DNA from: an uncultured Porphyromonadaceae bacterium
GTDB taxonomy: Bacteria; Bacteroidota; Bacteroidia; Bacteroidales; Muribaculaceae
Length of the DNA stretch: 59,685 nucleotides
NCBI GenBank assembly: GCA_947178215.1
Contig: CAMWXJ010000017.1
Span: 1-59,685 of the forward strand
Direction: 5' to 3'
In this document: positions 1-59,685 of the stretch, in pieces
Layout of the letters: every line of letters begins with the position of its first letter
Numbering within the stretch: the stretch's first letter is position 1
Position numbers and translations under genes: made by a program
The notes under the pieces: model-generated
Told to the model about the DNA's origin: nothing
What the model saw: the letters and a program-made list of their open reading frames with translations, nothing else
The model's database searches: none

Positions 1-67
1 TTACTCTCCGAAAACTCACTTCTGTTAACAATCGTTTTTAAACAAGCTCTAAATGTGAGAATATTCG

Positions 68-931
68 TTACTCCTCTCCGAAATAGCGGAGGTGCAGGTC
101 GGAATAAGCCGGTGTGGCCTTGAAGCGCACGAGCAGAGTGTCGATGCGCGCGGCAAGCTCGCCGTCGTCGCGGCGCAGTATCCATGGCTGGAACTGCGTG
201 AACGATATGCCGGTCGAGATGTCGATGTCGGGATAGTCGGCCGCCATTGCGCGGGCTATCCGCTCGTTGACCACAGCGCGTTCTATCTCGCCCGTTGCGG
301 TGAGAATCACAAGCTGCTCGGAGCCGTAGAGCGAGTCGGTCATCACATGGATTGAATCGCCAATCTCTGCGGCGAGATTGGCCAGACGCAGGGCCGCAGG
401 ACTCTCCGCAGGCACCCACACGCGCTTGCCTGCCAGTTCAAGCGCGGTGCTTATCATCGCGCCGGAGTCGCGGCGTTGAACCAGCACCTGACGGTCGAGA
501 AAAGCAGGCTCCGTAAAGCGGTATTTATCTGTCATCTCAGCCGTCGACGGGGCGTCGGCGACCACTATGTCATACAAGCCGTCGCTGAGTCCTTCGAGGG
601 CGCCTGAGATAGCCGAAACCGGGTGAAACTTGAACTTTATACCCCCCTCGCGCCCTATGGTGCGGAGCAAGTCGTAGTCAAAGCCCCCTATTGTGTCGCC
701 GAGCTGATAGAATGTGAGCGGCGAATACTCTATCGCCACGTCTATCGTGTCGCCCCCCGACGGGAGGTCTCTCATGCCGTCGCCGCGCGGATGCGAGCAT
801 ACTTTTAGCATCCACATCGCGCCCACGGCGATAAGGAGCAGGGCCAGGAGTGTGGCCCCCATACGTTTACTTTTCGGTTTTAAGTGTTGACGGCGCTCGT
901 GAGGGCGTCCGGATTGTTGTGTGTCGGCCAT
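68..931 (-). CDS. membrane-anchored solute-binding-like protein (SBP_bac_3 / MltF-N type)
   Basis: The protein resembles the periplasmic amino-acid-binding fold (family 3 solute-binding proteins, also found at the N terminus of MltF). After a basic N-terminal stretch of about 24 residues there is one hydrophobic segment (about residues 27-43), then a globular domain beginning with a VAIEYSPLTFYQ-like strand and containing a YDIVVADAPST segment typical of the hinge region. I prefer the ATG at 931 because an upstream in-frame ATG at 1000 would overlap the preceding porin gene by 29 bases. No lytic transglycosylase domain follows, so this is not a full MltF. It lies 40 bases after the porin stop and probably shares its transcript. 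The ligand cannot be inferred. It could be a binding or sensory protein held in the inner membrane and facing the periplasm. Confidence 0.75.
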   Translation of the reverse strand: MADTQQSGRPHERRQHLKPKSKRMGATLLALLLIAVGAMWMLKVCSHPRGDGMRDLPSGGDTIDVAIEYSPLTFYQLGDTIGGFDYDLLRTIGREGGIKFKFHPVSAISGALEGLSDGLYDIVVADAPSTAEMTDKYRFTEPAFLDRQVLVQRRDSGAMISTALELAGKRVWVPAESPAALRLANLAAEIGDSIHVMTDSLYGSEQLVILTATGEIERAVVNERIARAMAADYPDIDISTGISFTQFQPWILRRDDGELAARIDTLLVRFKATPAYSDLHLRYFGEE

Positions 932-971
932 AGTCGTTGCTGCGCTCAGTCGTGGTGGCGGAGCGACTTGT

Positions 972-3068
972 TCAGTTTGTAAAATCGACCGAAACGCCAA
1001 GCAGGAAGCGGCGCGGGTTCATCGGATAATGCGGCAGCGCGAAGTAATTGTTGCCGCCTATCATACCCTGGTTGATATGAGAGAATAACACATAAAAACG
1101 CGCTTTGCTCAATTTCATGTTGACATAAGCGTTCATGAACGGGTAATTGCCCACCTTGACCTTATCCTGAGTATAAAACACGGATGTTGCCGGCTGATAG
1201 TCGTAGGCATAGTACTTGGAGTACCAGTCGCAGTCGACGCCGAGCTGCACATGCAGCGTGGCCACCTTGAAGAGAATGAACAGATTGGAATAGACGGCGA
1301 GGTCGGGAAGCGGAAGCACCGACTTATCCGACGATTTTTGCCATGTGACGCTGTTCTGCCAGTTGAGTATGCCGAGCTTGAAGTCCTGGCGCAGGGCGGC
1401 GCTCACCACCTGGATGTTTTTCGAGTGCTGCGCCGGCATGGCGAGCGAGTCGAAATATATCAGGTTCTTGATGTTCTCGACGTTGAAGCTGAGGCGGGTG
1501 CGTGTCATAGGGAGCGCCACAGTGCCTCCCAGCCTCACGCGGTTGATTTTGCCGAAATCGTTGTGCCAGATGAAGTGGTTGCTCACGAAGTTGTTCATCA
1601 GATAGGGTGCAGCCTCGTTGGATATATGCGCCAGAGCGTCGACTTCAAGCGTATCGCTCATAAACGGTATGCGGGTAGAGAGGTTACCTTTGAGGTCCAC
1701 CTCCCCTATCGCTCGTCCTATGATGCCGAAACGCGCCGTGGCATCGTAGCGCAGTATCGAGCCCTGGGTCTTGGAGAGCTGACCTCCCACCCACACGAAG
1801 TTCTCGCTCGCATCAGGTGCAATCCGCGTTTCCAGCGGATAGGGAGTGAGGTTGGTGTTTATATCGGCGGGATTGCGCGGGTGTGTCACAGTGTCAACGG
1901 CCTGCGTGTACTTGCGAAGCTCGTGGGTGATGAAAGCCGAAAGGCCAAACTTGGCATACTTGTGGAAGCCTTCGATTAGCGACAGACCGAACGTATTGGT
2001 AACGGAATGGTAACTCGTCACGTCGTTGGTGCCATCGGTGAGCAGATAGTGGTTTTTCCAGAAGCGATCGCCCTCCGAGGCATTCTGATTCAGAAACAGG
2101 TGTCGTCCGCGACGATAGTCGACTGTCCATGTCACGGCACTCACCGGCACAAACTCGTGCTTCGGTATCGTGTCCTCCATCATCTTGCCGTCGGGCCCCT
2201 TGATTGAGTCGGGGGGCAGTTCGCGCCAGAAACCGATCTTGTAGCGGCTGTTGAGCATAGCCTCGGCGCCGGTAAGACGCGTGTGGGCGGCTGTCAGGTT
2301 AACGGGAATCGAGCGCGGCTCAATGCTTGACTGGCCGCCTTGAAGCGGCGCCGGGTCGATAATGTAGCCGTCGTCGGTAATGCCGCCGTTCTCCTTATTG
2401 AGAGAGTTCCAGCCATTGAAAAAGCCCTGAATCTCAATACGGTCGCCCATGTACGAGCCGGCCAGGCCGTAGTTGATGTTCTTAACCGACTGGTTGGCAT
2501 ACATACCCTTGGAATAGAGATAATCGAAGTGGGCACCGAATTGGAGCCGCTTATTGACGTTGCCCGAGAACACGCCCGTAAGGCGGTCCTGCGAGTTCTC
2601 CTTACCGCCGCCGGTATTGTAGCTCAGCAGCGTAAACGGTATGCGCGAGTTGTAGAACTTGTGGTTGCCGAGCGTGGGAAGCCAGTGGGCGAGCGGGTCG
2701 TGGAAAAAGAAATCGCTCTGCACCTGACGCTCCATATAAATCATGTTGATGCCCTGGCCGCCGAGATTACCGGTCGAGGCCCAGGCAGGACTTATGTCGA
2801 CGGGCACGGCGTTGAGGTAGTAGTTGAGGAGCAGAGTGTCGACCTGAGCCGGGCGGCGAAAGCCCAGCGGCGACGTCATGTCCCAGGCGGTGATTATCTG
2901 CTCGGGCAGCTTCTGCTGCGAACCCGAGGAGCCGCCCGAACGCGACGAGCCTCCTCCCGGACGGCTCATCTGGGCCGTGGCGGTCACGGCGATGAGCAGA
3001 GCGGCAATAAGCGTGGCAAGCCGTGCCCGGAGAGATATAGTGGCGAAGCGTGGTATATTCATAAACAA
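972..3068 (-). CDS. putative porin (Bacteroidota Porin_10 family)
   Basis: A 698-residue exported protein with an N-terminal signal peptide (about residues 8-32, ending TATAQ), then a short Gly/Ser-rich linker and a long region rich in alternating aromatic and polar residues, as in outer-membrane beta-barrels. The conserved N-terminal block with ITAWDM, NLGG, RQVQSDFFFHDPLA and LSYNTGGGKE is what I recognise from the family annotated as 'putative porin' in Bacteroidota. The protein ends in an aromatic-containing strand (GVSVDFTN). An alternative start two codons downstream (ATG at 3062) is equally possible. A weak -7-like TAACTTTG lies at 3134-3127 on this strand, back to back with the rpsP promoter. 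The substrate is unknown. Family membership is fairly sure, transport function is inference. Confidence 0.8.
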   Translation of the reverse strand: MFMNIPRFATISLRARLATLIAALLIAVTATAQMSRPGGGSSRSGGSSGSQQKLPEQIITAWDMTSPLGFRRPAQVDTLLLNYYLNAVPVDISPAWASTGNLGGQGINMIYMERQVQSDFFFHDPLAHWLPTLGNHKFYNSRIPFTLLSYNTGGGKENSQDRLTGVFSGNVNKRLQFGAHFDYLYSKGMYANQSVKNINYGLAGSYMGDRIEIQGFFNGWNSLNKENGGITDDGYIIDPAPLQGGQSSIEPRSIPVNLTAAHTRLTGAEAMLNSRYKIGFWRELPPDSIKGPDGKMMEDTIPKHEFVPVSAVTWTVDYRRGRHLFLNQNASEGDRFWKNHYLLTDGTNDVTSYHSVTNTFGLSLIEGFHKYAKFGLSAFITHELRKYTQAVDTVTHPRNPADINTNLTPYPLETRIAPDASENFVWVGGQLSKTQGSILRYDATARFGIIGRAIGEVDLKGNLSTRIPFMSDTLEVDALAHISNEAAPYLMNNFVSNHFIWHNDFGKINRVRLGGTVALPMTRTRLSFNVENIKNLIYFDSLAMPAQHSKNIQVVSAALRQDFKLGILNWQNSVTWQKSSDKSVLPLPDLAVYSNLFILFKVATLHVQLGVDCDWYSKYYAYDYQPATSVFYTQDKVKVGNYPFMNAYVNMKLSKARFYVLFSHINQGMIGGNNYFALPHYPMNPRRFLLGVSVDFTN

Positions 3069-3126
3069 TAGCGGTGAAAGGGAGCGAGAGAGTGACTGAC
3101 AGCCCCGCGGCAGGGCTAATCGACCG

Positions 3127-3134
3127 CAAAGTTA
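3127..3134 (-). promoter_or_regulatory. possible -7 element of the porin gene
   Basis: TAACTTTG on the minus strand fits the Bacteroidota -7 consensus TAnnTTTG and lies about 60 bases upstream of the porin start. I see no TTG at the expected 20-bp distance, so the call is weak. Confidence 0.3.
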
Positions 3135-3163
3135 TCAATAATTTCGCAAAAAAGCGGGCGCAG

Positions 3164-3195
3164 ATTGCCCATAATCAAAAAAATGAGTACCTTTG
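3164..3195 (+). promoter_or_regulatory. rpsP promoter (-33 ATTG, -7 TACCTTTG)
   Basis: ATTG at 3164-3167 and TACCTTTG at 3188-3195 are separated by 20 bp, the spacing of the Bacteroidota primary-sigma promoter. The element lies about 75 bases upstream of rpsP. Confidence 0.7.
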
Positions 3196-3269
3196 CAGCC
3201 GCATAAGGCTCCCCGGCCACCCTCCGGACAAGTATATGCGTTAACCCAACTAACAAATCAACAACCTAA

Positions 3270-3812
3270 ATGGCAACAAAAATCAGACTGCAGCGTCATG
3301 GTCGCAAGAACTATGCGTTCTATCCCATTGTTATCGCCGACAGCAGGGCACCACGAGATGGTAAGTATATCGAGCGAATTGGTTCCTACAACCCCAACAC
3401 CAATCCCGCTTCAATAACCCTTAACTTCGAGCGCGCACTCTACTGGCTCAACTGCGGCGCACAGCCCACCGACACAGTACGCACCATCCTCTCCAACGAA
3501 GGTGTTCTCCTCATGAAGCACCTCCAGGGCGGTGTTAAGAAAGGCGCATTCGACGAAGCCGAAGCACAGCGTCGCTTCGACGCCTGGAAGCAGAAGAAGC
3601 AGGCCGCAGTCGACTCTTTCCGCGCCGATATGGCCGACAAGAAGGAGCTCGCAGCCAAGGCCCGTCTCGAAGCCGAGCAGGCTGTCAACAAGACCATCGC
3701 CGAGGCCGTAGCCAAGAAGAAAGCTGAGGCCGCAGCCAAAGCCGCTGAAGAAGCTGCCGCAGCTGCTCCTGCCGAGGAAGCTCCCGCTGAGGAAGCTCCC
3801 GCAGCCGAGTAA
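3270..3812 (+). CDS. rpsP: 30S ribosomal protein S16 with C-terminal extension
   Basis: Residues 1 to about 85 form the S16 core: it opens [13 protein letters not shown] and carries [25 protein letters not shown], which are diagnostic. It binds 16S rRNA during 30S assembly. The remaining 95 residues are a Lys/Glu/Ala-rich, probably helical tail ending in near-perfect AEEAP repeats. Long tails of this kind are usual in Bacteroidota S16 and absent from the roughly 82-residue E. coli protein. The gene stands alone with its own promoter and a strong terminator, rather than in the rpsP-rimM-trmD-rplS operon known from Proteobacteria. A TACCTTTG promoter lies upstream. The ATG at 3270 is the only start that gives the conserved N terminus. 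Confidence 0.97.
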
Positions 3813-3839
3813 ATCATGGCCCACAAGCCAACCCACAAC

Positions 3840-3881
3840 GCACCCCGACAGAGCGACAGCTCTGCCGGGGTGCTTGCTTTT
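3840..3881 (+). terminator. rpsP intrinsic terminator
   Basis: Arms 3840-3854 and 3859-3873 form a 15-bp GC-rich stem with a single A-C mismatch and a GACA loop, followed by TTGCTTTT. It lies 27 bases after the rpsP stop. Confidence 0.85.
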
Positions 3882-3891
3882 AGCGGCCTCG

Positions 3892-3927
3892 ACTCGGACA
3901 ACTCGGACAACTCGGACGACTCGGACG
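3892..3927 (+). repeat. 9-bp tandem repeat (ACTCGGACR x4) after the rpsP terminator
   Basis: Four contiguous copies of ACTCGGAC(A/G) follow the terminator T-tract by about ten bases and end in a partial AGTCC. The same 9-mer family occurs after the rplT terminator (44193-44228), in the same orientation relative to transcription. No reading frame through it looks like a gene. Confidence 0.85.
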
Positions 3928-3982
3928 AGTCCAAGGGCGCCGTCAGGCGACCGGTCCGAAGAAGCCGAAGAAGCCACACTAA

Positions 3983-4018
3983 GAAATAAATCGGGGAGCC
4001 CGGCCGGGCTCCCCGATT
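3983..4018 (-). terminator. terminator of the first SusC/SusD operon
   Basis: Bases 3989-4018 form a perfect 30-bp palindrome (15-bp arms, central CCGG). On the minus strand it is followed by TTATTTCTT. It lies just downstream of the SusD stop at 4042. Confidence 0.85.
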
Positions 4019-4041
4019 ATGTAGGTTATTGACCTGTGGGA

Positions 4042-6063
4042 TTATTTCAGGGCCTTTGAGCCGCCCTCGTTGGGCCAGTTGATGTTCTGATACATATTGG
4101 AGTTCTCGACCGTGCGGTCAGTCGAACCGGATGTCAGATCAACATAGCCAAGAGGATAGAGATAAAATGCTTCCATCCACTTGTAGCCGTCACGGAGTTC
4201 GTTGGTATTCGACATTGATGCCGAATAAGGACGCACATATTTGCCGAGAGTAGGACTCGATACGGTGCTGTTGGTGCTACCGTCGCTTATGATGCCGTCA
4301 TAGTGCTCATCCTGGTACATCTCGTCCCAGAAGTTTACACCCTCAGGAATCCACTTGGTAGTAATCATGCGGTCAAATGAACGCCAACGGATGAGGTCAG
4401 CCATACGCAGACCCTCGTTGAAGGTCTCGCATACACGCTCACGACGTACGTTGAAGAGGAGAGCCGAAACCATCTCCTGGCCTGAGTATACGCTGAGCTG
4501 AAGCTCCTTGCTCATGTCGGTTGCGGCAACAGTGGCATTGAAGTCGGGATCGACACCCGCGCGGGTGCGGAGCTGACGCCAATAGTCAGAGGCAGTACCG
4601 TCGACATTGCCGGTCTTCTCCACGCATGCCTCCATATAGTTGAGCATAGCCTCGGCAGTGCGGAAGATGGGGCAGGCATTGACACCGAGAATCTGGTCGT
4701 GCCAGGTCTGTGCATAGTCATAAGTATAATACTTGCGTGACTGGTAACCGGTGATGGCACGTGTCTCGGGGAGGTGGTCGTTGATATCAGGCACACCGAA
4801 AGCCATACCGTAATCATCGTTAAAACGGGGATCGGTATACGCGGTAGTGCTTTCGCTCCAGAGGAAGAGCTGTGCGCGATAGTCGCGGTTGACCTTTGTG
4901 GCGTCAATGCTCTTGTCACCCTGATAAAGATTGCTTGCATACCAAGGCTTGCCGTCGGTCATGAGGAAGCCCTCTACGAATGGGCGTGTCATGCCATCGT
5001 TACAGCCAAGAACGGTACGGTAAGGGGCATTGTGCTTAACATTGAGCTCGGCGCTGTATTCTTTCCAGAGAAGTACTTCGTCAACATTGGCGAGAGAAGC
5101 CTGGCTATACATCTCGAAATAGGGGTTGAAGCCTGATATCGACCCGAGAGCAGGCTCAAGCACCCTGTTGTTGGCAGTGAGAGGAGTGCTTCCCACTGCT
5201 ATCTTGGCGGCCGACATGGCTTCGGTGAGGAAGAAGTCGATTTCACCTGCGATGTCGAAGCTCTTTCCCGAGTTGTAGCTCTTGGAAGCGCCGGGCCAGT
5301 TGGAATCGCCGGGCACACGACCGCTACCGCGATGATACTTCTCGAAGGTGGCCTCGAAGAGAGCCACACGCGACTTAAGGAGGGCGGCAGCTTCACGGCT
5401 TATGCGCTGGCCCTTGAATGTGGAGCGCGAATAGCACATGCTGATAGCCTTGTCGAGATCCGACAGGATGAAGCGGGCCACTTCGTTACGGGGAGCACGT
5501 TTGCTATTCTCGACTATCACTTCATCGATATCAGGAAGCACTTCCGTGATAATGGGAGCGTCGCCGTAGAGCGCCAGGATACGGTAGTAGGCCAACGCGC
5601 GGAAGAAGTAGCCTTCACCGATATAATTCCTGATAGCATCGTCGGAACCGGTTATTTCACCGGCCGCATAGTTTTCTTCGGCACGGGTAAGAAAGTTGTT
5701 CCATACTCTAACCAGGGCATAGTAGCTCTGAAGCGACTTGCCATCCGACACCTGCCAGTGGTCGGGAGTGAACAGCGTGGTGCTACCGCCGCCTATGCAA
5801 GCGATATCGGTATTGATGTCGGAACGGTTGAGGCCGTCGTTATAGGCAGCCTGATGATACATCGCGCCGCTGAATGGATTGGCAAGATGAGCGTTATAAT
5901 ATGCGTTGACGTAATTGGCCAACTGATCGGCCGAGCGGTAGTACATGTCAGGAGTGATCTGGGTGATAGGCTCCAGATCAAGCTGATCATTGCATGATGT
6001 CCATGCAGTAGCCGCAAAACCGGTGAGGATGGCAAGTCCGATTTTGGTAATATATGGTTTCAT
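4042..6063 (-). CDS. SusD/RagB-family outer-membrane nutrient-binding lipoprotein
   Basis: A 673-residue SusD-like protein. The signal peptide ends in a lipobox with Cys24 (TSC-ND), so it is predicted to be a lipoprotein exposed on the cell surface. The mature start (DQLDLEPITQITPDMYYRSADQL), the TPR-like helical region with the GEGYFFRALAYYRILALYGDAP segment, and a C-terminal block with RRERVCETFNEGLRMADLIRW are typical of SusD/RagB. It would cap the TonB-dependent receptor encoded 34 bases upstream and capture oligosaccharide or peptide ligands. No glycoside hydrolase, protease or regulator lies next to the pair, so the substrate is unknown. If the receptor is switched off by its frameshift, polarity on this gene is possible. 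Confidence 0.93.
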   Translation of the reverse strand: MKPYITKIGLAILTGFAATAWTSCNDQLDLEPITQITPDMYYRSADQLANYVNAYYNAHLANPFSGAMYHQAAYNDGLNRSDINTDIACIGGGSTTLFTPDHWQVSDGKSLQSYYALVRVWNNFLTRAEENYAAGEITGSDDAIRNYIGEGYFFRALAYYRILALYGDAPIITEVLPDIDEVIVENSKRAPRNEVARFILSDLDKAISMCYSRSTFKGQRISREAAALLKSRVALFEATFEKYHRGSGRVPGDSNWPGASKSYNSGKSFDIAGEIDFFLTEAMSAAKIAVGSTPLTANNRVLEPALGSISGFNPYFEMYSQASLANVDEVLLWKEYSAELNVKHNAPYRTVLGCNDGMTRPFVEGFLMTDGKPWYASNLYQGDKSIDATKVNRDYRAQLFLWSESTTAYTDPRFNDDYGMAFGVPDINDHLPETRAITGYQSRKYYTYDYAQTWHDQILGVNACPIFRTAEAMLNYMEACVEKTGNVDGTASDYWRQLRTRAGVDPDFNATVAATDMSKELQLSVYSGQEMVSALLFNVRRERVCETFNEGLRMADLIRWRSFDRMITTKWIPEGVNFWDEMYQDEHYDGIISDGSTNSTVSSPTLGKYVRPYSASMSNTNELRDGYKWMEAFYLYPLGYVDLTSGSTDRTVENSNMYQNINWPNEGGSKALK

Positions 6064-6097
6064 TTCGTGGATGTCTGTTGTTATCTGTATTTTAGTA

Positions 6098-9000
6098 TTA
6101 GAAGCTTACGCTCAGACCAAACGACCATGTGCGCTGGAGAGGATAGAGCTTGCCTGCGCCCCAAGCGCCACCGAGAGTCTCGGGATCAAACACCTTGGAT
6201 ATGCCTGTGCATGTGAAGAGGTTGTCGACCGAAACATATACGCGGCAGTTGGTCATGCCTGCATGATTGATGATACGTGCGGGGAGCGAGTAACCCAGCT
6301 GCATGTTCTTGCAACGGAGATAGGCTGCGTTCTGCTTGTAACGGGTCTGGGTGTAACGGTTCTTGCCCGAATCGAAGTAAGGACGGGGATAGTAGGCGTC
6401 GGTGTTTTCGGGAGTCCAGTAATCAAGGTGCTCCTTGAATACGGTGCTCTGCCACTTGCCGCCTGTTGCGCCCCAGAAATAAGGCTCGCCGCTTCCGAAG
6501 AAGTAGTCGCGCTTCATCACGCCCTGGAAGAATGTCGAGAAGTCAAAGCCGCGCCACTGCACGCCGAGGTTAAGACCGAAGCGATAGCGGGGAGTCGTGT
6601 TGCCGATAACGGTAAGGTCGCCGTGATCGCCGAGAGTGTTGCCACCGTTGTCTACCACACCGTCACCGTTGAGGTCCTTGTACATGATGTCACCGGCGCC
6701 CCAGTTGCTGCCCCAGTTGGGCCTGTTGCTCTCGAGCCACTTGTCCATCTCTTCCTGCGAGTTGGCTATGCCCACTGAGGTGTAGCCCCATACTTCGCCG
6801 TCATAACGTCCGTTGTACCAGTTGTTGAGGCTCTGGTTCTCGAACTCTCCGCTAAAGGGATAGTTGGTCACCTTGGCGCGGCTGTCAGACACGTTGAAGC
6901 GTGCGTTGTAGCTCCACTCGCCTATGTTGTCGTTCCAGCCGATCTCGAATTCCCAACCACGCGAACGCATATCGGTGTTATTGGTCTTGGGAGCGTCGGC
7001 ACCGAGTACAGAACCGAGGATAGGAGCCGGGCCGATCATATCGGTAGTTTTGCGGTCAAACCAGTCAAACGATGCAGTGAGGCGGTTGTTAAAGGCTGCC
7101 ACATCAAAGCCGATATCGACTGTCGTAACAGTTTCCCAGGTCATCATGGTGTTGATGATTGAGGGGAGAGTGGCGCTGTTGCCCTGCTGTCCGTTGATGA
7201 GCCAGCCGCTGTTGTTGACACCTACAGGCTGCTGCTGGTAGAAGGGATACCAGTCCCAGAAGGAGTTGTAGTTGGAGCTTGTGTTACCGAGCTTACCCCA
7301 TGAACCGCGGAGCTTGAGGGTGCTGATGTCCTTGGACAATGACTCGAAGAATGATTCGCGTGCTATGTTCCAGCCGGCCGAGAACGAGGGGAACCATGCC
7401 CAGCGGCGATCGGCGAGGAAGCGCGACGAACCGTCGTAACGGATATTGGCCTCAAAGAGGTAACGACCGGCATAGTCGTAGTTCAGACGGCCGAAGTAAC
7501 CGGCTGTAGCGCGGTGGTTATAGCTGTCGCTGGTACGGAAGTCGGTCTGGGTCTGGTTGAGGAACGGCTTGTCGGGATTGATCATTTTATAACCAGTGCC
7601 TGAGAGACCATCGAGATTATACTTCTCGAAGTTCATACCTACGAGCACCTTTGCATTGTGCTCGCCAAACGAACGGCTGTAGTCGGTGAATATATTGGCA
7701 GCATAGTAGTTGGTGCGGCTGCGCGACTGATAGGCCCATGATGTGGTACCCATACCCGAGTCACGGATAAACGGCTCGTCGTTGCAGTCGTAGTAGCTGA
7801 CGGGGTTCATGCTCTCGGTCGTCTTGCTGTTGCTTACGCGGATAGCGCCGTCGGCAACGATGTTCCAACCTTCGATGGGAGTAAAGGTAAACTTGAGCTG
7901 CTGGGTGAAGTTGTCGCTCGTCTCGTCATGGATACCCATATCTTCAAGCTCCGCGATTTCCATTTCGTTCATCCAACGGCCGTTGGGGTCAATAACCGGA
8001 CAAGTCGGCCAGCGGCGGGCAATGTTATGATAGAACAGACCCGAGAGATAATATGGACGCTCATAGTCCACGCGTGTCCACTTGGTGTTGTATTCAACGC
8101 GAACCCATGGAGCAAGCTGGCTATTGATTTTCGCATTTGTGGTATAGCGGTTGTACTCATCATGGCCGTGACGTATCAGACCATTCTGGAGCAGGTAGCT
8201 GCCGCTGATAAGCCATGTGGTCTTTTCATTACCGCCCGAAAGGCTGATATTGTGCTGGGTCGATGGTACATTCTTCTTGTAGTGTTCAGCAAACCAGTCG
8301 GTATTGGCAAATGCCGAACCGTAGTTGTTCCAGCGTCCGTTGCTGTTGGCGGTAGTACCATAATATTCGGGCTGTGACGGATCGGTAAACTCACCTGCGA
8401 GATACTTCTTGATGTTGACCATCGTCTCATCGCTGTACACGTAGCCACCATTGTCATTATACTGAGCCGCATTGAAATATGTGGCCCATTCAAGAGAGTT
8501 GGCCATATTAGGTACCTGAATGGCGCTGCTGAAGCGCACATCGCCCGAATATGTCACATTTACTTTGCCCTGCTTGCCCTGCTTGGTGGTGATAAGAATA
8601 ACACCGAAGGCCGCGCGCGCACCATAGATTGACGAGGCCGCCGCATCTTTCAGCACTGATACGTTCTCGATATCATTCGGGTTCACCTGGTTGATGTTGC
8701 CCTCGATGCCGTCGATAAGCACAAGAGGATTCGCAACAGAGCCATCACCGATGGTACCTGCGCCACGGATGTTCATGCTCATGCCTGAGTTGAGCTCACC
8801 GCCGCTGTTGGTCACCGACAGGTTGAGGCCCGGAACAGCGCCCTGAAGAGCCTGCTGGACATTAGCAACCGGACGTGACTTGAATACTTTGTCATCGACC
8901 ATTGACACGGCGCCGGTCACGTTTACTTTTTTCTGAACACCATAACCCACAACGACAACTTCATCGAGCGAGTTCATGTTTGACTTCATGACCACATTGA

Positions 9001-9323
9001 GATGAGTGCCGTTCCAGACAACCTTCATCGGATCACAACCTACATAAGTGATTACCAGCGTGGCACCTTTTTTTACGTTCGAGAGAGAGAAGTTACCGTC
9101 AATGTTGGTCGAAGCACCGTTTGTTGTGCCTTGTACCATCACGGATGCACCGATCATCGGCTCACCATCCTCATCGACTACTGTACCTGTGCAGGCGGCC
9201 GCCTGCTCATCAGGTGCGGAAGTGGTGAATTTACCCCCCCCCTATTGCGTCACTTGCCTGAATAGCAGGCTGATACGCCATAGCGGTGGCAACTACCATT
9301 GCCGTCGTAAATAGTTTTTTCAT
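6098..9323 (-). CDS. SusC/RagA-family TonB-dependent receptor, reading frame interrupted at a G9 tract
   Basis: The gene starts at ATG 9323 with a signal peptide (MKKLFTTAMVVATAMA, cleavage probably after AIQA), then reaches nine G residues at 9242-9234 and a TAA directly after them, giving a 30-residue peptide. The rest of the protein lies one frame away: a carboxypeptidase-regulatory-like domain (GTVVDEDGEPMIGASV), the SusC plug signature (LDEVVVVGYGVQKK) and a full beta-barrel to 6098. In that frame a TAG touches the tract, so no upstream start exists; the first ATG (9157) lacks a signal peptide. With eight Gs the protein would be 1074 residues, matching the 1075 of the second SusC in this window. 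Everything else is intact, so a reversible or recent one-base slip, or a sequencing error, fits better than decay. It pairs with the downstream SusD. Confidence 0.92.
9234..9242 (-). repeat. poly-G tract (G9) inside the first susC
   Basis: Nine C on the plus strand, read as nine G in the gene, directly after codon 27 (ATA). Nine puts TAA in frame; eight would restore the full receptor. Apart from the tract at 53188-53197, I found no G or C run longer than six in the window. Confidence 0.95.
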
Positions 9324-9462
9324 TCGGTAAAATGATAATAGTTGATAGGTAAGATTTATGGATATTGTCGTTAAAAAATTGCAAGCAGCCTAAGTGCATG
9401 TAGAGAACGTAGTTAGAGACACATCGGCACCCTATTGCCACTTAATGATTCAAAAGTTTATG

Positions 9463-9494
9463 CAAATAAACATAAAAAAAACGGATTTCGCAAT
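9463..9494 (-). promoter_or_regulatory. promoter of the first susC (-33 ATTG, -7 TTTATTTG)
   Basis: ATTG at 9494-9491 and TTTATTTG at 9470-9463 are 20 bp apart. The -7 box departs from TAnnTTTG at one fixed position. The choice is supported by the second susC, where an equivalent promoter lies at the same distance from a shared upstream box. Transcription from here gives a leader of about 130 nt. Confidence 0.5.
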
Positions 9495-9519
9495 AACAAT
9501 CGTTAAAATAATTCACATT

Positions 9520-9535
9520 CCCCCCGTATTTAACA
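9520..9535 (-). promoter_or_regulatory. susC upstream box: TGTTAAAT followed by AC and G6
   Basis: On the minus strand TGTTAAAT (9535-9528) is followed by AC and six G. The second susC has the same TGTTAAAT followed by ten G (53205-53188). In both, exactly 33 bp separate the box from the -33 element. A regulator-binding site is the natural reading, but the protein is unknown. Confidence 0.55.
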
Positions 9536-9645
9536 TCTGCAGATACTACGTTACTCGCTATGCATCACATCAATCACTCAGTCATACACATTATTTATAT
9601 AGACGTCAAAATAACTTCAACATTATAATATAATGAATATAATGC

Positions 9646-9680
9646 GAGTGCGGTCAGCCATTCTGTAGCTGACCGCACTC
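9646..9680 (-). terminator. probable malic enzyme terminator
   Basis: A perfect 13-bp stem (9646-9658 with 9668-9680) has a 9-nt loop. On the minus strand it is followed by an AT-rich but not T-only tail (GCATTATATTC). It lies 60 bases downstream of the malic enzyme stop. Confidence 0.65.
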
Positions 9681-9740
9681 AATAAAGAAAATGTATCAAT
9701 CCGATGACGGTTTTGGCGACAAACGCCTTCAGTCGATGTA

Positions 9741-12035
9741 TCAGATTTCAGGCTGGTGGCCGTCGACGGTAGCAGCGTCAAGGGCTGCGATAGTGGCCAT
9801 ATTGACAATATCGCGCACCTTGGCGGAGACGTGGACGAAGTGGGCCGGCTTGTTGAGACCCATCTGAATCGGGCCTATCGACTCGCCCACGCCCATGGCG
9901 AGGAGCCAGCGGTAGGCCGACGAGCCGGCTGTGAGGTTGGGGAAGATGAGGGTGTTGACATCCTTGCCTTTGAGGCGGCTGAAAGGATAGTTGTCGTCGC
10001 GTAGCTTGCGGTCGAGTGCGAAGAGCAGGTTCATCTCGCCGTCAACGGCGAGGTCGGGATATAGCTCGCGCATCTTGCGGGCCACCGACGCCACCATGTC
10101 GGGCTCGGCTTCGCCGGCGGCGCTGCCGAAGTTGGAGTAGCTCACAAGAGCCATTACCGGAGTTGTGGCGAAATACTCCACGCCGTTGCGGGCCAGACGG
10201 GCGATGTCAAAGAGAGTCTCTTCATCAATCTTGCGGTTGACCTGGGTGTCAGCGATGAAGAGCGGGCCCTGCTTGGTCTGTATGATATGGAGCGAGGCAA
10301 AATGCTTGTAGCCGGGGCGTATGCCTATCACTTCTTGGGCTATGCAGCCCGACTGATATGAGGTGGAGTAGGTGCCGCCGAGGAAAGCGTCGGCGTCGCC
10401 GGCATCGACCATAGCCATGCCGAAATAGTTGCGGTCAAACATCTTGTCCTGAGCTTCGAGGAGCTGCATGCCGTCGCGGCCGCGGCGTGCGGCGAGGCGC
10501 TCGGCATAGCGGTGACGGCGGTCGGCCTCGCGGTCATGGCGCAGGTTGACAATCTCTATCCCCTCGATGTCGAGATTGAGGCGCTTGGCGCGCTTGGCAA
10601 TCATCTCCTCGTTGCCGAGCAGCACGGGGATGAAGAGGCCCTGATGCGCTCCGAGCACGGCGGCTTGAAGCATATTGTCGGTATTGGCATCGCCAAACAC
10701 CACACGCTTGGGGTGCTTCTTGGCCTCGTCGGAGATGCGACGCATGATGCGGTTGTCGTAGCCCATGAGCTTACGCAGACGGTCGTAGTAGGCATCCCAG
10801 TCGGCAATCGGGCGACGGGCCACTCCGCTCTCCATGGCGCCGCGGGCCACGGCGGGAGCAACGGTGGTGAGCAACCGCGGGTCAAGCGGCTTGGGGAGAA
10901 TATATCGGGGGCCGAATTCCAGAGTCTCACCCTCGGAGTAGGCGGCGGTGACTACCGGGGGCACCGGCTCCTTGGCGAGGTCGGCGATAGCGTGTACGGC
11001 GGCCAGCTTCATCTCCTCGTTGATAGCGGTAGCGCCACAGTCGAGGGCACCGCGGAATATATAGGGGAAGCCGAGGACGTTGTTTATCTGGTTGGGATAA
11101 TCGCTGCGTCCGGTGGCGAAAATCATGTCGGGGCGTGTAGCTATGGCAAGGTCGTAGGCTATCTCCGGATCAGGGTTGGCAAGAGCGAACACGATAGGCT
11201 TCGGAGCCATTGAGCGGAGCATCTCGGGAGTAACGACATCCTTGACTGAGAGGCCGAGGAACACGTCGGCATCTTTCATCGCTTCGGCGAGGGTGGTTAT
11301 GTCGCGGGTGGTCATAAACTCGCGCTTCTGCTCGTTAAGGTTGCTGCGCGAAGCGTTGATTACGCCCTTGGAGTCGCACATCACGATATTCTCTTTCTTT
11401 ACGCCGAGCTTGACGTAGAGGCGTGTGCAACTAACGGCGGCAGCGCCCGCGCCGTTGACCACGAGGCGTATGTCGCCTATTTTCTTTCCCTGAATTTTGA
11501 GTGCGTTGACGAGGCCGGCGGCCGAGATGATTGCGGTGCCATGCTGGTCGTCGTGCATCACGGGTATGTCACACTCCTCTTTGAGTCGGCGCTCTATCTC
11601 AAAACATTCGGGAGCTTTGATGTCTTCGAGATTAATGCCACCGAACGTCGGCGCGATGGCCTTGACTGTCTGTATGAATTTGTCGGGGTCTTTCTCGGCC
11701 ACTTCGATGTCGAAGCAATCGATACCTGCAAATATCTTGAACAGCAATGCTTTGCCCTCCATGACGGGCTTGCCCGCCTCGGGGCCTATGTCGCCAAGGC
11801 CGAGCACAGCGGTGCCGTTGGATATTACAGCTACAAGATTGCCTTTGTTGGTGTATTCATAGACATCGGCCGGATTAGCCTCTATCTCCTTGCAGGGATA
11901 AGCCACGCCGGGCGAATAGGCCAGTGCGAGGTCATGCTGTGTGGAGTAAGGCTTGGTCGGTACAACTTCGATTTTACCCGGCTTGCCCTCGCGGTGATAT
12001 TCCAGGGCGGCTTCGCGGGATACGGGTGTTGACAT
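9741..12035 (-). CDS. maeB: NADP-dependent malic enzyme with C-terminal phosphotransacetylase-like domain
   Basis: This 764-residue protein has the architecture of MaeB-type enzymes: an N-terminal malic domain (Tyr/Lys-containing [40 protein letters not shown]), a Rossmann domain with GAGAAAVSC near residue 195, and a C-terminal phosphotransacetylase-like domain from about residue 430 ([35 protein letters not shown]). It catalyses oxidative decarboxylation of malate to pyruvate with NADP. In characterised relatives the C-terminal domain is regulatory, responding to acetyl-CoA, rather than a working phosphotransacetylase. The length matches the family. It appears monocistronic. A -7-like TAATTTTG lies at 12076-12069, close to the start. 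Confidence 0.95.
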
Positions 12036-12068
12036 ACTTGATGATTAGAATTTATTGGAAACAATTCA

Positions 12069-12076
12069 CAAAATTA
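12069..12076 (-). promoter_or_regulatory. possible -7 element of maeB
   Basis: TAATTTTG on the minus strand, 33 bases before the maeB start, matches TAnnTTTG. No TTG is present at the usual 20-bp distance, so support is partial. Confidence 0.4.
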
Positions 12077-12173
12077 ACAATTTTCATCGATATTGTTTTG
12101 AAAAAAAATCGCTAATTGTAACAATTTTTTACTTCCGGAAAGCAATTTATGACTATCAGGGCACAAAACAGAG

Positions 12174-12217
12174 CATCTCCCGGCCCGGAGTCAGCTATGA
12201 CTCCTGACCGGGAGATG
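12174..12217 (-). terminator. pgk operon terminator
   Basis: A two-part stem: outer arms CATCTCCCGG / CCGGGAGATG, a 3x3 internal loop, and inner arms GGAGTCA / TGACTCC. On the minus strand it is followed by CTCTGTTTTG. It starts 29 bases past the pgk stop. Confidence 0.75.
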
Positions 12218-12245
12218 AACTTTTGACGATATATCTGTCGGTGAC

Positions 12246-13499
12246 TTACTTGTCGCCGCGGATAGCCGCGATGCCGGGAAGCACCTTGCCCTCGATGGCT
12301 TCGAGGAGAGCGCCGCCACCGGTGGAGACATAGCTCACCTGGTCGGCGAGGCCAAACTTGTTGACGCAAGCCACGGAGTCGCCGCCACCTACGAGCGAGA
12401 ACGCGCCGTTGTCGGTAGCCTCGACGATAGCGTCGGCGATTGCACGCGAGCCGGCGGTGAAGTTGTCGAACTCAAACACGCCTGCGGGGCCGTTCCAGAG
12501 AATAGTCTTGGAAGGACGGATAGCATCGGCGAAAGCCTTGCGGGTCTCGGGACCTGCGTCGAGGCCTTCCCAGCCGTCGGGGATATTCATAACGTCACAC
12601 ACCTGAGTGTTGGCGTCGTTGGAGAAGCTGTCGGCTGCAATGCAGTCGGTGCCGAGCACGAGATTGACACCCTTTTCCTGAGCCTTCTTGATGATGTCGA
12701 GAGCGAGGTCGAGCTTGTCGTCTTCGCAGAGCGAGAGGCCGATTTTGCCGCCGCGGGCCTTGGCGAAGGTGTAGGTCATGCCGCCGCAGAGGATGAGGTT
12801 GTCAACCTTGTCCATGAGGTTTTCGATGATGCCGATTTTGGTCGACACCTTCGAGCCGCCCATAATAGCGGTGAACGGACGCTTGATGTCTTTGAGCACG
12901 TTGTCGACAGCCTTAACCTCTTTCTCCATGAGGTAGCCGAGCATCTTGTCTTCGGCAGCGAAGTAGTCGGCGATGACGGCGGTAGAGGCGTGACGGCGGT
13001 GAGCGGTGCCGAAAGCGTCGTTTACATAGACGTCGGCGTATGATGCGAGGGTCTTGGAGAACTCTTTCTGACGCTCTTTCATCTCTTTCTTGGCAGCGTC
13101 GTAAGCGGGGTCGGTCTTGTCGATACCTACGGGCTTGCCCTCTTCTTCGGGGTGGAAGCGGAGGTTTTCGAGCAGGAGCACTTCGCCGGGTTTGAGGTCG
13201 GCGGCGGCCTGGGCTGCGTCTACGCAGTCGGGAGCGAACTTAACGTCGCGACCGAGAGCCTTGGCTACGGCGTCCTTGATTTGTGCGAGAGAGAATTTGG
13301 GGTTGACTTTGCCCTTGGGCTTGCCCATGTGGCTCATGATGATAAGCGCGCCACCGTCGTTAAGAATCTTTTCGAGGGTGGGGAGGGCGCCGCGAATACG
13401 GGTGTCGTCGGTGATGTTGCCGTTCTCGTCCAGGGGCACGTTGAAGTCAACGCGGACGATGGCTTTCTTACCATTGAAGTTGTAGTTATCGATGTTCAT
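12246..13499 (-). CDS. pgk: phosphoglycerate kinase
   Basis: A 417-residue glycolytic enzyme that transfers phosphate from 1,3-bisphosphoglycerate to ADP in the cytoplasm. The N-terminal substrate-binding motif ([17 protein letters not shown]), the SHMGKPKG stretch, the hinge-proximal [11 protein letters not shown], and the C-terminal nucleotide-binding [13 protein letters not shown] and [15 protein letters not shown] are all present, and the length is normal. I start at ATG 13499 because the conserved N terminus begins there. The frame stays open far upstream, but that part lies opposite pyrF and is not conserved. The gene follows pyrF by 56 bases and ends the prfA-pyrF-pgk run. Confidence 0.96.
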
Positions 13500-13555
13500 T
13501 GGAGTAAGAATTATGGTAAATTGTTTTTTTGTACACATGTATCTGCATGCCCGGA

Positions 13556-14383
13556 TCAGCGGCGTGGCAAGAGAGCGTCCATCTGCGCCGCAAGCTTCTG
13601 CGCCTCGCGGCCGGCGGCTTCGGCGAAGTCGGCTTCCTTTGAGGCGTAGATGATGCCGCGCGACGAGTTGACGAGCAGTCCGCAGTCGTCGGTCATGCCG
13701 TAGCGGCACACCTCTTCGAGGCTGCCACCCTGGGCGCCCACGCCGGGCACGAGCAGGAAGCTGTCGGGAGCCACACGGCGTATGTCGGTAAACATCGAGC
13801 CCTGCGTCGCACCCACCACATACATCATCTCTTCGGGGCCGGCCCACTTGGCTGAGGTGAGGATTACGTTCTCGAAGAGGCGGCGTCCGTCGCGGTCCTC
13901 GATGAGCTGGAAGTCGTGGGAGCCTTTGTTGGAGGTCAGCGCCAGGAGCACCACCCACTTGCCCTCGTAGCCGAGAAACGGGGTTACGGAATCCTCGCCC
14001 ATGTAGGGTGCCACGGTTATGGCGTCGACGCCGAGATGCTCGAAAAAGGAGCGGGCGTAGAGCTGCGAGGTGTTGCCTATGTCGCCGCGCTTGGCGTCGG
14101 CTATGATGAACTGGTCGGGATAGTTCTCGCGGAGGTAGGCCACGGTGTTTTCAAGGGCGGTCCAGCCTTTGGCTCCGAGGCTCTCGTAGAAGGCCATGTT
14201 AGGCTTATAGGCCACGCAATAAGGGGCGGTGGCATCGATAATGGCCTTGTTGAAGGGAGTTATAGGGTCGTCGGGGTACGCTTCGATTATCGACGCTGGT
14301 ATTTTCTTTATGTCGGTGTCGAGGCCAACGCAAAGGAAGCTGCGTTTGGCAAAGATATTGTCGACAAGTTGCTTGCGGTTCAT
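13556..14383 (-). CDS. pyrF: orotidine 5'-phosphate decarboxylase
   Basis: A 275-residue enzyme that converts OMP to UMP, the last step of pyrimidine biosynthesis. The catalytic [11 protein letters not shown] motif has its Lys at position 98. The N-terminal FLCVGLD segment, the [10 protein letters not shown] segment and the late PGVGAQGG phosphate-binding loop identify the longer, type 2 subfamily (about 270 residues rather than 230). It lies 45 bases after prfA and 56 bases before pgk on the same strand, with no promoter or terminator visible between them, so cotranscription is likely. The other pyrimidine genes in the window, pyrK and pyrD, lie far away in the lipid A run. Confidence 0.95.
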
Positions 14384-14428
14384 ATTCTGATATTCTTTGG
14401 TTGCAGGTTATGGTGGGCGGTCATGGTG

Positions 14429-15544
14429 TCATAATGCCGCCTCTTGGAGCTTGGCGGCATTCTCGGCCACCGTGAGGCGGTCGATTAGCTCGCTTATGTC
14501 GCCGTCGAGAAATGCGGGGAGGTTATAGGCCGTATAGTTGATACGGTGGTCGGTGATGCGGCCCTGAGGGAAGTTGTAGGTGCGTATCTTGGCCGAGCGG
14601 TCGCCCGTCGACACGAGTGAGCGTCGGCGCGACGCTATGTCGTCGGTGTACTTGCGGCGCTCGCGGTCGTAGATAAACGAGCGCAGACGCGCCAGAGCGC
14701 GCTCCTTGTTCTTTGGCTGATCGCGCGTCTCCGTACACTCTATGAGTATCTCTTCGGTCTCGCCGGTATTGGGGTTGCGCCAGTTGTAGCGCAAACGCAC
14801 TCCACTCTCCACCTTGTTGACGTTCTGGCCGCCGGCACCGCCGGAGCGGAACGTGTCCCAGCGTATCTCGCCCTCGTTGATAGTGACGTCAAACGGCTCC
14901 GCCTCCGGGAGCACGGCCACCGTGGCGGCGGAGGTATGCACTCGTCCTTGTGTCTCTGTCGCGGGCACGCGTTGCACGCGGTGCACCCCGCTCTCATATT
15001 TCAGCGTGCCGTAGATGTTGTCGCCGCCGCTGATACGCATTATAATCTCCTTGTAGCCTCCGGCAGCGCCTTCGGAAACGGAAGAGATAGCCACGGTCCA
15101 GCCGCGCGACTCACAGAAGCGCATATACATCTTGGCAAGGTCGCCGGCAAACAGCGCCGCCTCGTCGCCTCCCGTGCCGCCGCGTATTTCAAGTATGGCG
15201 TTGCGGGCATCCTCGGGGTCGGCGGGAACAAGCAGCAGCTTTATCTCCTCCTCCATTGCCGGAATGGAGGCTTCGACCTCGGCGAGCTCCTCGCGGGCGA
15301 GAGCTTTGAGCTCGGGGTCGGTCTGGCCGTCGGCAATTAAGGCACGGGCCTCTTCGGCGGCGCCGAGAGTGTCGCGGTAGCGCCGTGTGGCGGCCACGAG
15401 CTTTTCCAGCTCGGAATACTCTTTGGTGAGACGCACATAGCGGGCCATATCGGCCATGACGGCGGGGTCGGCCACAAGTGTGGCCACCTCGTCGAAACGG
15501 GCGTCTATGCCGTCAAGACGGCTGAGAAGGCTATTGTCCGACAT
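14429..15544 (-). CDS. prfA: peptide chain release factor 1
   Basis: A 371-residue class I release factor reading UAA and UAG. The stop-codon-reading PAT tripeptide is at residues 194-196 (RVPATETQGRVHTS) and the catalytic GGQ loop at 238-240 (RSGGAGGQNVNKVES). PAT rather than SPF distinguishes RF1 from RF2. Domain 1 (residues 1-110) is helical, as usual. It is the first gene of a likely prfA-pyrF-pgk operon, with a promoter candidate at 15614-15584. No prmC (release factor methyltransferase) lies beside it, unlike in many genomes. Confidence 0.97.
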   Translation of the reverse strand: MSDNSLLSRLDGIDARFDEVATLVADPAVMADMARYVRLTKEYSELEKLVAATRRYRDTLGAAEEARALIADGQTDPELKALAREELAEVEASIPAMEEEIKLLLVPADPEDARNAILEIRGGTGGDEAALFAGDLAKMYMRFCESRGWTVAISSVSEGAAGGYKEIIMRISGGDNIYGTLKYESGVHRVQRVPATETQGRVHTSAATVAVLPEAEPFDVTINEGEIRWDTFRSGGAGGQNVNKVESGVRLRYNWRNPNTGETEEILIECTETRDQPKNKERALARLRSFIYDRERRKYTDDIASRRRSLVSTGDRSAKIRTYNFPQGRITDHRINYTAYNLPAFLDGDISELIDRLTVAENAAKLQEAAL

Positions 15545-15583
15545 GTTGTCGCTGATTAATGTCCGAAGATGTTTTTACGACTG

Positions 15584-15614
15584 CGAAGTTACGCATTTTT
15601 CAGGCATCTGTCAA
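15584..15614 (-). promoter_or_regulatory. promoter candidate for prfA-pyrF-pgk
   Basis: TTG at 15614-15612 and TAACTTCG at 15591-15584 are 20 bp apart. The -7 box has one departure from TAnnTTTG. It lies 40 bases upstream of prfA. Confidence 0.5.
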
Positions 15615-15628
15615 CACCTTGACGGCAT

Positions 15629-16633
15629 TTATTTTTCACATTGTCGCGGACAGGCGATAGTAAGGAAGGCGGTAACGCCGCGGCCCGGCTGCGACTTCAA
15701 TATGAGGTCACCCCCATGAAGACGTGCTATCTGCCGGCTGAGGTTCAGACCTATACCCGCCCCGCCTGGCTTTGTGGTGAGGAAAGGCTGAAACAAATCG
15801 CGCTCTACCACAGCGTCAAGTCCGGGTCCGTTATCAGCTACCGTGACAAGCGCACCGCCTGATTTTGCGCTCAGCGTCACCTCAATGGAGGCAATGTCAC
15901 GGCCGGCCGTGGCCTCTATCGCATTACGGAGCAGATTTGTCACAGCACGCGCCAGGAGGTCCCGGTCGGCAGCGAAACTAAAACCCGATGCCACTATATA
16001 TCTGATCGCTCCGCGCTCCAATCCATGTTGCGCGGCAAAGGGAGCGGTGGCCTGAGCTATCGACCGTAGAAATGAGGCCGCATCGACCGTCGTCGGCTTA
16101 ATATCGCCGAGATGGGTCAGGTCGTAATAGGAATCGAGAAACCGCTTGATACCTCTACTCTGGTCGTGAATCACTTCCATGGCATCGGCCACAGCCTCGA
16201 CTCTGTATCGCTCGGGGTGCTCTTTGATATCGGCGCTTAGAGCTATTACAGGGGTTATGGAGTTGCGCATCTCATGGGTCATGACGCGGAGAATACGGTC
16301 ATAATAGAGTTTGCTCCGCTCCAAGGCCAGACAGTTGGAACCATAAGTATTCATCATGCGATTGAGCGCCGACGCCATGCGGTTGAAAGCAGGATCGTCG
16401 GAACTCTGTATGGTCGTTGTCGTGTCGCCGGCCTCTATGGCATCAACATAGCGACAAATAATCCGAGTGAGTGTCAATGGCACCGACGCCACATAACCGG
16501 CAGCCGCCATTGCAATGATACCCACAAGAATTACTGCCGCAATATTGCCGGAATTCCAAAGCATAGCCATAACCCATACGGCCACTCCGAATGTGGCAAG
16601 CGCAAGCACAATCCGTAGTCGTATGTGTGTCAT
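15629..16633 (-). CDS. sensor histidine kinase
   Basis: A 334-residue inner-membrane kinase with two hydrophobic segments (about residues 8-25 and 32-53) and almost no periplasmic loop, so it probably senses within the membrane or from the cytoplasm. A HAMP-like linker leads to the H-box (THEMRNSITPV, phosphoacceptor His120). An N-box (NLLRNAIEATAG), a G1 box (VADNGPGLD) and a G2 box (GGAGIGLNLSRQIARLHGG) complete the ATPase domain. Its start overlaps the stop of the response regulator gene by 4 bases, so the two form a cognate pair. The pair is divergent from the TolC/ABC export cluster, which it most likely controls (inference from position). The signal is unknown. Confidence 0.9.
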   Translation of the reverse strand: MTHIRLRIVLALATFGVAVWVMAMLWNSGNIAAVILVGIIAMAAAGYVASVPLTLTRIICRYVDAIEAGDTTTTIQSSDDPAFNRMASALNRMMNTYGSNCLALERSKLYYDRILRVMTHEMRNSITPVIALSADIKEHPERYRVEAVADAMEVIHDQSRGIKRFLDSYYDLTHLGDIKPTTVDAASFLRSIAQATAPFAAQHGLERGAIRYIVASGFSFAADRDLLARAVTNLLRNAIEATAGRDIASIEVTLSAKSGGALVTVADNGPGLDAVVERDLFQPFLTTKPGGAGIGLNLSRQIARLHGGDLILKSQPGRGVTAFLTIACPRQCEK

Positions 16634-17208
16634 AGCTTACGAAGCTGATTATATAGTGTCTGACGATTGATGCCGAGACGTTCGGCAGCGAGCGAGAGGT
16701 TGCCGCCACATTTATCGACTATGGTACGGATGTGTGCCGTCTTGACCTCATCGAGGGTCATCAGACTCTGTTCTTCGTCGCGGCTCAATACTCCGGCGGC
16801 ATCAACAAGAGCCCTCTTGCCTGCAACCTTCTCACGATTGCGCTCTATCGCCCGCCTCAGCCTTACTCTGAGATCATCGTTGTCCCAGGGCTTGGTCACG
16901 AAATCTTCTGCGCCACATTTCATAGCCTCCACCGCAAGAGGCACATCGCCGAAAGCCGTGATGAGCACCACTGCGGGCGGTGTCGCCGACTCTTTTATAT
17001 GCGCAAGCCAGAACATGCCGTCGGAGCCGTCGAGGCGCCGGTTGTCGAAGTTCATATCGAGAAGCACTGCATCCACATCACCCTCTGCGAGAATGGCGGG
17101 AAGGAGAGTCGGGTCGCCTACGGTGACTATACGGTCATAGTCCGATGCAAGTACCATGCGAAGAGTGGTCCTCACAGCCTTGTTGTCGTCAATAATTAGC
17201 AGTTTCAT
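16630..17208 (-). CDS. response regulator, receiver plus Fis-type HTH, no AAA+ domain
   Basis: A 192-residue regulator. The receiver domain shows acidic Asp7/Asp8, phosphoacceptor Asp51 (VLLDMNF), Thr84 and Lys106 (VTKPW). The C-terminal part (about 152-192, ending AAERLGINRQTLYNQLRKL) is a Fis-type helix-turn-helix. NtrC-type regulators have a sigma-54-activating AAA+ domain of about 240 residues between these two parts; it is absent here, and only about 40 linker residues remain, as in the RegA/PrrA/ActR class. It should therefore act by binding DNA and not by driving sigma-54 promoters. A 17-bp dyad (17271-17287) between it and the divergent tolC-like gene is a likely target. Confidence 0.9.
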   Translation of the reverse strand: MKLLIIDDNKAVRTTLRMVLASDYDRIVTVGDPTLLPAILAEGDVDAVLLDMNFDNRRLDGSDGMFWLAHIKESATPPAVVLITAFGDVPLAVEAMKCGAEDFVTKPWDNDDLRVRLRRAIERNREKVAGKRALVDAAGVLSRDEEQSLMTLDEVKTAHIRTIVDKCGGNLSLAAERLGINRQTLYNQLRKL

Positions 17209-17270
17209 AGCCCAAAGATAGTCATTATAAATCTAACAATTCTCACGAATATCATAAGTCCTGCGCTGTG

Positions 17271-17287
17271 TGTCTAAAAAATAGACA
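17271..17287. promoter_or_regulatory. inverted repeat TGTCTA-N5-TAGACA, candidate operator
   Basis: Perfect 6-bp arms flank AAAAA in the 184-bp divergent region between the response regulator and the TolC-family gene. Position and symmetry suit a dimeric Fis-type regulator. Binding is inference. Confidence 0.5.
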
Positions 17288-17347
17288 ATCTTGGGCCTCT
17301 TTTATAAGCTTGCATCAAAAAGAGATGGCTTACCCACTCCTGAGCCA

Positions 17348-17355
17348 TAACTTTG
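17348..17355 (+). promoter_or_regulatory. possible -7 element of the export operon
   Basis: TAACTTTG lies 37 bases before the TolC-family start. No TTG is found 20 bp upstream; a poor -33 would fit a promoter that needs an activator. Confidence 0.4.
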
Positions 17356-17392
17356 CGTCATAAATCAACCGACATCCATATCATCACTCCGT

Positions 17393-18715
17393 ATGCATTC
17401 CAAGCATCATATCATAATCGCAATGGCGCTCCTTATCGGTAGTGCTCTGACAGCGGCCGGGCAGCAGCTTACGCTCCGCGACTGCCTGATATATGCTCGC
17501 GACCACGCACATTCAAATGTCGTGAGCCGGCTCGATGCCGAAGGTGCGAGGCTGGATGCACGCACAGCCGCAGCTGGCATTATGCCGAGAATCAGCCTGT
17601 CGGGCAACGGCAACATGAGCTTCGGCCGTAACATCGACCCCGAGACAAACACATACGACAACAAGCGCACTCTGTCGACCGCCCTTGGCCTTAATATGTC
17701 GCTGCCGCTCTTCGACGGACTTGTCAGCATCAACAATCTGAAAGCATCCAGAGCCAACGCCCGCCGTCAGGCCGTATCGGCACAGATAGAGCGCGACAGG
17801 GTATCACTACTTGTAATCAAGGCATTCTATAATGTGTCATATCATAAGGCGCTTGTAGCGCAGATGGAACAGCAGCTCCAACGCGACCGCGGCAATCTCG
17901 CCGCAACAGTACGAGGCCTTGAACTCGGAATCAAGAGTGTGGCCGACACGGCCGAAGTCTACGCAATAGTGGCAGCCGACGAATATGAGCTTACCAACCA
18001 GCGAAGCCTTCTCGCCAAAGCCTATCTCACCTTGCGCAGCGAAGCCGGCATGGAACTGACCGACGAACCTCTTGATCTGATAGAGGAACCGACATACACT
18101 GCAACCGACACTGTCCTCCCCGAAGCCGATCTTTCCTTTATCCATCCGCGCATTGCCGAAGCTACTGAAAAAGTCAGCGAGAGCCGTTACAGCCTCAGAG
18201 CTGCACGTGGCTCCTACTCCCCCACACTCTCGCTGAGTGCCGGTATATCAACATCATATTACCGCATGATGGGCAGCAAAGTCGAAGCCCCCGACTTCTC
18301 CCGACAGTGGCACGACAACATGGGTCAGTATGTAGGTCTCTCGCTCTCGATTCCGCTCTTCGACGGCTTCGCCACAATCAACCGTGCGCGCCGCGCCTCG
18401 GTCAACCTGCGCCGCAGCCGGGCCGAACTCGAACAGGCACGCTACGACACAGCCCGCGAAGAGACCGAAGCCGCCCTCGACCTCGCCTCGGCAAACGAGG
18501 AATATTCATCGGCCAAAGCACGCTACACTGCCGAGCAGGCTGCTTATGCCGCAGTAGAGCGCAAGTTTCAGCTCGGAGCCGCATCGGCAATCGACCTGTA
18601 TGCCGCCTCAGCAAAACTCGCCACGGCACGCGCAACCCTCGAAGGCAAGCGCATCCAGTCGATAATCAACCGCATCACGCTCGACTATTACCGAGGCATA
18701 CCATTCATTCACTGA
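17393..18715 (+). CDS. TolC-family outer-membrane efflux protein
   Basis: A 440-residue outer-membrane factor with a signal peptide (about residues 6-23, ending TAAGQ). The mature part begins QLTLRDCLIYARDHA, the usual first helix of OEP-domain proteins, and contains the internal repeat of long helices. The two strand-turn segments are seen as LSLSAGISTSYY and GLSLSIPLFDGFATINRAR. It would form the trimeric channel through which the adaptor and ABC pump encoded downstream export their substrate. It is the first gene of a five-gene cluster and lies 19 bases before the adaptor gene. Drug, peptide and siderophore export are all possible; nothing in the sequence decides. Confidence 0.93.
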   Translation: MHSKHHIIIAMALLIGSALTAAGQQLTLRDCLIYARDHAHSNVVSRLDAEGARLDARTAAAGIMPRISLSGNGNMSFGRNIDPETNTYDNKRTLSTALGLNMSLPLFDGLVSINNLKASRANARRQAVSAQIERDRVSLLVIKAFYNVSYHKALVAQMEQQLQRDRGNLAATVRGLELGIKSVADTAEVYAIVAADEYELTNQRSLLAKAYLTLRSEAGMELTDEPLDLIEEPTYTATDTVLPEADLSFIHPRIAEATEKVSESRYSLRAARGSYSPTLSLSAGISTSYYRMMGSKVEAPDFSRQWHDNMGQYVGLSLSIPLFDGFATINRARRASVNLRRSRAELEQARYDTAREETEAALDLASANEEYSSAKARYTAEQAAYAAVERKFQLGAASAIDLYAASAKLATARATLEGKRIQSIINRITLDYYRGIPFIH

Positions 18716-18734
18716 CATCCCACACCCTACCGCA

Positions 18735-19988
18735 ATGGATATAGAAATCAAGAAAAAGTATCCCAATCTCAAGCGATATATCCTTATCGCAGCCGGTATT
18801 ACGACCGCCGTCGCTATTGGTATAGCAGCCTATAAAGGTGTTGCGACATCGACCTACCACGACTCAAGCAATGCCGTAATGACAGGTGAGGTGACACGTG
18901 GAGAATTCAATGACTATGTGCGCATTACCGGACGCGTCGAGACCGGCATGATTGTGCAGGTATCAGCCCTTGAAAGCGGCATAGTGGAGCGGAAGTGGGT
19001 TGAGGAAGGTGCGCTGGTACAACCGGGCGACATCATCCTCACGCTGCAAAACCCCAACCTCCGGCAACAAATTCTTGACTCGGAAAGTCAGCTCGCAGAG
19101 AAGCAAAACATGCTTCGCGACACCGAGCTCGCCATGGAAAAAGACCGTCTGCAAGTACGCCAGGATCTGCTCTCCACCCGCACCGACCTCACACGCAAGC
19201 GCCGCCTGATGGAGCAGCAGAAGGCGCTGTATGACGAAGGGCTTACCTCGCGGGAAGAGTACCTGCAAGCCGCCGAGGACTATGAGCTTGCATCGCAGAG
19301 TTTCGACCTTCTACGCGACCGCCTGAGTAAAGATTCAGTCTACCGCTCCGTACAGCTCGACATGATGCGCGAGAGCCTGAGAAACATGCAGGAAAACTTC
19401 ATGCTCGTGCGCTCACGTGCCGACAATCTCACTATCCGCGCATCACACGCGGGACAACTCGGAAGTCTCAACGCTGAGATAGGTCAGAACATCAGCTCCG
19501 GCTCTCAGGTGGGACAGATCAACATTCTCGACAGCTACAAAATTACAGTAAGCATTGACGAGCATTATATCGACCGCATAAGCGCCGGCATCAGCGGCAC
19601 AATCAAGCGCAGCGGTAAAAGCTGGCCTGTTTCAGTAAGCAAGGTCTATCCCGAAGTAGCTGAATCGAAATTCCGTGCCGACCTCACCATCGACGGCCCC
19701 CTTCCCGAAAATCTTCGCGTAGGCCAGTCGTTCAGCGTAGATCTGCGCCTCGGAGACTCCGAACTGGCCGTAATGGTGCCACGAGGCACATTCTTCACCT
19801 CGACCGGAGGCCGCTGGGCCTATGTGCTCGATGCCGACGGAAAATCAGCAACCCGACGCAACATTAAGATAGGACGTCAAAATCCTGAATACTACGAAGT
19901 GCTCGAAGGCCTTGAACCTGGCGAACGCGTTATTATCAGCTCATACTCGGCCTACGGCGACGCCGACCGGGTGACCATAGCGCAGTAA
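18735..19988 (+). CDS. periplasmic adaptor subunit (HlyD/MacA-like)
   Basis: A 417-residue membrane-fusion protein. A single N-terminal transmembrane segment (about residues 16-33) anchors it in the inner membrane. A biotinyl/lipoyl-like half (GIVERKWVEEGALVQPGDIILTLQNP) leads into a long coiled-coil hairpin of about 120 residues (SESQLAEKQNMLRDTELAMEK region). The second lipoyl half (RASHAGQLGSL) and a beta-barrel domain follow, ending with VLEGLEPGERVIIS. It links the MacB-like pump to the TolC-family channel and lies 19 bases after that gene. The order TolC, adaptor, ABC ATPase, permease is common in Bacteroidota macrolide- or peptide-exporter-like clusters. Confidence 0.92.
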   Translation: MDIEIKKKYPNLKRYILIAAGITTAVAIGIAAYKGVATSTYHDSSNAVMTGEVTRGEFNDYVRITGRVETGMIVQVSALESGIVERKWVEEGALVQPGDIILTLQNPNLRQQILDSESQLAEKQNMLRDTELAMEKDRLQVRQDLLSTRTDLTRKRRLMEQQKALYDEGLTSREEYLQAAEDYELASQSFDLLRDRLSKDSVYRSVQLDMMRESLRNMQENFMLVRSRADNLTIRASHAGQLGSLNAEIGQNISSGSQVGQINILDSYKITVSIDEHYIDRISAGISGTIKRSGKSWPVSVSKVYPEVAESKFRADLTIDGPLPENLRVGQSFSVDLRLGDSELAVMVPRGTFFTSTGGRWAYVLDADGKSATRRNIKIGRQNPEYYEVLEGLEPGERVIISSYSAYGDADRVTIAQ

Positions 19989-20029
19989 AGACAATATAAC
20001 AACCCCACCATAAACACAAACAATACACA

Positions 20030-20869
20030 ATGAAACAGACAATCACCTTTCTTTTAATGTGCCTTGTGGCCATAACCATGAGCGCAGTGGAGAATCTTGC
20101 CGTAAAATACAAGGTTTCCAACCGTGACACTGACAGCGGAAAATCGTATTCACGCGACATGACCTTAGTTGCGAGTCCGAATAAGTCGCTCTACTTCAAC
20201 ACCATGAGCCTTTATGTCGACTCATGTGAATCGACCCCCGAGGGCCGCGCCTCATTGCGTGAAATACAGATGAAAGCGTGGCGGGTGGTCCAACCCGACG
20301 GCACCGTGACCTACGATGGCCGCAAACTCGGCCTCGCTCCCGAGAAAAATGAATTTCTCTATGTGGCCAAAGACAATGCCGACAGCAACATGACCGTATA
20401 TGATTACAAAGCGGGAGGTCTGCACAAATACACTGAACCTTACGGAGAAATGGAGTGGGAAATCGTAGCTGACTCAACAAAGTCGATACTCGGATATGAC
20501 TGCATCCACGCAGTTACAGACTATCACGGCCGTCAATGGAGAGCATGGTTTGCACCGGATATTCCGGTTCAGGACGGCCCATGGAAACTTCACGGACTGC
20601 CCGGCGTGATACTTGCCGCCGACGGTGGTGATGGCTTTATTATCGAAGCAACCGAAGTTGGCATGACATCACAGCCCGTTCCGGAGGTTTACTCCATCAA
20701 TAATTACGAGAGCGGAGAGCGGTGTAAAATTCTTGCTGATCACGAACATTACATCAACAATCTTGAAAGCATCATGGCCGCTCAGGGAATAAAAATAAAT
20801 GGTGACGGAACTCCGGCAAATCTGCCCAAGTATGACAGACAAAGGCAAGCCTGGGAGACCGATTACTGA
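20030..20869 (+). CDS. GLPGLI-family exported protein
   Basis: A 279-residue protein with an N-terminal signal peptide (about residues 4-19). It carries the family hallmark as LHGLPGVILAADG near residue 190, with the preceding RQWRAWFAPDIPVQDGPW, and the SILGYDCIHAVTDYHGR segment shortly before. GLPGLI proteins are Bacteroidota-specific, probably periplasmic, and have no established biochemical role. Here the gene is placed inside the export operon, between the adaptor (41-base gap) and the ABC ATPase (108-base gap). This suggests a role as an accessory or cargo-related protein, but that is inference only. It lacks a lipobox and any further membrane segment. Confidence 0.9.
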   Translation: MKQTITFLLMCLVAITMSAVENLAVKYKVSNRDTDSGKSYSRDMTLVASPNKSLYFNTMSLYVDSCESTPEGRASLREIQMKAWRVVQPDGTVTYDGRKLGLAPEKNEFLYVAKDNADSNMTVYDYKAGGLHKYTEPYGEMEWEIVADSTKSILGYDCIHAVTDYHGRQWRAWFAPDIPVQDGPWKLHGLPGVILAADGGDGFIIEATEVGMTSQPVPEVYSINNYESGERCKILADHEHYINNLESIMAAQGIKINGDGTPANLPKYDRQRQAWETDY

Positions 20870-20977
20870 AATGAAACACGGATGAACGGTTTTAGGTGTA
20901 GCCAGCACCTCCACCACAACAAATGAATCATCAACAGGAACTACTGTACCCATAGCTTTACAAACAAACATCACGAC

Positions 20978-21661
20978 ATGAGACTTCAGGTAAAAAACTT
21001 ATCAAAGGTGTTTCGCACCGACACACTTCAGACCAACGCTCTCAGTAATGTCACATTCGACATCGCCGACGGCGACTTCGTGGCCATCATGGGGCCGTCG
21101 GGCTGCGGCAAGTCGACACTGCTCAATATCCTCGGCCTCCTCGACAATCCCACTTCGGGCAGCTATCTCATAGACGGCACCGAAGTTGCCAATCTGCGTG
21201 AGAGCGGCCGCACCGACTTCCGCAAAGGCCGCATCGGTTTCGTGTTCCAGTCGTTTAACCTCATCGACACCATGAGCATCTACGACAACATCATGCTTCC
21301 GCTCAACAACCTGCCTCTGTCGCGCACCGAAAAGCGCACCCGCGTAGATGAAGCCATGAAGCGCATGGGCATCAGTCACCGCAGCGGACACCGTCCGCAA
21401 CAGCTCTCGGGCGGCCAGCAGCAACGTGCAGCGATAGCCCGGGCAATAGTATCAAAGCCCGGCCTCATACTTGCCGACGAGCCCACCGGCAACCTCGACT
21501 CGACCAACGGTGCCGAGGTCATGGCCCTGCTCGACGAGCTACACCGCGACGGCGCCACGATAGTCATGGTGACACACTCGCAGAAAGACGCCGCTCATGC
21601 CGACCGCATAATCAACCTCTTTGACGGACAGCTCGTCGAAAACCTCAACGACAAACTCTGA
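20978..21661 (+). CDS. ABC transporter ATP-binding protein (MacB/LolD type)
   Basis: A 227-residue ATPase with Walker [10 protein letters not shown] (residues 39-47), Q-loop QSFNLID, signature LSGGQQQR, Walker [14 protein letters not shown] and the switch His in VTHSQ. The sequence around the Q-loop and the size put it in the MacB/LolD/FtsE group, whose partners are FtsX-like permeases. Such systems are mechanotransmitters that drive export through the periplasm rather than classical transport across the inner membrane. The permease follows after 14 bases. Confidence 0.96.
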
Positions 21662-21675
21662 TACCCCACACAGCC

Positions 21676-24045
21676 ATGTTGAGATTTCTGACGTCCGACC
21701 TGCGCCGAAACATCACCAAGACGGTGTGCCTGACCCTCGGCCTATCCATCGGTTTCATGCTTGTAGCCAAAATATTCGTCGAAAAAACCTTCGACATGTT
21801 TTACCCGGCTGCCGACCGCACCTATTTCATCGCCGAATCCGTCGAAAAGGATGGCGAATACAAGGAATACAATCAGGTTCCGGGTGGCATCGCCCCCTCT
21901 TTGCTCGAATACTGCCCGCAGATAGAGGCAGCCACACGACACACCTTTCTTTCAGGCTCCAATAGGATTACACTTGAAGACCGGCGCACATTCGAAATAC
22001 AGGGAATCATCCTTGCCGACTCTGCATTCCTCGACGTTCTGCCACGCCACATCATCGCCGGCAATCCGAAGGAAGCCCTTGAAGTAGAGAGGCAATGCAT
22101 GATTCCGCGCTCACTTGCCGAAAAGATAGGAGGCGACGTGGTAGGACTGACATTCACAGTTGCCGACTTCTCACCTGACTACAAGATACTCATTGCAGGC
22201 GTATTCGATGATTATCCAATCAATTCGTCAGTCCAGAACCAGATAATGCTTTCGCTCTCCTCCATTGGCAGCTTCATGGGCGACGGACGCATGAACATGA
22301 TTGGCAATGACCGCTATTTGGGATTCGTGCGACTCGCCGAAGGCGCCGACACCACCGGTCTGGCCGCCAATATAAAACGTATGCTCTATGATAAGATCAA
22401 CAAGGATGAAGTCGATGCCTATAACTTCAACGTACATCTGCGTCCTCTCCATGACTTCCATAGCAAAGTGGGGCCGTCGTCCACTCTACTCAATGTTCTG
22501 GCAATCTTGGCAGTAGTGATACTTATATCCGCATCGCTCAACTATCTTCTGATAGTGATAGGGCAGATGGGCAGTCGCTTCCGCGAGATGGCCATACGCA
22601 AATGTTACGGCACTTCGGCCACAGCCATATTCATGCGCGTGATGGGCGAAAGCCTCTTCTTCCTCATGGTCTCGGTATTCCTCGCTGTACTTATAGTGCT
22701 TGTGATGAACCCGGCATGCGAGCGCATCCTCGGTTACTCGGCGGCCGAGATGCTGACTGCTCCCGGCGTGTGGGCTATCGAACTCGGCGTGTGTGCCATA
22801 CTATTCATCATCACCGGCGTGATACCGGCATGGATGTACTGTCGCACTCCTGTGGCGCATGTGTTTCACCGTAGTACGGGAGGCAGCCGCATATGGAAAC
22901 TGGCTCTGCTCGCTGTACAGTTCTTTGCCACGGGGCTGCTTGTGTGTCTGCTCGTGCTTGTAATGCGCGAGTACCACCACCTGAGTCATGTCGACCGAGG
23001 ATATGACGTTGACAACATCGGCGTGGTCAACATACGCCGATGTCCCGATCGTCAAGGAATTGTCAACCGTCTACGCTCGCTTGCCTGTGTGGAAGGTGTC
23101 GCCACAACTCAGGAGGAATTCAGCGAATATCCCTCGGGAAACAATGTGTGGAATCCTGACGACAAAAGTGAGTTTCCTAACAACATCAACGTAGGTTGTC
23201 TCTATCTCGCCAACCCCGAAGTGATGGAGGTGCTCGGACTTCGCCTTATCGAGGGACGCAACGTGGAAGCGCTCAATGACTCAACCGCCGGCGAGGTGAT
23301 AGTCGACGCCGGATTCCGCGACGTTTTCGCCAAGCTCGGCTACCCCGACGACGGCATAGTAGGCAAGACATTCCATATCACCGAATTTTCTGACAAGAAC
23401 GGCCCCATGCTGTTTACCATCGCCGGCGTAGTGGCACCCATAAAGCGCGGCTACGCCGAGATGAATCACACCGACACCCGCGCCGCCGTCTATTTCCCCG
23501 CCTCAGGCTATTTCAACAACGTATACATACGCTTCACTGAACTCAATCCCTCTACTCTCGCACAGGCGCAGGCCTTGATTGATGAGATGATGCCGGAAGC
23601 CGAGACACTTGTCGTACCGTTCCGCACCATCATCGACGCTAAAAATGAAGGAATCCGCAACTTCGGCGACTCAGTGATGATAGCCGGTATCGCAGTGCTG
23701 CTGATAGCCCTGATAGGCCTGATAGGTTTCTCGTCAGACGAAGTGCAACGCCGCGCACGCGAGATTGCCATCCGCAAGGTCAACGGCACCAATACATCGG
23801 GCATACTACGTATTTTTTGCATTGAGATTACAAAAGTGGCCCTCCCGTCGCTTCTCCTCGGAGGCGCGGCAGCAATGATAATAGGGCGCAGATGGCTGAC
23901 GCAGTTCACCGACCAGGTACCGCTCTCTCCCCTTGCCACTGCGCTAAGCCTTATTGTGATTTTCGCTGTGCTTATAGCTGTGGTAGCGCTCAACTCGCTC
24001 AAAGTCGCACGCTCCAATCCGGTCGACTATCTCAGGGCTGAATGA
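21676..24045 (+). CDS. ABC transporter permease with two FtsX-like domains
   Basis: A 789-residue permease typical of Bacteroidota MacB-like systems. A first transmembrane segment (about residues 16-35) is followed by a MacB-type periplasmic domain (about 40-265), a cluster of hydrophobic segments with the FtsX signature MAIRKCYGTSATAIF (around 305), a second periplasmic domain (about 440-665) and a second FtsX cluster with EIAIRKVNGTNTSGIL. E. coli MacB has one FtsX domain; the duplicated form is common in this phylum and may work without forming a homodimer. It probably works with the ATPase just upstream, the adaptor and the TolC-family channel. A strong terminator 30 bases later closes the operon. 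Confidence 0.94.
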   Translation: MLRFLTSDLRRNITKTVCLTLGLSIGFMLVAKIFVEKTFDMFYPAADRTYFIAESVEKDGEYKEYNQVPGGIAPSLLEYCPQIEAATRHTFLSGSNRITLEDRRTFEIQGIILADSAFLDVLPRHIIAGNPKEALEVERQCMIPRSLAEKIGGDVVGLTFTVADFSPDYKILIAGVFDDYPINSSVQNQIMLSLSSIGSFMGDGRMNMIGNDRYLGFVRLAEGADTTGLAANIKRMLYDKINKDEVDAYNFNVHLRPLHDFHSKVGPSSTLLNVLAILAVVILISASLNYLLIVIGQMGSRFREMAIRKCYGTSATAIFMRVMGESLFFLMVSVFLAVLIVLVMNPACERILGYSAAEMLTAPGVWAIELGVCAILFIITGVIPAWMYCRTPVAHVFHRSTGGSRIWKLALLAVQFFATGLLVCLLVLVMREYHHLSHVDRGYDVDNIGVVNIRRCPDRQGIVNRLRSLACVEGVATTQEEFSEYPSGNNVWNPDDKSEFPNNINVGCLYLANPEVMEVLGLRLIEGRNVEALNDSTAGEVIVDAGFRDVFAKLGYPDDGIVGKTFHITEFSDKNGPMLFTIAGVVAPIKRGYAEMNHTDTRAAVYFPASGYFNNVYIRFTELNPSTLAQAQALIDEMMPEAETLVVPFRTIIDAKNEGIRNFGDSVMIAGIAVLLIALIGLIGFSSDEVQRRAREIAIRKVNGTNTSGILRIFCIEITKVALPSLLLGGAAAMIIGRRWLTQFTDQVPLSPLATALSLIVIFAVLIAVVALNSLKVARSNPVDYLRAE

Positions 24046-24075
24046 CATCAAGGTTCAGTTTTTTGTGTTAATTTT

Positions 24076-24105
24076 GCCGCGGGCTTCAACCGGCCCGCGG
24101 CTTTT
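24076..24105 (+). terminator. export operon terminator
   Basis: A perfect 9-bp stem GCCGCGGGC / GCCCGCGGC with an 8-nt loop is followed by TTTTACGTTTT, 30 bases after the permease stop. Confidence 0.85.
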
Positions 24106-24134
24106 ACGTTTTATAATCGTATGATTATTAATAT

Positions 24135-24635
24135 ATGACTAAGACTATTTATCTTGCCGGAGGATGTTTCTGGGGCACGGAACACTTTATGGGCCTCATT
24201 CCCGGCGTCACCGCCACCGAAGTGGGATATGCCAACAGCAATACCCCCGACCCGTCGTATCAGGTCGTATGCACCGGCACCACCGACGCGGCCGAGACCG
24301 TACGGGTAGACTATGACCCCGAGCGCGTGACCCTGCGCCGGATTCTCGACCTGTATTTTCTCACTATCGACCCCACGTCGGTCAACCGCCAGGGGGGCGA
24401 CAGCGGCACACAGTACCGCACCGGCATCTACTACACCGACCCCGACGACGCGCCGACAGTCGACGCCGCGCTCGTCGACCTCGCCGCACGTTGCAGCGGC
24501 CCGATAGCTGTCGAGAGCGGCCGCCTCGTCAACTTCTATCCCGCCGAAAAATATCATCAGGGTTACCTCGACGCCAATCCCGGCGGCTACTGCCATATCA
24601 ACCCGGCGCTCTTCGATATTGCCCGACGCGGCTGA
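24135..24635 (+). CDS. msrA: peptide-methionine (S)-S-oxide reductase MsrA
   Basis: A 166-residue enzyme repairing oxidised methionine. The active-site motif GCFWGTEHF places the catalytic Cys at residue 11. GVTATEVGYANS, DPTSVNRQGGDSGTQYRTGIYY and the C-terminal FYPAEKYHQGYLDANPGGYCHIN are all characteristic of the family. There is no fused MsrB domain, and a late Cys in GGYCHIN may act as resolving residue. The short form without signal peptide points to the cytoplasm. It stands alone between the export operon terminator and the carboxylase promoter; I found no convincing promoter of its own. Confidence 0.96.
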   Translation: MTKTIYLAGGCFWGTEHFMGLIPGVTATEVGYANSNTPDPSYQVVCTGTTDAAETVRVDYDPERVTLRRILDLYFLTIDPTSVNRQGGDSGTQYRTGIYYTDPDDAPTVDAALVDLAARCSGPIAVESGRLVNFYPAEKYHQGYLDANPGGYCHINPALFDIARRG

Positions 24636-24704
24636 CCCTCAGCAGATAAGAATGTATTCAGATACGTTCAACCGCACACACCGCCGACAGGTATAAACAT
24701 TTTT

Positions 24705-24724
24705 TTACGGAAATATTTCCGTAA
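24705..24724. promoter_or_regulatory. perfect 20-bp palindrome, candidate operator
   Basis: TTACGGAAAT is followed directly by its exact reverse complement. It overlaps the -33 position of the promoter for the downstream carboxylase, which suits a repressor site. It lies 70 bases after msrA and lacks a T-tract, so a terminator is less likely. Confidence 0.5.
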
Positions 24725-24747
24725 TCAGGAGTTTTGTGCTACTTTTG
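24716..24747 (+). promoter_or_regulatory. promoter of the biotin-dependent carboxyltransferase gene
   Basis: TTTC at 24716-24719 and TACTTTTG at 24740-24747 are 20 bp apart. The -7 box is a full match to TAnnTTTG, the -33 box is one base off TTTG. Confidence 0.55.
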
Positions 24748-24808
24748 CCGCGAGCCGACAGGGCTCACGGTAATCCGAAAACACCTATCACCTAAATTAA
24801 CATCCCAC

Positions 24809-26677
24809 ATGGCTACACGCAAGCTTAAAATTCGCGACCTGACGCTACGCGACGGCCAGCAGTCGCTGTTTGCAACCCGCCTCGACCAGTCGACCATTGA
24901 CCGCCTCCTCCCCTACTACGGCGATGCAGGCTTTTATATCATGGAAGTATGGGGCGGCGCAGTACCCGATTCAGTAATGCGCTACCTTGACGAGTCGCCC
25001 TGGAACCGCCTCCGCTCCATCTCGAAAGAGATGAAAGGCAAGAGCCTCTTGTCGGCGCTATCGCGCGGCCGCAATCTCTTCGGCTATGTTCCTTATCCCG
25101 ACGAAGTGCTCCGCGGCTTCTACGAGGAGGCTATCAAAAACGGCCTTAACGTGATGCGTATCTTCGATGCTCTCAATGACATCGACAACGTGGCCTACTC
25201 AATCAAAGCCATAAGCGACCTCGGAGGCATCGCCGACGGTGCCGTGTGCTACACCATCGATCCCAAGGAGGAGCCCAAGGCTCCGCAGGGTTTCTTCGCC
25301 AAGCTCTTCGGTAAGAAACCGGCCGCTCCCGAAAAGATATTTACCGACAGCTACTTCGTGGAGAAAGCTGTAAAGATGGAGGCTCTCGGAGCCAAAATCA
25401 TCACCCTCAAAGATATGGCCGGCCTGGTAACGCCAAGCCGCGCAGCATCAATCATCTCGGCTCTCAAAAGCGCCGTGAAGTGTGAGGTCGACTTCCACAC
25501 CCACTGCACCCCCGGCTATGGCCTGGCTTCCTCGCTCATGGCCATCCTCAACGGCGTCGACATCCTCGACACCAACATCTGGTGGTTCGGCGAAGGCTCA
25601 GCTGCCCCCGCGATAGAGCTCATATATATATTCTGTCAGCGCCTCGGCATCGAGGTCGACGTCAACATGGAGGCCGTTGGCCGTATCCGTGTAGAGCTTC
25701 TGGAAGCCCGCAAGAGCCTCAAAGCGTTTGACCTCGCCAAAGAGCTGCCAATAGCTTTCGATCCCCTCACCGACACTCTCCCTGCCGACATATCGGCCCG
25801 CTTCGATGCCGCTATCAACGCCGCCAAGGCCGGCGACGAGCAGAAGCTCCTCGACGAGTGCCACGCTATCGAGGACTACTTCCATTTCCCGAAACCCAAC
25901 GAGCTCGTCAAGAACGCCGAGGTGCCGGGCGGCATGTACTCCAACATGGTAGCCCAGCTCAAGACTCTCCATGCCGAAGACCTGCTTGAAGACGCCATGG
26001 CCCTGATCCCGAAAGTGCGCCGCGACGCCGGCCTCGTGCCACTTGTGACTCCCACGAGCCAGATTGTAGGTCAGCAGGCTGTGCTCCTCGCCATGGACCG
26101 CCGCAAGGGCAACCCCGACTATACACAGACATCCAACCAGTTCAACTCGCTTGTGCGCGGCGAGTACGGAAAAACTCCCGTGGCCGTCGACCCCGCTTTC
26201 CGCGAGAAAATAACCGGCGACGCCGTGGAGCATCCATACGACACCTCCAAGTACGTAAAGCCCGAGAATCCGGCCGTGGCCGAGCTCGGAGGCATGCCCC
26301 TCGCCAAGAACAACGAAGAGTATCTGCTCCTCGAACTCCTTCCGGCCGTAGCCGCCAAGTTCCTCCGCAACCGCCGCAACGAGGAGTTTGCGGCCGCACA
26401 CGCAGAGGAAGAAGCCCGCAAGGCTGCCGAGGAAGCCGCCAAGCCTAAACCCGATCCTATCACAGGTCCCACTCTCAACGCTCCCATGGGCGGCACCGTC
26501 ATCGAAATCGATGTAAAGCCCGGCGACGTGGTGAAAATCAACGACAAAGTTCTCGTCTATGAGGCCATGAAAATGGAAAACGACATCCTCTCCGACATGG
26601 CCGGCACCGTGAAGCGCGTGCTTGTGGCTCCCGGTCAGGTAGTCGCCACCAATCAGCCCATGATTGAGTTTGAGTAA
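24809..26677 (+). CDS. oadA: biotin-dependent carboxyltransferase: oxaloacetate decarboxylase alpha / pyruvate carboxylase subunit B type
   Basis: A 622-residue protein with an N-terminal HMGL-like carboxyltransferase domain (IRDLTLRDGQQSLFATR at residues 8-24, KDMAGL with the metal-site Lys, VDFHTHCTPG), a central PYC/OADA domain, an Ala/Glu/Lys-rich linker and a C-terminal biotinyl domain whose EAMKMEN motif puts the biotinylated Lys at 588. It transfers carboxyl groups between oxaloacetate/pyruvate and biotin. No biotin carboxylase or sodium-pump beta/gamma subunit is encoded nearby, so sequence alone cannot decide between OadA and PycB. The start is ATG 24809, where homology begins; an upstream in-frame ATG at 24734 lies within the promoter. 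A palindrome at the -33 suggests repression. Confidence 0.9.
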   Translation: MATRKLKIRDLTLRDGQQSLFATRLDQSTIDRLLPYYGDAGFYIMEVWGGAVPDSVMRYLDESPWNRLRSISKEMKGKSLLSALSRGRNLFGYVPYPDEVLRGFYEEAIKNGLNVMRIFDALNDIDNVAYSIKAISDLGGIADGAVCYTIDPKEEPKAPQGFFAKLFGKKPAAPEKIFTDSYFVEKAVKMEALGAKIITLKDMAGLVTPSRAASIISALKSAVKCEVDFHTHCTPGYGLASSLMAILNGVDILDTNIWWFGEGSAAPAIELIYIFCQRLGIEVDVNMEAVGRIRVELLEARKSLKAFDLAKELPIAFDPLTDTLPADISARFDAAINAAKAGDEQKLLDECHAIEDYFHFPKPNELVKNAEVPGGMYSNMVAQLKTLHAEDLLEDAMALIPKVRRDAGLVPLVTPTSQIVGQQAVLLAMDRRKGNPDYTQTSNQFNSLVRGEYGKTPVAVDPAFREKITGDAVEHPYDTSKYVKPENPAVAELGGMPLAKNNEEYLLLELLPAVAAKFLRNRRNEEFAAAHAEEEARKAAEEAAKPKPDPITGPTLNAPMGGTVIEIDVKPGDVVKINDKVLVYEAMKMENDILSDMAGTVKRVLVAPGQVVATNQPMIEFE

Positions 26678-26715
26678 CCGCCACAACGACATCTTAACCT
26701 TACACTACATACACA

Positions 26716-26747
26716 GCCCCGGCCGATACCCTCGGCCGGGGCTTATT
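26716..26747 (+). terminator. carboxyltransferase gene terminator
   Basis: A perfect 11-bp stem GCCCCGGCCGA / TCGGCCGGGGC with a TACCC loop is followed by TTATT, 38 bases after the stop. Confidence 0.85.
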
Positions 26748-26787
26748 GAAGTTTACCACCTCTTTTCACAAAACCAATCACAACGCA

Positions 26788-27711
26788 ATGACAATAGACA
26801 GACATCAACTGCGTGGCCACGCCGCCATGCTCTGCGCCAATATGCTGTGGGGCCTCATGTCGCCGGCGGCCAAGCTCGTCATGGGCGGCGCGATAGTGAC
26901 ACCGCTTCTCATGACCGACTGCCGCATAGCCGGCGCAGCGCTACTGTTCTGGCTGCTGTCGGCTTTCCTCCCGACTGAACATGTGCCGGGAGGCGACCTG
27001 CTGCGCCTCGCAGGCGCGGGTATGCTCGGCATTGTGTTCAACCAAGGATGCTTCATCTTCGGCGTGGGCTTCACGTCGCCCGGCGAGGCAAGCATCATCA
27101 CCACCACCATGCCTATGTGGGTCATGGTGCTCGCCGCCCTTATCCTCAAAGAGCCGGTGACGCTGAAAAAGGCGGGAGGCATCATCGTGGGCGCGGCGGG
27201 CGCTCTGATACTCGTGTTTGGCTCGGGAAGCCGCCACACCGTAACCGGCTCCAATCCCCTGCTCGGCGACATACTGGTGTTCTGCGCCCAGTTCAGCTAC
27301 GCCCTCTATCTCACCCTCTACCGCAACTTCATACGCCGCTACTCGCTTGTGACGCTGATGAAGTGGATGTTTCTGTTTGCAGCCTGCGCCGTGCTCCCCT
27401 TCTCAATCCCCACTATCCTTTCCACCGCGTGGCACGAGCTGTCGCGTTTCGAGATATGGGGTATTGTCTACGTCGTGGCCGGCGGCACATTCCTGTCGTA
27501 CATCTGCGTCATGGCCGGACAGAAAGTACTCCGCCCCACGCTCGTAGGCATGTACAACTATGTGCAGCCCGTGGTTGCGTCGGCGGTAGGCATCTGCCTC
27601 GGCCTCGACAGCTTCACCCCCTCGAAGATAGTGGCCGTAGTGCTGATTTTTGCCGGCGTATGGCTCGTCACGGTAAGCAAAGCACTGCCGCAGGATAGCG
27701 CCAAACGATAA
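26788..27711 (+). CDS. EamA/DMT-family transporter
   Basis: A 307-residue inner-membrane protein with about ten hydrophobic segments arranged as two EamA repeats. The first contains ANMLWGLMSPAAKLVM and the second starts near GDILVFCAQFSYALYLTLYRNF. This is the drug/metabolite transporter superfamily, whose members export amino acids, nucleosides or other metabolites. I start at ATG 26788; an in-frame TTG upstream lies in the terminator of the previous gene. Substrate cannot be predicted. It stands alone between a terminator and the gdhA promoter. Confidence 0.9.
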   Translation: MTIDRHQLRGHAAMLCANMLWGLMSPAAKLVMGGAIVTPLLMTDCRIAGAALLFWLLSAFLPTEHVPGGDLLRLAGAGMLGIVFNQGCFIFGVGFTSPGEASIITTTMPMWVMVLAALILKEPVTLKKAGGIIVGAAGALILVFGSGSRHTVTGSNPLLGDILVFCAQFSYALYLTLYRNFIRRYSLVTLMKWMFLFAACAVLPFSIPTILSTAWHELSRFEIWGIVYVVAGGTFLSYICVMAGQKVLRPTLVGMYNYVQPVVASAVGICLGLDSFTPSKIVAVVLIFAGVWLVTVSKALPQDSAKR

Positions 27712-27749
27712 CATTTTGCAACCTTTTTCGAGATTTTTGTCAACAATCG

Positions 27750-27780
27750 TTGGTTACTTCAATAAAAGTACATACATTTG
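27750..27780 (+). promoter_or_regulatory. gdhA promoter (-33 TTG, -7 TACATTTG)
   Basis: TTG at 27750-27752 and TACATTTG at 27773-27780 are 20 bp apart, 46 bases upstream of gdhA. Confidence 0.7.
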
Positions 27781-27826
27781 CAGCCGGTAACACGATTTTC
27801 CAACCAAGCTACAATTTCGTCCGACA

Positions 27827-29170
27827 ATGAAAGCAGTTGAAGTAATCGACGACCTCCGTCGCCGCTTTCCCCACGAGCCTGAGTATATCCAGGCTGTTGA
27901 AGAGGTAATCACATCAATCGAGGAGCCCTACAACGCCAACCCCGAGTTCGAGCGTTACAACCTCATAGAGCGCCTCTGCATCCCCGACAGAATCTTCTCA
28001 TTCCGCGTGTCATGGGTCGATGACCAGGGCCGTGTACGCAACAATATGGGCTACCGCGTCCAGCACAGCAACGCCATAGGCCCTTATAAAGGCGGCGTCC
28101 GCTTCCACTCGTCCGTCAACCTGTCAATCCTAAAATTCCTCGCTTTCGAGCAGACATTCAAGAACTCGCTCACCACTCTCGCAATGGGCGGCGCCAAAGG
28201 CGGCTCCGACTTCTCGCCCCGCGGCAAGAGCGATATGGAGGTGATGCGTTTCTGCCAGGCCTTCATCACAGAACTGTGGCGCCAGATAGGCCCCGACACC
28301 GACGTGCCCGCAGGCGATATTGGCGTAGGCGGTCGTGAAGTAGGCTACATGTACGGCATGTACAAGAAGCTCGCCCGCGAGTTTACCGGCACCTTCACCG
28401 GCAAGGGCCGCGAGTTTGGCGGCTCGCTCATACGTCCCGAGGCAACCGGCTTCGGCAACGTCTACTTCCTGCTCAACATGCTCGCCACACGCGGCATCGA
28501 CATCAAGGGCAAGCGCGTGGCTATCTCGGGCTCCGGCAACGTAGCCACATACACCGCAGTGAAGCTCCTCGAACTCGGCGCGAAAGTGGTGTCGATGAGC
28601 GACTCCGACGGCTCAATCGTAATCCCCGACGGTCTCACTCACGAGCAGCTCGAATATATCCTCGAACTCAAAAACATCTACCGCGGCCGCATACGCGAGT
28701 TTGTCGACAACTATCCCGACGCCGCCACCTACTATCCTGGCGAACGCCCCTGGTATCATGTGAAATGCGACATCGCCATGCCGTCGGCCACACAGAACGA
28801 GATTGACGGCGACGACGCACGCGCCCTGCTTGCACAAGGCGTCATAGCCGTGAGCGAAGGTGCCAACATGCCCTCCACCCCCGAAGCGGTCAAGGAATTC
28901 CTCGCCGCCCGCATCCTCTATGCCCCCGGCAAGGCTGCCAACGCCGGCGGCGTGTCGGTGAGCGGCCTCGAAATGGCCCAGAACTCACAGAAGATGTCAT
29001 GGACCGCCGAAGAAGTCGACCAGCGCCTCAAACAGATTATGGCCGACATCCACACCCAGTGTGAGCTATACGGTAAAGAGAGCGACGGCTTCATCAACTA
29101 CGTTAAGGGTGCCAACACCGCCGGCTTCATGAAAGTGGCCCGCGCAATGATGGCCCAGGGCATACTCTGA
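27827..29170 (+). CDS. gdhA: glutamate dehydrogenase (NADP-type, hexameric)
   Basis: A 447-residue enzyme that makes glutamate from 2-oxoglutarate and ammonia. Substrate-site motifs are visible: GPYKGGVRFH with the substrate Lys, TLAMGGAKGGSDF with the catalytic Lys, and PAGDIGVGGREVGYMYG with the catalytic Asp. The Rossmann loop is ISGSGNVATY. The length and the GREFGGSLIRPEATGFG segment place it in the roughly 450-residue group typical of bacterial NADPH enzymes. Cofactor preference is inferred from the subfamily. It has its own promoter and ends before a hairpin shared with the convergent thiD. Confidence 0.96.
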   Translation: MKAVEVIDDLRRRFPHEPEYIQAVEEVITSIEEPYNANPEFERYNLIERLCIPDRIFSFRVSWVDDQGRVRNNMGYRVQHSNAIGPYKGGVRFHSSVNLSILKFLAFEQTFKNSLTTLAMGGAKGGSDFSPRGKSDMEVMRFCQAFITELWRQIGPDTDVPAGDIGVGGREVGYMYGMYKKLAREFTGTFTGKGREFGGSLIRPEATGFGNVYFLLNMLATRGIDIKGKRVAISGSGNVATYTAVKLLELGAKVVSMSDSDGSIVIPDGLTHEQLEYILELKNIYRGRIREFVDNYPDAATYYPGERPWYHVKCDIAMPSATQNEIDGDDARALLAQGVIAVSEGANMPSTPEAVKEFLAARILYAPGKAANAGGVSVSGLEMAQNSQKMSWTAEEVDQRLKQIMADIHTQCELYGKESDGFINYVKGANTAGFMKVARAMMAQGIL

Positions 29171-29228
29171 CATCCCTACCCTTGGCCGTTGCCAACGCCA
29201 GGCAACCAATCCTTACTCCAATACAACT

Positions 29229-29271
29229 CTTGCCGTCCGCAGTCCCGTTATCAGGGATTGCGGACGGCAAG
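29229..29271. terminator. bidirectional terminator between gdhA and thiD
   Basis: An 18-bp stem (29229-29246 with 29254-29271, one G-U pair) with a 7-nt loop lies between two convergent genes. On the plus strand it is followed by CCGTTTGTT. Confidence 0.8.
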
Positions 29272-29292
29272 CCGTTTGTTGAGGCCCTGAGG

Positions 29293-30117
29293 TCAGCGGG
29301 ACCAGAGTGCGTGGAAGTGGTTGACGGGGCCGTGCCCCTTGCCTATGCGATAGTCGGCCCCTGCGGAGATAGCAGCCGCCACATATTCCTTGGCGTTGGC
29401 GACAGCGGTGTCGAGTTCCGCGCCTCTTGCGAGCCACGCGGCTATGGCCGACGACATGGTGCAACCGGTACCATGGGTGTTGACTGTGCGCACCCTCGGC
29501 GAAGTCAGTCGTAGCAAGCGTCCCGTCTCGGCATTATAGAAGATGTCGGTGAGCGTGTCGTCGTCGAGATGACCCGCTTTAAGCATCACGGAGACCTTTG
29601 CGTCTCCATACTTTGCCGACAGGTCACGGGCAGCGTCTTCAAGCTCATCCTGGCAGTCGACGGCAGCGCCAAGCAGCATTGATGCCTCGGGCAGATTGGG
29701 CGTGATGACGCGTGCATACGGTATCAGTTCGTCGCGGAGCGTGCCTATTGCATCAGATTCAAGCAGCGGGTCGCCAGAAGTGGCGACCATTACAGGATCA
29801 AGCACTATGTCGCGCACATCGGGAAATTCACGTAGTGTATTGAGTACGGTGCGTATGAGCGACGAACCGTGAAGCATACCTATCTTTACAGCATCGGTGC
29901 CTATGTCGCCCAACACACTGCGTATCTGCCCGGCGACGAAGCTGTCGGGTACCGGATGGATGCCGTAAACGCCTTGGGTGTTTTCGTCAACCAGGGCAAC
30001 GACGGCTGTGGTACCATACACGCCGAGGGCCGAAAATGTCTTCAAGTCGGCTTGCAGCCCGGCGCCTCCCGAAGGGTCCGAGCCTGCGATAGAGAGAGCT
30101 CTTCTGTATTCTTTCAT
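29293..30117 (-). CDS. thiD: bifunctional hydroxymethylpyrimidine / phosphomethylpyrimidine kinase
   Basis: A 274-residue ribokinase-fold enzyme that phosphorylates HMP and then HMP-phosphate for thiamin synthesis. Family marks are ALSIAGSDPSGGAGLQADLKTFSALGVYG at the N terminus, DPVMVATSGDPLL in the middle, and the C-terminal anion-hole motif NTHGTGCTMSSAIAA with catalytic Asp replaced-free context (GTGC preserved). It is the last gene of the thiamin operon, its start lying 2 bases after the tenA stop. Since no thiC is seen in this operon, ThiD may mainly serve HMP salvaged by TenA or imported, but thiC could lie elsewhere. Confidence 0.95.
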   Translation of the reverse strand: MKEYRRALSIAGSDPSGGAGLQADLKTFSALGVYGTTAVVALVDENTQGVYGIHPVPDSFVAGQIRSVLGDIGTDAVKIGMLHGSSLIRTVLNTLREFPDVRDIVLDPVMVATSGDPLLESDAIGTLRDELIPYARVITPNLPEASMLLGAAVDCQDELEDAARDLSAKYGDAKVSVMLKAGHLDDDTLTDIFYNAETGRLLRLTSPRVRTVNTHGTGCTMSSAIAAWLARGAELDTAVANAKEYVAAAISAGADYRIGKGHGPVNHFHALWSR

Positions 30118-30119
30118 AG

Positions 30120-30773
30120 TCAGCGTATGATTTCAGGCCAGTCAAGGTCCTCGTAAGCTCCTTGCCAGAACAGCCACTCCATGCGCGTACACTCTACGAA
30201 TATACGGGTCATGGCCGCACGCACATCCGGCGAGGCGTTCTCGGCAAGCGTGTCACAAATGGCAATCGCTTTATCGTTTGACCGGTCAAAAGCGGCATCG
30301 GAGTAGCACTCAATCCACTCATGATAGGGATTGCCGGGCTGCATGGTGGCAGCGATATGCCTGCCTACTTTGAGATACACCCAGAAGCATGGCAGAATGG
30401 CAGCGGCCTCGACCTCAACCGGCCCCGTGGCCTGCGCTTTCAGCAGAGAGGTGTAGAAGAGACATGCTGGCGACATCACAGTGGGCTGCCCGGAAATATA
30501 GGTCGCGTGCAGATTCTTCTCCACTGCCACGCCGTCCTGTGCGAAGCCGAGAAAGGCTTCAGTCATGTCTGCGTCGTCGAGACGCGAGGCTATGTGGCCG
30601 AGCACCTTGCAGTAGCGATTGATATAGAGGCTGTCCTGGCCGATGTAGCGGTTGAATATCTCGCGGTCGAGGGTACCTGCAGCGAGTTCCCTGACAAACG
30701 GCAATTCGAGAATGGCGCGATAGATGTGGTCGGCCTGCTCCCAGGCTTCTTCCGACCATTTTCTTTGACTCAT
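30120..30773 (-). CDS. tenA: TenA-family thiaminase II / aminopyrimidine aminohydrolase
   Basis: A 217-residue all-helical protein of the TenA family, which hydrolyses aminomethyl-pyrimidine breakdown products of thiamin to HMP. The N terminus (WEQADHIYRAILELPFVRELAAGTL), YIGQDSLYINRYCKVLGHIASR, and the C-terminal FVECTRMEWLFWQGAY with the acidic active-site residue are typical. I start at ATG 30773 because family homology begins at SQRKWSEE; the frame extends upstream to 30818 without conserved sequence. The gene lies 41 bases after thiF and 2 bases before thiD. Salvage is the likely job. Confidence 0.92.
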   Translation of the reverse strand: MSQRKWSEEAWEQADHIYRAILELPFVRELAAGTLDREIFNRYIGQDSLYINRYCKVLGHIASRLDDADMTEAFLGFAQDGVAVEKNLHATYISGQPTVMSPACLFYTSLLKAQATGPVEVEAAAILPCFWVYLKVGRHIAATMQPGNPYHEWIECYSDAAFDRSNDKAIAICDTLAENASPDVRAAMTRIFVECTRMEWLFWQGAYEDLDWPEIIR

Positions 30774-30814
30774 AATATTATGTGGGGAAAAAGGGTATTG
30801 TTGTCGTTGTTGAT

Positions 30815-31513
30815 TCAAAATTCAAAAGTCATGGTTTCAAGCGTGAGCAGGTCGATAGTCCATAGCCGCCCTTCGAGCAATTCGCCGAAGCCGGCGAGCA
30901 GTTTGACGGCCTGACACGCCTCCACCGCCCCGACCACGCCGGGCACCGCGCCGAGCACACCACGCTGCGTGCGGGGAAGCGAGCACAGCGCGTCGCGCTC
31001 GGCATACAGTTCGGCATAACGACGCCCCTGCCGGTGCTGAAACACGCTCACCTGGCCGGCAAACTCCCCTATCGACCCATAGACCCACGGACGGTGCAAC
31101 GCCGCACATGTGTCGTCGATAAGGAAGCGGGCGGGATAGTTGTCGGTGCAGTCGACCACAAGGTCACACGATCCTACGAGCCTCCCGGCATTGTCAGTGG
31201 TAAGGCCATCGCGGCATATCTCGAAGGCCACGTCGCTGTTGAGAGCAGCTACACGCCGCGCTGCACACTCGGCCTTGGGCTTGCCTACATCGGCCTCGGA
31301 GTAGAGCACCTGACGCTGTAAGTTCGACAGACTTACCGTATCGTGGTCGGCAAGCACCAGAGTGCCAATACCCGCGCCGGCAAGATAGGTGGTGACTACG
31401 GCGCCGAGGCCGCCGAGGCCCACCACGAGCACGCGAGCGTCGCGCAGTCGCCGCTGACCAGCTTCGCCTATCTCGGCAAGCATGGTCTGCCTGAGGTATC
31501 TTTCAGCGCTCAT
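30815..31513 (-). CDS. thiF: ThiF/MoeB/HesA-family adenylyltransferase, short form
   Basis: A 232-residue E1-like enzyme expected to adenylate the C-terminal Gly of ThiS. The nucleotide loop VLVVGLGGLGAVVTTYLAGAGIG, the arginine-finger region LSNLQRQVLY, the KPKAECAARRVAALN segment and the catalytic Asp region VVDCTDNYPARFLIDD are present. It lacks the two CxxC pairs that bind zinc in E. coli ThiF and MoeB, and the position I align with E. coli ThiF Cys184 is not Cys (comparison from memory). The operon (overlapping the thiH stop by 4 bases) makes ThiF the best name. Confidence 0.88.
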   Translation of the reverse strand: MSAERYLRQTMLAEIGEAGQRRLRDARVLVVGLGGLGAVVTTYLAGAGIGTLVLADHDTVSLSNLQRQVLYSEADVGKPKAECAARRVAALNSDVAFEICRDGLTTDNAGRLVGSCDLVVDCTDNYPARFLIDDTCAALHRPWVYGSIGEFAGQVSVFQHRQGRRYAELYAERDALCSLPRTQRGVLGAVPGVVGAVEACQAVKLLAGFGELLEGRLWTIDLLTLETMTFEF

Positions 31514-32640
31514 ACACGGCGAGCGTCGGCGAGGTCAAACACACGGTCCCAGTCTTTCCACACAGGCTCGCGGCCAAGTGCTTTGAGGTCGGCGGCCACT
31601 TTGTCGGGGCTTGCATCATCGCTTATGGCAAACTGTTCCAGCGAGTCGACATGAGTGGCGTAGCCGCCCGGCTCGGTGCGCGAGCCGGCGCTCATGGTCG
31701 TCACGCCGAGTGTCGCCATGTTGTTGCGGAACGCATGGTTCTCGCGCGTCGAATACGAGATGTCGACGTCGGGGTCATAAATCCTAAACGCGAAAGTGAC
31801 CTGCGCAAGCTCGCGGTCGCTCATCACCACATTTGGTTGGAAGCCCGACTCCGATGGGCGCATACGCGGAAAGTTAACAGAATATTTAGTGCGCCAGTAG
31901 GTTTTGCGCAGATAAGCGAGATGACGCGCCATCATAGTCACGTCAGTACGCCAGTCTTCAAGCCCTATCAGCACACCCATGCCAATCTTGTGGACACCCG
32001 CCTGACCCATGCGGTCGAAGCCGTCGAGGCGCCACTCGAAGTTGCTCTTCATCCCCGCCGGATGATACACCTTGTAGCGCTCGCGGTGGTAGGTTTCCTG
32101 GAAGCACACCACGCCGTTGAGGCCTGAGCGGGTTAGGCGCGCATAGTCCTCGGCCGGCAGGGGCATAACCTCGATAGTGAGATTACTGAAATAGGGGCGG
32201 CACACCTGCAACGCCCTCTCGATATAGTCGGTACCGGCCAGACGCGGGTTCTCGCCCGTGACAAGCAGCAGGTTCTCAAACGGGCCGAGAGCCTTTATCG
32301 CCCTGCACTCCCGCTCTATCTCCTCCGGGGTGAGGATGACGCGCTTGAATTTGTTGTGGTGGTTGAAGCCGCAATACACGCATGAGTTAGTGCATGAGTT
32401 GGTGATATACAGCGGTATGAATATCGAGATTGTCTTGCCGAAACGGCGTTCTGTCACTTCACGGCTGCGGCGCGCCATACGCTCGATAAACGGCGCGGCT
32501 GCGGGCGACACAAGAGCCATGAAATCGTGGTCGTCGAGACGCTCCTTTGCGAGAGCGCGCTCAACGTCGGCAGCGGTCATGGACATAATGCGGGCAGTAG
32601 TGTCGTCCCAGTCATATTTTTTCAGTTCGTCGGAAAACAT
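31510..32640 (-). CDS. thiH: 2-iminoacetate synthase (tyrosine lyase, radical SAM)
   Basis: A 376-residue radical SAM enzyme that cleaves tyrosine to dehydroglycine (2-iminoacetate) and p-cresol for thiazole synthesis. The [4Fe-4S] motif CTNSCVYC gives Cys83, Cys87 and Cys90, and the GENPRLAGTDYI, VCFQETYHRERY and KIGMGVLIGLEDWRTD segments are the expected barrel strands. ThiH rather than the oxygen-dependent ThiO implies an anaerobic or microaerophilic life. It follows thiG after 3 bases; in Bacteroides thiC is, as I recall, often found between thiG and thiH, and it is absent here. Confidence 0.96.
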   Translation of the reverse strand: MFSDELKKYDWDDTTARIMSMTAADVERALAKERLDDHDFMALVSPAAAPFIERMARRSREVTERRFGKTISIFIPLYITNSCTNSCVYCGFNHHNKFKRVILTPEEIERECRAIKALGPFENLLLVTGENPRLAGTDYIERALQVCRPYFSNLTIEVMPLPAEDYARLTRSGLNGVVCFQETYHRERYKVYHPAGMKSNFEWRLDGFDRMGQAGVHKIGMGVLIGLEDWRTDVTMMARHLAYLRKTYWRTKYSVNFPRMRPSESGFQPNVVMSDRELAQVTFAFRIYDPDVDISYSTRENHAFRNNMATLGVTTMSAGSRTEPGGYATHVDSLEQFAISDDASPDKVAADLKALGREPVWKDWDRVFDLADARRV

Positions 32641-32643
32641 GGC

Positions 32644-33411
32644 TTAGTCGAGAAACGAGGTGAGCGGACTTGATGCCTCGGCGGCTTCCCTCACCGCCCC
32701 CAGGCCGGCTTCGTATGCCTCGCGGCCCGCCACAGTGGCGGCGGAAAAGGCGCGGGCCATGCGCACAGGATCGCCCGCTACGGCTATAGCGGTGTTGACG
32801 AGCACTGCGTCGGCACCCATCTCCATGGCCTCGGCAGCATGCGAGGGTGCCCCCAGACCGGCATCGACCACGACCGGCACACGGCTTTGTTCGATGATAA
32901 TGCGGATTAGGTCGCGCGTCACAAGTCCTTTATTGGAGCCTATGGGGGCAGCGAGGGGCATTACCGTGGCCGCGCCGGCATCTTCGAGACGCTTGCACAG
33001 CACGGGATCGGCCTGAATATACGGGAGCACAACGAAGCCCATGGCGGCAAGACGCTCCGTAGCTTTGAGAGTCTCTACCGGATCGGGCAACAGATAGCGT
33101 GGGTCGGGGTGGATTTCAAGCTTTATGAAGTCGGTGCCGAACGCCTCACGAGACAGTTGGGCGGCGAGCACAGCCTCATCAGCGTCGCGCACGCCCGACG
33201 TGTTGGGTAGCAGCTGTATGCCGTCGGCCATGATATGGCTCAGCATCTCGTCCTCGCGGTTGTCCATGTCGATGCGTTTCATGGCAACGGTCACCATCTG
33301 GCTGCCGGATGTCTTGATAGCGGCTGCCATAACATCGTTGCAGCGGAATTTGCCGGTTCCGACAAAGAGGCGCGAAGTAAATCTCCTGCCGCCTATTATC
33401 AGTTCTTCCAT
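32644..33411 (-). CDS. thiG: thiazole synthase
   Basis: A 255-residue (beta-alpha)8 enzyme that builds the thiazole phosphate from DXP, 2-iminoacetate and ThiS thiocarboxylate. The N terminus [20 protein letters not shown], the Schiff-base Lys in [23 protein letters not shown] and the phosphate-binding [28 protein letters not shown] are diagnostic. Its start overlaps the TenI-ThiE stop by 13 bases, which implies translational coupling. ThiH, which supplies 2-iminoacetate, is encoded directly downstream. Confidence 0.97.
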
Positions 33412-34607
33412 ATTAATGCTTTTTTGATTGGTTTAAGTATCTGTCGGGTTGCTTCGGCCGGGTCGGCGGCATTGTTTATTGCGCCACTCATGGCGATGCC
33501 TCCTGCGCCGGTGTGCATTATATCCTCTATGTCGGCTAAGGTTATGCCGCCTATGGCTACAATCGGTAATGTTATGCCTGCCTCACGGCAATACGCCACG
33601 GCGGCGCGATAGCCGTCGAGGCCAAGCACCGGACTGAGATTTTTCTTTGTGGTGGTGAAACGGAAAGGGCCGAAACCGATATAGTCGGCTCCGGCGCGGG
33701 CGGCTGCCAAAATGTCGGCGTGCGTATTGGCGGTCGCGCCGATTATATAGCCCGGTCCGATAATACGCCGCGCCTCGTCGACGGGCATATCGTTGCGTCC
33801 GAGATGCACGCCGTCGGCCCCGGTGCACTTTACAAGTTGCACATGGTCGTCAAGGATAAGCACGGCATCCGCGGCGTCGCACAACCTGCGTATCTCGATG
33901 GCAGCCTCAGCGACAACCTCCTCAGGAGCGTCTTTCCAACGCAACTGAATCCAGCGGCACCCCCCGTCGAGCGCGGCAACGGCCTGACGTGTCGCGTCGC
34001 TGACCGACACCGGGTCGGTGATGAGCTGCAATCCGAACTTCAAGGGATCGATATGGCAGCGCCACGCGTCGGCGAGCATGGCGGCGCCATCAAAACCCAT
34101 GGCGCGTAGCGTCGCTTCATTATCGTAGGTCACGCCCCCGAGCGCGACGGTCACAGGCCGGTCGCCGCCCGCAAGATACCCGGCAAGCTCACGCCTGTCA
34201 ATCGACGGCAGATAGCCCGGCTTTGATATACTCGGGAATATGGGGCTGAGGGTCACATAATCACAGCCGGCCGACGAGAGGCATTCTTCAAGCGAATGGG
34301 CCGAGCGTGTCACAATAAGGCCGGCGGCCGGACGGAAGCCGGCGGCCATGCGGCTGTTGAGCTGCACACCTCCCACGCCCCATTGCGCGGCCATGTCGTG
34401 ACAGTCGTGCAGAATGAGCCGCTTGCGGAGCACCGGGTCGACCGAAAGCACAAGCCGCTCCATTTCCGAGGCCGAACACCTTGGCTTGCGGATATGGACG
34501 TATGAGAAGCCGCCGTCGGAAAGCCGCGACGCTATGTCGCGCACCTCCCCCTCATAGAAGTAAGGTACTGTGACGGCTATACGGAGAAATGTCTTAGACT
34601 TATCCAC
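33399..34607 (-). CDS. thiE: TenI-like / thiamin-phosphate synthase (ThiE) fusion
   Basis: A 402-residue protein made of two related TIM-barrel domains. The N-terminal domain (about 1-190) is TenI/ThiE-like but compact: [29 protein letters not shown] and [25 protein letters not shown] correspond to ThiE strands. The C-terminal domain (about 192-402) is a full Thi[75 protein letters not shown] and PIVAIGGI. ThiE joins HMP-PP with thiazole phosphate; TenI-type proteins can aromatise the thiazole. The two domains meet at about residue 190 without a long linker. The start overlaps thiS by 8 bases. Two adjacent genes merging is the simplest origin. Confidence 0.92.
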
Positions 34608-34803
34608 CGCACACAGCTCCTATGACGGTGATTTTCATGCCATCGACGATAGTGACTGTATCGCGGTCGGCACGGCGCACAACCACGTTGTCAACGGCGA
34701 CGGCCTGACCCGGACCGTCGAGTTTTTCGTGTGAAAGGAGCTGGGCGAGAGTCGTGATACCGGGCGCTACCTCTATGCTCTTCTTGTTGATTTCTACTTT
34801 CAT
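34600..34803 (-). CDS. thiS: sulfur carrier protein ThiS
   Basis: A 67-residue ubiquitin-fold protein that carries the thiazole sulfur as a C-terminal thiocarboxylate. It ends in the required Gly-Gly (AVCGG) and contains VDNVVVRRADRDTVTIVDGMKITVI, the usual ThiS core. I start at ATG 34803 (MKVEINKKS), giving the usual length. It is the first gene after the TPP riboswitch, with about 70 bases between aptamer and start. Confidence 0.95.
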   Translation of the reverse strand: MKVEINKKSIEVAPGITTLAQLLSHEKLDGPGQAVAVDNVVVRRADRDTVTIVDGMKITVIGAVCGG

Positions 34804-34874
34804 AATTATATAATACAAGTTATGAAAGAATCACCCGAAGAGGGCGGTAGCCCGCAATCGAAGTCGTAAATTAT

Positions 34875-34950
34875 CAAGTCCTTGCGTCGGTATTATCCGC
34901 ATCAAGTTCCAAGGGTAAAGTCTCAGCCCGAAAGGGCACCCCTCTTGCGT
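34875..34950 (-). promoter_or_regulatory. TPP riboswitch (THI element)
   Basis: On the minus strand the conserved aptamer segments appear in order: GAGGGGTGCC, GGGCTGAGA, ACCCTTGGAAC, TTGATGCGGATAATACCG and a closing GCAAGG. These match the TPP aptamer consensus. The expression platform is less clear; a short GGGC-GGTA-GCCC hairpin lies at 34842-34853, between aptamer and thiS. TPP should turn down the seven-gene thiamin operon. Confidence 0.92.
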
Positions 34951-34965
34951 GATTTACTTTCGCTG

Positions 34966-34998
34966 CAAAAGTAAGAAAAAACTTTTACATATCGACAA
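34966..34998 (-). promoter_or_regulatory. thiamin operon promoter (-33 TTG, -7 TACTTTTG)
   Basis: TTG at 34998-34996 and TACTTTTG at 34973-34966, 22 bp apart, just upstream of the riboswitch. Confidence 0.6.
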
Positions 34999-35025
34999 TA
35001 ATTCGCCTAACGGCAGTGAGGAGGG

Positions 35026-36072
35026 TCAATACATTGGGGTGAAAGGCTCGGAGGGAACGAGGCGAGAGGTGACGTCGCCCAGATAGTCGCCGGTCTTGGA
35101 GGTGTCGAGTTTCAGCACGGGCGCGCCCTCGCTTAGGTCGCACTTCGTAAGGTCGACATAGAACACGCCCGGATTCGTCACGATGTCGAAGTAATAACGG
35201 CGCAGGGATAGGTCGGCAAAAGAGCGCCACTGAGTCGAGCTCACGTTGGGGTCGCCGTCAACCTCGTAGAGATACGGCACCGACAGATTCATGAGAATGC
35301 TACGGGTAATTGCGAAAGCAAGATCATGGTCGGCCACCTTTTCTACGTTGTGGTCAAAGAAGTAGCCGCGCACGAAGCGGTCGGGGCTGGCTACACGGCC
35401 GGGCAGGAAGTTGGCACCCCCTATTTTCATCCAGTAGTCGTTGATAGCGTTCATGGCGGGGAAAGTGGGGTCGTTGGTGAGCACGGGGATGTCCTGTCCC
35501 TCATAGATATTGAGCTCGCCGTTGTCAAACTCCACTATTGCAGAACGACCTTCGGCGTCGGTGATGCCCCAGTGGAGCGTGGAGACGGTACCGCCGTCGA
35601 AAGTAGAGCCCGAAATGTTGAAGTTGCGCTCGCGGAGCACACTGACAACTTCGGGTGTGGTGGCGTTGAGGTCAAGCAGCCACGCCACAAACACTGAGAG
35701 CGACATAGGGGGCAGACCCTCGGTCTCGGCGTTGCCGTAGACGGTGCCTTTACAGAACAGGCCGTTGATTACGAGGCCCTTTTCGTTCATGCCCTCGGTG
35801 ACGCCACCGTCATACCCTACGGCATAAATCGAGCCATAACGCGACTTCCACGAGAATGAGCCGGGGAGCGAGTTGCTCTGCTTTGTGATGCCGCGGGGGT
35901 AGACAAACAGGTTGGTGGGAATGGGGGTCTTCCAGTCGAGCGAACGGCCTACGATGCGCAGCGTGGAGTCGGACCCGACGTAAAGTACGCGCGAGCAAGC
36001 ATCGGCACGGAAAGGAATCGAAAGAATTGCTAACAGGGCTGCAAGGCAACCCGTGAGGAGTGTGTGTCGCAT
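35026..36072 (-). CDS. exported choloylglycine hydrolase / penicillin V acylase family protein
   Basis: A 348-residue Ntn-hydrolase. A signal peptide ends ADA and exposes Cys26 as the N-terminal nucleophile (CSRVLYVG). The further active-site residues of the family can be placed: Arg and Asp in GRSLDW, Asn in LTNDPTF and Arg in DRFVRGYFF. Members cleave conjugated bile salts or penicillin V, and gut Bacteroidota homologues are mostly bile salt hydrolases. Sequence alone does not separate the two, and N-acyl amino acids or quorum-sensing lactones are other possible substrates. I start at ATG 36072, which gives a normal signal peptide. It stands alone downstream of murA; location is periplasm or outside. 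Confidence 0.9.
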   Translation of the reverse strand: MRHTLLTGCLAALLAILSIPFRADACSRVLYVGSDSTLRIVGRSLDWKTPIPTNLFVYPRGITKQSNSLPGSFSWKSRYGSIYAVGYDGGVTEGMNEKGLVINGLFCKGTVYGNAETEGLPPMSLSVFVAWLLDLNATTPEVVSVLRERNFNISGSTFDGGTVSTLHWGITDAEGRSAIVEFDNGELNIYEGQDIPVLTNDPTFPAMNAINDYWMKIGGANFLPGRVASPDRFVRGYFFDHNVEKVADHDLAFAITRSILMNLSVPYLYEVDGDPNVSSTQWRSFADLSLRRYYFDIVTNPGVFYVDLTKCDLSEGAPVLKLDTSKTGDYLGDVTSRLVPSEPFTPMY

Positions 36073-36159
36073 AAAGGTGGAGTGTATATAGATTATGGCG
36101 TTATGCCTGTATAACACTACCTGCGCCCTTAATGTTTCACAGCAAAAGAGATTAGCCGT

Positions 36160-37479
36160 TCAGTCCTCGCGCTTGATTGACGCGCCGAGAGCGTTAAGAC
36201 GCCCGTCGATGTTCTGATAGCCGCGGTCAATCTGGTTGATATTGCCTATACGGCTCGTACCCTTGGCCGACATCGCGGCGAGAAGCATGGCTATGCCGGC
36301 GCGTATGTCGGGACTGAGCATATTGTTGGCGCGGAGCGGGAAACGGTTGTCGAGGCCTATGACCACGGCGCGGTGAGGGTCGCACAGCATAATCTGAGCA
36401 CCCATGTCAATGAGGTTGTCGACAAAGAAAAGGCGGCTTTCAAACATCTTCTGGTGAATGAGCACGGAGCCGCGGCACTGTGTTGCTGTCACGAGCATCA
36501 CGCTGAGCAGGTCGGGGGTAAGGCCGGGCCAAGGCGCATCGGCTATGTGAAGAATCGAGCCGTCGAGATTGCTCTCGATTTCATAACGCTCTTGCTCCGG
36601 GATATAGATGTCGTCGCCGCGGCGTTCGAGACGTATGCCGAGACGCTTGAAAGCGTCGGGAATCACGCCAAGTTCGTCGTAAGCAGTGTCCTTGATTGTA
36701 ATTGAGCTGCGCGTAATGGCCGCCATGCCTATGAAGCTGCCCACCTCAATCATGTCGGGGAGGATGCGGTGCGAGCAGCCGTCGAGCAGTTCGCCGCCAC
36801 GTCCGTGGATGCGGAGCAGGTTGGAGCCCTGGCCCTCTATTACAACGCCCATTGCGCTGAGCATACGGCACAGTTGCTGAATGTAAGGCTCACACGCGGC
36901 ATTATAAATAGTGGTGACACCGCGCGCCATTGTGGCGGCCATGATGATGTTGGCGGTGCCGGTCACCGATGCTTCGTCGAGAAGCATGTATGTGCCTTGC
37001 AGACCCGAATCGGGAGCTGTCAGCACATAGGCGTGACGCCCATGGTCGAGGTGCATGTTCGCACCGAGATTGAGGAAGCCCGTTATGTGGGTGTCGACCT
37101 TGCGACGCCCTATCTTGTCGCCGCCAGGCTTGGCGAAGAGTGCCGAGCCGAACCGCGCAAGCATGGGGCCTACGAGCAGTACGCTGCCACGAAGCTTGTT
37201 GCAGCGCGCCACAAACTCGGCCGAGCAGGCATACTCGAGGTTTATGTCGGCAGCCTTGAATGTATATACTCCCTCGTCGGGATGTGTCACATGAACGCCC
37301 ATACCGCGCATAAGCTCGATGAGATTGTGCACATCGAGAATTTCTGGCACATTTGAGATGGTGACTTGCTCGCGGGTGAGAAGGACAGCCGAGATTACTT
37401 CAAGAGCTTCGTTTTTGGCTCCCTGGGGACGTATTTCGCCATGGAGTTTACGTCCGCCTTCAATGATAAATGTGCTCAT
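36160..37479 (-). CDS. murA: UDP-N-acetylglucosamine 1-carboxyvinyltransferase (Asp-type active site)
   Basis: A 439-residue EPSP-synthase-fold enzyme catalysing the first committed step of peptidoglycan synthesis. The N terminus (IIEGGRKLHGEIRPQGAKNEALEVI) with the catalytic Lys, and LRGSVLLVGPMLARFG, are typical. At the catalytic-loop position, E. coli has Cys115 in PGGCTIG; here the sequence is PGGDKIG with Asp121. Asp at this site is known to keep activity but prevent alkylation by fosfomycin. It is the last gene of the lpxD-to-murA run, 36 bases after murB, and has no terminator that I could see. Confidence 0.96.
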   Translation of the reverse strand: MSTFIIEGGRKLHGEIRPQGAKNEALEVISAVLLTREQVTISNVPEILDVHNLIELMRGMGVHVTHPDEGVYTFKAADINLEYACSAEFVARCNKLRGSVLLVGPMLARFGSALFAKPGGDKIGRRKVDTHITGFLNLGANMHLDHGRHAYVLTAPDSGLQGTYMLLDEASVTGTANIIMAATMARGVTTIYNAACEPYIQQLCRMLSAMGVVIEGQGSNLLRIHGRGGELLDGCSHRILPDMIEVGSFIGMAAITRSSITIKDTAYDELGVIPDAFKRLGIRLERRGDDIYIPEQERYEIESNLDGSILHIADAPWPGLTPDLLSVMLVTATQCRGSVLIHQKMFESRLFFVDNLIDMGAQIMLCDPHRAVVIGLDNRFPLRANNMLSPDIRAGIAMLLAAMSAKGTSRIGNINQIDRGYQNIDGRLNALGASIKRED

Positions 37480-37515
37480 GGGCAGTAGGTGTCGGGGGTT
37501 GGTTGATAATCTGGA

Positions 37516-38568
37516 TTACGACAGCAGCGGGGCTTTTTCGACTTCGGGCACAAGATGCACGCCGAATGTCGATTCTACCGTCGCTACGACTCTGTTCTCA
37601 AGGGCTATGACGTCGGCGGCCGTACAGTCGCCGCTGAGATTGGCTATTACGAGCGGTTGCGTGGGCCACAGGCCGGCGCCACCCTCCGTCGCTCCTTTGA
37701 GGCCTGAACGGTCGATGAGCCATGCAGCCGGAATCTTAACGCGGCCGTCGGGCTGAATGAAGTGAGGCACTTTCACATCGGGGCCGAACATGGCAACGGC
37801 TTTGGCTTTCACAGCCTCGAACACAGCGGGCTGCACCTGAGGATTGGTGAAGTAGCTGCCCGCACTGCCGGCGACCGACGGGTCGGGCAACTTGGAGTTG
37901 CGTGTCTCCGTCACCACCTCGCGGACCGCCATAGGCGTGATGTCGCGGCCGGCGGCAAAAGCGGCGGAAAGATTGCCGTAGTCAAGCCTCGGAGCGGGTT
38001 TCGATGAAAGGATGAAACTTACAGCAGCGATGATATAACGCCCCCTGGCCTCCGGAGTCTTGAAAAAAGAGTGGCGGTAAGCAAAACAGCACTCTTCGGC
38101 TGAAAAGGTAACGAAACGGTGCGCTACTGTATCAAACGCCTCAACTGTCTCAATCAGGTCGGCCGCCTCACAGCCGTAGGCGCCTACGTTCTGTACCGCC
38201 GAAGCGCCTACTTCGCCGGGTATAAGCGAAAGATTTTCCATTCCCCACAGCCCGGCAGTGCATGTACGCTCTACCAGACGGTCCATTGTGATGCCCGAGC
38301 CGGCGGTTACCCTTACTCGGCCTCCGTCGAGCACTTCGGCATCTATTGTCAGGATGTTGCTGTGGACCACGGTGCCGGGAAAGACCGGCGTGGTGAAGAG
38401 GATGTTGCTGCCCCCTCCGAGCAGGAGGCGGGGCATATCGCCGTCGAGCATAGCGGCCACAGCGGGAATATCGTCGCGCGACGAGTATTCGACCCACTGC
38501 GCGGCTATGCACGGCAGGCCAAAGGTATTGCGTGATCGGAGGTCGAAATCTGTGGCTTGGATTATCAT
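37516..38568 (-). CDS. murB: UDP-N-acetylenolpyruvoylglucosamine reductase
   Basis: A 350-residue FAD-dependent enzyme that reduces the MurA product to UDP-MurNAc. The FAD-binding [32 protein letters not shown], the catalytic Ser in GSYFTNPQV, and a C-terminal Glu in the [21 protein letters not shown] block are visible. The YRHS insertion and length put it in type I, like E. coli. The start overlaps the pyrD stop by 4 bases and murA follows after 36 bases, so both early peptidoglycan steps are encoded together. Confidence 0.96.
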
Positions 38569-39479
38569 TGGTTGATTGCGCCGATGAGGTCGTTTATATC
38601 ATCAACACCGTGACGCGCACAATAGTTATCAATCCACTCCACAATCTTCACTGTCACGGCGGGGTCAACAAAGTTGGCCGTGCCTATCTCGACAGCCGAA
38701 GCGCCGGCAAGGATGAACTCTATGGCGTCACGGCCGTCCATGATGCCGCCGAGACCTATTACGGGTATTTTGACGGCCTTCGCAGTCTGCCACACCATGC
38801 GCACCGCTACCGGACGCACTGCCGGACCCGACAGGCCGCCGGTAATCATCGACAGACAGGGGCGACGGCGCTCCACATCGATAGCCATGCCCATGAGCGT
38901 GTTGATGAGGCTGACGGCGTCGGCGCCCTCGGCCTCGACAGCGCGGGCTATCTCGGCAATGTCGGTAACGTTTGGCGACAGCTTGACAATCAAGGTGCCG
39001 GGAAAAGCGTCGCGTACGGCGCGGGTCACTGTGGCCGCTCCGTCGCAGGTAGTACCGAAAGCCATGCCGCCCTCCTTGACGTTGGGGCAGGATATGTTGA
39101 CCTCGATTGCGCGTATATCGGTACGCGCGGCTATGCGACGTGCAGCTTCGGCGTAATCGTCGACACACGCGCCCGAGACGTTGACTATCAGCTCACTGCC
39201 GTAGTGCTTGATGCGTGGGTAGATGTGGTCGATGAAATAGTCGACCCCCTTGTTCTGGAGTCCGACGCAATTGAGCATGCCCGCGGGAGTCTCGGCCATG
39301 CGGGGATAAGGGTTACCCTCGCGCGGATTGAGGGTCGTGCCCTTGATGATGTAGCCGCCGAGACGGGAGAGATCGATGAAGTCGGCAAACTCCTCGCCGT
39401 ATCCGAAAGTGCCCGAGGCTGTGAGCACCGGATTCTTGATTGTAAGGCCTCCGCCTATGTTGACGCTTAATCGAGCCAT
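38565..39479 (-). CDS. pyrD: dihydroorotate dehydrogenase catalytic subunit, class 1B
   Basis: A 304-residue FMN enzyme oxidising dihydroorotate to orotate. [27 protein letters not shown], the catalytic Cys in [12 protein letters not shown] (Cys marks class 1) and [18 protein letters not shown] are clear. Class 1B works with a PyrK electron-transfer subunit, encoded just upstream and overlapping by 13 bases, and uses NAD rather than quinone. I start at ATG 39479 ([11 protein letters not shown]); the frame is open to 39704 but that part lies opposite pyrK. The enzyme is cytoplasmic. Confidence 0.95.
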
Positions 39480-40261
39480 GTGAGTTCCTTGATATTGAAT
39501 ACAGGGCCTTCGGTGCATACGCACACGTTGCCACGGACTGTTTTTTCCACGCAGCAGAGGCAGGCGCCCAAGCCGCAGGCCATCATGTTTTCGAGCGACA
39601 CCTCGCAGTCGGCGCCGAGAGAGTCGGAAAGACGCGCCACCGCTTTCATCATAGGAGCGGGACCGCAGCAGTAGACGCGTTGAATCGTGGCGCCAAGTTG
39701 CCACGTCGAATGGCAGGTCACCACGCCGTGCTCGCCGGCCGAACCGTCGTCGGTGGTTACATGCACTTCACCTATTTCACGAAGCATATCGAGTTCAAGA
39801 AGGTCGGCGTCCGAACGCGCGCCTATGACGAACTCGGGCGTGAGCCCTGCGGCTTTCATAGCGCGCCCGAGAAAGCAGAGGGGTGCTATGCCCACACCGC
39901 CTCCGGCAAGCAGGAGACGCCCGGTCTGTTGTCCGGGGATGGTGAATCCTCGTCCGAGCGGAGCCACGATGTTGAGGCGAGCTCCGGAACGCAGGTCGCA
40001 CAGGCGTGAGGTGCCTTCGCCGGCACGGCGCACAAGGAGCGCCATCTCGTTACCGTCCACGTAATTGATGGATATGGGGCGGCGCAGAAACGTGTGCGGT
40101 GCATCGGGAATCGCCACCTGCACGAACTGTCCCGGCTTCATGGCGGGAAGCTCCGGGTCGGTGCCGGGAGCGCAACGAAGCGTAAGCAGTGTATAGAGCG
40201 GATGGAAGGCCTGAGCTGTCACGACCTCCATCTCCATAATGCGCTTAGTGGGATTAGTCAT
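39467..40261 (-). CDS. pyrK: dihydroorotate dehydrogenase electron transfer subunit
   Basis: A 264-residue ferredoxin-reductase-like protein. FAD-binding FLRRPISIN and the NAD-binding [19 protein letters not shown] region precede a C-terminal cysteine cluster ([14 protein letters not shown] followed by [10 protein letters not shown]) that binds a [2Fe-2S] centre. It passes electrons from PyrD to NAD. It follows lpxA by 5 bases and overlaps pyrD by 13, so pyrimidine and lipid A genes share one transcript here. Confidence 0.95.
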
Positions 40262-40266
40262 GACGG

Positions 40267-41070
40267 TCAGTCGGTGGATGCGTTTTTGAGGCCGTAGCCG
40301 TAGCCCTTGATGATGCCGCGTTTGGAGTTGCGCACAAACAGGATGATGTCGTCGCGCTCTTTCGAGGGGGGCAGAGTGGCTTCGATACGCTCTATGGCTT
40401 CGGTGTTATTGAGGGCGGAGAGATAGAGTATACGGTAGATGTCCTGAATCTCGCGTATGGTCTCGTTGGAAAAGCCGCGGCGACGCAGGCCTATCGAGTT
40501 GACACCGGCATAGGATATCGGCTCGCGCGCGCCCATGACGTAAGGTGGCACGTCCTTGTTGACGAGGGCGCCGCCTTGGAGCATGACGTGTGCGCCGATA
40601 TGGCTGAACTGGTGTATCAGCGAGCCGCCGCCTATCACGGCCCAGTCGTCGATAATCACCTCGCCGGCTATCTGGCTGGCGTTGGATATTATTACGTGGT
40701 CGCCTATCACGCAGTCGTGGGCGATGTGGCTGTAAGCCATGATGAGGGTGTTGCTGCCCACCACGGTCTTGCCTTTGGAGGCTGTGCCGCGGTTGACGGT
40801 CACACACTCGCGCAGGGTGGTGTTGTCGCCGATGATTGCAAGAGTCTCCTCGCCGCGGAATTTGAGGTCCTGCGGCACGTTGCCGATTACCGCACCGGGG
40901 TGGATGACGCAGTTGCGGCCTATGCGTGAGCCATTCATTATGGTCACATTGCTGCCGATGCGGGTGCCCTCGCCTATCTCTACGTCGGCGTCGATAGTGA
41001 CAAAGGGATCAATCACCACGCTCGGCGCTATCTTGGCCGCGGGGTGGATATATGCCAGAGGCTGCTTCAT
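40267..41070 (-). CDS. lpxA: acyl-ACP--UDP-N-acetylglucosamine O-acyltransferase
   Basis: A 267-residue left-handed beta-helix enzyme, first step of lipid A synthesis. Hexapeptide repeats run through the first 190 residues (IHPAAKIAPSVVIDPFVTID). The catalytic His lies in MAYSHIAHDCVIGD. The C-terminal helical domain (GLRRRGFSNETIREIQDIYRILY) is typical of LpxA and absent from LpxD. The start codon overlaps the lpxC/fabZ stop by one base at 41070. Confidence 0.96.
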   Translation of the reverse strand: MKQPLAYIHPAAKIAPSVVIDPFVTIDADVEIGEGTRIGSNVTIMNGSRIGRNCVIHPGAVIGNVPQDLKFRGEETLAIIGDNTTLRECVTVNRGTASKGKTVVGSNTLIMAYSHIAHDCVIGDHVIISNASQIAGEVIIDDWAVIGGGSLIHQFSHIGAHVMLQGGALVNKDVPPYVMGAREPISYAGVNSIGLRRRGFSNETIREIQDIYRILYLSALNNTEAIERIEATLPPSKERDDIILFVRNSKRGIIKGYGYGLKNASTD

Positions 41071-42455
41071 TATTTCTTGTTTTTGATTATCTGGGCCATG
41101 AACTCACACTCCGACACAATCTTCTCACCCACGAAAGCGATGCCTTTCATCACTGCGCAACCGCGGCGCATCTCGGTCATGAACGACACGTGGAAAATGA
41201 GGGTATCGCCGGGAACCACTTTCTGACGGAACTTCACGTTGTCAATCTTCATGAAGTAGGTGGAGTAACCTTTGGGGTCGTCGAGGGTCGATAGCACGAG
41301 CAGACCGCCGGTCTGTGCCATGGCCTCGATTTGAAGTACGCCGGGAAGCACGGGCTCCTGCGGGAAGTGACCCGTGAAGAAGGGCTCGTTGGCGGTAATG
41401 TTTTTCACGCCCACGATATAGTTTGTGCCTATCTCGATAATCTTGTCGACGAGAAGCATGGGGTAGCGGTGGGGCAGCAGGTCGCGGATGCTGAGATTGT
41501 CGAGCAGCGGAGCCTTGTTGGGGTCGTAGACGGGAGCCTGGATATCCTGACGCTTGATTTCCTTGCGTATCTTCTTTGCGAAAGCGGTGTTGATGGTGTG
41601 GCCGGGGCGGGTGGCGAGCACCTTGCCTTTGAGGTTGCGGCCTATGAGGGCGAGGTCGCCAAGCACGTCCATGAGCTTGTGGCGGGCGGGCTCGTTGTCG
41701 GCAACGAGCGGTTTTTCCTGAATGAAGCCAAACTCGCTCACCTTCTTGTGGGGGGCGCCCATGAGGTCGGCGATATGGTCGAGCTCAGCCTGGTCCATCG
41801 GAGTGTCGTAGATTACTACGGCATTGTCGAGGTCGCCTCCCTTGATGAGGTTGCCCTTCACAAGTGGCTCAATCTCGCGCACGAACACAAATGTGCGGCT
41901 CGACGCAATCTCGGCGGGAAAATCCTCGGTGCGTTCGAGCGACGCATACTGGAACGACAGTACCGGGCTCTTGTAGTCAATCATAACGTCGACGGAGAGG
42001 TCGGAGTCGGGGAGCACCACAATCGACGCGCCGGTGTTCTCGTCGCGTATCTCGGTTTTCTGCTTCACGATATAATACTCCTTCTCAGCTTTCTGCTCCG
42101 TAAGTCCCGCCGCGGCGATTTTCTCGCAATATTCGGCGGCAGAGCCGTCAAGTATAGGTATTTCGGGGCCGTCGACCTTGATAAGACAGTTGTCGATGCC
42201 GGCCGCGTAGAGAGCCGCGAGGGCATGTTCGAGAGTCGATATGGTCACTTCGCCGCGACCTATGACGGTGCCGCGTGTGGTGGCCACTACATTTTCGGCA
42301 ACGGCGTCGATGATCGGTTGGTCGGGGAGGTCGGTGCGCTGTACCTTGTAGCCATGATTGTCGGGGGCCGGGCAGAACTCGGCTGTGAGCCTTGCGCCGG
42401 TATGCAGACCCTTGCCGCTTACACTGAAAGAGTTGCTGAGAGTGAGTTGCTTCAT
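41070..42455 (-). CDS. lpxC/fabZ: bifunctional UDP-3-O-acyl-GlcNAc deacetylase / 3-hydroxyacyl-ACP dehydratase
   Basis: A 461-residue natural fusion. Residues 1 to about 300 are LpxC, the zinc deacetylase committing to lipid A (KGLHTGARL, STLEHALAAL with a zinc His, and the HKLMDVLGDLAL zinc/catalytic region). The last 145 residues are FabZ (LLPHRYPMLLVDKIIEIG, GHFPQEPVLPGVLQIEAMAQTGG), which makes unsaturated acyl-ACP for fatty acid elongation. The fusion is a known Bacteroidota trait and ties the enzymes that compete for 3-hydroxyacyl-ACP. It lies between lpxD (21-base gap) and lpxA (overlap of one base). Confidence 0.97.
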   Translation of the reverse strand: MKQLTLSNSFSVSGKGLHTGARLTAEFCPAPDNHGYKVQRTDLPDQPIIDAVAENVVATTRGTVIGRGEVTISTLEHALAALYAAGIDNCLIKVDGPEIPILDGSAAEYCEKIAAAGLTEQKAEKEYYIVKQKTEIRDENTGASIVVLPDSDLSVDVMIDYKSPVLSFQYASLERTEDFPAEIASSRTFVFVREIEPLVKGNLIKGGDLDNAVVIYDTPMDQAELDHIADLMGAPHKKVSEFGFIQEKPLVADNEPARHKLMDVLGDLALIGRNLKGKVLATRPGHTINTAFAKKIRKEIKRQDIQAPVYDPNKAPLLDNLSIRDLLPHRYPMLLVDKIIEIGTNYIVGVKNITANEPFFTGHFPQEPVLPGVLQIEAMAQTGGLLVLSTLDDPKGYSTYFMKIDNVKFRQKVVPGDTLIFHVSFMTEMRRGCAVMKGIAFVGEKIVSECEFMAQIIKNKK

Positions 42456-42476
42456 ATCTTGTGAGAAATTGATTTT

Positions 42477-43535
42477 TTACTTATTAACTTGTTGGGCGCC
42501 GGCTACTTTAAGGGCGGCAATCTCCTTTTCGAGCTTGCTCACTGCACGGAGCAGGCCGGGGAGATGTTTGAGCGACATCACCTGGCGCCCATAGGCGCGG
42601 AGTTCCTCTGCCGGTGAGCCTATGAGGCGCTGACCGGGAGCCACGTCGCTGTGAACACCTGTCTGTGCGGCCAACTGTGAGCCATCGCCCACGTGGAGGT
42701 GTCCGGCGATACCGGCCTGACCTCCCACCATGCACTGCTCGCCAATCTTGGTAGAGCCGGCCACGCCGCCTTGTGCGGCCATGACTGTATTGGCACCTAT
42801 CTCCACATTGTGACCTATCTGGATGAGGTTGTCGAGCTTAACGCCATTGTGGATGCGTGTGCTGCCCATTGTGGCGCGGTCGATAGTGGTGTTGGCGCCT
42901 ATCTCCACGTCATCGCCTATCTCCACGACGCCTATCTGCGGAATCTTGGCATAGCCGCCGGTGCCGTCGGGCGCGAAGCCGAAGCCGTCGGCACCTACCA
43001 CGGCGCCTGAGTGGAGTATACAGCGCTTGCCGACGCGGCAGCCCGGATATACGCGGACGCCGGCATAGAGGGTGGTATCATCGCCTATCGAGACGTTGGC
43101 TCCGACAAACGACTGGGGATAAATCTCGGCATTGGCGCCGATGCGTGCGCCGGCGCCGATATATGCGAAAGCGCCGATATACACGCCCTCGCCTATCTCG
43201 GCAGTCGGGTCGACATACGACGGCTGCTCTATGCCGTGACGACGCTGCGCCTGCATGCTCTGGGCCAGTGCCAGAAGATGCGCTACTGTGGCATACGGGT
43301 CATCGACACGTATGAGGGTTGCCGATACGGGGGCCTCAGCCTCGAAGTCTTTGCGGACGAGCACCGCGCTTGCGTGTGTCTTATAGATATAGGGGGTATA
43401 TTTGGGATTGGCAAGAAAGGAGAGCGAACCTTCGCCCCCTTCTTCAATCTTGGCGAATTCGCTTATTTTGACCTCGCCGTCACCTTCTACGATGCCGGAG
43501 ACCATTTCAGCGATTTGATTAGCCGTAAATTCCAT
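42477..43535 (-). CDS. lpxD: UDP-3-O-(3-hydroxyacyl)glucosamine N-acyltransferase
   Basis: A 352-residue trimeric acyltransferase, third step of lipid A synthesis. The N-terminal uridine-binding domain (FTANQIAEMVSGIVEGDGEVKI, SLSFLANPKYTPYIYKTHASAVLV) precedes a long hexapeptide beta-helix (IGEGVYIGAFAYIGAGARIG) with the catalytic His in QIGHNVEIG, and a C-terminal helix (LLRAVSKLEKEIAALK). I start at ATG 43535, where the domain begins; the frame extends to 43628 through the promoter. It heads the seven-gene lpxD-lpxC/fabZ-lpxA-pyrK-pyrD-murB-murA run. Confidence 0.96.
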   Translation of the reverse strand: MEFTANQIAEMVSGIVEGDGEVKISEFAKIEEGGEGSLSFLANPKYTPYIYKTHASAVLVRKDFEAEAPVSATLIRVDDPYATVAHLLALAQSMQAQRRHGIEQPSYVDPTAEIGEGVYIGAFAYIGAGARIGANAEIYPQSFVGANVSIGDDTTLYAGVRVYPGCRVGKRCILHSGAVVGADGFGFAPDGTGGYAKIPQIGVVEIGDDVEIGANTTIDRATMGSTRIHNGVKLDNLIQIGHNVEIGANTVMAAQGGVAGSTKIGEQCMVGGQAGIAGHLHVGDGSQLAAQTGVHSDVAPGQRLIGSPAEELRAYGRQVMSLKHLPGLLRAVSKLEKEIAALKVAGAQQVNK

Positions 43536-43593
43536 TTGCAGTGGGTATAGTTGGATAATATCCTTAAAAATAATGACTGTCAATATTGGGTTG

Positions 43594-43625
43594 CAAAGAT
43601 GCAAAAAAATCCCGACATAGCCAAA
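43594..43625 (-). promoter_or_regulatory. promoter of the lpxD-murA operon (-33 TTTG, -7 CATCTTTG)
   Basis: TTTG at 43625-43622 and CATCTTTG at 43601-43594 are 20 bp apart. The -7 box departs from TAnnTTTG only at the first base. Confidence 0.6.
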
Positions 43626-43824
43626 CATAGCTACGTCAAACGACTTAGCAAACTATTTAGCGGGCAGGCTGCAACGACCGCGGCCCGTCGGGCTGTATGA
43701 CGGCGACACACTTGTGACATACTTCGGCACCGGGAATTGACTCCCGGCAACGCCGCCGCATTACGCATTATTGGCAGCTGCCTAACGCGCGCCAGACCCC
43801 GACAGGTCGCGGATCAACGCGCAT
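43626..43824. other. short gene-free stretch between lpxD and tRNA-Pro
   Basis: Contains a weak CCGGGA / TCCCGG hairpin around 43730-43750. I see no open frame, tRNA or other feature here. Confidence 0.5.
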
Positions 43825-43862
43825 AAAAAGAAAAACGGGCTTAGCCCACAGGAGCTAAACCC
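43825..43862 (-). terminator. tRNA-Pro terminator
   Basis: A 9-bp stem (43837-43845 with 43854-43862, one mismatch or wobble) is followed on the minus strand by GTTTTTCTTTTT. It starts 9 bases after the tRNA 3' end. Confidence 0.85.
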
Positions 43863-43871
43863 ATTTCACTG

Positions 43872-43944
43872 TCGGGGTGAGAAGACTCGAACTTCCGACC
43901 TCCACGTCCCGAACGTGGCGCGCTGCCAACTGTGCTACACCCCG
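43872..43944 (-). tRNA. tRNA-Pro (anticodon CGG)
   Basis: The 73-nt cloverleaf has acceptor arms CGGGGTG / CACCCCG, D arm GTAGCACAGTTGGCAGCGC, anticodon stem CCACG / CGTGG with loop TTCGGGA (anticodon CGG, G37 as usual for tRNA-Pro), and T arm with GTTCGAGTC. The discriminator base is A. CCA is not encoded (the genome reads CA after the discriminator), so it must be added enzymatically. It reads CCG codons. Confidence 0.95.
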
Positions 43945-43973
43945 AGTTGGCGCTTCTTTTTGCAAAAGCGATG

Positions 43974-44004
43974 CAAAGGTAGTTATAATTTTTCAATAAT
44001 TCAA
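43974..44004 (-). promoter_or_regulatory. tRNA-Pro promoter (-33 TTG, -7 TACCTTTG)
   Basis: TTG at 44004-44002 and TACCTTTG at 43981-43974 are 20 bp apart, 29 bases upstream of the tRNA 5' end. Confidence 0.75.
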
Positions 44005-44192
44005 CAACCTTTGCCGACAAAAATCACACATCATCAAAAATACACCCAAAATCGCTCAATCACCACTCAATAGCCATCGCCATCTGCCTCAATCATTATC
44101 CCCTGCAACCTCAGCTGCATCCCCTTCCCCGGCATAGCAACCTCAGCGGCCCCTGCCTCCTCCCCGCCTTGATAGCCGTCCAGCCCTCCGAG

Positions 44193-44228
44193 CTGTCCGA
44201 GCTGTCAGAGCTGTCAGAGCTGTCAGAG
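44193..44228 (-). repeat. 9-bp tandem repeat (CTCKGACAG x4) after the rplT terminator
   Basis: Read on the minus strand, three copies of CTCTGACAG and one of CTCGGACAG follow the rplT terminator by about 20 bases. This is the same 9-mer family, in the same orientation relative to the upstream gene, as the repeat after rpsP (3892-3927). Between here and the tRNA promoter I see nothing but AT-rich sequence. Confidence 0.85.
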
Positions 44229-44239
44229 AGCAGCTCCTT

Positions 44240-44280
44240 AAAGCAATCGACCGTGCGGCAGCATTGCTGTCGCACGGTCG
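44240..44280 (-). terminator. rplT operon terminator
   Basis: A 14-bp stem (44248-44261 with 44267-44280) with one A-C mismatch is followed on the minus strand by ATTGCTTT. It lies 24 bases after the rplT stop. Confidence 0.85.
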
Positions 44281-44304
44281 CGCAAGTGTATCTTTATAAG
44301 GTTA

Positions 44305-44655
44305 TCAAGCGTTCTTAACCTTGTCTACGATAGCCTTGAAAGCGGCGGGATCGTTGAGAGCGAGGTCGGCGAGCACCTTACGGTTGAGCTCAAGACCGCT
44401 CTTGTGGATAAGACCCATGAGCTTGCTGTAAGAGAGGTCCTCGAGACGGGCAGCGGCGTTGATACGCTGAATCCAGAGGGCACGGAAGTTGGCCTTCTTG
44501 TCGCGACGGTCACGGAAAGCGTAGGTAAGACCCTTTTCCCAGGTGTTCTTGGCTACGGTCCAGACGTTGCGGCGGCAACCGAAGTAACCGCGGGTAAGCT
44601 TGAGGATTTTCTTTCTACGAGCACGTGAGGCTACGTGATTTACTGATCTTGGCAT
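44305..44655 (-). CDS. rplT: 50S ribosomal protein L20
   Basis: A 116-residue, strongly basic early-assembly protein of the large subunit. It opens [26 protein letters not shown], the L20 signature, and retains the C-terminal globular half ([43 protein letters not shown]). It ends the thrS-infC-rpmI-rplT operon, lying about 140 bases after rpmI. That long gap could hold an autoregulatory site, as L20 represses this operon in E. coli and Bacillus, but I could not draw a convincing fold. Confidence 0.97.
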
Positions 44656-44797
44656 TTTGTTGTTGTGTTGTGGATGTCAGCGTCGCACATTCGAGGTGCG
44701 TTCTTGAAAGCTGTACACCCGGTTGAGAAATTTTGTGGGAGGGATAGGAATGCAGCGCCGTCAGACGGCTGCGGCCCTGATTGAGTAAAGCGTCGGC

Positions 44798-44995
44798 TTA
44801 CTTGCGGGCGAGAAGAGCGAGAACGTTAGCCTTGTCGCAACCGGCCACGAGCGAGAAGTGAGTGAGGTTACGCTTCTGCTTTTTGGTCTTCTTGGTGAGG
44901 ATGTGGCTCTTGAAAGCGTGCTTTCTCTTGATTTGTCCTGATCCGGTAAGGGCGAACCTCTTTTTGGCACCGGAATTAGTCTTAATCTTGGGCAT
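44798..44995 (-). CDS. rpmI: 50S ribosomal protein L35
   Basis: A 65-residue basic protein, opening [20 protein letters not shown] and continuing [22 protein letters not shown], which is the L35 family pattern at its usual length. It lies 29 bases after infC and before rplT, the classical order. An alternative frame overlapping it is an artefact of its Lys/Arg-rich codons. Confidence 0.97.
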
Positions 44996-45024
44996 TTGTT
45001 AGAGTTGGGTTGATATTATGTAAG

Positions 45025-45615
45025 TTATTGCTGTTTTTTCTTGGGGCTTATCATGATAATCATGCGCTTGCCTTCGAGCACGGGCATCTGCTCTACCTTG
45101 CCAAACTCTTCGAGGTCGTTGGCAAAACGCAGCAGCAGCACTTCACCCTGCTCTTTGAAGAGGATTGCGCGACCTTTGAAGAACACGTAAGCCTTCACTT
45201 TGGCGCCTTCCTGAAGGAAGCCCTGGGCGTGTTTGAGCTTGAAGTTGTAGTCGTGGTCATCGGTCTGAGGCCCGAAGCGTATCTCCTTCACCACCACTTT
45301 GGTAGCTTTGGCTTTCTGCTCCTTCTGGCGCTTCTTCTGCTGATAGAGGAACTTCTGGTAGTCGAGAATCTTGCACACAGGCGGGTTGGCAGTGGGCGAG
45401 ATTTCAATCAGGTCGAGCTCAAGCTCTTCGGCCTTGGCGAGAGCCTCCTGAATGGTATAGATGCCGGGCTCCACGTTATCACCGACAAGACGGACCTCGC
45501 GGGCGCGGATACGCTCGTTGGTGTTATATGGGTCTTTTGCGGCACCGCGGTCATTGCGGCGCTGCTGTGAGGGGCGAGGGCGAGGGCCCTGGGGCACAAA
45601 GGTTTTTTTCTCCAT
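45025..45615 (-). CDS. infC: translation initiation factor IF-3
   Basis: A 196-residue factor that keeps ribosomal subunits apart and checks the initiator tRNA. The N domain begins [17 protein letters not shown] after a 30-residue basic, Pro/Arg/Gln-rich extension. The linker and C domain follow ([52 protein letters not shown]). The start is a plain ATG, not the rare AUU used for autoregulation in E. coli. It lies 10 bases after thrS. Confidence 0.97.
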
Positions 45616-45625
45616 TCAGAGGGGT

Positions 45626-47563
45626 TCAGTTATTAATCATTTCGTTGACTTCACGAGTCAAATTCTCGGCAAAGGTAGTAATTTTCATCGTACCTTTATC
45701 GCCTTCACCCTGTTTTCTTACCGAAACTTCATCATTTTGGGCTTCTTTTTCACCCACGATGAGCAGATAGGGTATTCGTTTGAGCTCGTTGTCGCGTATT
45801 TTCTTGCCGATTTTCTCGTTGCGGTCGTCGACAATGGCGCGCACTTCGGCGTCGTTAAGGCGACGTGCCACGTCGTGAGCGTAGTCGTTGTACTTCTCCG
45901 ATATGGGGAGCACGACACACTGGTCCGGCGCAAGCCAGAGGGGGAAGCGGCCGGCGGTGTGTTCAAGAAGCACTGCCACGAAGCGTTCGAGCGAGCCGAA
46001 GGGGGCACGGTGAATCATAACGGGGCGGTGCTTGAGATTGTCGGCACCGGTATATTCGAGCTGGAAACGCTCGGGGAGGTTGTAGTCGACCTGGATAGTA
46101 CCGAGCTGCCAGCGGCGGCCTATGGCGTCCTTGACCATGAAGTCGAGTTTCGGGCCGTAGAACGCTGCCTCGCCAAGCTCGCGGCGGGCTTTGAGACCCT
46201 TTTCCTCACAGGCGTCTATGATGGCGTTTTCGGCGAGGTGCCAGTTTTCGTCGCTGCCTATATACTTGTCCTTGTTGTTGGGGTCGCGCAGCGAAATCTG
46301 GGCCTCGTAGTTGTCAAATTTGAGTGCCTTGAAGATATAGAGGATGATGTCCATTACTTTGAGGAACTCATCCTTTATCTGCTCAGGGGCACAGTAGATG
46401 TGAGCGTCGTCCTGCGTAAAGCCGCGTACTCGCGTCAGGCCGTGGAGCTCGCCGCTCTGCTCGTAGCGGTACACTGTACCAAACTCGGCGAGGCGCAGGG
46501 GCAGGTCGCGGTAGCTGCGCGGGGCTGCGCGGAATATCTCGCAGTGGTGGGGGCAGTTCATCGGTTTGAGCAGATACTCCTCGCCCTCCTCGGGGGTATG
46601 TATGGGCTGGAACGAGTCCTTGCCGTACTTGGCGTAATGACCCGAAGTGACATAGAGCTGCTTGTTGCCGATATGCGGGGTGATTACCTGCTGGTAGCCA
46701 TAGCGCTTCTGTATCTTGCGAAGGAACTGCTCCAGACGGTCGCGGAGAGCTGCGCCCTTGGGAAGCCAGAGGGGCAGGCCGGCGCCAACATTCTGCGAGA
46801 AGGCAAAGAGCTCCATCTCCTTGCCGAGCTTGCGGTGGTCGCGCTTCTTGGCCTCTTCGAGCATGGCGAGATACTCGTCAAGCATCTTCTGCTTGGGGAA
46901 GGTGATGCCGTAGACGCGCACGAGTTGCTGGCGCTTTTCGTCGCCACGCCAGTATGCGCCTGCAAGCGATAGAATCTTCACAGCCTTGATGGGGGCGGTG
47001 TTGGCGATATGCGGACCGCGGCACAGGTCGGTGAAGGCACCCTGGGTGTAGGTGGTGATATGTCCGTCTTCGAGTTCGCTGATGAGCTCGCACTTGTAGG
47101 TCTCGCCGCGCTCGCCGAAGAGTTTGAGGGCGTCGGCCTTGCTGATGTCAGCGCGGCAAATTTCGCTCTTGCGGCGCGCCAGCTCTATCATCTTTTTCTC
47201 GATGGCGGGGAAGTCGGCCGACGTGATGGTGTTACCGGCCGTGTCGATGTCATAGTAGAAGCCGTTCTCAATAGCGGGGCCTATGCCAAACTTCACTCCG
47301 GGCCACAGTTCTTGAAGGGCCTCGGCAAGAAGATGGGCCGACGAGTGCCAGAAAGCGTGCTTGCCTTCGGCATCTTCCCACTTATACAGCTTTATGGCGG
47401 CGTCCTCGTTGATGGGACGGCTTATGTCCCACTCCTGCTCGTTGACAGATGCGGCGAGAATATCCTGCGCCAGACGGGGGCTGATGCTCTCGGCTATCTG
47501 GATAGGGGTGGTTCCGGCCTCGTATTGCTTTACGGAGCCGTCGGGGAATGTGATGTTGATCAT
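45626..47563 (-). CDS. thrS: threonyl-tRNA synthetase
   Basis: A 645-residue class II synthetase. It has an N-terminal TGS domain ([16 protein letters not shown]), an editing domain with the [12 protein letters not shown] metal motif, the catalytic core (motif 2 [39 protein letters not shown], with [10 protein letters not shown]) and a C-terminal anticodon-binding domain. It charges tRNA-Thr and is the first gene of the thrS-infC-rpmI-rplT operon. A promoter with full -7 match lies at 47658-47628. I see no T-box or tRNA-like leader. Confidence 0.97.
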
Positions 47564-47627
47564 TACGGGTGCAATAAATATGTTGATATGCCGCGTGCCT
47601 ACGGATGCGCGCGGAAAATTGCGGGTG

Positions 47628-47658
47628 CAAATTTAACGAATTATTCCTGAACAGCAAA
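47628..47658 (-). promoter_or_regulatory. thrS operon promoter (-33 TTTG, -7 TAAATTTG)
   Basis: TTTG at 47658-47655 and TAAATTTG at 47635-47628 are 19 bp apart, about 65 bases upstream of thrS. Confidence 0.75.
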
Positions 47659-47676
47659 GCCATTTGCCCCAATAAA

Positions 47677-47725
47677 AAATACTCGACAGCCCGACGCAGG
47701 TCTCAGACTTGTGCGCCGGGCTGTC
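47677..47725 (-). terminator. terminator of the second SusC/SusD operon
   Basis: A stem of at least 9 bp (47685-47693 with 47717-47725) with a structured loop is followed on the minus strand by GAGTATTTTTTATT. It begins 27 bases after the SusD stop. Confidence 0.75.
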
Positions 47726-47751
47726 TTAAAACATGTATTTGACTTACCGCA

Positions 47752-49845
47752 TCATTCGGCTGAGCCGAATAGTGCCTCATAACCGGGATTCTGTGTCAGT
47801 TGCGGATTCATGGTGATTTCATAAGTTGGCACCATCCACAGATAGTAGGTGTCGAGCCAGCCCTTGCCGGCCGAAAGCGGGCTCGGGTAGGTAAACATCC
47901 AGCCCTTGCCGGGTGTCTTGCCTTCCGACATGGCATAACCTTCTGATTTGATCTTGTCGTAATCGACATATTCGCCACTGTAGCTACCGGTACCATAAGG
48001 GAAGCTGGAGCCGTCGACCCAGGCTCCGCACGGCTGACGGTTGACGTAATACGGGGCCTTGTGCCAGCGACGGATATCGTAAAAGGCGAATCCCTGGCCC
48101 ATCAGTTCTACCATACGCTCGCGTCGTATCTCCCACAGTACGGGATCAACCTCATAGTTGGTCTTGGCGTCATAGCCACGGGTCCAGGGCGATGTGCCCT
48201 TGTCGCGGTCGGGGTCAAAGTCGGGGCCTATCTCAGCGACTACCATGCGGCCTACACCGGCACGGTCACGCAGCTTGTTGATTGTCTCGTCGGCCACACT
48301 CTGGCTGAACTGACCAAGTTCCCAAGCTGACTCTGCATAATTGAGCAGAACCTCTTCGATGGTGAAAATAGGCTTGTCGGAGGTCTGGAACGATCCGTTG
48401 GAACCCACTTCCCACATTGTGAAATGCTTCCAGAAGTAGTAGCCCGTCAGGCAACGCATATAGTTGTCGGTCTGCGAAGTATTGAGGTTAGGCGAGGAAT
48501 GTACCATCGAGCCGCCCCAGTTGTGACCCGGCAGACGTTTCGATCCGAGGCTCTCGTCGCCGGTACCATTGTCGCAATACACATTGGCGCCGAAATAGTC
48601 GATATAACGGCGGAACTTGGCGGCATACTCCTCATCGATGGTAAACGCACCACCGTTGAGCTTCTCGCCGGGCTGCCAGAAAGTCCACTTCTTGAAAGTA
48701 GTTTCGTTGTCAGGAGCTGCGAAATTGTCTATGCGAGCCTGTGCGGGCGGACAGAAGTTGATGAGCAGTCGAGGGTCACGGTCGGCAAAATAATCATACA
48801 GGTCTTTACCGCGGCCGCCCTCAAAACTTGACGACGCATTGCCGATGGGCTTGCCGTTGGCCATGAGGAACATGTCAACGGTGTGCTGGGGGGCGTCAGC
48901 GCGATGTGCCTCGACATGGATGTAGTCGGAGAAACGATGCATAAGCAGAGTGCCGTATTCCTTGAACATGATTATGCCCGGAACACCGGTAAGGTTTTCG
49001 GTGGTCATTACTTCGTCATATCCGGCACCGGGATATTTGTTGGTGCCTTTGCCATAATACAGCGCCGGATACTTGTCCATAAGCTCACGCGACACACTCA
49101 TGCACTTGCGCAAATAGTCGGCCGAAGGCTCGTCGAGACCGTGATATTTGGCCCATGTTCCTTCGCGGAGGAGGAAACGGCTGAGAGCGGCGCGGCAAGC
49201 GTCGGCGGTAACAGGATTGTCGCCATCCTTGGAGCAGTCGCCTATGTTGGCGATAGCATATTCCAGACGGCTGATAATGCTGTCGGCAACCTCCTTGCGT
49301 GGAGTGCGGGGGCCATAAGCTGCCTCGTCGGTGTCAGACAACACGGTGTTTATCCAGGGCACATCACCATACTTGTTGACGAGCTCCATATACCACCAGG
49401 CGTGGAAGAAGTAGCCTACGGATCTCCAGTGACGGCGCTCGGCATCGGTGAGCTCATTGTCTTCGTCAAGATGGCTCAGCATGATATTGACCGTGCGGAC
49501 AGGGCCGAAGCTCCAGTTGTCGGAATTGGTGGTCGGGGTGATGTTCTGCCAGGCGTAAGGGTTGAGCGAGTTGTCGTTTCGACAAGTCATGATTCCCGAA
49601 TAGAAATCACTGGCCCACTGTGCGTTGCCGTAATAGGTGTTATTGTGGTTGGTCCAGATGATAGTGTTGGTGAACAGCCCGTAGCAGTTATACATATAGC
49701 CCTTGAAGTTATTGTAGGTCTGAAATGCATTCTGCTCTGTAAGGGTTGTGGTGGGATACTTCTCAAGGAAGTCATCGTTACACCCGGTCAAGGCTGCCAG
49801 CGACGCCATCGCCACCACCGGTATGAAGTGTTTGAAGATTTTCAT
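47752..49845 (-). CDS. SusD/RagB-family outer-membrane nutrient-binding lipoprotein
   Basis: A 697-residue SusD-like protein with a signal peptide ending LTGC; Cys22 is the lipidation site and NDDF follows. The mature start (FLEKYPTTTLTEQNAFQTYNNFKGYMYNCYG), the helical VGYFFHAWWYMELVNKYGDVPWI block and the C-terminal EIRRERMVELMGQGFAFYDIRRW are family hallmarks. It is unusually rich in Trp, Tyr and Asn, in keeping with glycan binding. It partners the SusC encoded 25 bases upstream. The divergent sulfatase hints at a sulfated glycan as ligand, but that rests on proximity alone. Confidence 0.94.
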   Translation of the reverse strand: MKIFKHFIPVVAMASLAALTGCNDDFLEKYPTTTLTEQNAFQTYNNFKGYMYNCYGLFTNTIIWTNHNNTYYGNAQWASDFYSGIMTCRNDNSLNPYAWQNITPTTNSDNWSFGPVRTVNIMLSHLDEDNELTDAERRHWRSVGYFFHAWWYMELVNKYGDVPWINTVLSDTDEAAYGPRTPRKEVADSIISRLEYAIANIGDCSKDGDNPVTADACRAALSRFLLREGTWAKYHGLDEPSADYLRKCMSVSRELMDKYPALYYGKGTNKYPGAGYDEVMTTENLTGVPGIIMFKEYGTLLMHRFSDYIHVEAHRADAPQHTVDMFLMANGKPIGNASSSFEGGRGKDLYDYFADRDPRLLINFCPPAQARIDNFAAPDNETTFKKWTFWQPGEKLNGGAFTIDEEYAAKFRRYIDYFGANVYCDNGTGDESLGSKRLPGHNWGGSMVHSSPNLNTSQTDNYMRCLTGYYFWKHFTMWEVGSNGSFQTSDKPIFTIEEVLLNYAESAWELGQFSQSVADETINKLRDRAGVGRMVVAEIGPDFDPDRDKGTSPWTRGYDAKTNYEVDPVLWEIRRERMVELMGQGFAFYDIRRWHKAPYYVNRQPCGAWVDGSSFPYGTGSYSGEYVDYDKIKSEGYAMSEGKTPGKGWMFTYPSPLSAGKGWLDTYYLWMVPTYEITMNPQLTQNPGYEALFGSAE

Positions 49846-49870
49846 GTCGATGTGAATGAGGGGGATTGGA

Positions 49871-52800
49871 TTAGAAAGTGATGGAGGCGCCTACCGACCA
49901 AGTGCGGTAGAAGGGATATGTCCAGCTCAGATTCTCAGGGTCATAACCTTTGGGGAGCGAAGTCCAGGTATGAAGGTTCTCGACGCTACCATATATTCGC
50001 AACTGCTTCACTGTGAGCTTTTCAAGCCATTGGGCGGGAAGAGTGTAACCGATAGTTACATTCTTTATGCGCAGATATGAAGCGTCTTGCAGATATTTGT
50101 CTGATGTACGTGCGTTGGAGCCGATATTCTGCTCCTGACCGTAGATGCGGAAGAGCTCGGCATCGGGATTTGCTGCAACCATGAAGTCGGGGCTATCGGG
50201 ATCGTAGCTCTTGGCAGTCCAGTAATCGGTCTGATTGTAATACACGGGCCAGAAAACGCCGTCGGCTCCTGCTGCGGCAAACGGGAAGAGAGCGGCTCCG
50301 CCAATCCAGTAATCACGCTTGCCCACACCTTGCAGTCGGACATCGATATCTATGCCTTTCCAGTTGACACCGAAGTTGGCGCCATATTGATAGCGGGGAG
50401 TAGAGTTGCCTATGACTTTGAGGTCGCCGGGATTGTCGCGGGTATTCTCGCCATTGTTGATGATGCCGTCGCCGTTAAGGTCCTTGAATTTCATGTCGCC
50501 GGGCTTTACGGTATAGCCGAGAATGGAAGGCACGCCTTCCTTAAGTTGCCATGTGCCGCCCTTGGCTTTTTCTATGTCGAAATCGTCAATCGTATAATAG
50601 CCGTCGGCCACATAGCCGTAGATGTCGTTGAGAGGACGCCCCTCAAACCACTGGTTGAGCGAGCCGGTGGCGTTGTTGTATTTCGTCACCTTTGATCTGC
50701 TGTCATACACGTTGACACCCACACGATAGCTCCAGTCACCGATACGATCCTGCCACTGCAGATTAATCTCTATGCCGTCGGTGCGCATGTCGGCGATATT
50801 CTGCAAAGGAGCCGATGCACCAACCGTCGACGGGAGTTCGGAACCGTCGGCGAGCATATCGCTCGTTGAGCGGCGATACCACTCAAACATACCCTGAAGT
50901 CGGTTATTGAACATACGCCAGTCGAGGCCCACATTAAATGTCTTTACTTTTTCCCATGTAAAATTGGCACGTATAAGTCCTGGGACACCTATGAGGGTGA
51001 CCTTTTCGCCATTGTCAAGCCATATGTTAGACTCGCCTACCGCCATCTGTGCCACATACTGGTACGGATCGATTGCCTGATTGCCTATCGAGCCATAGGC
51101 CACACGCGGCTTGAGTTCGTCGAGCCAGCCGCGAGCTCCCTCCATGAATGACTCGCCGGTGATGCGCCATGCGGCCGACACCGAGGGGAAGAAACCGAAG
51201 CGGTTGTTCTTGGGGAATTTCGACGATCCGTCATAGCGGCCGCTCAGCGACAGGAGATAGCGCTCGTCGAAGTTGTAGTTGATACGTCCGAAGCCGCCAC
51301 GGATAGTATACTCGGTGTATGCTTCGGAGATGTTCTTGATGCCGGTGCCTCCACCAAACGACGGAACTGAAGGAACTGCCTGCCCCTGGATATTGGCGTT
51401 GAGGGTCGACTGTGAATAACGTTCCTGATTATAGCCGGCCATGGCGGTGATGTTGTGCTTCTCGGCTATCTTCACAGAATAGTTGGTGTAGATATTGAGG
51501 GCATTGTATTTGCGCACCCACTGGTTTGCATAATAGGTGTCTTTGGTCGGATCGGTCGGCGATGTCTTCTGTGCAAGCTGCACATCGGCATAGCTCAGGA
51601 TACCCTGATAATACTTGGTGTTATAGTCGGTCTGGTTGTAGGTATACTCGCCCGTCACGGTCCAATCTTTCATCAGTTTAAGGATGGAGCGTATCTGGAT
51701 GCGCGGTATCGAATAGTTGTTATCGCCGGTAGGCGCGAGCATGTAGGAGTTATATGGCGAATCGATAGGAAGGTCGACACTGCTGTTGGAGAGATACTCG
51801 GCTGGCATATCGCCTTTGACAGGATACCAGTTGATGAGACGGGTAGCATACGGGTCACGTATCGTATTGGCAAGGAAAGTATTGCTGCGCTGGGTGTAGA
51901 ACATAGATAGTTCCTGGGTCCACCATGACGTCACGTCGCCCGATACAAACGAGCTTATCGATTTGCGCCGGAACAAATCCTTGTCGGTGATAAGCGGGCC
52001 GTTTTCACGCGAGTAGTTGGCCGCCATGCGGAAACGTATGCGGTCGGTTCCGCCCTGCATTGCTACGTTATGGTTGCTGAGTGCGCCGGTGCCGAGAATA
52101 CTGCCCTGCACATCGCTTTCTTTGAGATAATAGATACGACCGTCGGTGTGGCGGTAGATACCGTTGTCGGTCACACCTTCGAGGGTACCGGCACGATATT
52201 GGCCCAGCAATTCCTTCCAGGTCGACACACTGCCGTCGCCGGCCCAGTACTGGCTCGAATACCCGGCTTCTTCGTAAGCCGCAATATAATTTTCAAGCGA
52301 CGTCTGCTCGGGACGGTTGATGGAGCGCTCCCAGCCCTGATTGAAGCTGTAAGTAAGCGAGAATTTAGCATCCTTATTGGGGCGCTTGGTGGTGATGAGT
52401 ATTACGCCGCCGGCGGCTCGGGCACCATATATGGCCGAGGAAGCCGCGTCTTTAAGTACTGTGACACTCTCGATGTCGTCGGGTGAAAGCTGGCTGAAAT
52501 CACCTTCCACATTGTCGATAAGCACTAGCGGACCGCCACCGTTGAGCGAGAGCGTACCGCGAATCTGGAGATTTTTGGCCTGACCGGGCGATGAACCACC
52601 GGATACGTAGAGGCCGGGGATAGCTCCCTGAAGAGCGGCTGCTGCATTGACCACAGGACGATCGCCGAGAACCTCCTCCATTTTTACCTGAGACACGGCG
52701 CCGGTAAGGTCGGCTTTCTTCTGTACGCCGAAGCCTATCACCACAACCTCGTCAAGGTCATTGACATTTGATGTGAGAGTCACCGACAGCGGCTCGCCTT

Positions 52801-53098
52801 CCCATACTACCTCGACCGGCTTACACCCTATGTAAGAAATGCGCAGGGTAGCGCCCTTTTTGACATTGGGAATGCTGAATTTACCGTCGATGTTGGTACC
52901 TGCACCGGTAGCGGTTCCGGCGACTATTACAGACGCCCCGATCAGTGGTTCGCCTGATTCGTCGAACACTGTGCCAGTGCACGTTCCCTGATCAGCGGGA
53001 GGCGACTGAATCTCAGTCGTAGATGCAGTAGCGGTGACATGGTAGGCGGGTGCTGTAAGCACACAAGCCAATAATGCTCTTGTTACTACTTTGTTCAT
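49871..53098 (-). CDS. SusC/RagA-family TonB-dependent receptor
   Basis: An intact 1075-residue outer-membrane receptor. A signal peptide (about residues 1-25) is followed by a carboxypeptidase-regulatory-like domain (GTVFDESGEPLIGASVIVAGTATGAGTNIDGKF region, about 40-105), the SusC signature with TonB-box character (LDEVVVIGFGVQKKADLTGAVSQV), a plug domain (VLKDAASSAIYGARAAGGVILITTK) and a 22-strand-type barrel. The barrel holds a long NGDGIINNGENTRDNPGDLKVIG insertion. It imports the substrate captured by the downstream SusD using TonB energy. Its promoter has a G10 tract between an upstream TGTTAAAT box and the -33 element, and the start lies about 28 nt from the inferred transcription start. 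Confidence 0.96.
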   Translation of the reverse strand: MNKVVTRALLACVLTAPAYHVTATASTTEIQSPPADQGTCTGTVFDESGEPLIGASVIVAGTATGAGTNIDGKFSIPNVKKGATLRISYIGCKPVEVVWEGEPLSVTLTSNVNDLDEVVVIGFGVQKKADLTGAVSQVKMEEVLGDRPVVNAAAALQGAIPGLYVSGGSSPGQAKNLQIRGTLSLNGGGPLVLIDNVEGDFSQLSPDDIESVTVLKDAASSAIYGARAAGGVILITTKRPNKDAKFSLTYSFNQGWERSINRPEQTSLENYIAAYEEAGYSSQYWAGDGSVSTWKELLGQYRAGTLEGVTDNGIYRHTDGRIYYLKESDVQGSILGTGALSNHNVAMQGGTDRIRFRMAANYSRENGPLITDKDLFRRKSISSFVSGDVTSWWTQELSMFYTQRSNTFLANTIRDPYATRLINWYPVKGDMPAEYLSNSSVDLPIDSPYNSYMLAPTGDNNYSIPRIQIRSILKLMKDWTVTGEYTYNQTDYNTKYYQGILSYADVQLAQKTSPTDPTKDTYYANQWVRKYNALNIYTNYSVKIAEKHNITAMAGYNQERYSQSTLNANIQGQAVPSVPSFGGGTGIKNISEAYTEYTIRGGFGRINYNFDERYLLSLSGRYDGSSKFPKNNRFGFFPSVSAAWRITGESFMEGARGWLDELKPRVAYGSIGNQAIDPYQYVAQMAVGESNIWLDNGEKVTLIGVPGLIRANFTWEKVKTFNVGLDWRMFNNRLQGMFEWYRRSTSDMLADGSELPSTVGASAPLQNIADMRTDGIEINLQWQDRIGDWSYRVGVNVYDSRSKVTKYNNATGSLNQWFEGRPLNDIYGYVADGYYTIDDFDIEKAKGGTWQLKEGVPSILGYTVKPGDMKFKDLNGDGIINNGENTRDNPGDLKVIGNSTPRYQYGANFGVNWKGIDIDVRLQGVGKRDYWIGGAALFPFAAAGADGVFWPVYYNQTDYWTAKSYDPDSPDFMVAANPDAELFRIYGQEQNIGSNARTSDKYLQDASYLRIKNVTIGYTLPAQWLEKLTVKQLRIYGSVENLHTWTSLPKGYDPENLSWTYPFYRTWSVGASITF

Positions 53099-53132
53099 GG
53101 AATAAGTTAGGTTAAATTAAATTTTGATTTTC

Positions 53133-53164
53133 CAAAATTAATAAAAATAAACGATTTTTACAAG
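53133..53164 (-). promoter_or_regulatory. promoter of the second susC (-33 CTTG, -7 TAATTTTG)
   Basis: CTTG at 53164-53161 and TAATTTTG at 53140-53133 are 20 bp apart. The -7 box matches TAnnTTTG fully. Confidence 0.7.
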
Positions 53165-53187
53165 AGCTGAATCTTGGAGTTATACCA

Positions 53188-53197
53188 CCCCCCCCCC
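53188..53197 (-). repeat. poly-G tract (G10) upstream of the second susC promoter
   Basis: Ten G on the minus strand, directly after TGTTAAAT (53205-53198) and 23 bp before the -33 element. It is the longest G/C homopolymer I found in the window. Confidence 0.95.
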
Positions 53198-53205
53198 ATT
53201 TAACA
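53198..53205 (-). promoter_or_regulatory. TGTTAAAT upstream box of the second susC
   Basis: Identical octamer to 9535-9528 upstream of the first susC. Exactly 33 bp separate it from the -33 box in both places; the preceding bases also agree (CAGA just before it). Confidence 0.55.
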
Positions 53206-53292
53206 CTCTGTATGACAGCTGATTATTCCGAAGTGATTTTTTTCATCAAATGGCTTTTTTATGACTTTGGCTGCACTCTCAAAGCCCTCTAA

Positions 53293-53324
53293 TTTGGCGC
53301 TGCGCGGGATTATGGTTAATTTTG
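53293..53324 (+). promoter_or_regulatory. sulfatase gene promoter (-33 TTTG, -7 TAATTTTG)
   Basis: TTTG at 53293-53296 and TAATTTTG at 53317-53324, 20 bp apart, both boxes perfect. Confidence 0.75.
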
Positions 53325-53386
53325 CGGGGTCGGCTCGGACTCGCAATGCTCGACACATTCATCATTCTTAACGATTTCAATTTATC

Positions 53387-54937
53387 ATGAGACACAGTTT
53401 AGGCGCTATGGCCGTCGCTGCCTGCATCACTGCCTCAGCGCAGGCGCCTGCCAACCGTCCCAATATAATATATGTGTTTCCCGACCAGATGCGCAACCAC
53501 GCCATGGGCTTCTGGAACGAGGAAGGCTTCCGCGACTCCGTCAACTTCAAGGGCGACCCCGTAATCACGCCTCGTCTCAATGCTTTCGCGCGCCAGGCGC
53601 GTGTCCTCACGTCGTGTCAGAGCAACTTTCCCCTCTCGTCGCCTCACCGTGGCATGTTGCTCACCGGCATGTTCAGCGAAAACTCCGGCGTGAGCGCCAA
53701 CTGCGTCGCCAACCGCCCGGTCAGCGACCTGCGCGACGACGCTGTGTGCATCTCCGACGTGCTTAGCAGCGCCGGATACAACTGCGCCTACATCGGCAAG
53801 CTCCATGCCCACCACCCGACGCCCAACGACCCCGACCGCCCCGGGCTATACGTCGAAGACCGCGTGCCGGCCTGGGACGCCTACACGCCCCCCGAACGCC
53901 GCCACAGCTTCGACTACTGGTATAGCTACGGCACTTTCGACGTGCACAAGCATCCGCACTACTGGGACACCGACGGACGCCGCCACGACATCGACGACTG
54001 GTCGCCACGCCATGAGACCAACAAGGCGATAGCCTATCTGCGCAACGACGGCAACGTGCGCGACACCTCGCGCCCATTTTTCATGATGGTAAGCTATAAC
54101 CCGCCGCATTCTCCCTACCGCTCGACCGACGACTGCCTCGAAGAGGACTACGCCCTGTATGCCGACAAGCCGCTCGGCGAACTGCTCGTGCGCGAAAATG
54201 CCGACACTACGATGAGCAAGGCGGTGTCGGCCCGCTACTACTTCGCGTCGGTTACGGGCGTCGACAGGCAGTTCGGCCGCATACTCGACACACTCGACAG
54301 CCTCGGGCTCGCCGACAACACGATAGTTGTGTTCTCATCCGACCACGGCGAGACAATGTGCAGCCAGGGCGTGGAGGACCCCAAGAACTCCCCCTACTCC
54401 GAGAGCATGAACGTGCCTATGCTCGTGCGCTATCCCGGGCATATCGCTCCCGATGTCGACCGTGGCCTCATCATGTCGAGCCCCGACATAATGCCCACAC
54501 TGCTCGGCATGGCCGGACTGGCCGACAGGATTCCGGCCGAAGTGGAGGGGCGCGACTACTCTGGCCGCTTCCTCGGCACCGGCGACAGCGCACCCCTGCG
54601 CGACGGCGCCCTCTATATGCGCAACGGCGACGGTGACCGCGACTCGCTCGGCAACGTCATAAGCTACTTCCCCGTGGCACGCGGCATCAAGACCGACCGT
54701 TACACCATCGCACTGACTATCGACAAAAAGACGGGCAAACTCAAAAGCAGCCTCTTCTTCGATGATATTGCCGACCCATATCAGCTACGCAACATACCGC
54801 TCGACGAACAGCCCGAGGTCGTAGCCGACTTGTGCGCCCGCATGGTCGACCTGCTGCGCGAGGCCGACGACCCGTGGTACAAGAACCACATTCTCGCCGA
54901 CATGATACCCTATCCGTCATCCGCCACCGCCGATTGA
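53387..54937 (+). CDS. exported sulfatase, serine-type (formylglycine-dependent)
   Basis: A 516-residue alkaline-phosphatase-superfamily sulfatase with a signal peptide (about residues 1-19). The signature reads SSPHRGMLLTG: Ser84 sits where the nucleophile is made, with Pro86 and Arg88 conserved and His in place of the usual Ser/Ala at position four. Ser-type sites are matured to formylglycine by a radical SAM enzyme (anSME) under anaerobic conditions; none is encoded here. Metal-site residues are visible in FPDQMRNH and VFSSDHGETM. A periplasmic role desulfating glycans such as mucin or host glycosaminoglycans would fit, together with the divergent SusC/SusD pair. Its stop overlaps the start of the next gene. 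Confidence 0.93.
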   Translation: MRHSLGAMAVAACITASAQAPANRPNIIYVFPDQMRNHAMGFWNEEGFRDSVNFKGDPVITPRLNAFARQARVLTSCQSNFPLSSPHRGMLLTGMFSENSGVSANCVANRPVSDLRDDAVCISDVLSSAGYNCAYIGKLHAHHPTPNDPDRPGLYVEDRVPAWDAYTPPERRHSFDYWYSYGTFDVHKHPHYWDTDGRRHDIDDWSPRHETNKAIAYLRNDGNVRDTSRPFFMMVSYNPPHSPYRSTDDCLEEDYALYADKPLGELLVRENADTTMSKAVSARYYFASVTGVDRQFGRILDTLDSLGLADNTIVVFSSDHGETMCSQGVEDPKNSPYSESMNVPMLVRYPGHIAPDVDRGLIMSSPDIMPTLLGMAGLADRIPAEVEGRDYSGRFLGTGDSAPLRDGALYMRNGDGDRDSLGNVISYFPVARGIKTDRYTIALTIDKKTGKLKSSLFFDDIADPYQLRNIPLDEQPEVVADLCARMVDLLREADDPWYKNHILADMIPYPSSATAD

Positions 54938-56154
54938 AACACCTGGTTATACTGTGCGACGGCATGGCCGACTATCCCATAGAGGCGCTCGGTGGCCTTA
55001 CGCCCCTGCAATACGCCTCCACGCCGTCATTTGACCGCCTCGCACGTATGGGGCGCTCGGGACTGCTTACGACAGTGCCTGACGGACTGCCCCCGTCAAG
55101 CGACGTTGCCAACCTCGCCATTCTCGGCTACAATCCGGCCGAAGTCTATGAGGGGCGGGGCGTGCTCGAAGCCGCCGGCTCCGGCTATCGGCCCGGGCCC
55201 GACGATATGGTGATGCGGTGCAATCTCGTATCGGTGTCGCCCGACGGCATCCTCACAGGCCACAACGGCGGCGGAGTGACGGCCGAAGAGGGGCGACAGT
55301 TGATTGCGCTGCTCGACAACCGTCTCGGCTCCGACCGGATGAGGCTTATTGCCGGCGACAGATACCGACATCTGCTCGTCATCAAAGGGGGCAGCAAACA
55401 TATCGTGTGCAACGCCCCTCACGACCATATCGGCAGCGAGTGGATGCGACTGCTTGTAAGCCCCGCGGTCAACGCCCCCGACGAGCCCGGACGCATGAGC
55501 GCAGCCGCCACGGCCGATCTGCTCAATGCGCTCATCAAGGATTCGCACCACCTGTTGTCGTGCACCGGCGTCAACAAGAGGTGCTGCGCCGACGCACTAT
55601 GGCCATGGAGTCCCGGCTATCCGGCGCGGATAGCCCCGCTTGCCTCATTGTGGCCGGGCAAAATAGAGGCGGGCGCGGTCATCACGGCTACCGACGTGAT
55701 ACGAGGCATCGGACACTATGCCGGCCTCGACATTATCGACGTACCCGGAGCGACAGGCACCGTAGACACTTGCTACGAGGCCAAAGCGAGGGCGGCGATA
55801 GATGCACTCCGCACCCACGACTTCGTGTTCCTGCACATCGAAGGGGCCGACGAAGCGAGCCACGAGGGCGACCTCGGCCTCAAATTGCAGGCCATAGAGC
55901 GCACCGACAGCCGCCTTACACGCATAATCGTCGATGAGCTAAACGGTGAAAACAGCGACGTAGGCATCGCGCTGCTTCCCGACCACTTCACGTCAGTGGA
56001 GCGGCGCGTGCACGGTAGCGACCCGGTGCCGGTCACCATCTACATCCCCGGAGTCGAGCCCGACAGTGTCGACGCGTTCGACGAGACATCGTGCGCCGAA
56101 GGCGCGCTCGGCCGGCAGCCGGCGCGCGAATTCATGGAGCTATTCATGCAATAA
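54934..56154 (+). CDS. apgM: 2,3-bisphosphoglycerate-independent phosphoglycerate mutase, archaeal type
   Basis: A 406-residue enzyme of the ApgM family interconverting 3- and 2-phosphoglycerate. HLVILCDGMADYPIEALGGLTPLQYASTP holds a metal-site Asp, GLPPSSDVANLAILGYNP the nucleophilic Ser region, and FLHIEGADEASHEGD and LLPDHFT further metal ligands. No ATG or GTG lies near the start of homology; TTG at 54934 is the best start and its last two bases form part of the sulfatase TGA (ATTGA), which suggests coupling. The frame stays open upstream to 54832 opposite conserved sulfatase codons, so I exclude that part. A housekeeping enzyme behind a sulfatase is odd. Confidence 0.92.
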   Translation: MKHLVILCDGMADYPIEALGGLTPLQYASTPSFDRLARMGRSGLLTTVPDGLPPSSDVANLAILGYNPAEVYEGRGVLEAAGSGYRPGPDDMVMRCNLVSVSPDGILTGHNGGGVTAEEGRQLIALLDNRLGSDRMRLIAGDRYRHLLVIKGGSKHIVCNAPHDHIGSEWMRLLVSPAVNAPDEPGRMSAAATADLLNALIKDSHHLLSCTGVNKRCCADALWPWSPGYPARIAPLASLWPGKIEAGAVITATDVIRGIGHYAGLDIIDVPGATGTVDTCYEAKARAAIDALRTHDFVFLHIEGADEASHEGDLGLKLQAIERTDSRLTRIIVDELNGENSDVGIALLPDHFTSVERRVHGSDPVPVTIYIPGVEPDSVDAFDETSCAEGALGRQPAREFMELFMQ

Positions 56155-56175
56155 GTCCACGGCAGGCGGCATTTA

Positions 56176-56207
56176 TTTGGCAGGTTGAGATGAAACAATT
56201 AATTTTG
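56176..56207 (+). promoter_or_regulatory. aminotransferase gene promoter (-33 TTTG, -7 TAATTTTG)
   Basis: TTTG at 56176-56179 and TAATTTTG at 56200-56207 are 20 bp apart, both boxes perfect, 39 bases before the start. Confidence 0.75.
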
Positions 56208-56246
56208 TGAATTAAACCAACAGCTATTCAACTACACTATCACTAT

Positions 56247-57440
56247 ATGAGCCAGATTTCAAAGCGCGTCGAGGCACTTGCTCCCTCGGCAACACTTGCA
56301 ATGTCGCAGAAAAGCAGCGAGCTCCGCGCCCGGGGCGTCGACGTTATCAACCTTTCGGTAGGCGAACCCGATTTCGACACCCCCGACCACATCAAGGAGG
56401 CCGCCAAGCGCGCCATCGACGAAAACTTCACCCGCTACACCCCCGTGCCGGGCTATCCCTCACTCCGCAAGGCTATTGTCGACAATCTCGCAGCCACCAA
56501 CGGAGTGGTCTACGACCCCGGCCAGATAGTGGTGGGCAACGGCGCCAAGCAGGCGCTGTGTAACGTGATTCTCGCCACAGTCAATCCCGGCGACGAGGTC
56601 ATCATCCCCACCCCGGCATGGGTGAGCTATGTGGAAATGGTCAAACTCGCCGAGGGCGAGAGCGTGCTTGTGCCCGCCGGCATCGAGCAGGACTTCAAGA
56701 TAACGCCCGCTCAGCTCCGCGCCGCCATCACACCGCGCACCCGCATGGTGCTCATCTGCTCCCCGTCTAATCCCACCGGCAGCGTCTACACCCGCGACGA
56801 GCTCGCCGCGCTTGTCGAGGTCATCGCCGAATACCCCGACATCATAGTCCTCGCCGACGAAATATACCAACATATCAACTACACCGGCTCCTACACCTCG
56901 CTCGGCACTTTCGACGCTATCGCCGACCGCTGCGTAGTGATAAACGGCGTGTCGAAAGCCTACGCTATGACCGGCTGGCGCATCGGATTCTGCGCCGCCC
57001 CCGCGCCTATCGCCAAGGCCGTAAGCAAGCTTCAAAGCCAGTACTCGTCAAATGCCTCCTCCATAGCTCAGAAAGCTGCCGAAGCGGCCTACACCGGCCC
57101 TCAGGAGTGTGTCGAGGAGATGCGCGTAGCATTTGAGCGCCGCCGCGACCTCGTCGTAGAGCTCGCCTCGCAAATCCCCGGCCTCAAAGTCAACAAGCCC
57201 CAGGGCGCGTTCTATCTATTCCCCGAGGTGTCGTCGTTCTTCGGCAAAAGCTTTAACGGCCGCACTATCAACAACGCCGACGACCTGTGCATGTATCTGC
57301 TCGAAGAGGGCCATGTGGCCTGCGTGTCGGGCGACGCATTCTGTCTGCCCGGCTATATCCGTCTGAGCTACGCGACAAGCGACGACAACATACGCGAAGC
57401 CATACGCCGCATCGCCGCCGCTCTCGCCAACCTGAAATAG
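56247..57440 (+). CDS. aspC: aspartate aminotransferase-type class I/II PLP aminotransferase
   Basis: A 397-residue fold-type I aminotransferase. VINLSVGEPDFDTPDHIKEAAKRAIDE and TRYTPVPGYPSLRKAI at the N terminus, the PLP-contacting ICSPSNPTGSVY, and the Schiff-base Lys in NGVSKAYAMTGWRIGF place it in the 1-gamma subgroup that includes thermophile and Bacillus aspartate aminotransferases. It moves amino groups between aspartate and 2-oxoglutarate. The substrate range of this subgroup is broad, so alanine or prephenate activity is possible. It has its own promoter; the M16 peptidase follows after 11 bases and may be cotranscribed. Confidence 0.93.
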   Translation: MSQISKRVEALAPSATLAMSQKSSELRARGVDVINLSVGEPDFDTPDHIKEAAKRAIDENFTRYTPVPGYPSLRKAIVDNLAATNGVVYDPGQIVVGNGAKQALCNVILATVNPGDEVIIPTPAWVSYVEMVKLAEGESVLVPAGIEQDFKITPAQLRAAITPRTRMVLICSPSNPTGSVYTRDELAALVEVIAEYPDIIVLADEIYQHINYTGSYTSLGTFDAIADRCVVINGVSKAYAMTGWRIGFCAAPAPIAKAVSKLQSQYSSNASSIAQKAAEAAYTGPQECVEEMRVAFERRRDLVVELASQIPGLKVNKPQGAFYLFPEVSSFFGKSFNGRTINNADDLCMYLLEEGHVACVSGDAFCLPGYIRLSYATSDDNIREAIRRIAAALANLK

Positions 57441-57451
57441 TCATCCACGCC

Positions 57452-59685
57452 ATGAAAAAACTCATCAGAGCCGCCGCTGCGATAATCATCGCGGCGACGA
57501 CATTTGCAACAGCGGTACCCGCCGCCGCGCAGGTAATGCCGCAGCTCCCTCTCGACTCGGCGATAGTGACAGGCGTGCTGCCCAACGGCCTCACCTACTA
57601 CATACGCCACAACGAACGACCCAAAGGACAGGCCGACTTCTATATCGCCCAACGCGTTGGCTCGATACTCGAAGAGGAAAACCAGCGCGGTCTGGCCCAC
57701 TTCCTTGAACATATGTGCTTCAACGGCACCACCCACTTCCCCGGCAAGTCGCTCATCACATGGCTTGAAAACATCGGCGTGAAGTTTGGCGAAAACCTCA
57801 ACGCCCAGACCGGCTACGACGACACGATCTACAAAATCACCAACGTGCCCGTAGCTCGCGAGAGCGTCCAGGACTCATGTCTGCTCATCCTCCACGACTG
57901 GGCCAACGATCTGTTGCTCCTCCCCGAAGAGATTGACGCCGAGCGCGCCGTAATCCACGAAGAGTGGCGTAAAAACAACGTTGGTCAGATGCGCATACTC
58001 GAAAAGCTGCTCCCGGTCATATATCCCGGATGCCGCTACGGCGAGCGACTGCCTATCGGCACCATGGAGGTTGTCGACAACTTCCCCTACACCGCGCTCC
58101 GCGACTACTATGAGCGCTGGTACCGCCCCGACCAGCAGGGCATCATCGTGGTGGGCGACATCGACCCTGCACGCATCGAGGCCAAGATAAAGGAGATGTT
58201 CGGCGACATAGAGATGCCCGACGACGCTCCCGTGCGCTTCTACGAGCCGGTGCCCGACCACGACGGCACAATCTTCGCCATAGGCCACGACTCAGAGATG
58301 CAATATCCCCTCGCCATGATGACGTGGAAAGAACCGCGCATGCCTGGCGAACTCCGCAACTCGCCCATGCACTACCTCAACGGCTACGTGGAGAGCATGA
58401 TAGCCATGATGCTCAACGAACGCCTCAACGACATTGCGTCGCGCCCCGGCTCGGTATTCGCGGTCAGCAACGTGTCGTTTGGACAGTATTTCATGGCCAA
58501 GACCGCCGACGGCTTCACTCTCACCGTACTCGCCCGCGACCCCGCCGACCTCGCCTCGCCACTCGCCGCCGCATACCGCGAGGTGCTCCGCGCTGCTCGC
58601 GGCGGCTTTACTCCAAGCGAATACGACCGCGCCCGCTCGAGCTTCCTCTCAGGCATAGAGCAACAGTACAACAAGCGCAAGTCGCGCTACAACAGCGAGT
58701 TTGTCAGCCCCATAATCGAGCATTTCACCGACTCCGCTGCCGCCCCCTCGATTGAGACCCGCTATCAGCTGTGCAAGCAGATTGCCACCAACATCGACCT
58801 CAACACTATCAACCAGGCCATGGCACAGACAGTGGCCTCCGACGACAACCGATTCGTAATAGTGCTGATGCCCGACCTCCCCGCCGACTCCGGCGCCGAT
58901 TATCCCACCGAGCAGCAACTCGCAGGCGCCCTCGCGGCTGTCGATGCCGAGGACATCGAGCCTATGGCCGATGCCGGCGCACCCGACAAGCTCATCGAGC
59001 AGATGCCGGCTCCCGGCGCCATAGTGAGCGAACAGAACGACCCGCGCTTCGACTCCACCGTGTGGACGCTGAGCAACGGTGCGCGCGTGATGCTGAAACA
59101 GACCGACCTCACCGCGGGACAGATACTGTTTCGTGCGGTTGCCAAGGGGGGCACGGCATGGCTGCCCGACTCGCTCGCCCCGTCGATAATCTTCTTCAAC
59201 GACGCTATCACGCAGGCTGGCCTCGGCAAGCTCACTAACAGCGAGCTGTCCAAGTATCTCGCCGGAAAGCACGTGTCGCTATCATTCAACGCCGAGACCG
59301 ACAAGCGCGTGCTCAGCGGCACCTCCACCCCGGGCGACCTCCGCTACCTCATGGAGATGATTTACATGATTATGACCGACGTCACTCTCACCGCCGATGA
59401 GTTCGAGGCTATGCTCGGCCAGTACGACGCCCTGCTTCACAATCAGGAAGCTGACCCCGAATATCAGTTTGGCAAGACTGTGCTCTCCGACCTCTATTCG
59501 TCGCCAAAGCAGCGTGCGCTCACCGGCGAACTTCTCGGCCAGGTGTCGCGCGACGAGATTACCTCGATAGCCGCGGGCCTCACCGCCAACGCCGCCGACT
59601 TCACGTTTATCTTTGTCGGCGACCTCGACATCAACACCATGCGCGGCCTCGTGGCTGTCTATTATACAAATCATACGCTGCCACC
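57452..59685 (+). CDS. M16-family zinc peptidase, 3' end beyond the window
   Basis: The reading frame opens at ATG 57452 and runs without stop to the window end (744 codons). A signal peptide (about residues 4-25, ending PAAAQ) is followed by an M16 catalytic domain: LPNGLTYYIRHNERP, the inverted zinc motif HFLEH in GLAHFLEHMCFNGT, and the downstream Glu in ERAVIHEEW. An M16_C domain comes next, and a second, inactive M16 half begins around VWTLSNGARVMLKQTDL. Periplasmic pitrilysin-like peptidases of about 930-950 residues are common in Bacteroidota, so about 200 residues are probably missing. It would degrade short peptides in the periplasm. Confidence 0.92.
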   Translation, partial: MKKLIRAAAAIIIAATTFATAVPAAAQVMPQLPLDSAIVTGVLPNGLTYYIRHNERPKGQADFYIAQRVGSILEEENQRGLAHFLEHMCFNGTTHFPGKSLITWLENIGVKFGENLNAQTGYDDTIYKITNVPVARESVQDSCLLILHDWANDLLLLPEEIDAERAVIHEEWRKNNVGQMRILEKLLPVIYPGCRYGERLPIGTMEVVDNFPYTALRDYYERWYRPDQQGIIVVGDIDPARIEAKIKEMFGDIEMPDDAPVRFYEPVPDHDGTIFAIGHDSEMQYPLAMMTWKEPRMPGELRNSPMHYLNGYVESMIAMMLNERLNDIASRPGSVFAVSNVSFGQYFMAKTADGFTLTVLARDPADLASPLAAAYREVLRAARGGFTPSEYDRARSSFLSGIEQQYNKRKSRYNSEFVSPIIEHFTDSAAAPSIETRYQLCKQIATNIDLNTINQAMAQTVASDDNRFVIVLMPDLPADSGADYPTEQQLAGALAAVDAEDIEPMADAGAPDKLIEQMPAPGAIVSEQNDPRFDSTVWTLSNGARVMLKQTDLTAGQILFRAVAKGGTAWLPDSLAPSIIFFNDAITQAGLGKLTNSELSKYLAGKHVSLSFNAETDKRVLSGTSTPGDLRYLMEMIYMIMTDVTLTADEFEAMLGQYDALLHNQEADPEYQFGKTVLSDLYSSPKQRALTGELLGQVSRDEITSIAAGLTANAADFTFIFVGDLDINTMRGLVAVYYTNHTLP

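Follow-up and report, generated by a model that had tools for sequence, protein, structure and literature searches.

A G9 tract in the start of a SusC-type receptor gene as a probable slipped-strand switch, and related poly-G tracts at SusC genes of the same genus

DNA inversion is the usual explanation for stochastic receptor choice in gut Bacteroidota, and in the fim promoters of Bordetella pertussis a poly-C tract between the activator site and the -10 region changes spacing. Poly-G switching itself is known in other bacteria, with passages of PMC3786947 and PMC8355987 describing poly-G/C contingency loci of Neisseria (HmbR, HpuAB), Campylobacter and Helicobacter. At sabA of Helicobacter pylori, an intergenic T-tract in the promoter lies near the core promoter, and its length shifts the alignment with upstream elements and hence the output (passages of PMC4081817). 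An ON/OFF switch by replication slippage in a gut commensal is described for a pilus of Bifidobacterium breve in passages of PMC9187656. Invertase-driven phase variation of SusC/SusD in Bacteroides fragilis (Nakayama-Imaohji 2009) is cited in PMC11868660, a review of which the matched passages mention, for Bacteroides, invertases only. Passages of PMC11868660, PMC2831843 and PMC3711429 were matched by terms within the same literature search on G tracts, and among the best open-access matches (subscription papers and preprints lay outside its scope) this search found none on G tracts of SusC genes in Bacteroidales or of other surface genes in Bacteroidota.

Both full-length SusC genes of the window, which is the whole stretch of 59,685 nucleotides that was analysed, carry a G tract, gene 1 as G9 in its coding start and gene 2 as G10 upstream. 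In gene 1, which like all window features described here lies on the minus strand, positions 9242-9234 are exactly nine G (9234..9242) in the signal-peptide region, and a TAA comes next at 9233-9231. The frame that starts at ATG 9323 consists of 30 signal-peptide-like residues, MKKLFTTAMVVATAMAYQPAIQASDAIGGG, and terminates at this TAA directly 3' of the tract (9231..9323), as an earlier note on this DNA had described. The SusC frame is closed upstream by a TAG at 9244-9242 that shares its last base with the first G of the tract, and a frame scan found no ATG in it before 9157, in line with the claim of that note that no other start could rescue it. Its arithmetic also holds, because 9323 - 9157 is 166, a multiple of three plus one, and the predicted 1074 residues after deletion of one G are consistent with the 1075 aa of the intact paralogue.

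Beyond the tract, the 3' piece (6098..9193) has 1047 open codons with zero stops and matches the SusC/RagA model TIGR04056 at 6101-9193 with 888.5 bits against a cut-off of 368.25, covering model positions 3-981 of 981. With its carboxypeptidase-regulatory-like, plug and barrel domains (PF13715, PF07715 and PF00593) and an adjoining SusD gene (4042..6063; PF07980, PF14322), gene 1 is a SusC/RagA family TonB-dependent outer-membrane receptor, and its product is placed at the surface because of this family membership (TIGR04056, PF00593, PF07715, SusD partner). The earlier note was thus right to call the SusC of the other frame otherwise intact, and the further disabling mutations that it had named as a reason to abandon its reading were looked for downstream, where the receptor frame is intact and has no stop. 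As is typical of a phase-variable locus, the tract separates the start of an otherwise intact gene from a body that is read in a different frame. Around 200 bp 5' of ATG 9323, a G6 run (9520..9525) follows TTAAATAC, possibly as a shortened or vestigial promoter tract. The gene directly upstream of gene 1 (9741-12035, minus strand), a malic enzyme fused to a phosphate acetyltransferase domain, looks ordinary.

The second SusC gene (49871..53098) is intact with 1075 aa and has its own SusD partner (47752..49845). Its G10 tract (53188..53197) lies 90 bp upstream, is putatively of promoter type and is followed by TG, not TA. The predicted promoter of this gene (53133..53163) comprises TTG at 53163-53161, a 20-nt spacer and TAATTTTG at 53140-53133, and an exact TAnnTTTG is found 47 nt after the tract. 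We take TAnnTTTG to be the Bacteroidota -7 element and presume a -33/-7 consensus for this promoter.

The genome from which the window comes (here G000; 2,547,048 bases in 48 contigs) has 24 SusC genes above the family cut-off, drawn from 37 matches after exclusion of 13 weaker or partial ones. Ten of these 24 full-length genes carry a sense-oriented G8-10 in the 450 bp that precede the SusC model, at distances of 49-418 nt from the model start, and no G7 or longer was found within 700 bp of the remaining 14 (for the one on C36, in only ~230 bp of upstream DNA). Across the whole genome there are 25 distinct tracts of G8 or longer, of which 22 were used after removal of two junk-like ones (G25 and G10, end of C27) and C45:253-260; 10 of the 22 fall at SusC starts, compared to 0.047 expected with uniform placement (P 1e-21, or P 9e-12 if an assumed tenfold G-run richness of such DNA is allowed). 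Like in phase-variable loci, a simple repeat is therefore present in the gene or promoter of 10/24 SusC genes beyond chance. Runs of C8 or longer in antisense orientation near SusC genes of this genome are the sense tracts of divergent SusC neighbours. The ten tracts are split into six upstream and four intragenic ones, the latter located in signal-peptide codons and in frame at C2:121497, C11:39528 and C3:25394, with that of the window out of frame. TA follows 16/22 tracts of the genome versus 77/1345 G4-5 runs.

Tracts away from SusC genes were also inspected in this genome. Seven of the 12 non-SusC tracts likewise have TA next, and a scan of five of these seven found no exact -7 box within 60 nt. 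One locus (L017) that had been considered a second intragenic out-of-frame gene was dropped, since its downstream frame is without family match and an AMP-binding gene lies on the opposite strand. Upstream of each of two DUF3575 genes, at a distance of 130-270 bp, lies a G/C run of nine bases (L017:6032-6040 and L023:6035-6043), in antisense orientation and in a GGGTAAAA context. A C9 run (L016:6028-6036, corresponding to G000:C4:89827-89835) lies inside an intact gene of the UDP-glucose/GDP-mannose dehydrogenase family (PF03721, PF00984, PF03720) and is a candidate frame switch of a surface polysaccharide gene that is in frame here. A hybrid two-component regulator of 1351 aa and an ABC transporter gene diverge at L010:5999-6007, where G9TAG lies either at their starts or in between. 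The G25 and other G-rich runs at the start of contig C27 (L026:63-117) probably stem from a sequencing artefact.

For a census of the genus, the 24 SusC genes of G000 were combined with 59 from six same-genus genomes (99% completeness; SusC matches with E 1e-100 or better). G7-10 tracts are found at 33 of these 83 genes, 25 of them upstream and eight intragenic, where upstream DNA is uninformative (<10 bp) on G008:C5, G030:C20 and G030:C22 and short on G004:C44 (~300 bp) and G000:C36 (~230 bp). Tracts of G8 or longer within 450 bp occur at 29/83 genes over the seven genomes: 10/24 in G000, 8/14 in G008, 5/9 in G028, 3/7 in G005, 3/10 in G030 and none in G024 (0/12) or G004 (0/7). The feature is therefore not uniform across the genus, with two of seven genomes devoid of G8 at any SusC gene, and G024 has a G7 at one of its 12. 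Since G004 has 81 tract ends of G8 or longer genome-wide and none at its seven SusC genes, the association with SusC does not follow from tract abundance alone. In a count over 101 genomes, GGGGGGGGTA was found 16 times in G000 compared to 5 for the reversed control and was not in excess in G004 (13 vs 13). We also inspected the SusC loci of 29 named relatives among 53 fetched; within 500 bp ahead of the match (less DNA in some), a run of at least G6 is missing from 25 and present in four. These four are Isolate-104 of the same genus with a G7, Tannerella forsythia (L037) with G11 followed by TA 445 bp before the SusC match, Phocaeicola abscessus (L041) with G12 and a start piece in a different frame from SusC, and an Alistipes MAG (L045) with two G9 runs that lack a following TA, one lying within the gene.

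The 25 upstream tracts of the census share an architecture. TA directly follows the tract in 18/25, TTAA repeats peak ~19 and ~9 bases before it and hence 10 bp apart, and an exact TAnnTTTG starts 18-20 nt past the tract in 11/25, compared to a mean of 0.075 and a maximum of 2 in 2000 single-base shuffles, a figure that overstates independence because the distance was noticed before testing and the 25 rows include paralogues. Another five have TAnnTTTG 38-41 nt past the tract, and in the other nine it is elsewhere or absent within 60 nt. If TAnnTTTG acts as the -7 element, the tract would coincide with the -33 position, directly precede it or be two helical turns farther away. As in promoter-spacing switches of the sabA and fim type, the upstream tracts at 18-20 and 38-41 nt keep a constrained distance from the presumed core promoter.

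All eight intragenic tracts of the census (G8-9) are placed towards the end of the signal peptide and precede the SusC model by 48-67 nt; five are in frame with SusC and three out of frame, and none of the latter has a stop inside the receptor. In each of the eight and in P. abscessus, the ATG-led piece enters the tract in exactly one frame, which is that of SusC in five cases and not in the other four. Two G028 paralogues with alike signal peptides show both states: C22:42217 has G9 and is in frame, and C9:44197 has G8 and is out of frame. Tract placement is not the same within three sister pairs: the intragenic tract of window gene 1 is paired with an upstream G7 in its 72% orthologue G028:C33:60050, the upstream G10 of window gene 2 with the intragenic G9 of G028:C22:42217, and the intragenic tract of G028:C9:44197 with an upstream one at G008:C12:154458. 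In a quick tree of 74 of the 83 SusC proteins, calculated from full sequences with SH-aLRT support only and leaving out nine proteins whose genes showed no tract, the eight intragenic rows need eight separate changes and are no more scattered than shuffled labels (mean 7.7). The upstream rows are somewhat clustered, with 16 changes versus a shuffled mean of 21.1 and a value as low in 5/500 shuffles.

Differences in tract length were found between similar copies, all of which are paralogues, orthologues or repeats and not strains of the same species. Two paralogue upstream regions of G008 that are 89% identical over 328 bp have G9 and G8, respectively, and two paralogue starts of G028 that are 78.5% identical over 186 bp have G8 and G9. 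Five repeat copies in G088, a genome of another family (L210, L211, L213, L214 and L216), have G8 in two cases and G9 in three; they are 99.1-99.7% identical over ~300 bp in the listed pairs, and several are near contig ends. MutS is present in 6/6 genomes tested, which rules out a loss of mismatch repair that would raise slippage. A 17-base probe gave no match in viral contigs. Inverted repeats with arms of at least 14 nt were sought around the two window tracts, and one weak pair was found at each: 14 nt long, 665 nt apart and with an arm inside the gene in the 1.0 kb at gene 1, and 16 nt long, 81% AT-rich and flanking G10 in the 0.7 kb at gene 2. No strong inverted repeat that would point to an inverton was found in these 1.0 and 0.7 kb at this arm length.

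Outside the genus and outside SusC, the pattern is patchy. The strict form GGGGGGGTA-N15-18-TAnnTTTGC was searched in 198 genomes of the order, with G000 included and G008, G028, G030 and G040 lying outside these 198, and it occurs at 19 places in five genomes and not at all in its reversed control. It is absent from G000 itself, and G008, G028, G030 and G040 hold sites with tract and TAnnTTTG. With the strict pattern in only 5/198 genomes, we rejected a module present across the whole order. Eleven of the 19 places are in G185, a genome of another family with tract lengths of only G7-8, where the genes behind ten places start alike, are lipoprotein-like and end this start in ATSCQ. Five of these ten were run in Pfam and all match DUF6562; the eleventh gene has no Pfam match, and seven G185 genes searched in NCBIfam gave no match. 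With similar flanks, tract lengths range over G7-10 in the genus and G7-12 in the order.

In G040, a genome of the same family, we inspected 20 of 21 GGGGGGGGTA places and found none at a SusC start by the SusC profile. An exact TAnnTTTG lies 18-20 nt after the tract at five of these 20 loci, with near-misses at 22-28 nt, and the genes behind those tracts encode Big_2/LRR (Ig-like), LRR, PD40, SusD-like, Fn3-associated and DUF3575 proteins, with two lacking a Pfam match. A reading confined to SusC is therefore too narrow, as promoter-type tracts of G040 precede other protein families instead. The same genome has three G9-10 TA tracts spaced ~1.1 kb apart (L224-L226, G040:C11:210200-215490), two of them with flanks 84.6% identical, and a scan of the DNA behind them gave no frame that reaches 80 aa. 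A TA after the tract was also rejected as proof of a universal signature: in 16 regions of G088 some of the TA-followed tracts belong to GGGTACCC-like repeats and no SusC has one, and at four of eight places in G067 one tract lies within a frame with a weak SusC-profile match (L221) and none at a SusC start.

How should the out-of-frame start of gene 1 be interpreted? Homopolymers are error-prone, the out-of-frame allele is known from a single assembly and C27 begins with an artefact-like G25 run, so an assembly or sequencing error could still mean that gene 1 is simply in frame here. We consider it very unlikely that such an error is all there is and that no switch exists, because separate genes and assemblies have G runs at this same position and a wrong length would not make a slippery tract at 10/24 SusC starts. 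That a one-way frameshift has turned the receptor into a pseudogene would fit the start being out of frame in this assembly, and yet it seems highly improbable given 1047 open codons without a stop, an intact SusD and a lesion exactly at a type of tract that sister genes repeatedly carry in frame. Polymerases and ribosomes can slip on long G runs, and the stop directly after the tract would suit transcriptional slippage or ribosomal frameshifting on G9 that yields some full-length receptor, with the tract setting a level and no OFF state. Five of eight census homologues are in frame, however, which is unexpected for programmed recoding, and upstream tracts cannot act this way, making recoding an improbable explanation.

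For the upstream tracts alone, G run and TTAA(C) repeats might form a fixed operator for a regulator, so that length would be no switch. Strong common flanks with TA after the tract in 18/25 and the TTAA(C) spacing speak for an operator, as do the narrow G7-8 lengths of G185 and the TA after 7/12 non-SusC tracts of G000 that pure slippage leaves unexplained. Against this stand tract lengths that vary despite similar flanks, from G7 to G10 within the genus and from G7 to G12 within the order, and the three sister pairs that swap upstream and intragenic placement, since an operator has no reason to become a coding tract, and overall we regard a fixed operator as unlikely.

With a probability of roughly 0.77, we therefore favor the reading that the G9 tract switches a SusC-type nutrient receptor ON and OFF by strand slippage and is caught OFF here, and that it belongs to a set of poly-G tracts at many SusC genes of the genus. 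Sequence, frames, enrichment and orientation, common architecture and recurrence in independent assemblies are direct observations for this set, and gene 1 seems best regarded as one out-of-frame gene within a SusC repertoire switched by poly-G tracts. Counting against this reading are the two of seven genomes devoid of G8 at SusC, with no excess of GGGGGGGGTA in G004, the 25 of 29 inspected relatives' loci that lack G6 or longer, the presence of MutS and a scatter of the intragenic rows no greater than that of shuffled labels. Replication slippage would change the length of G9 and shift the signal peptide into or out of the receptor's frame, and tracts in signal-peptide codons, as part of a G7-10 set at many SusC genes of this Muribaculaceae-type genus, would constitute a translational switch. 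Upstream tracts, located between TTAA(C) repeats and the -7 box, would presumably form a transcriptional switch in which a length change alters how an upstream element and RNA polymerase are spaced or how the DNA between them is shaped, by analogy to sabA and fim. On this model, tract length should change often and reversibly in living populations, and the upstream tracts should affect transcription, with SusD partner and nutrient uptake following. The earlier note was right on the sequence and is most likely right on the mechanism: its proposal of translational phase variation is supported by the comparison and has a larger scope than it assumed, with "translational" only partly apt because it fits gene 1 and some of the set, and most tracts sit upstream, resembling promoter switches.

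A broader reading would be a poly-G module shared by gut Bacteroidales that switches many surface receptors, lipoproteins and adhesin-like proteins independently of one another and that, in SusC lineages, moves between promoter and signal-peptide codons. As part of the same joint reading, which we propose tentatively and at slightly less than even odds, its layout would be TTAA(C) repeats 10 bp apart, G7-12, TA, ~15-18 nt and TAnnTTTG, and each cell would get a random subset of its nutrient receptors. For the set at SusC genes, if true, our reading would imply a second, inversion-free system acting on SusC receptors that is invisible to inverton finders and of which the tracts could be misread as frameshift errors or pseudogenes. 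Cells would then be predicted to differ in glycan uptake and perhaps also in phage sensitivity.

Compared to the fim promoters of Bordetella pertussis, regulator, phylum and box are different. The sabA rheostat is similar in having an intergenic homopolymer near the core promoter (passages of PMC4081817), though the upstream tracts are made of G instead of T, precede the TAnnTTTG box by 18-20 or 38-41 nt and have a predicted effect. The slippage switch of Bifidobacterium breve, as far as described in passages of PMC9187656, is from another phylum and concerns pilus genes and no receptor repertoire. SusC/SusD inversion in Bacteroides fragilis, judging from the passages of PMC11868660 that cite it, switches the same receptor class stochastically, yet it does so by DNA inversion, whereas the two window tracts have one weak inverted-repeat pair each. 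The poly-G loci of Neisseria, Campylobacter and Helicobacter (passages of PMC3786947 and PMC8355987) share the principle of a G tract in or near a gene for a surface or uptake receptor whose length switches the gene. In contrast to these, the putative switch reported here concerns SusC/SusD systems of a Bacteroidota genus and differs in placement between orthologues, one having the tract in its promoter and another in its signal-peptide codons.
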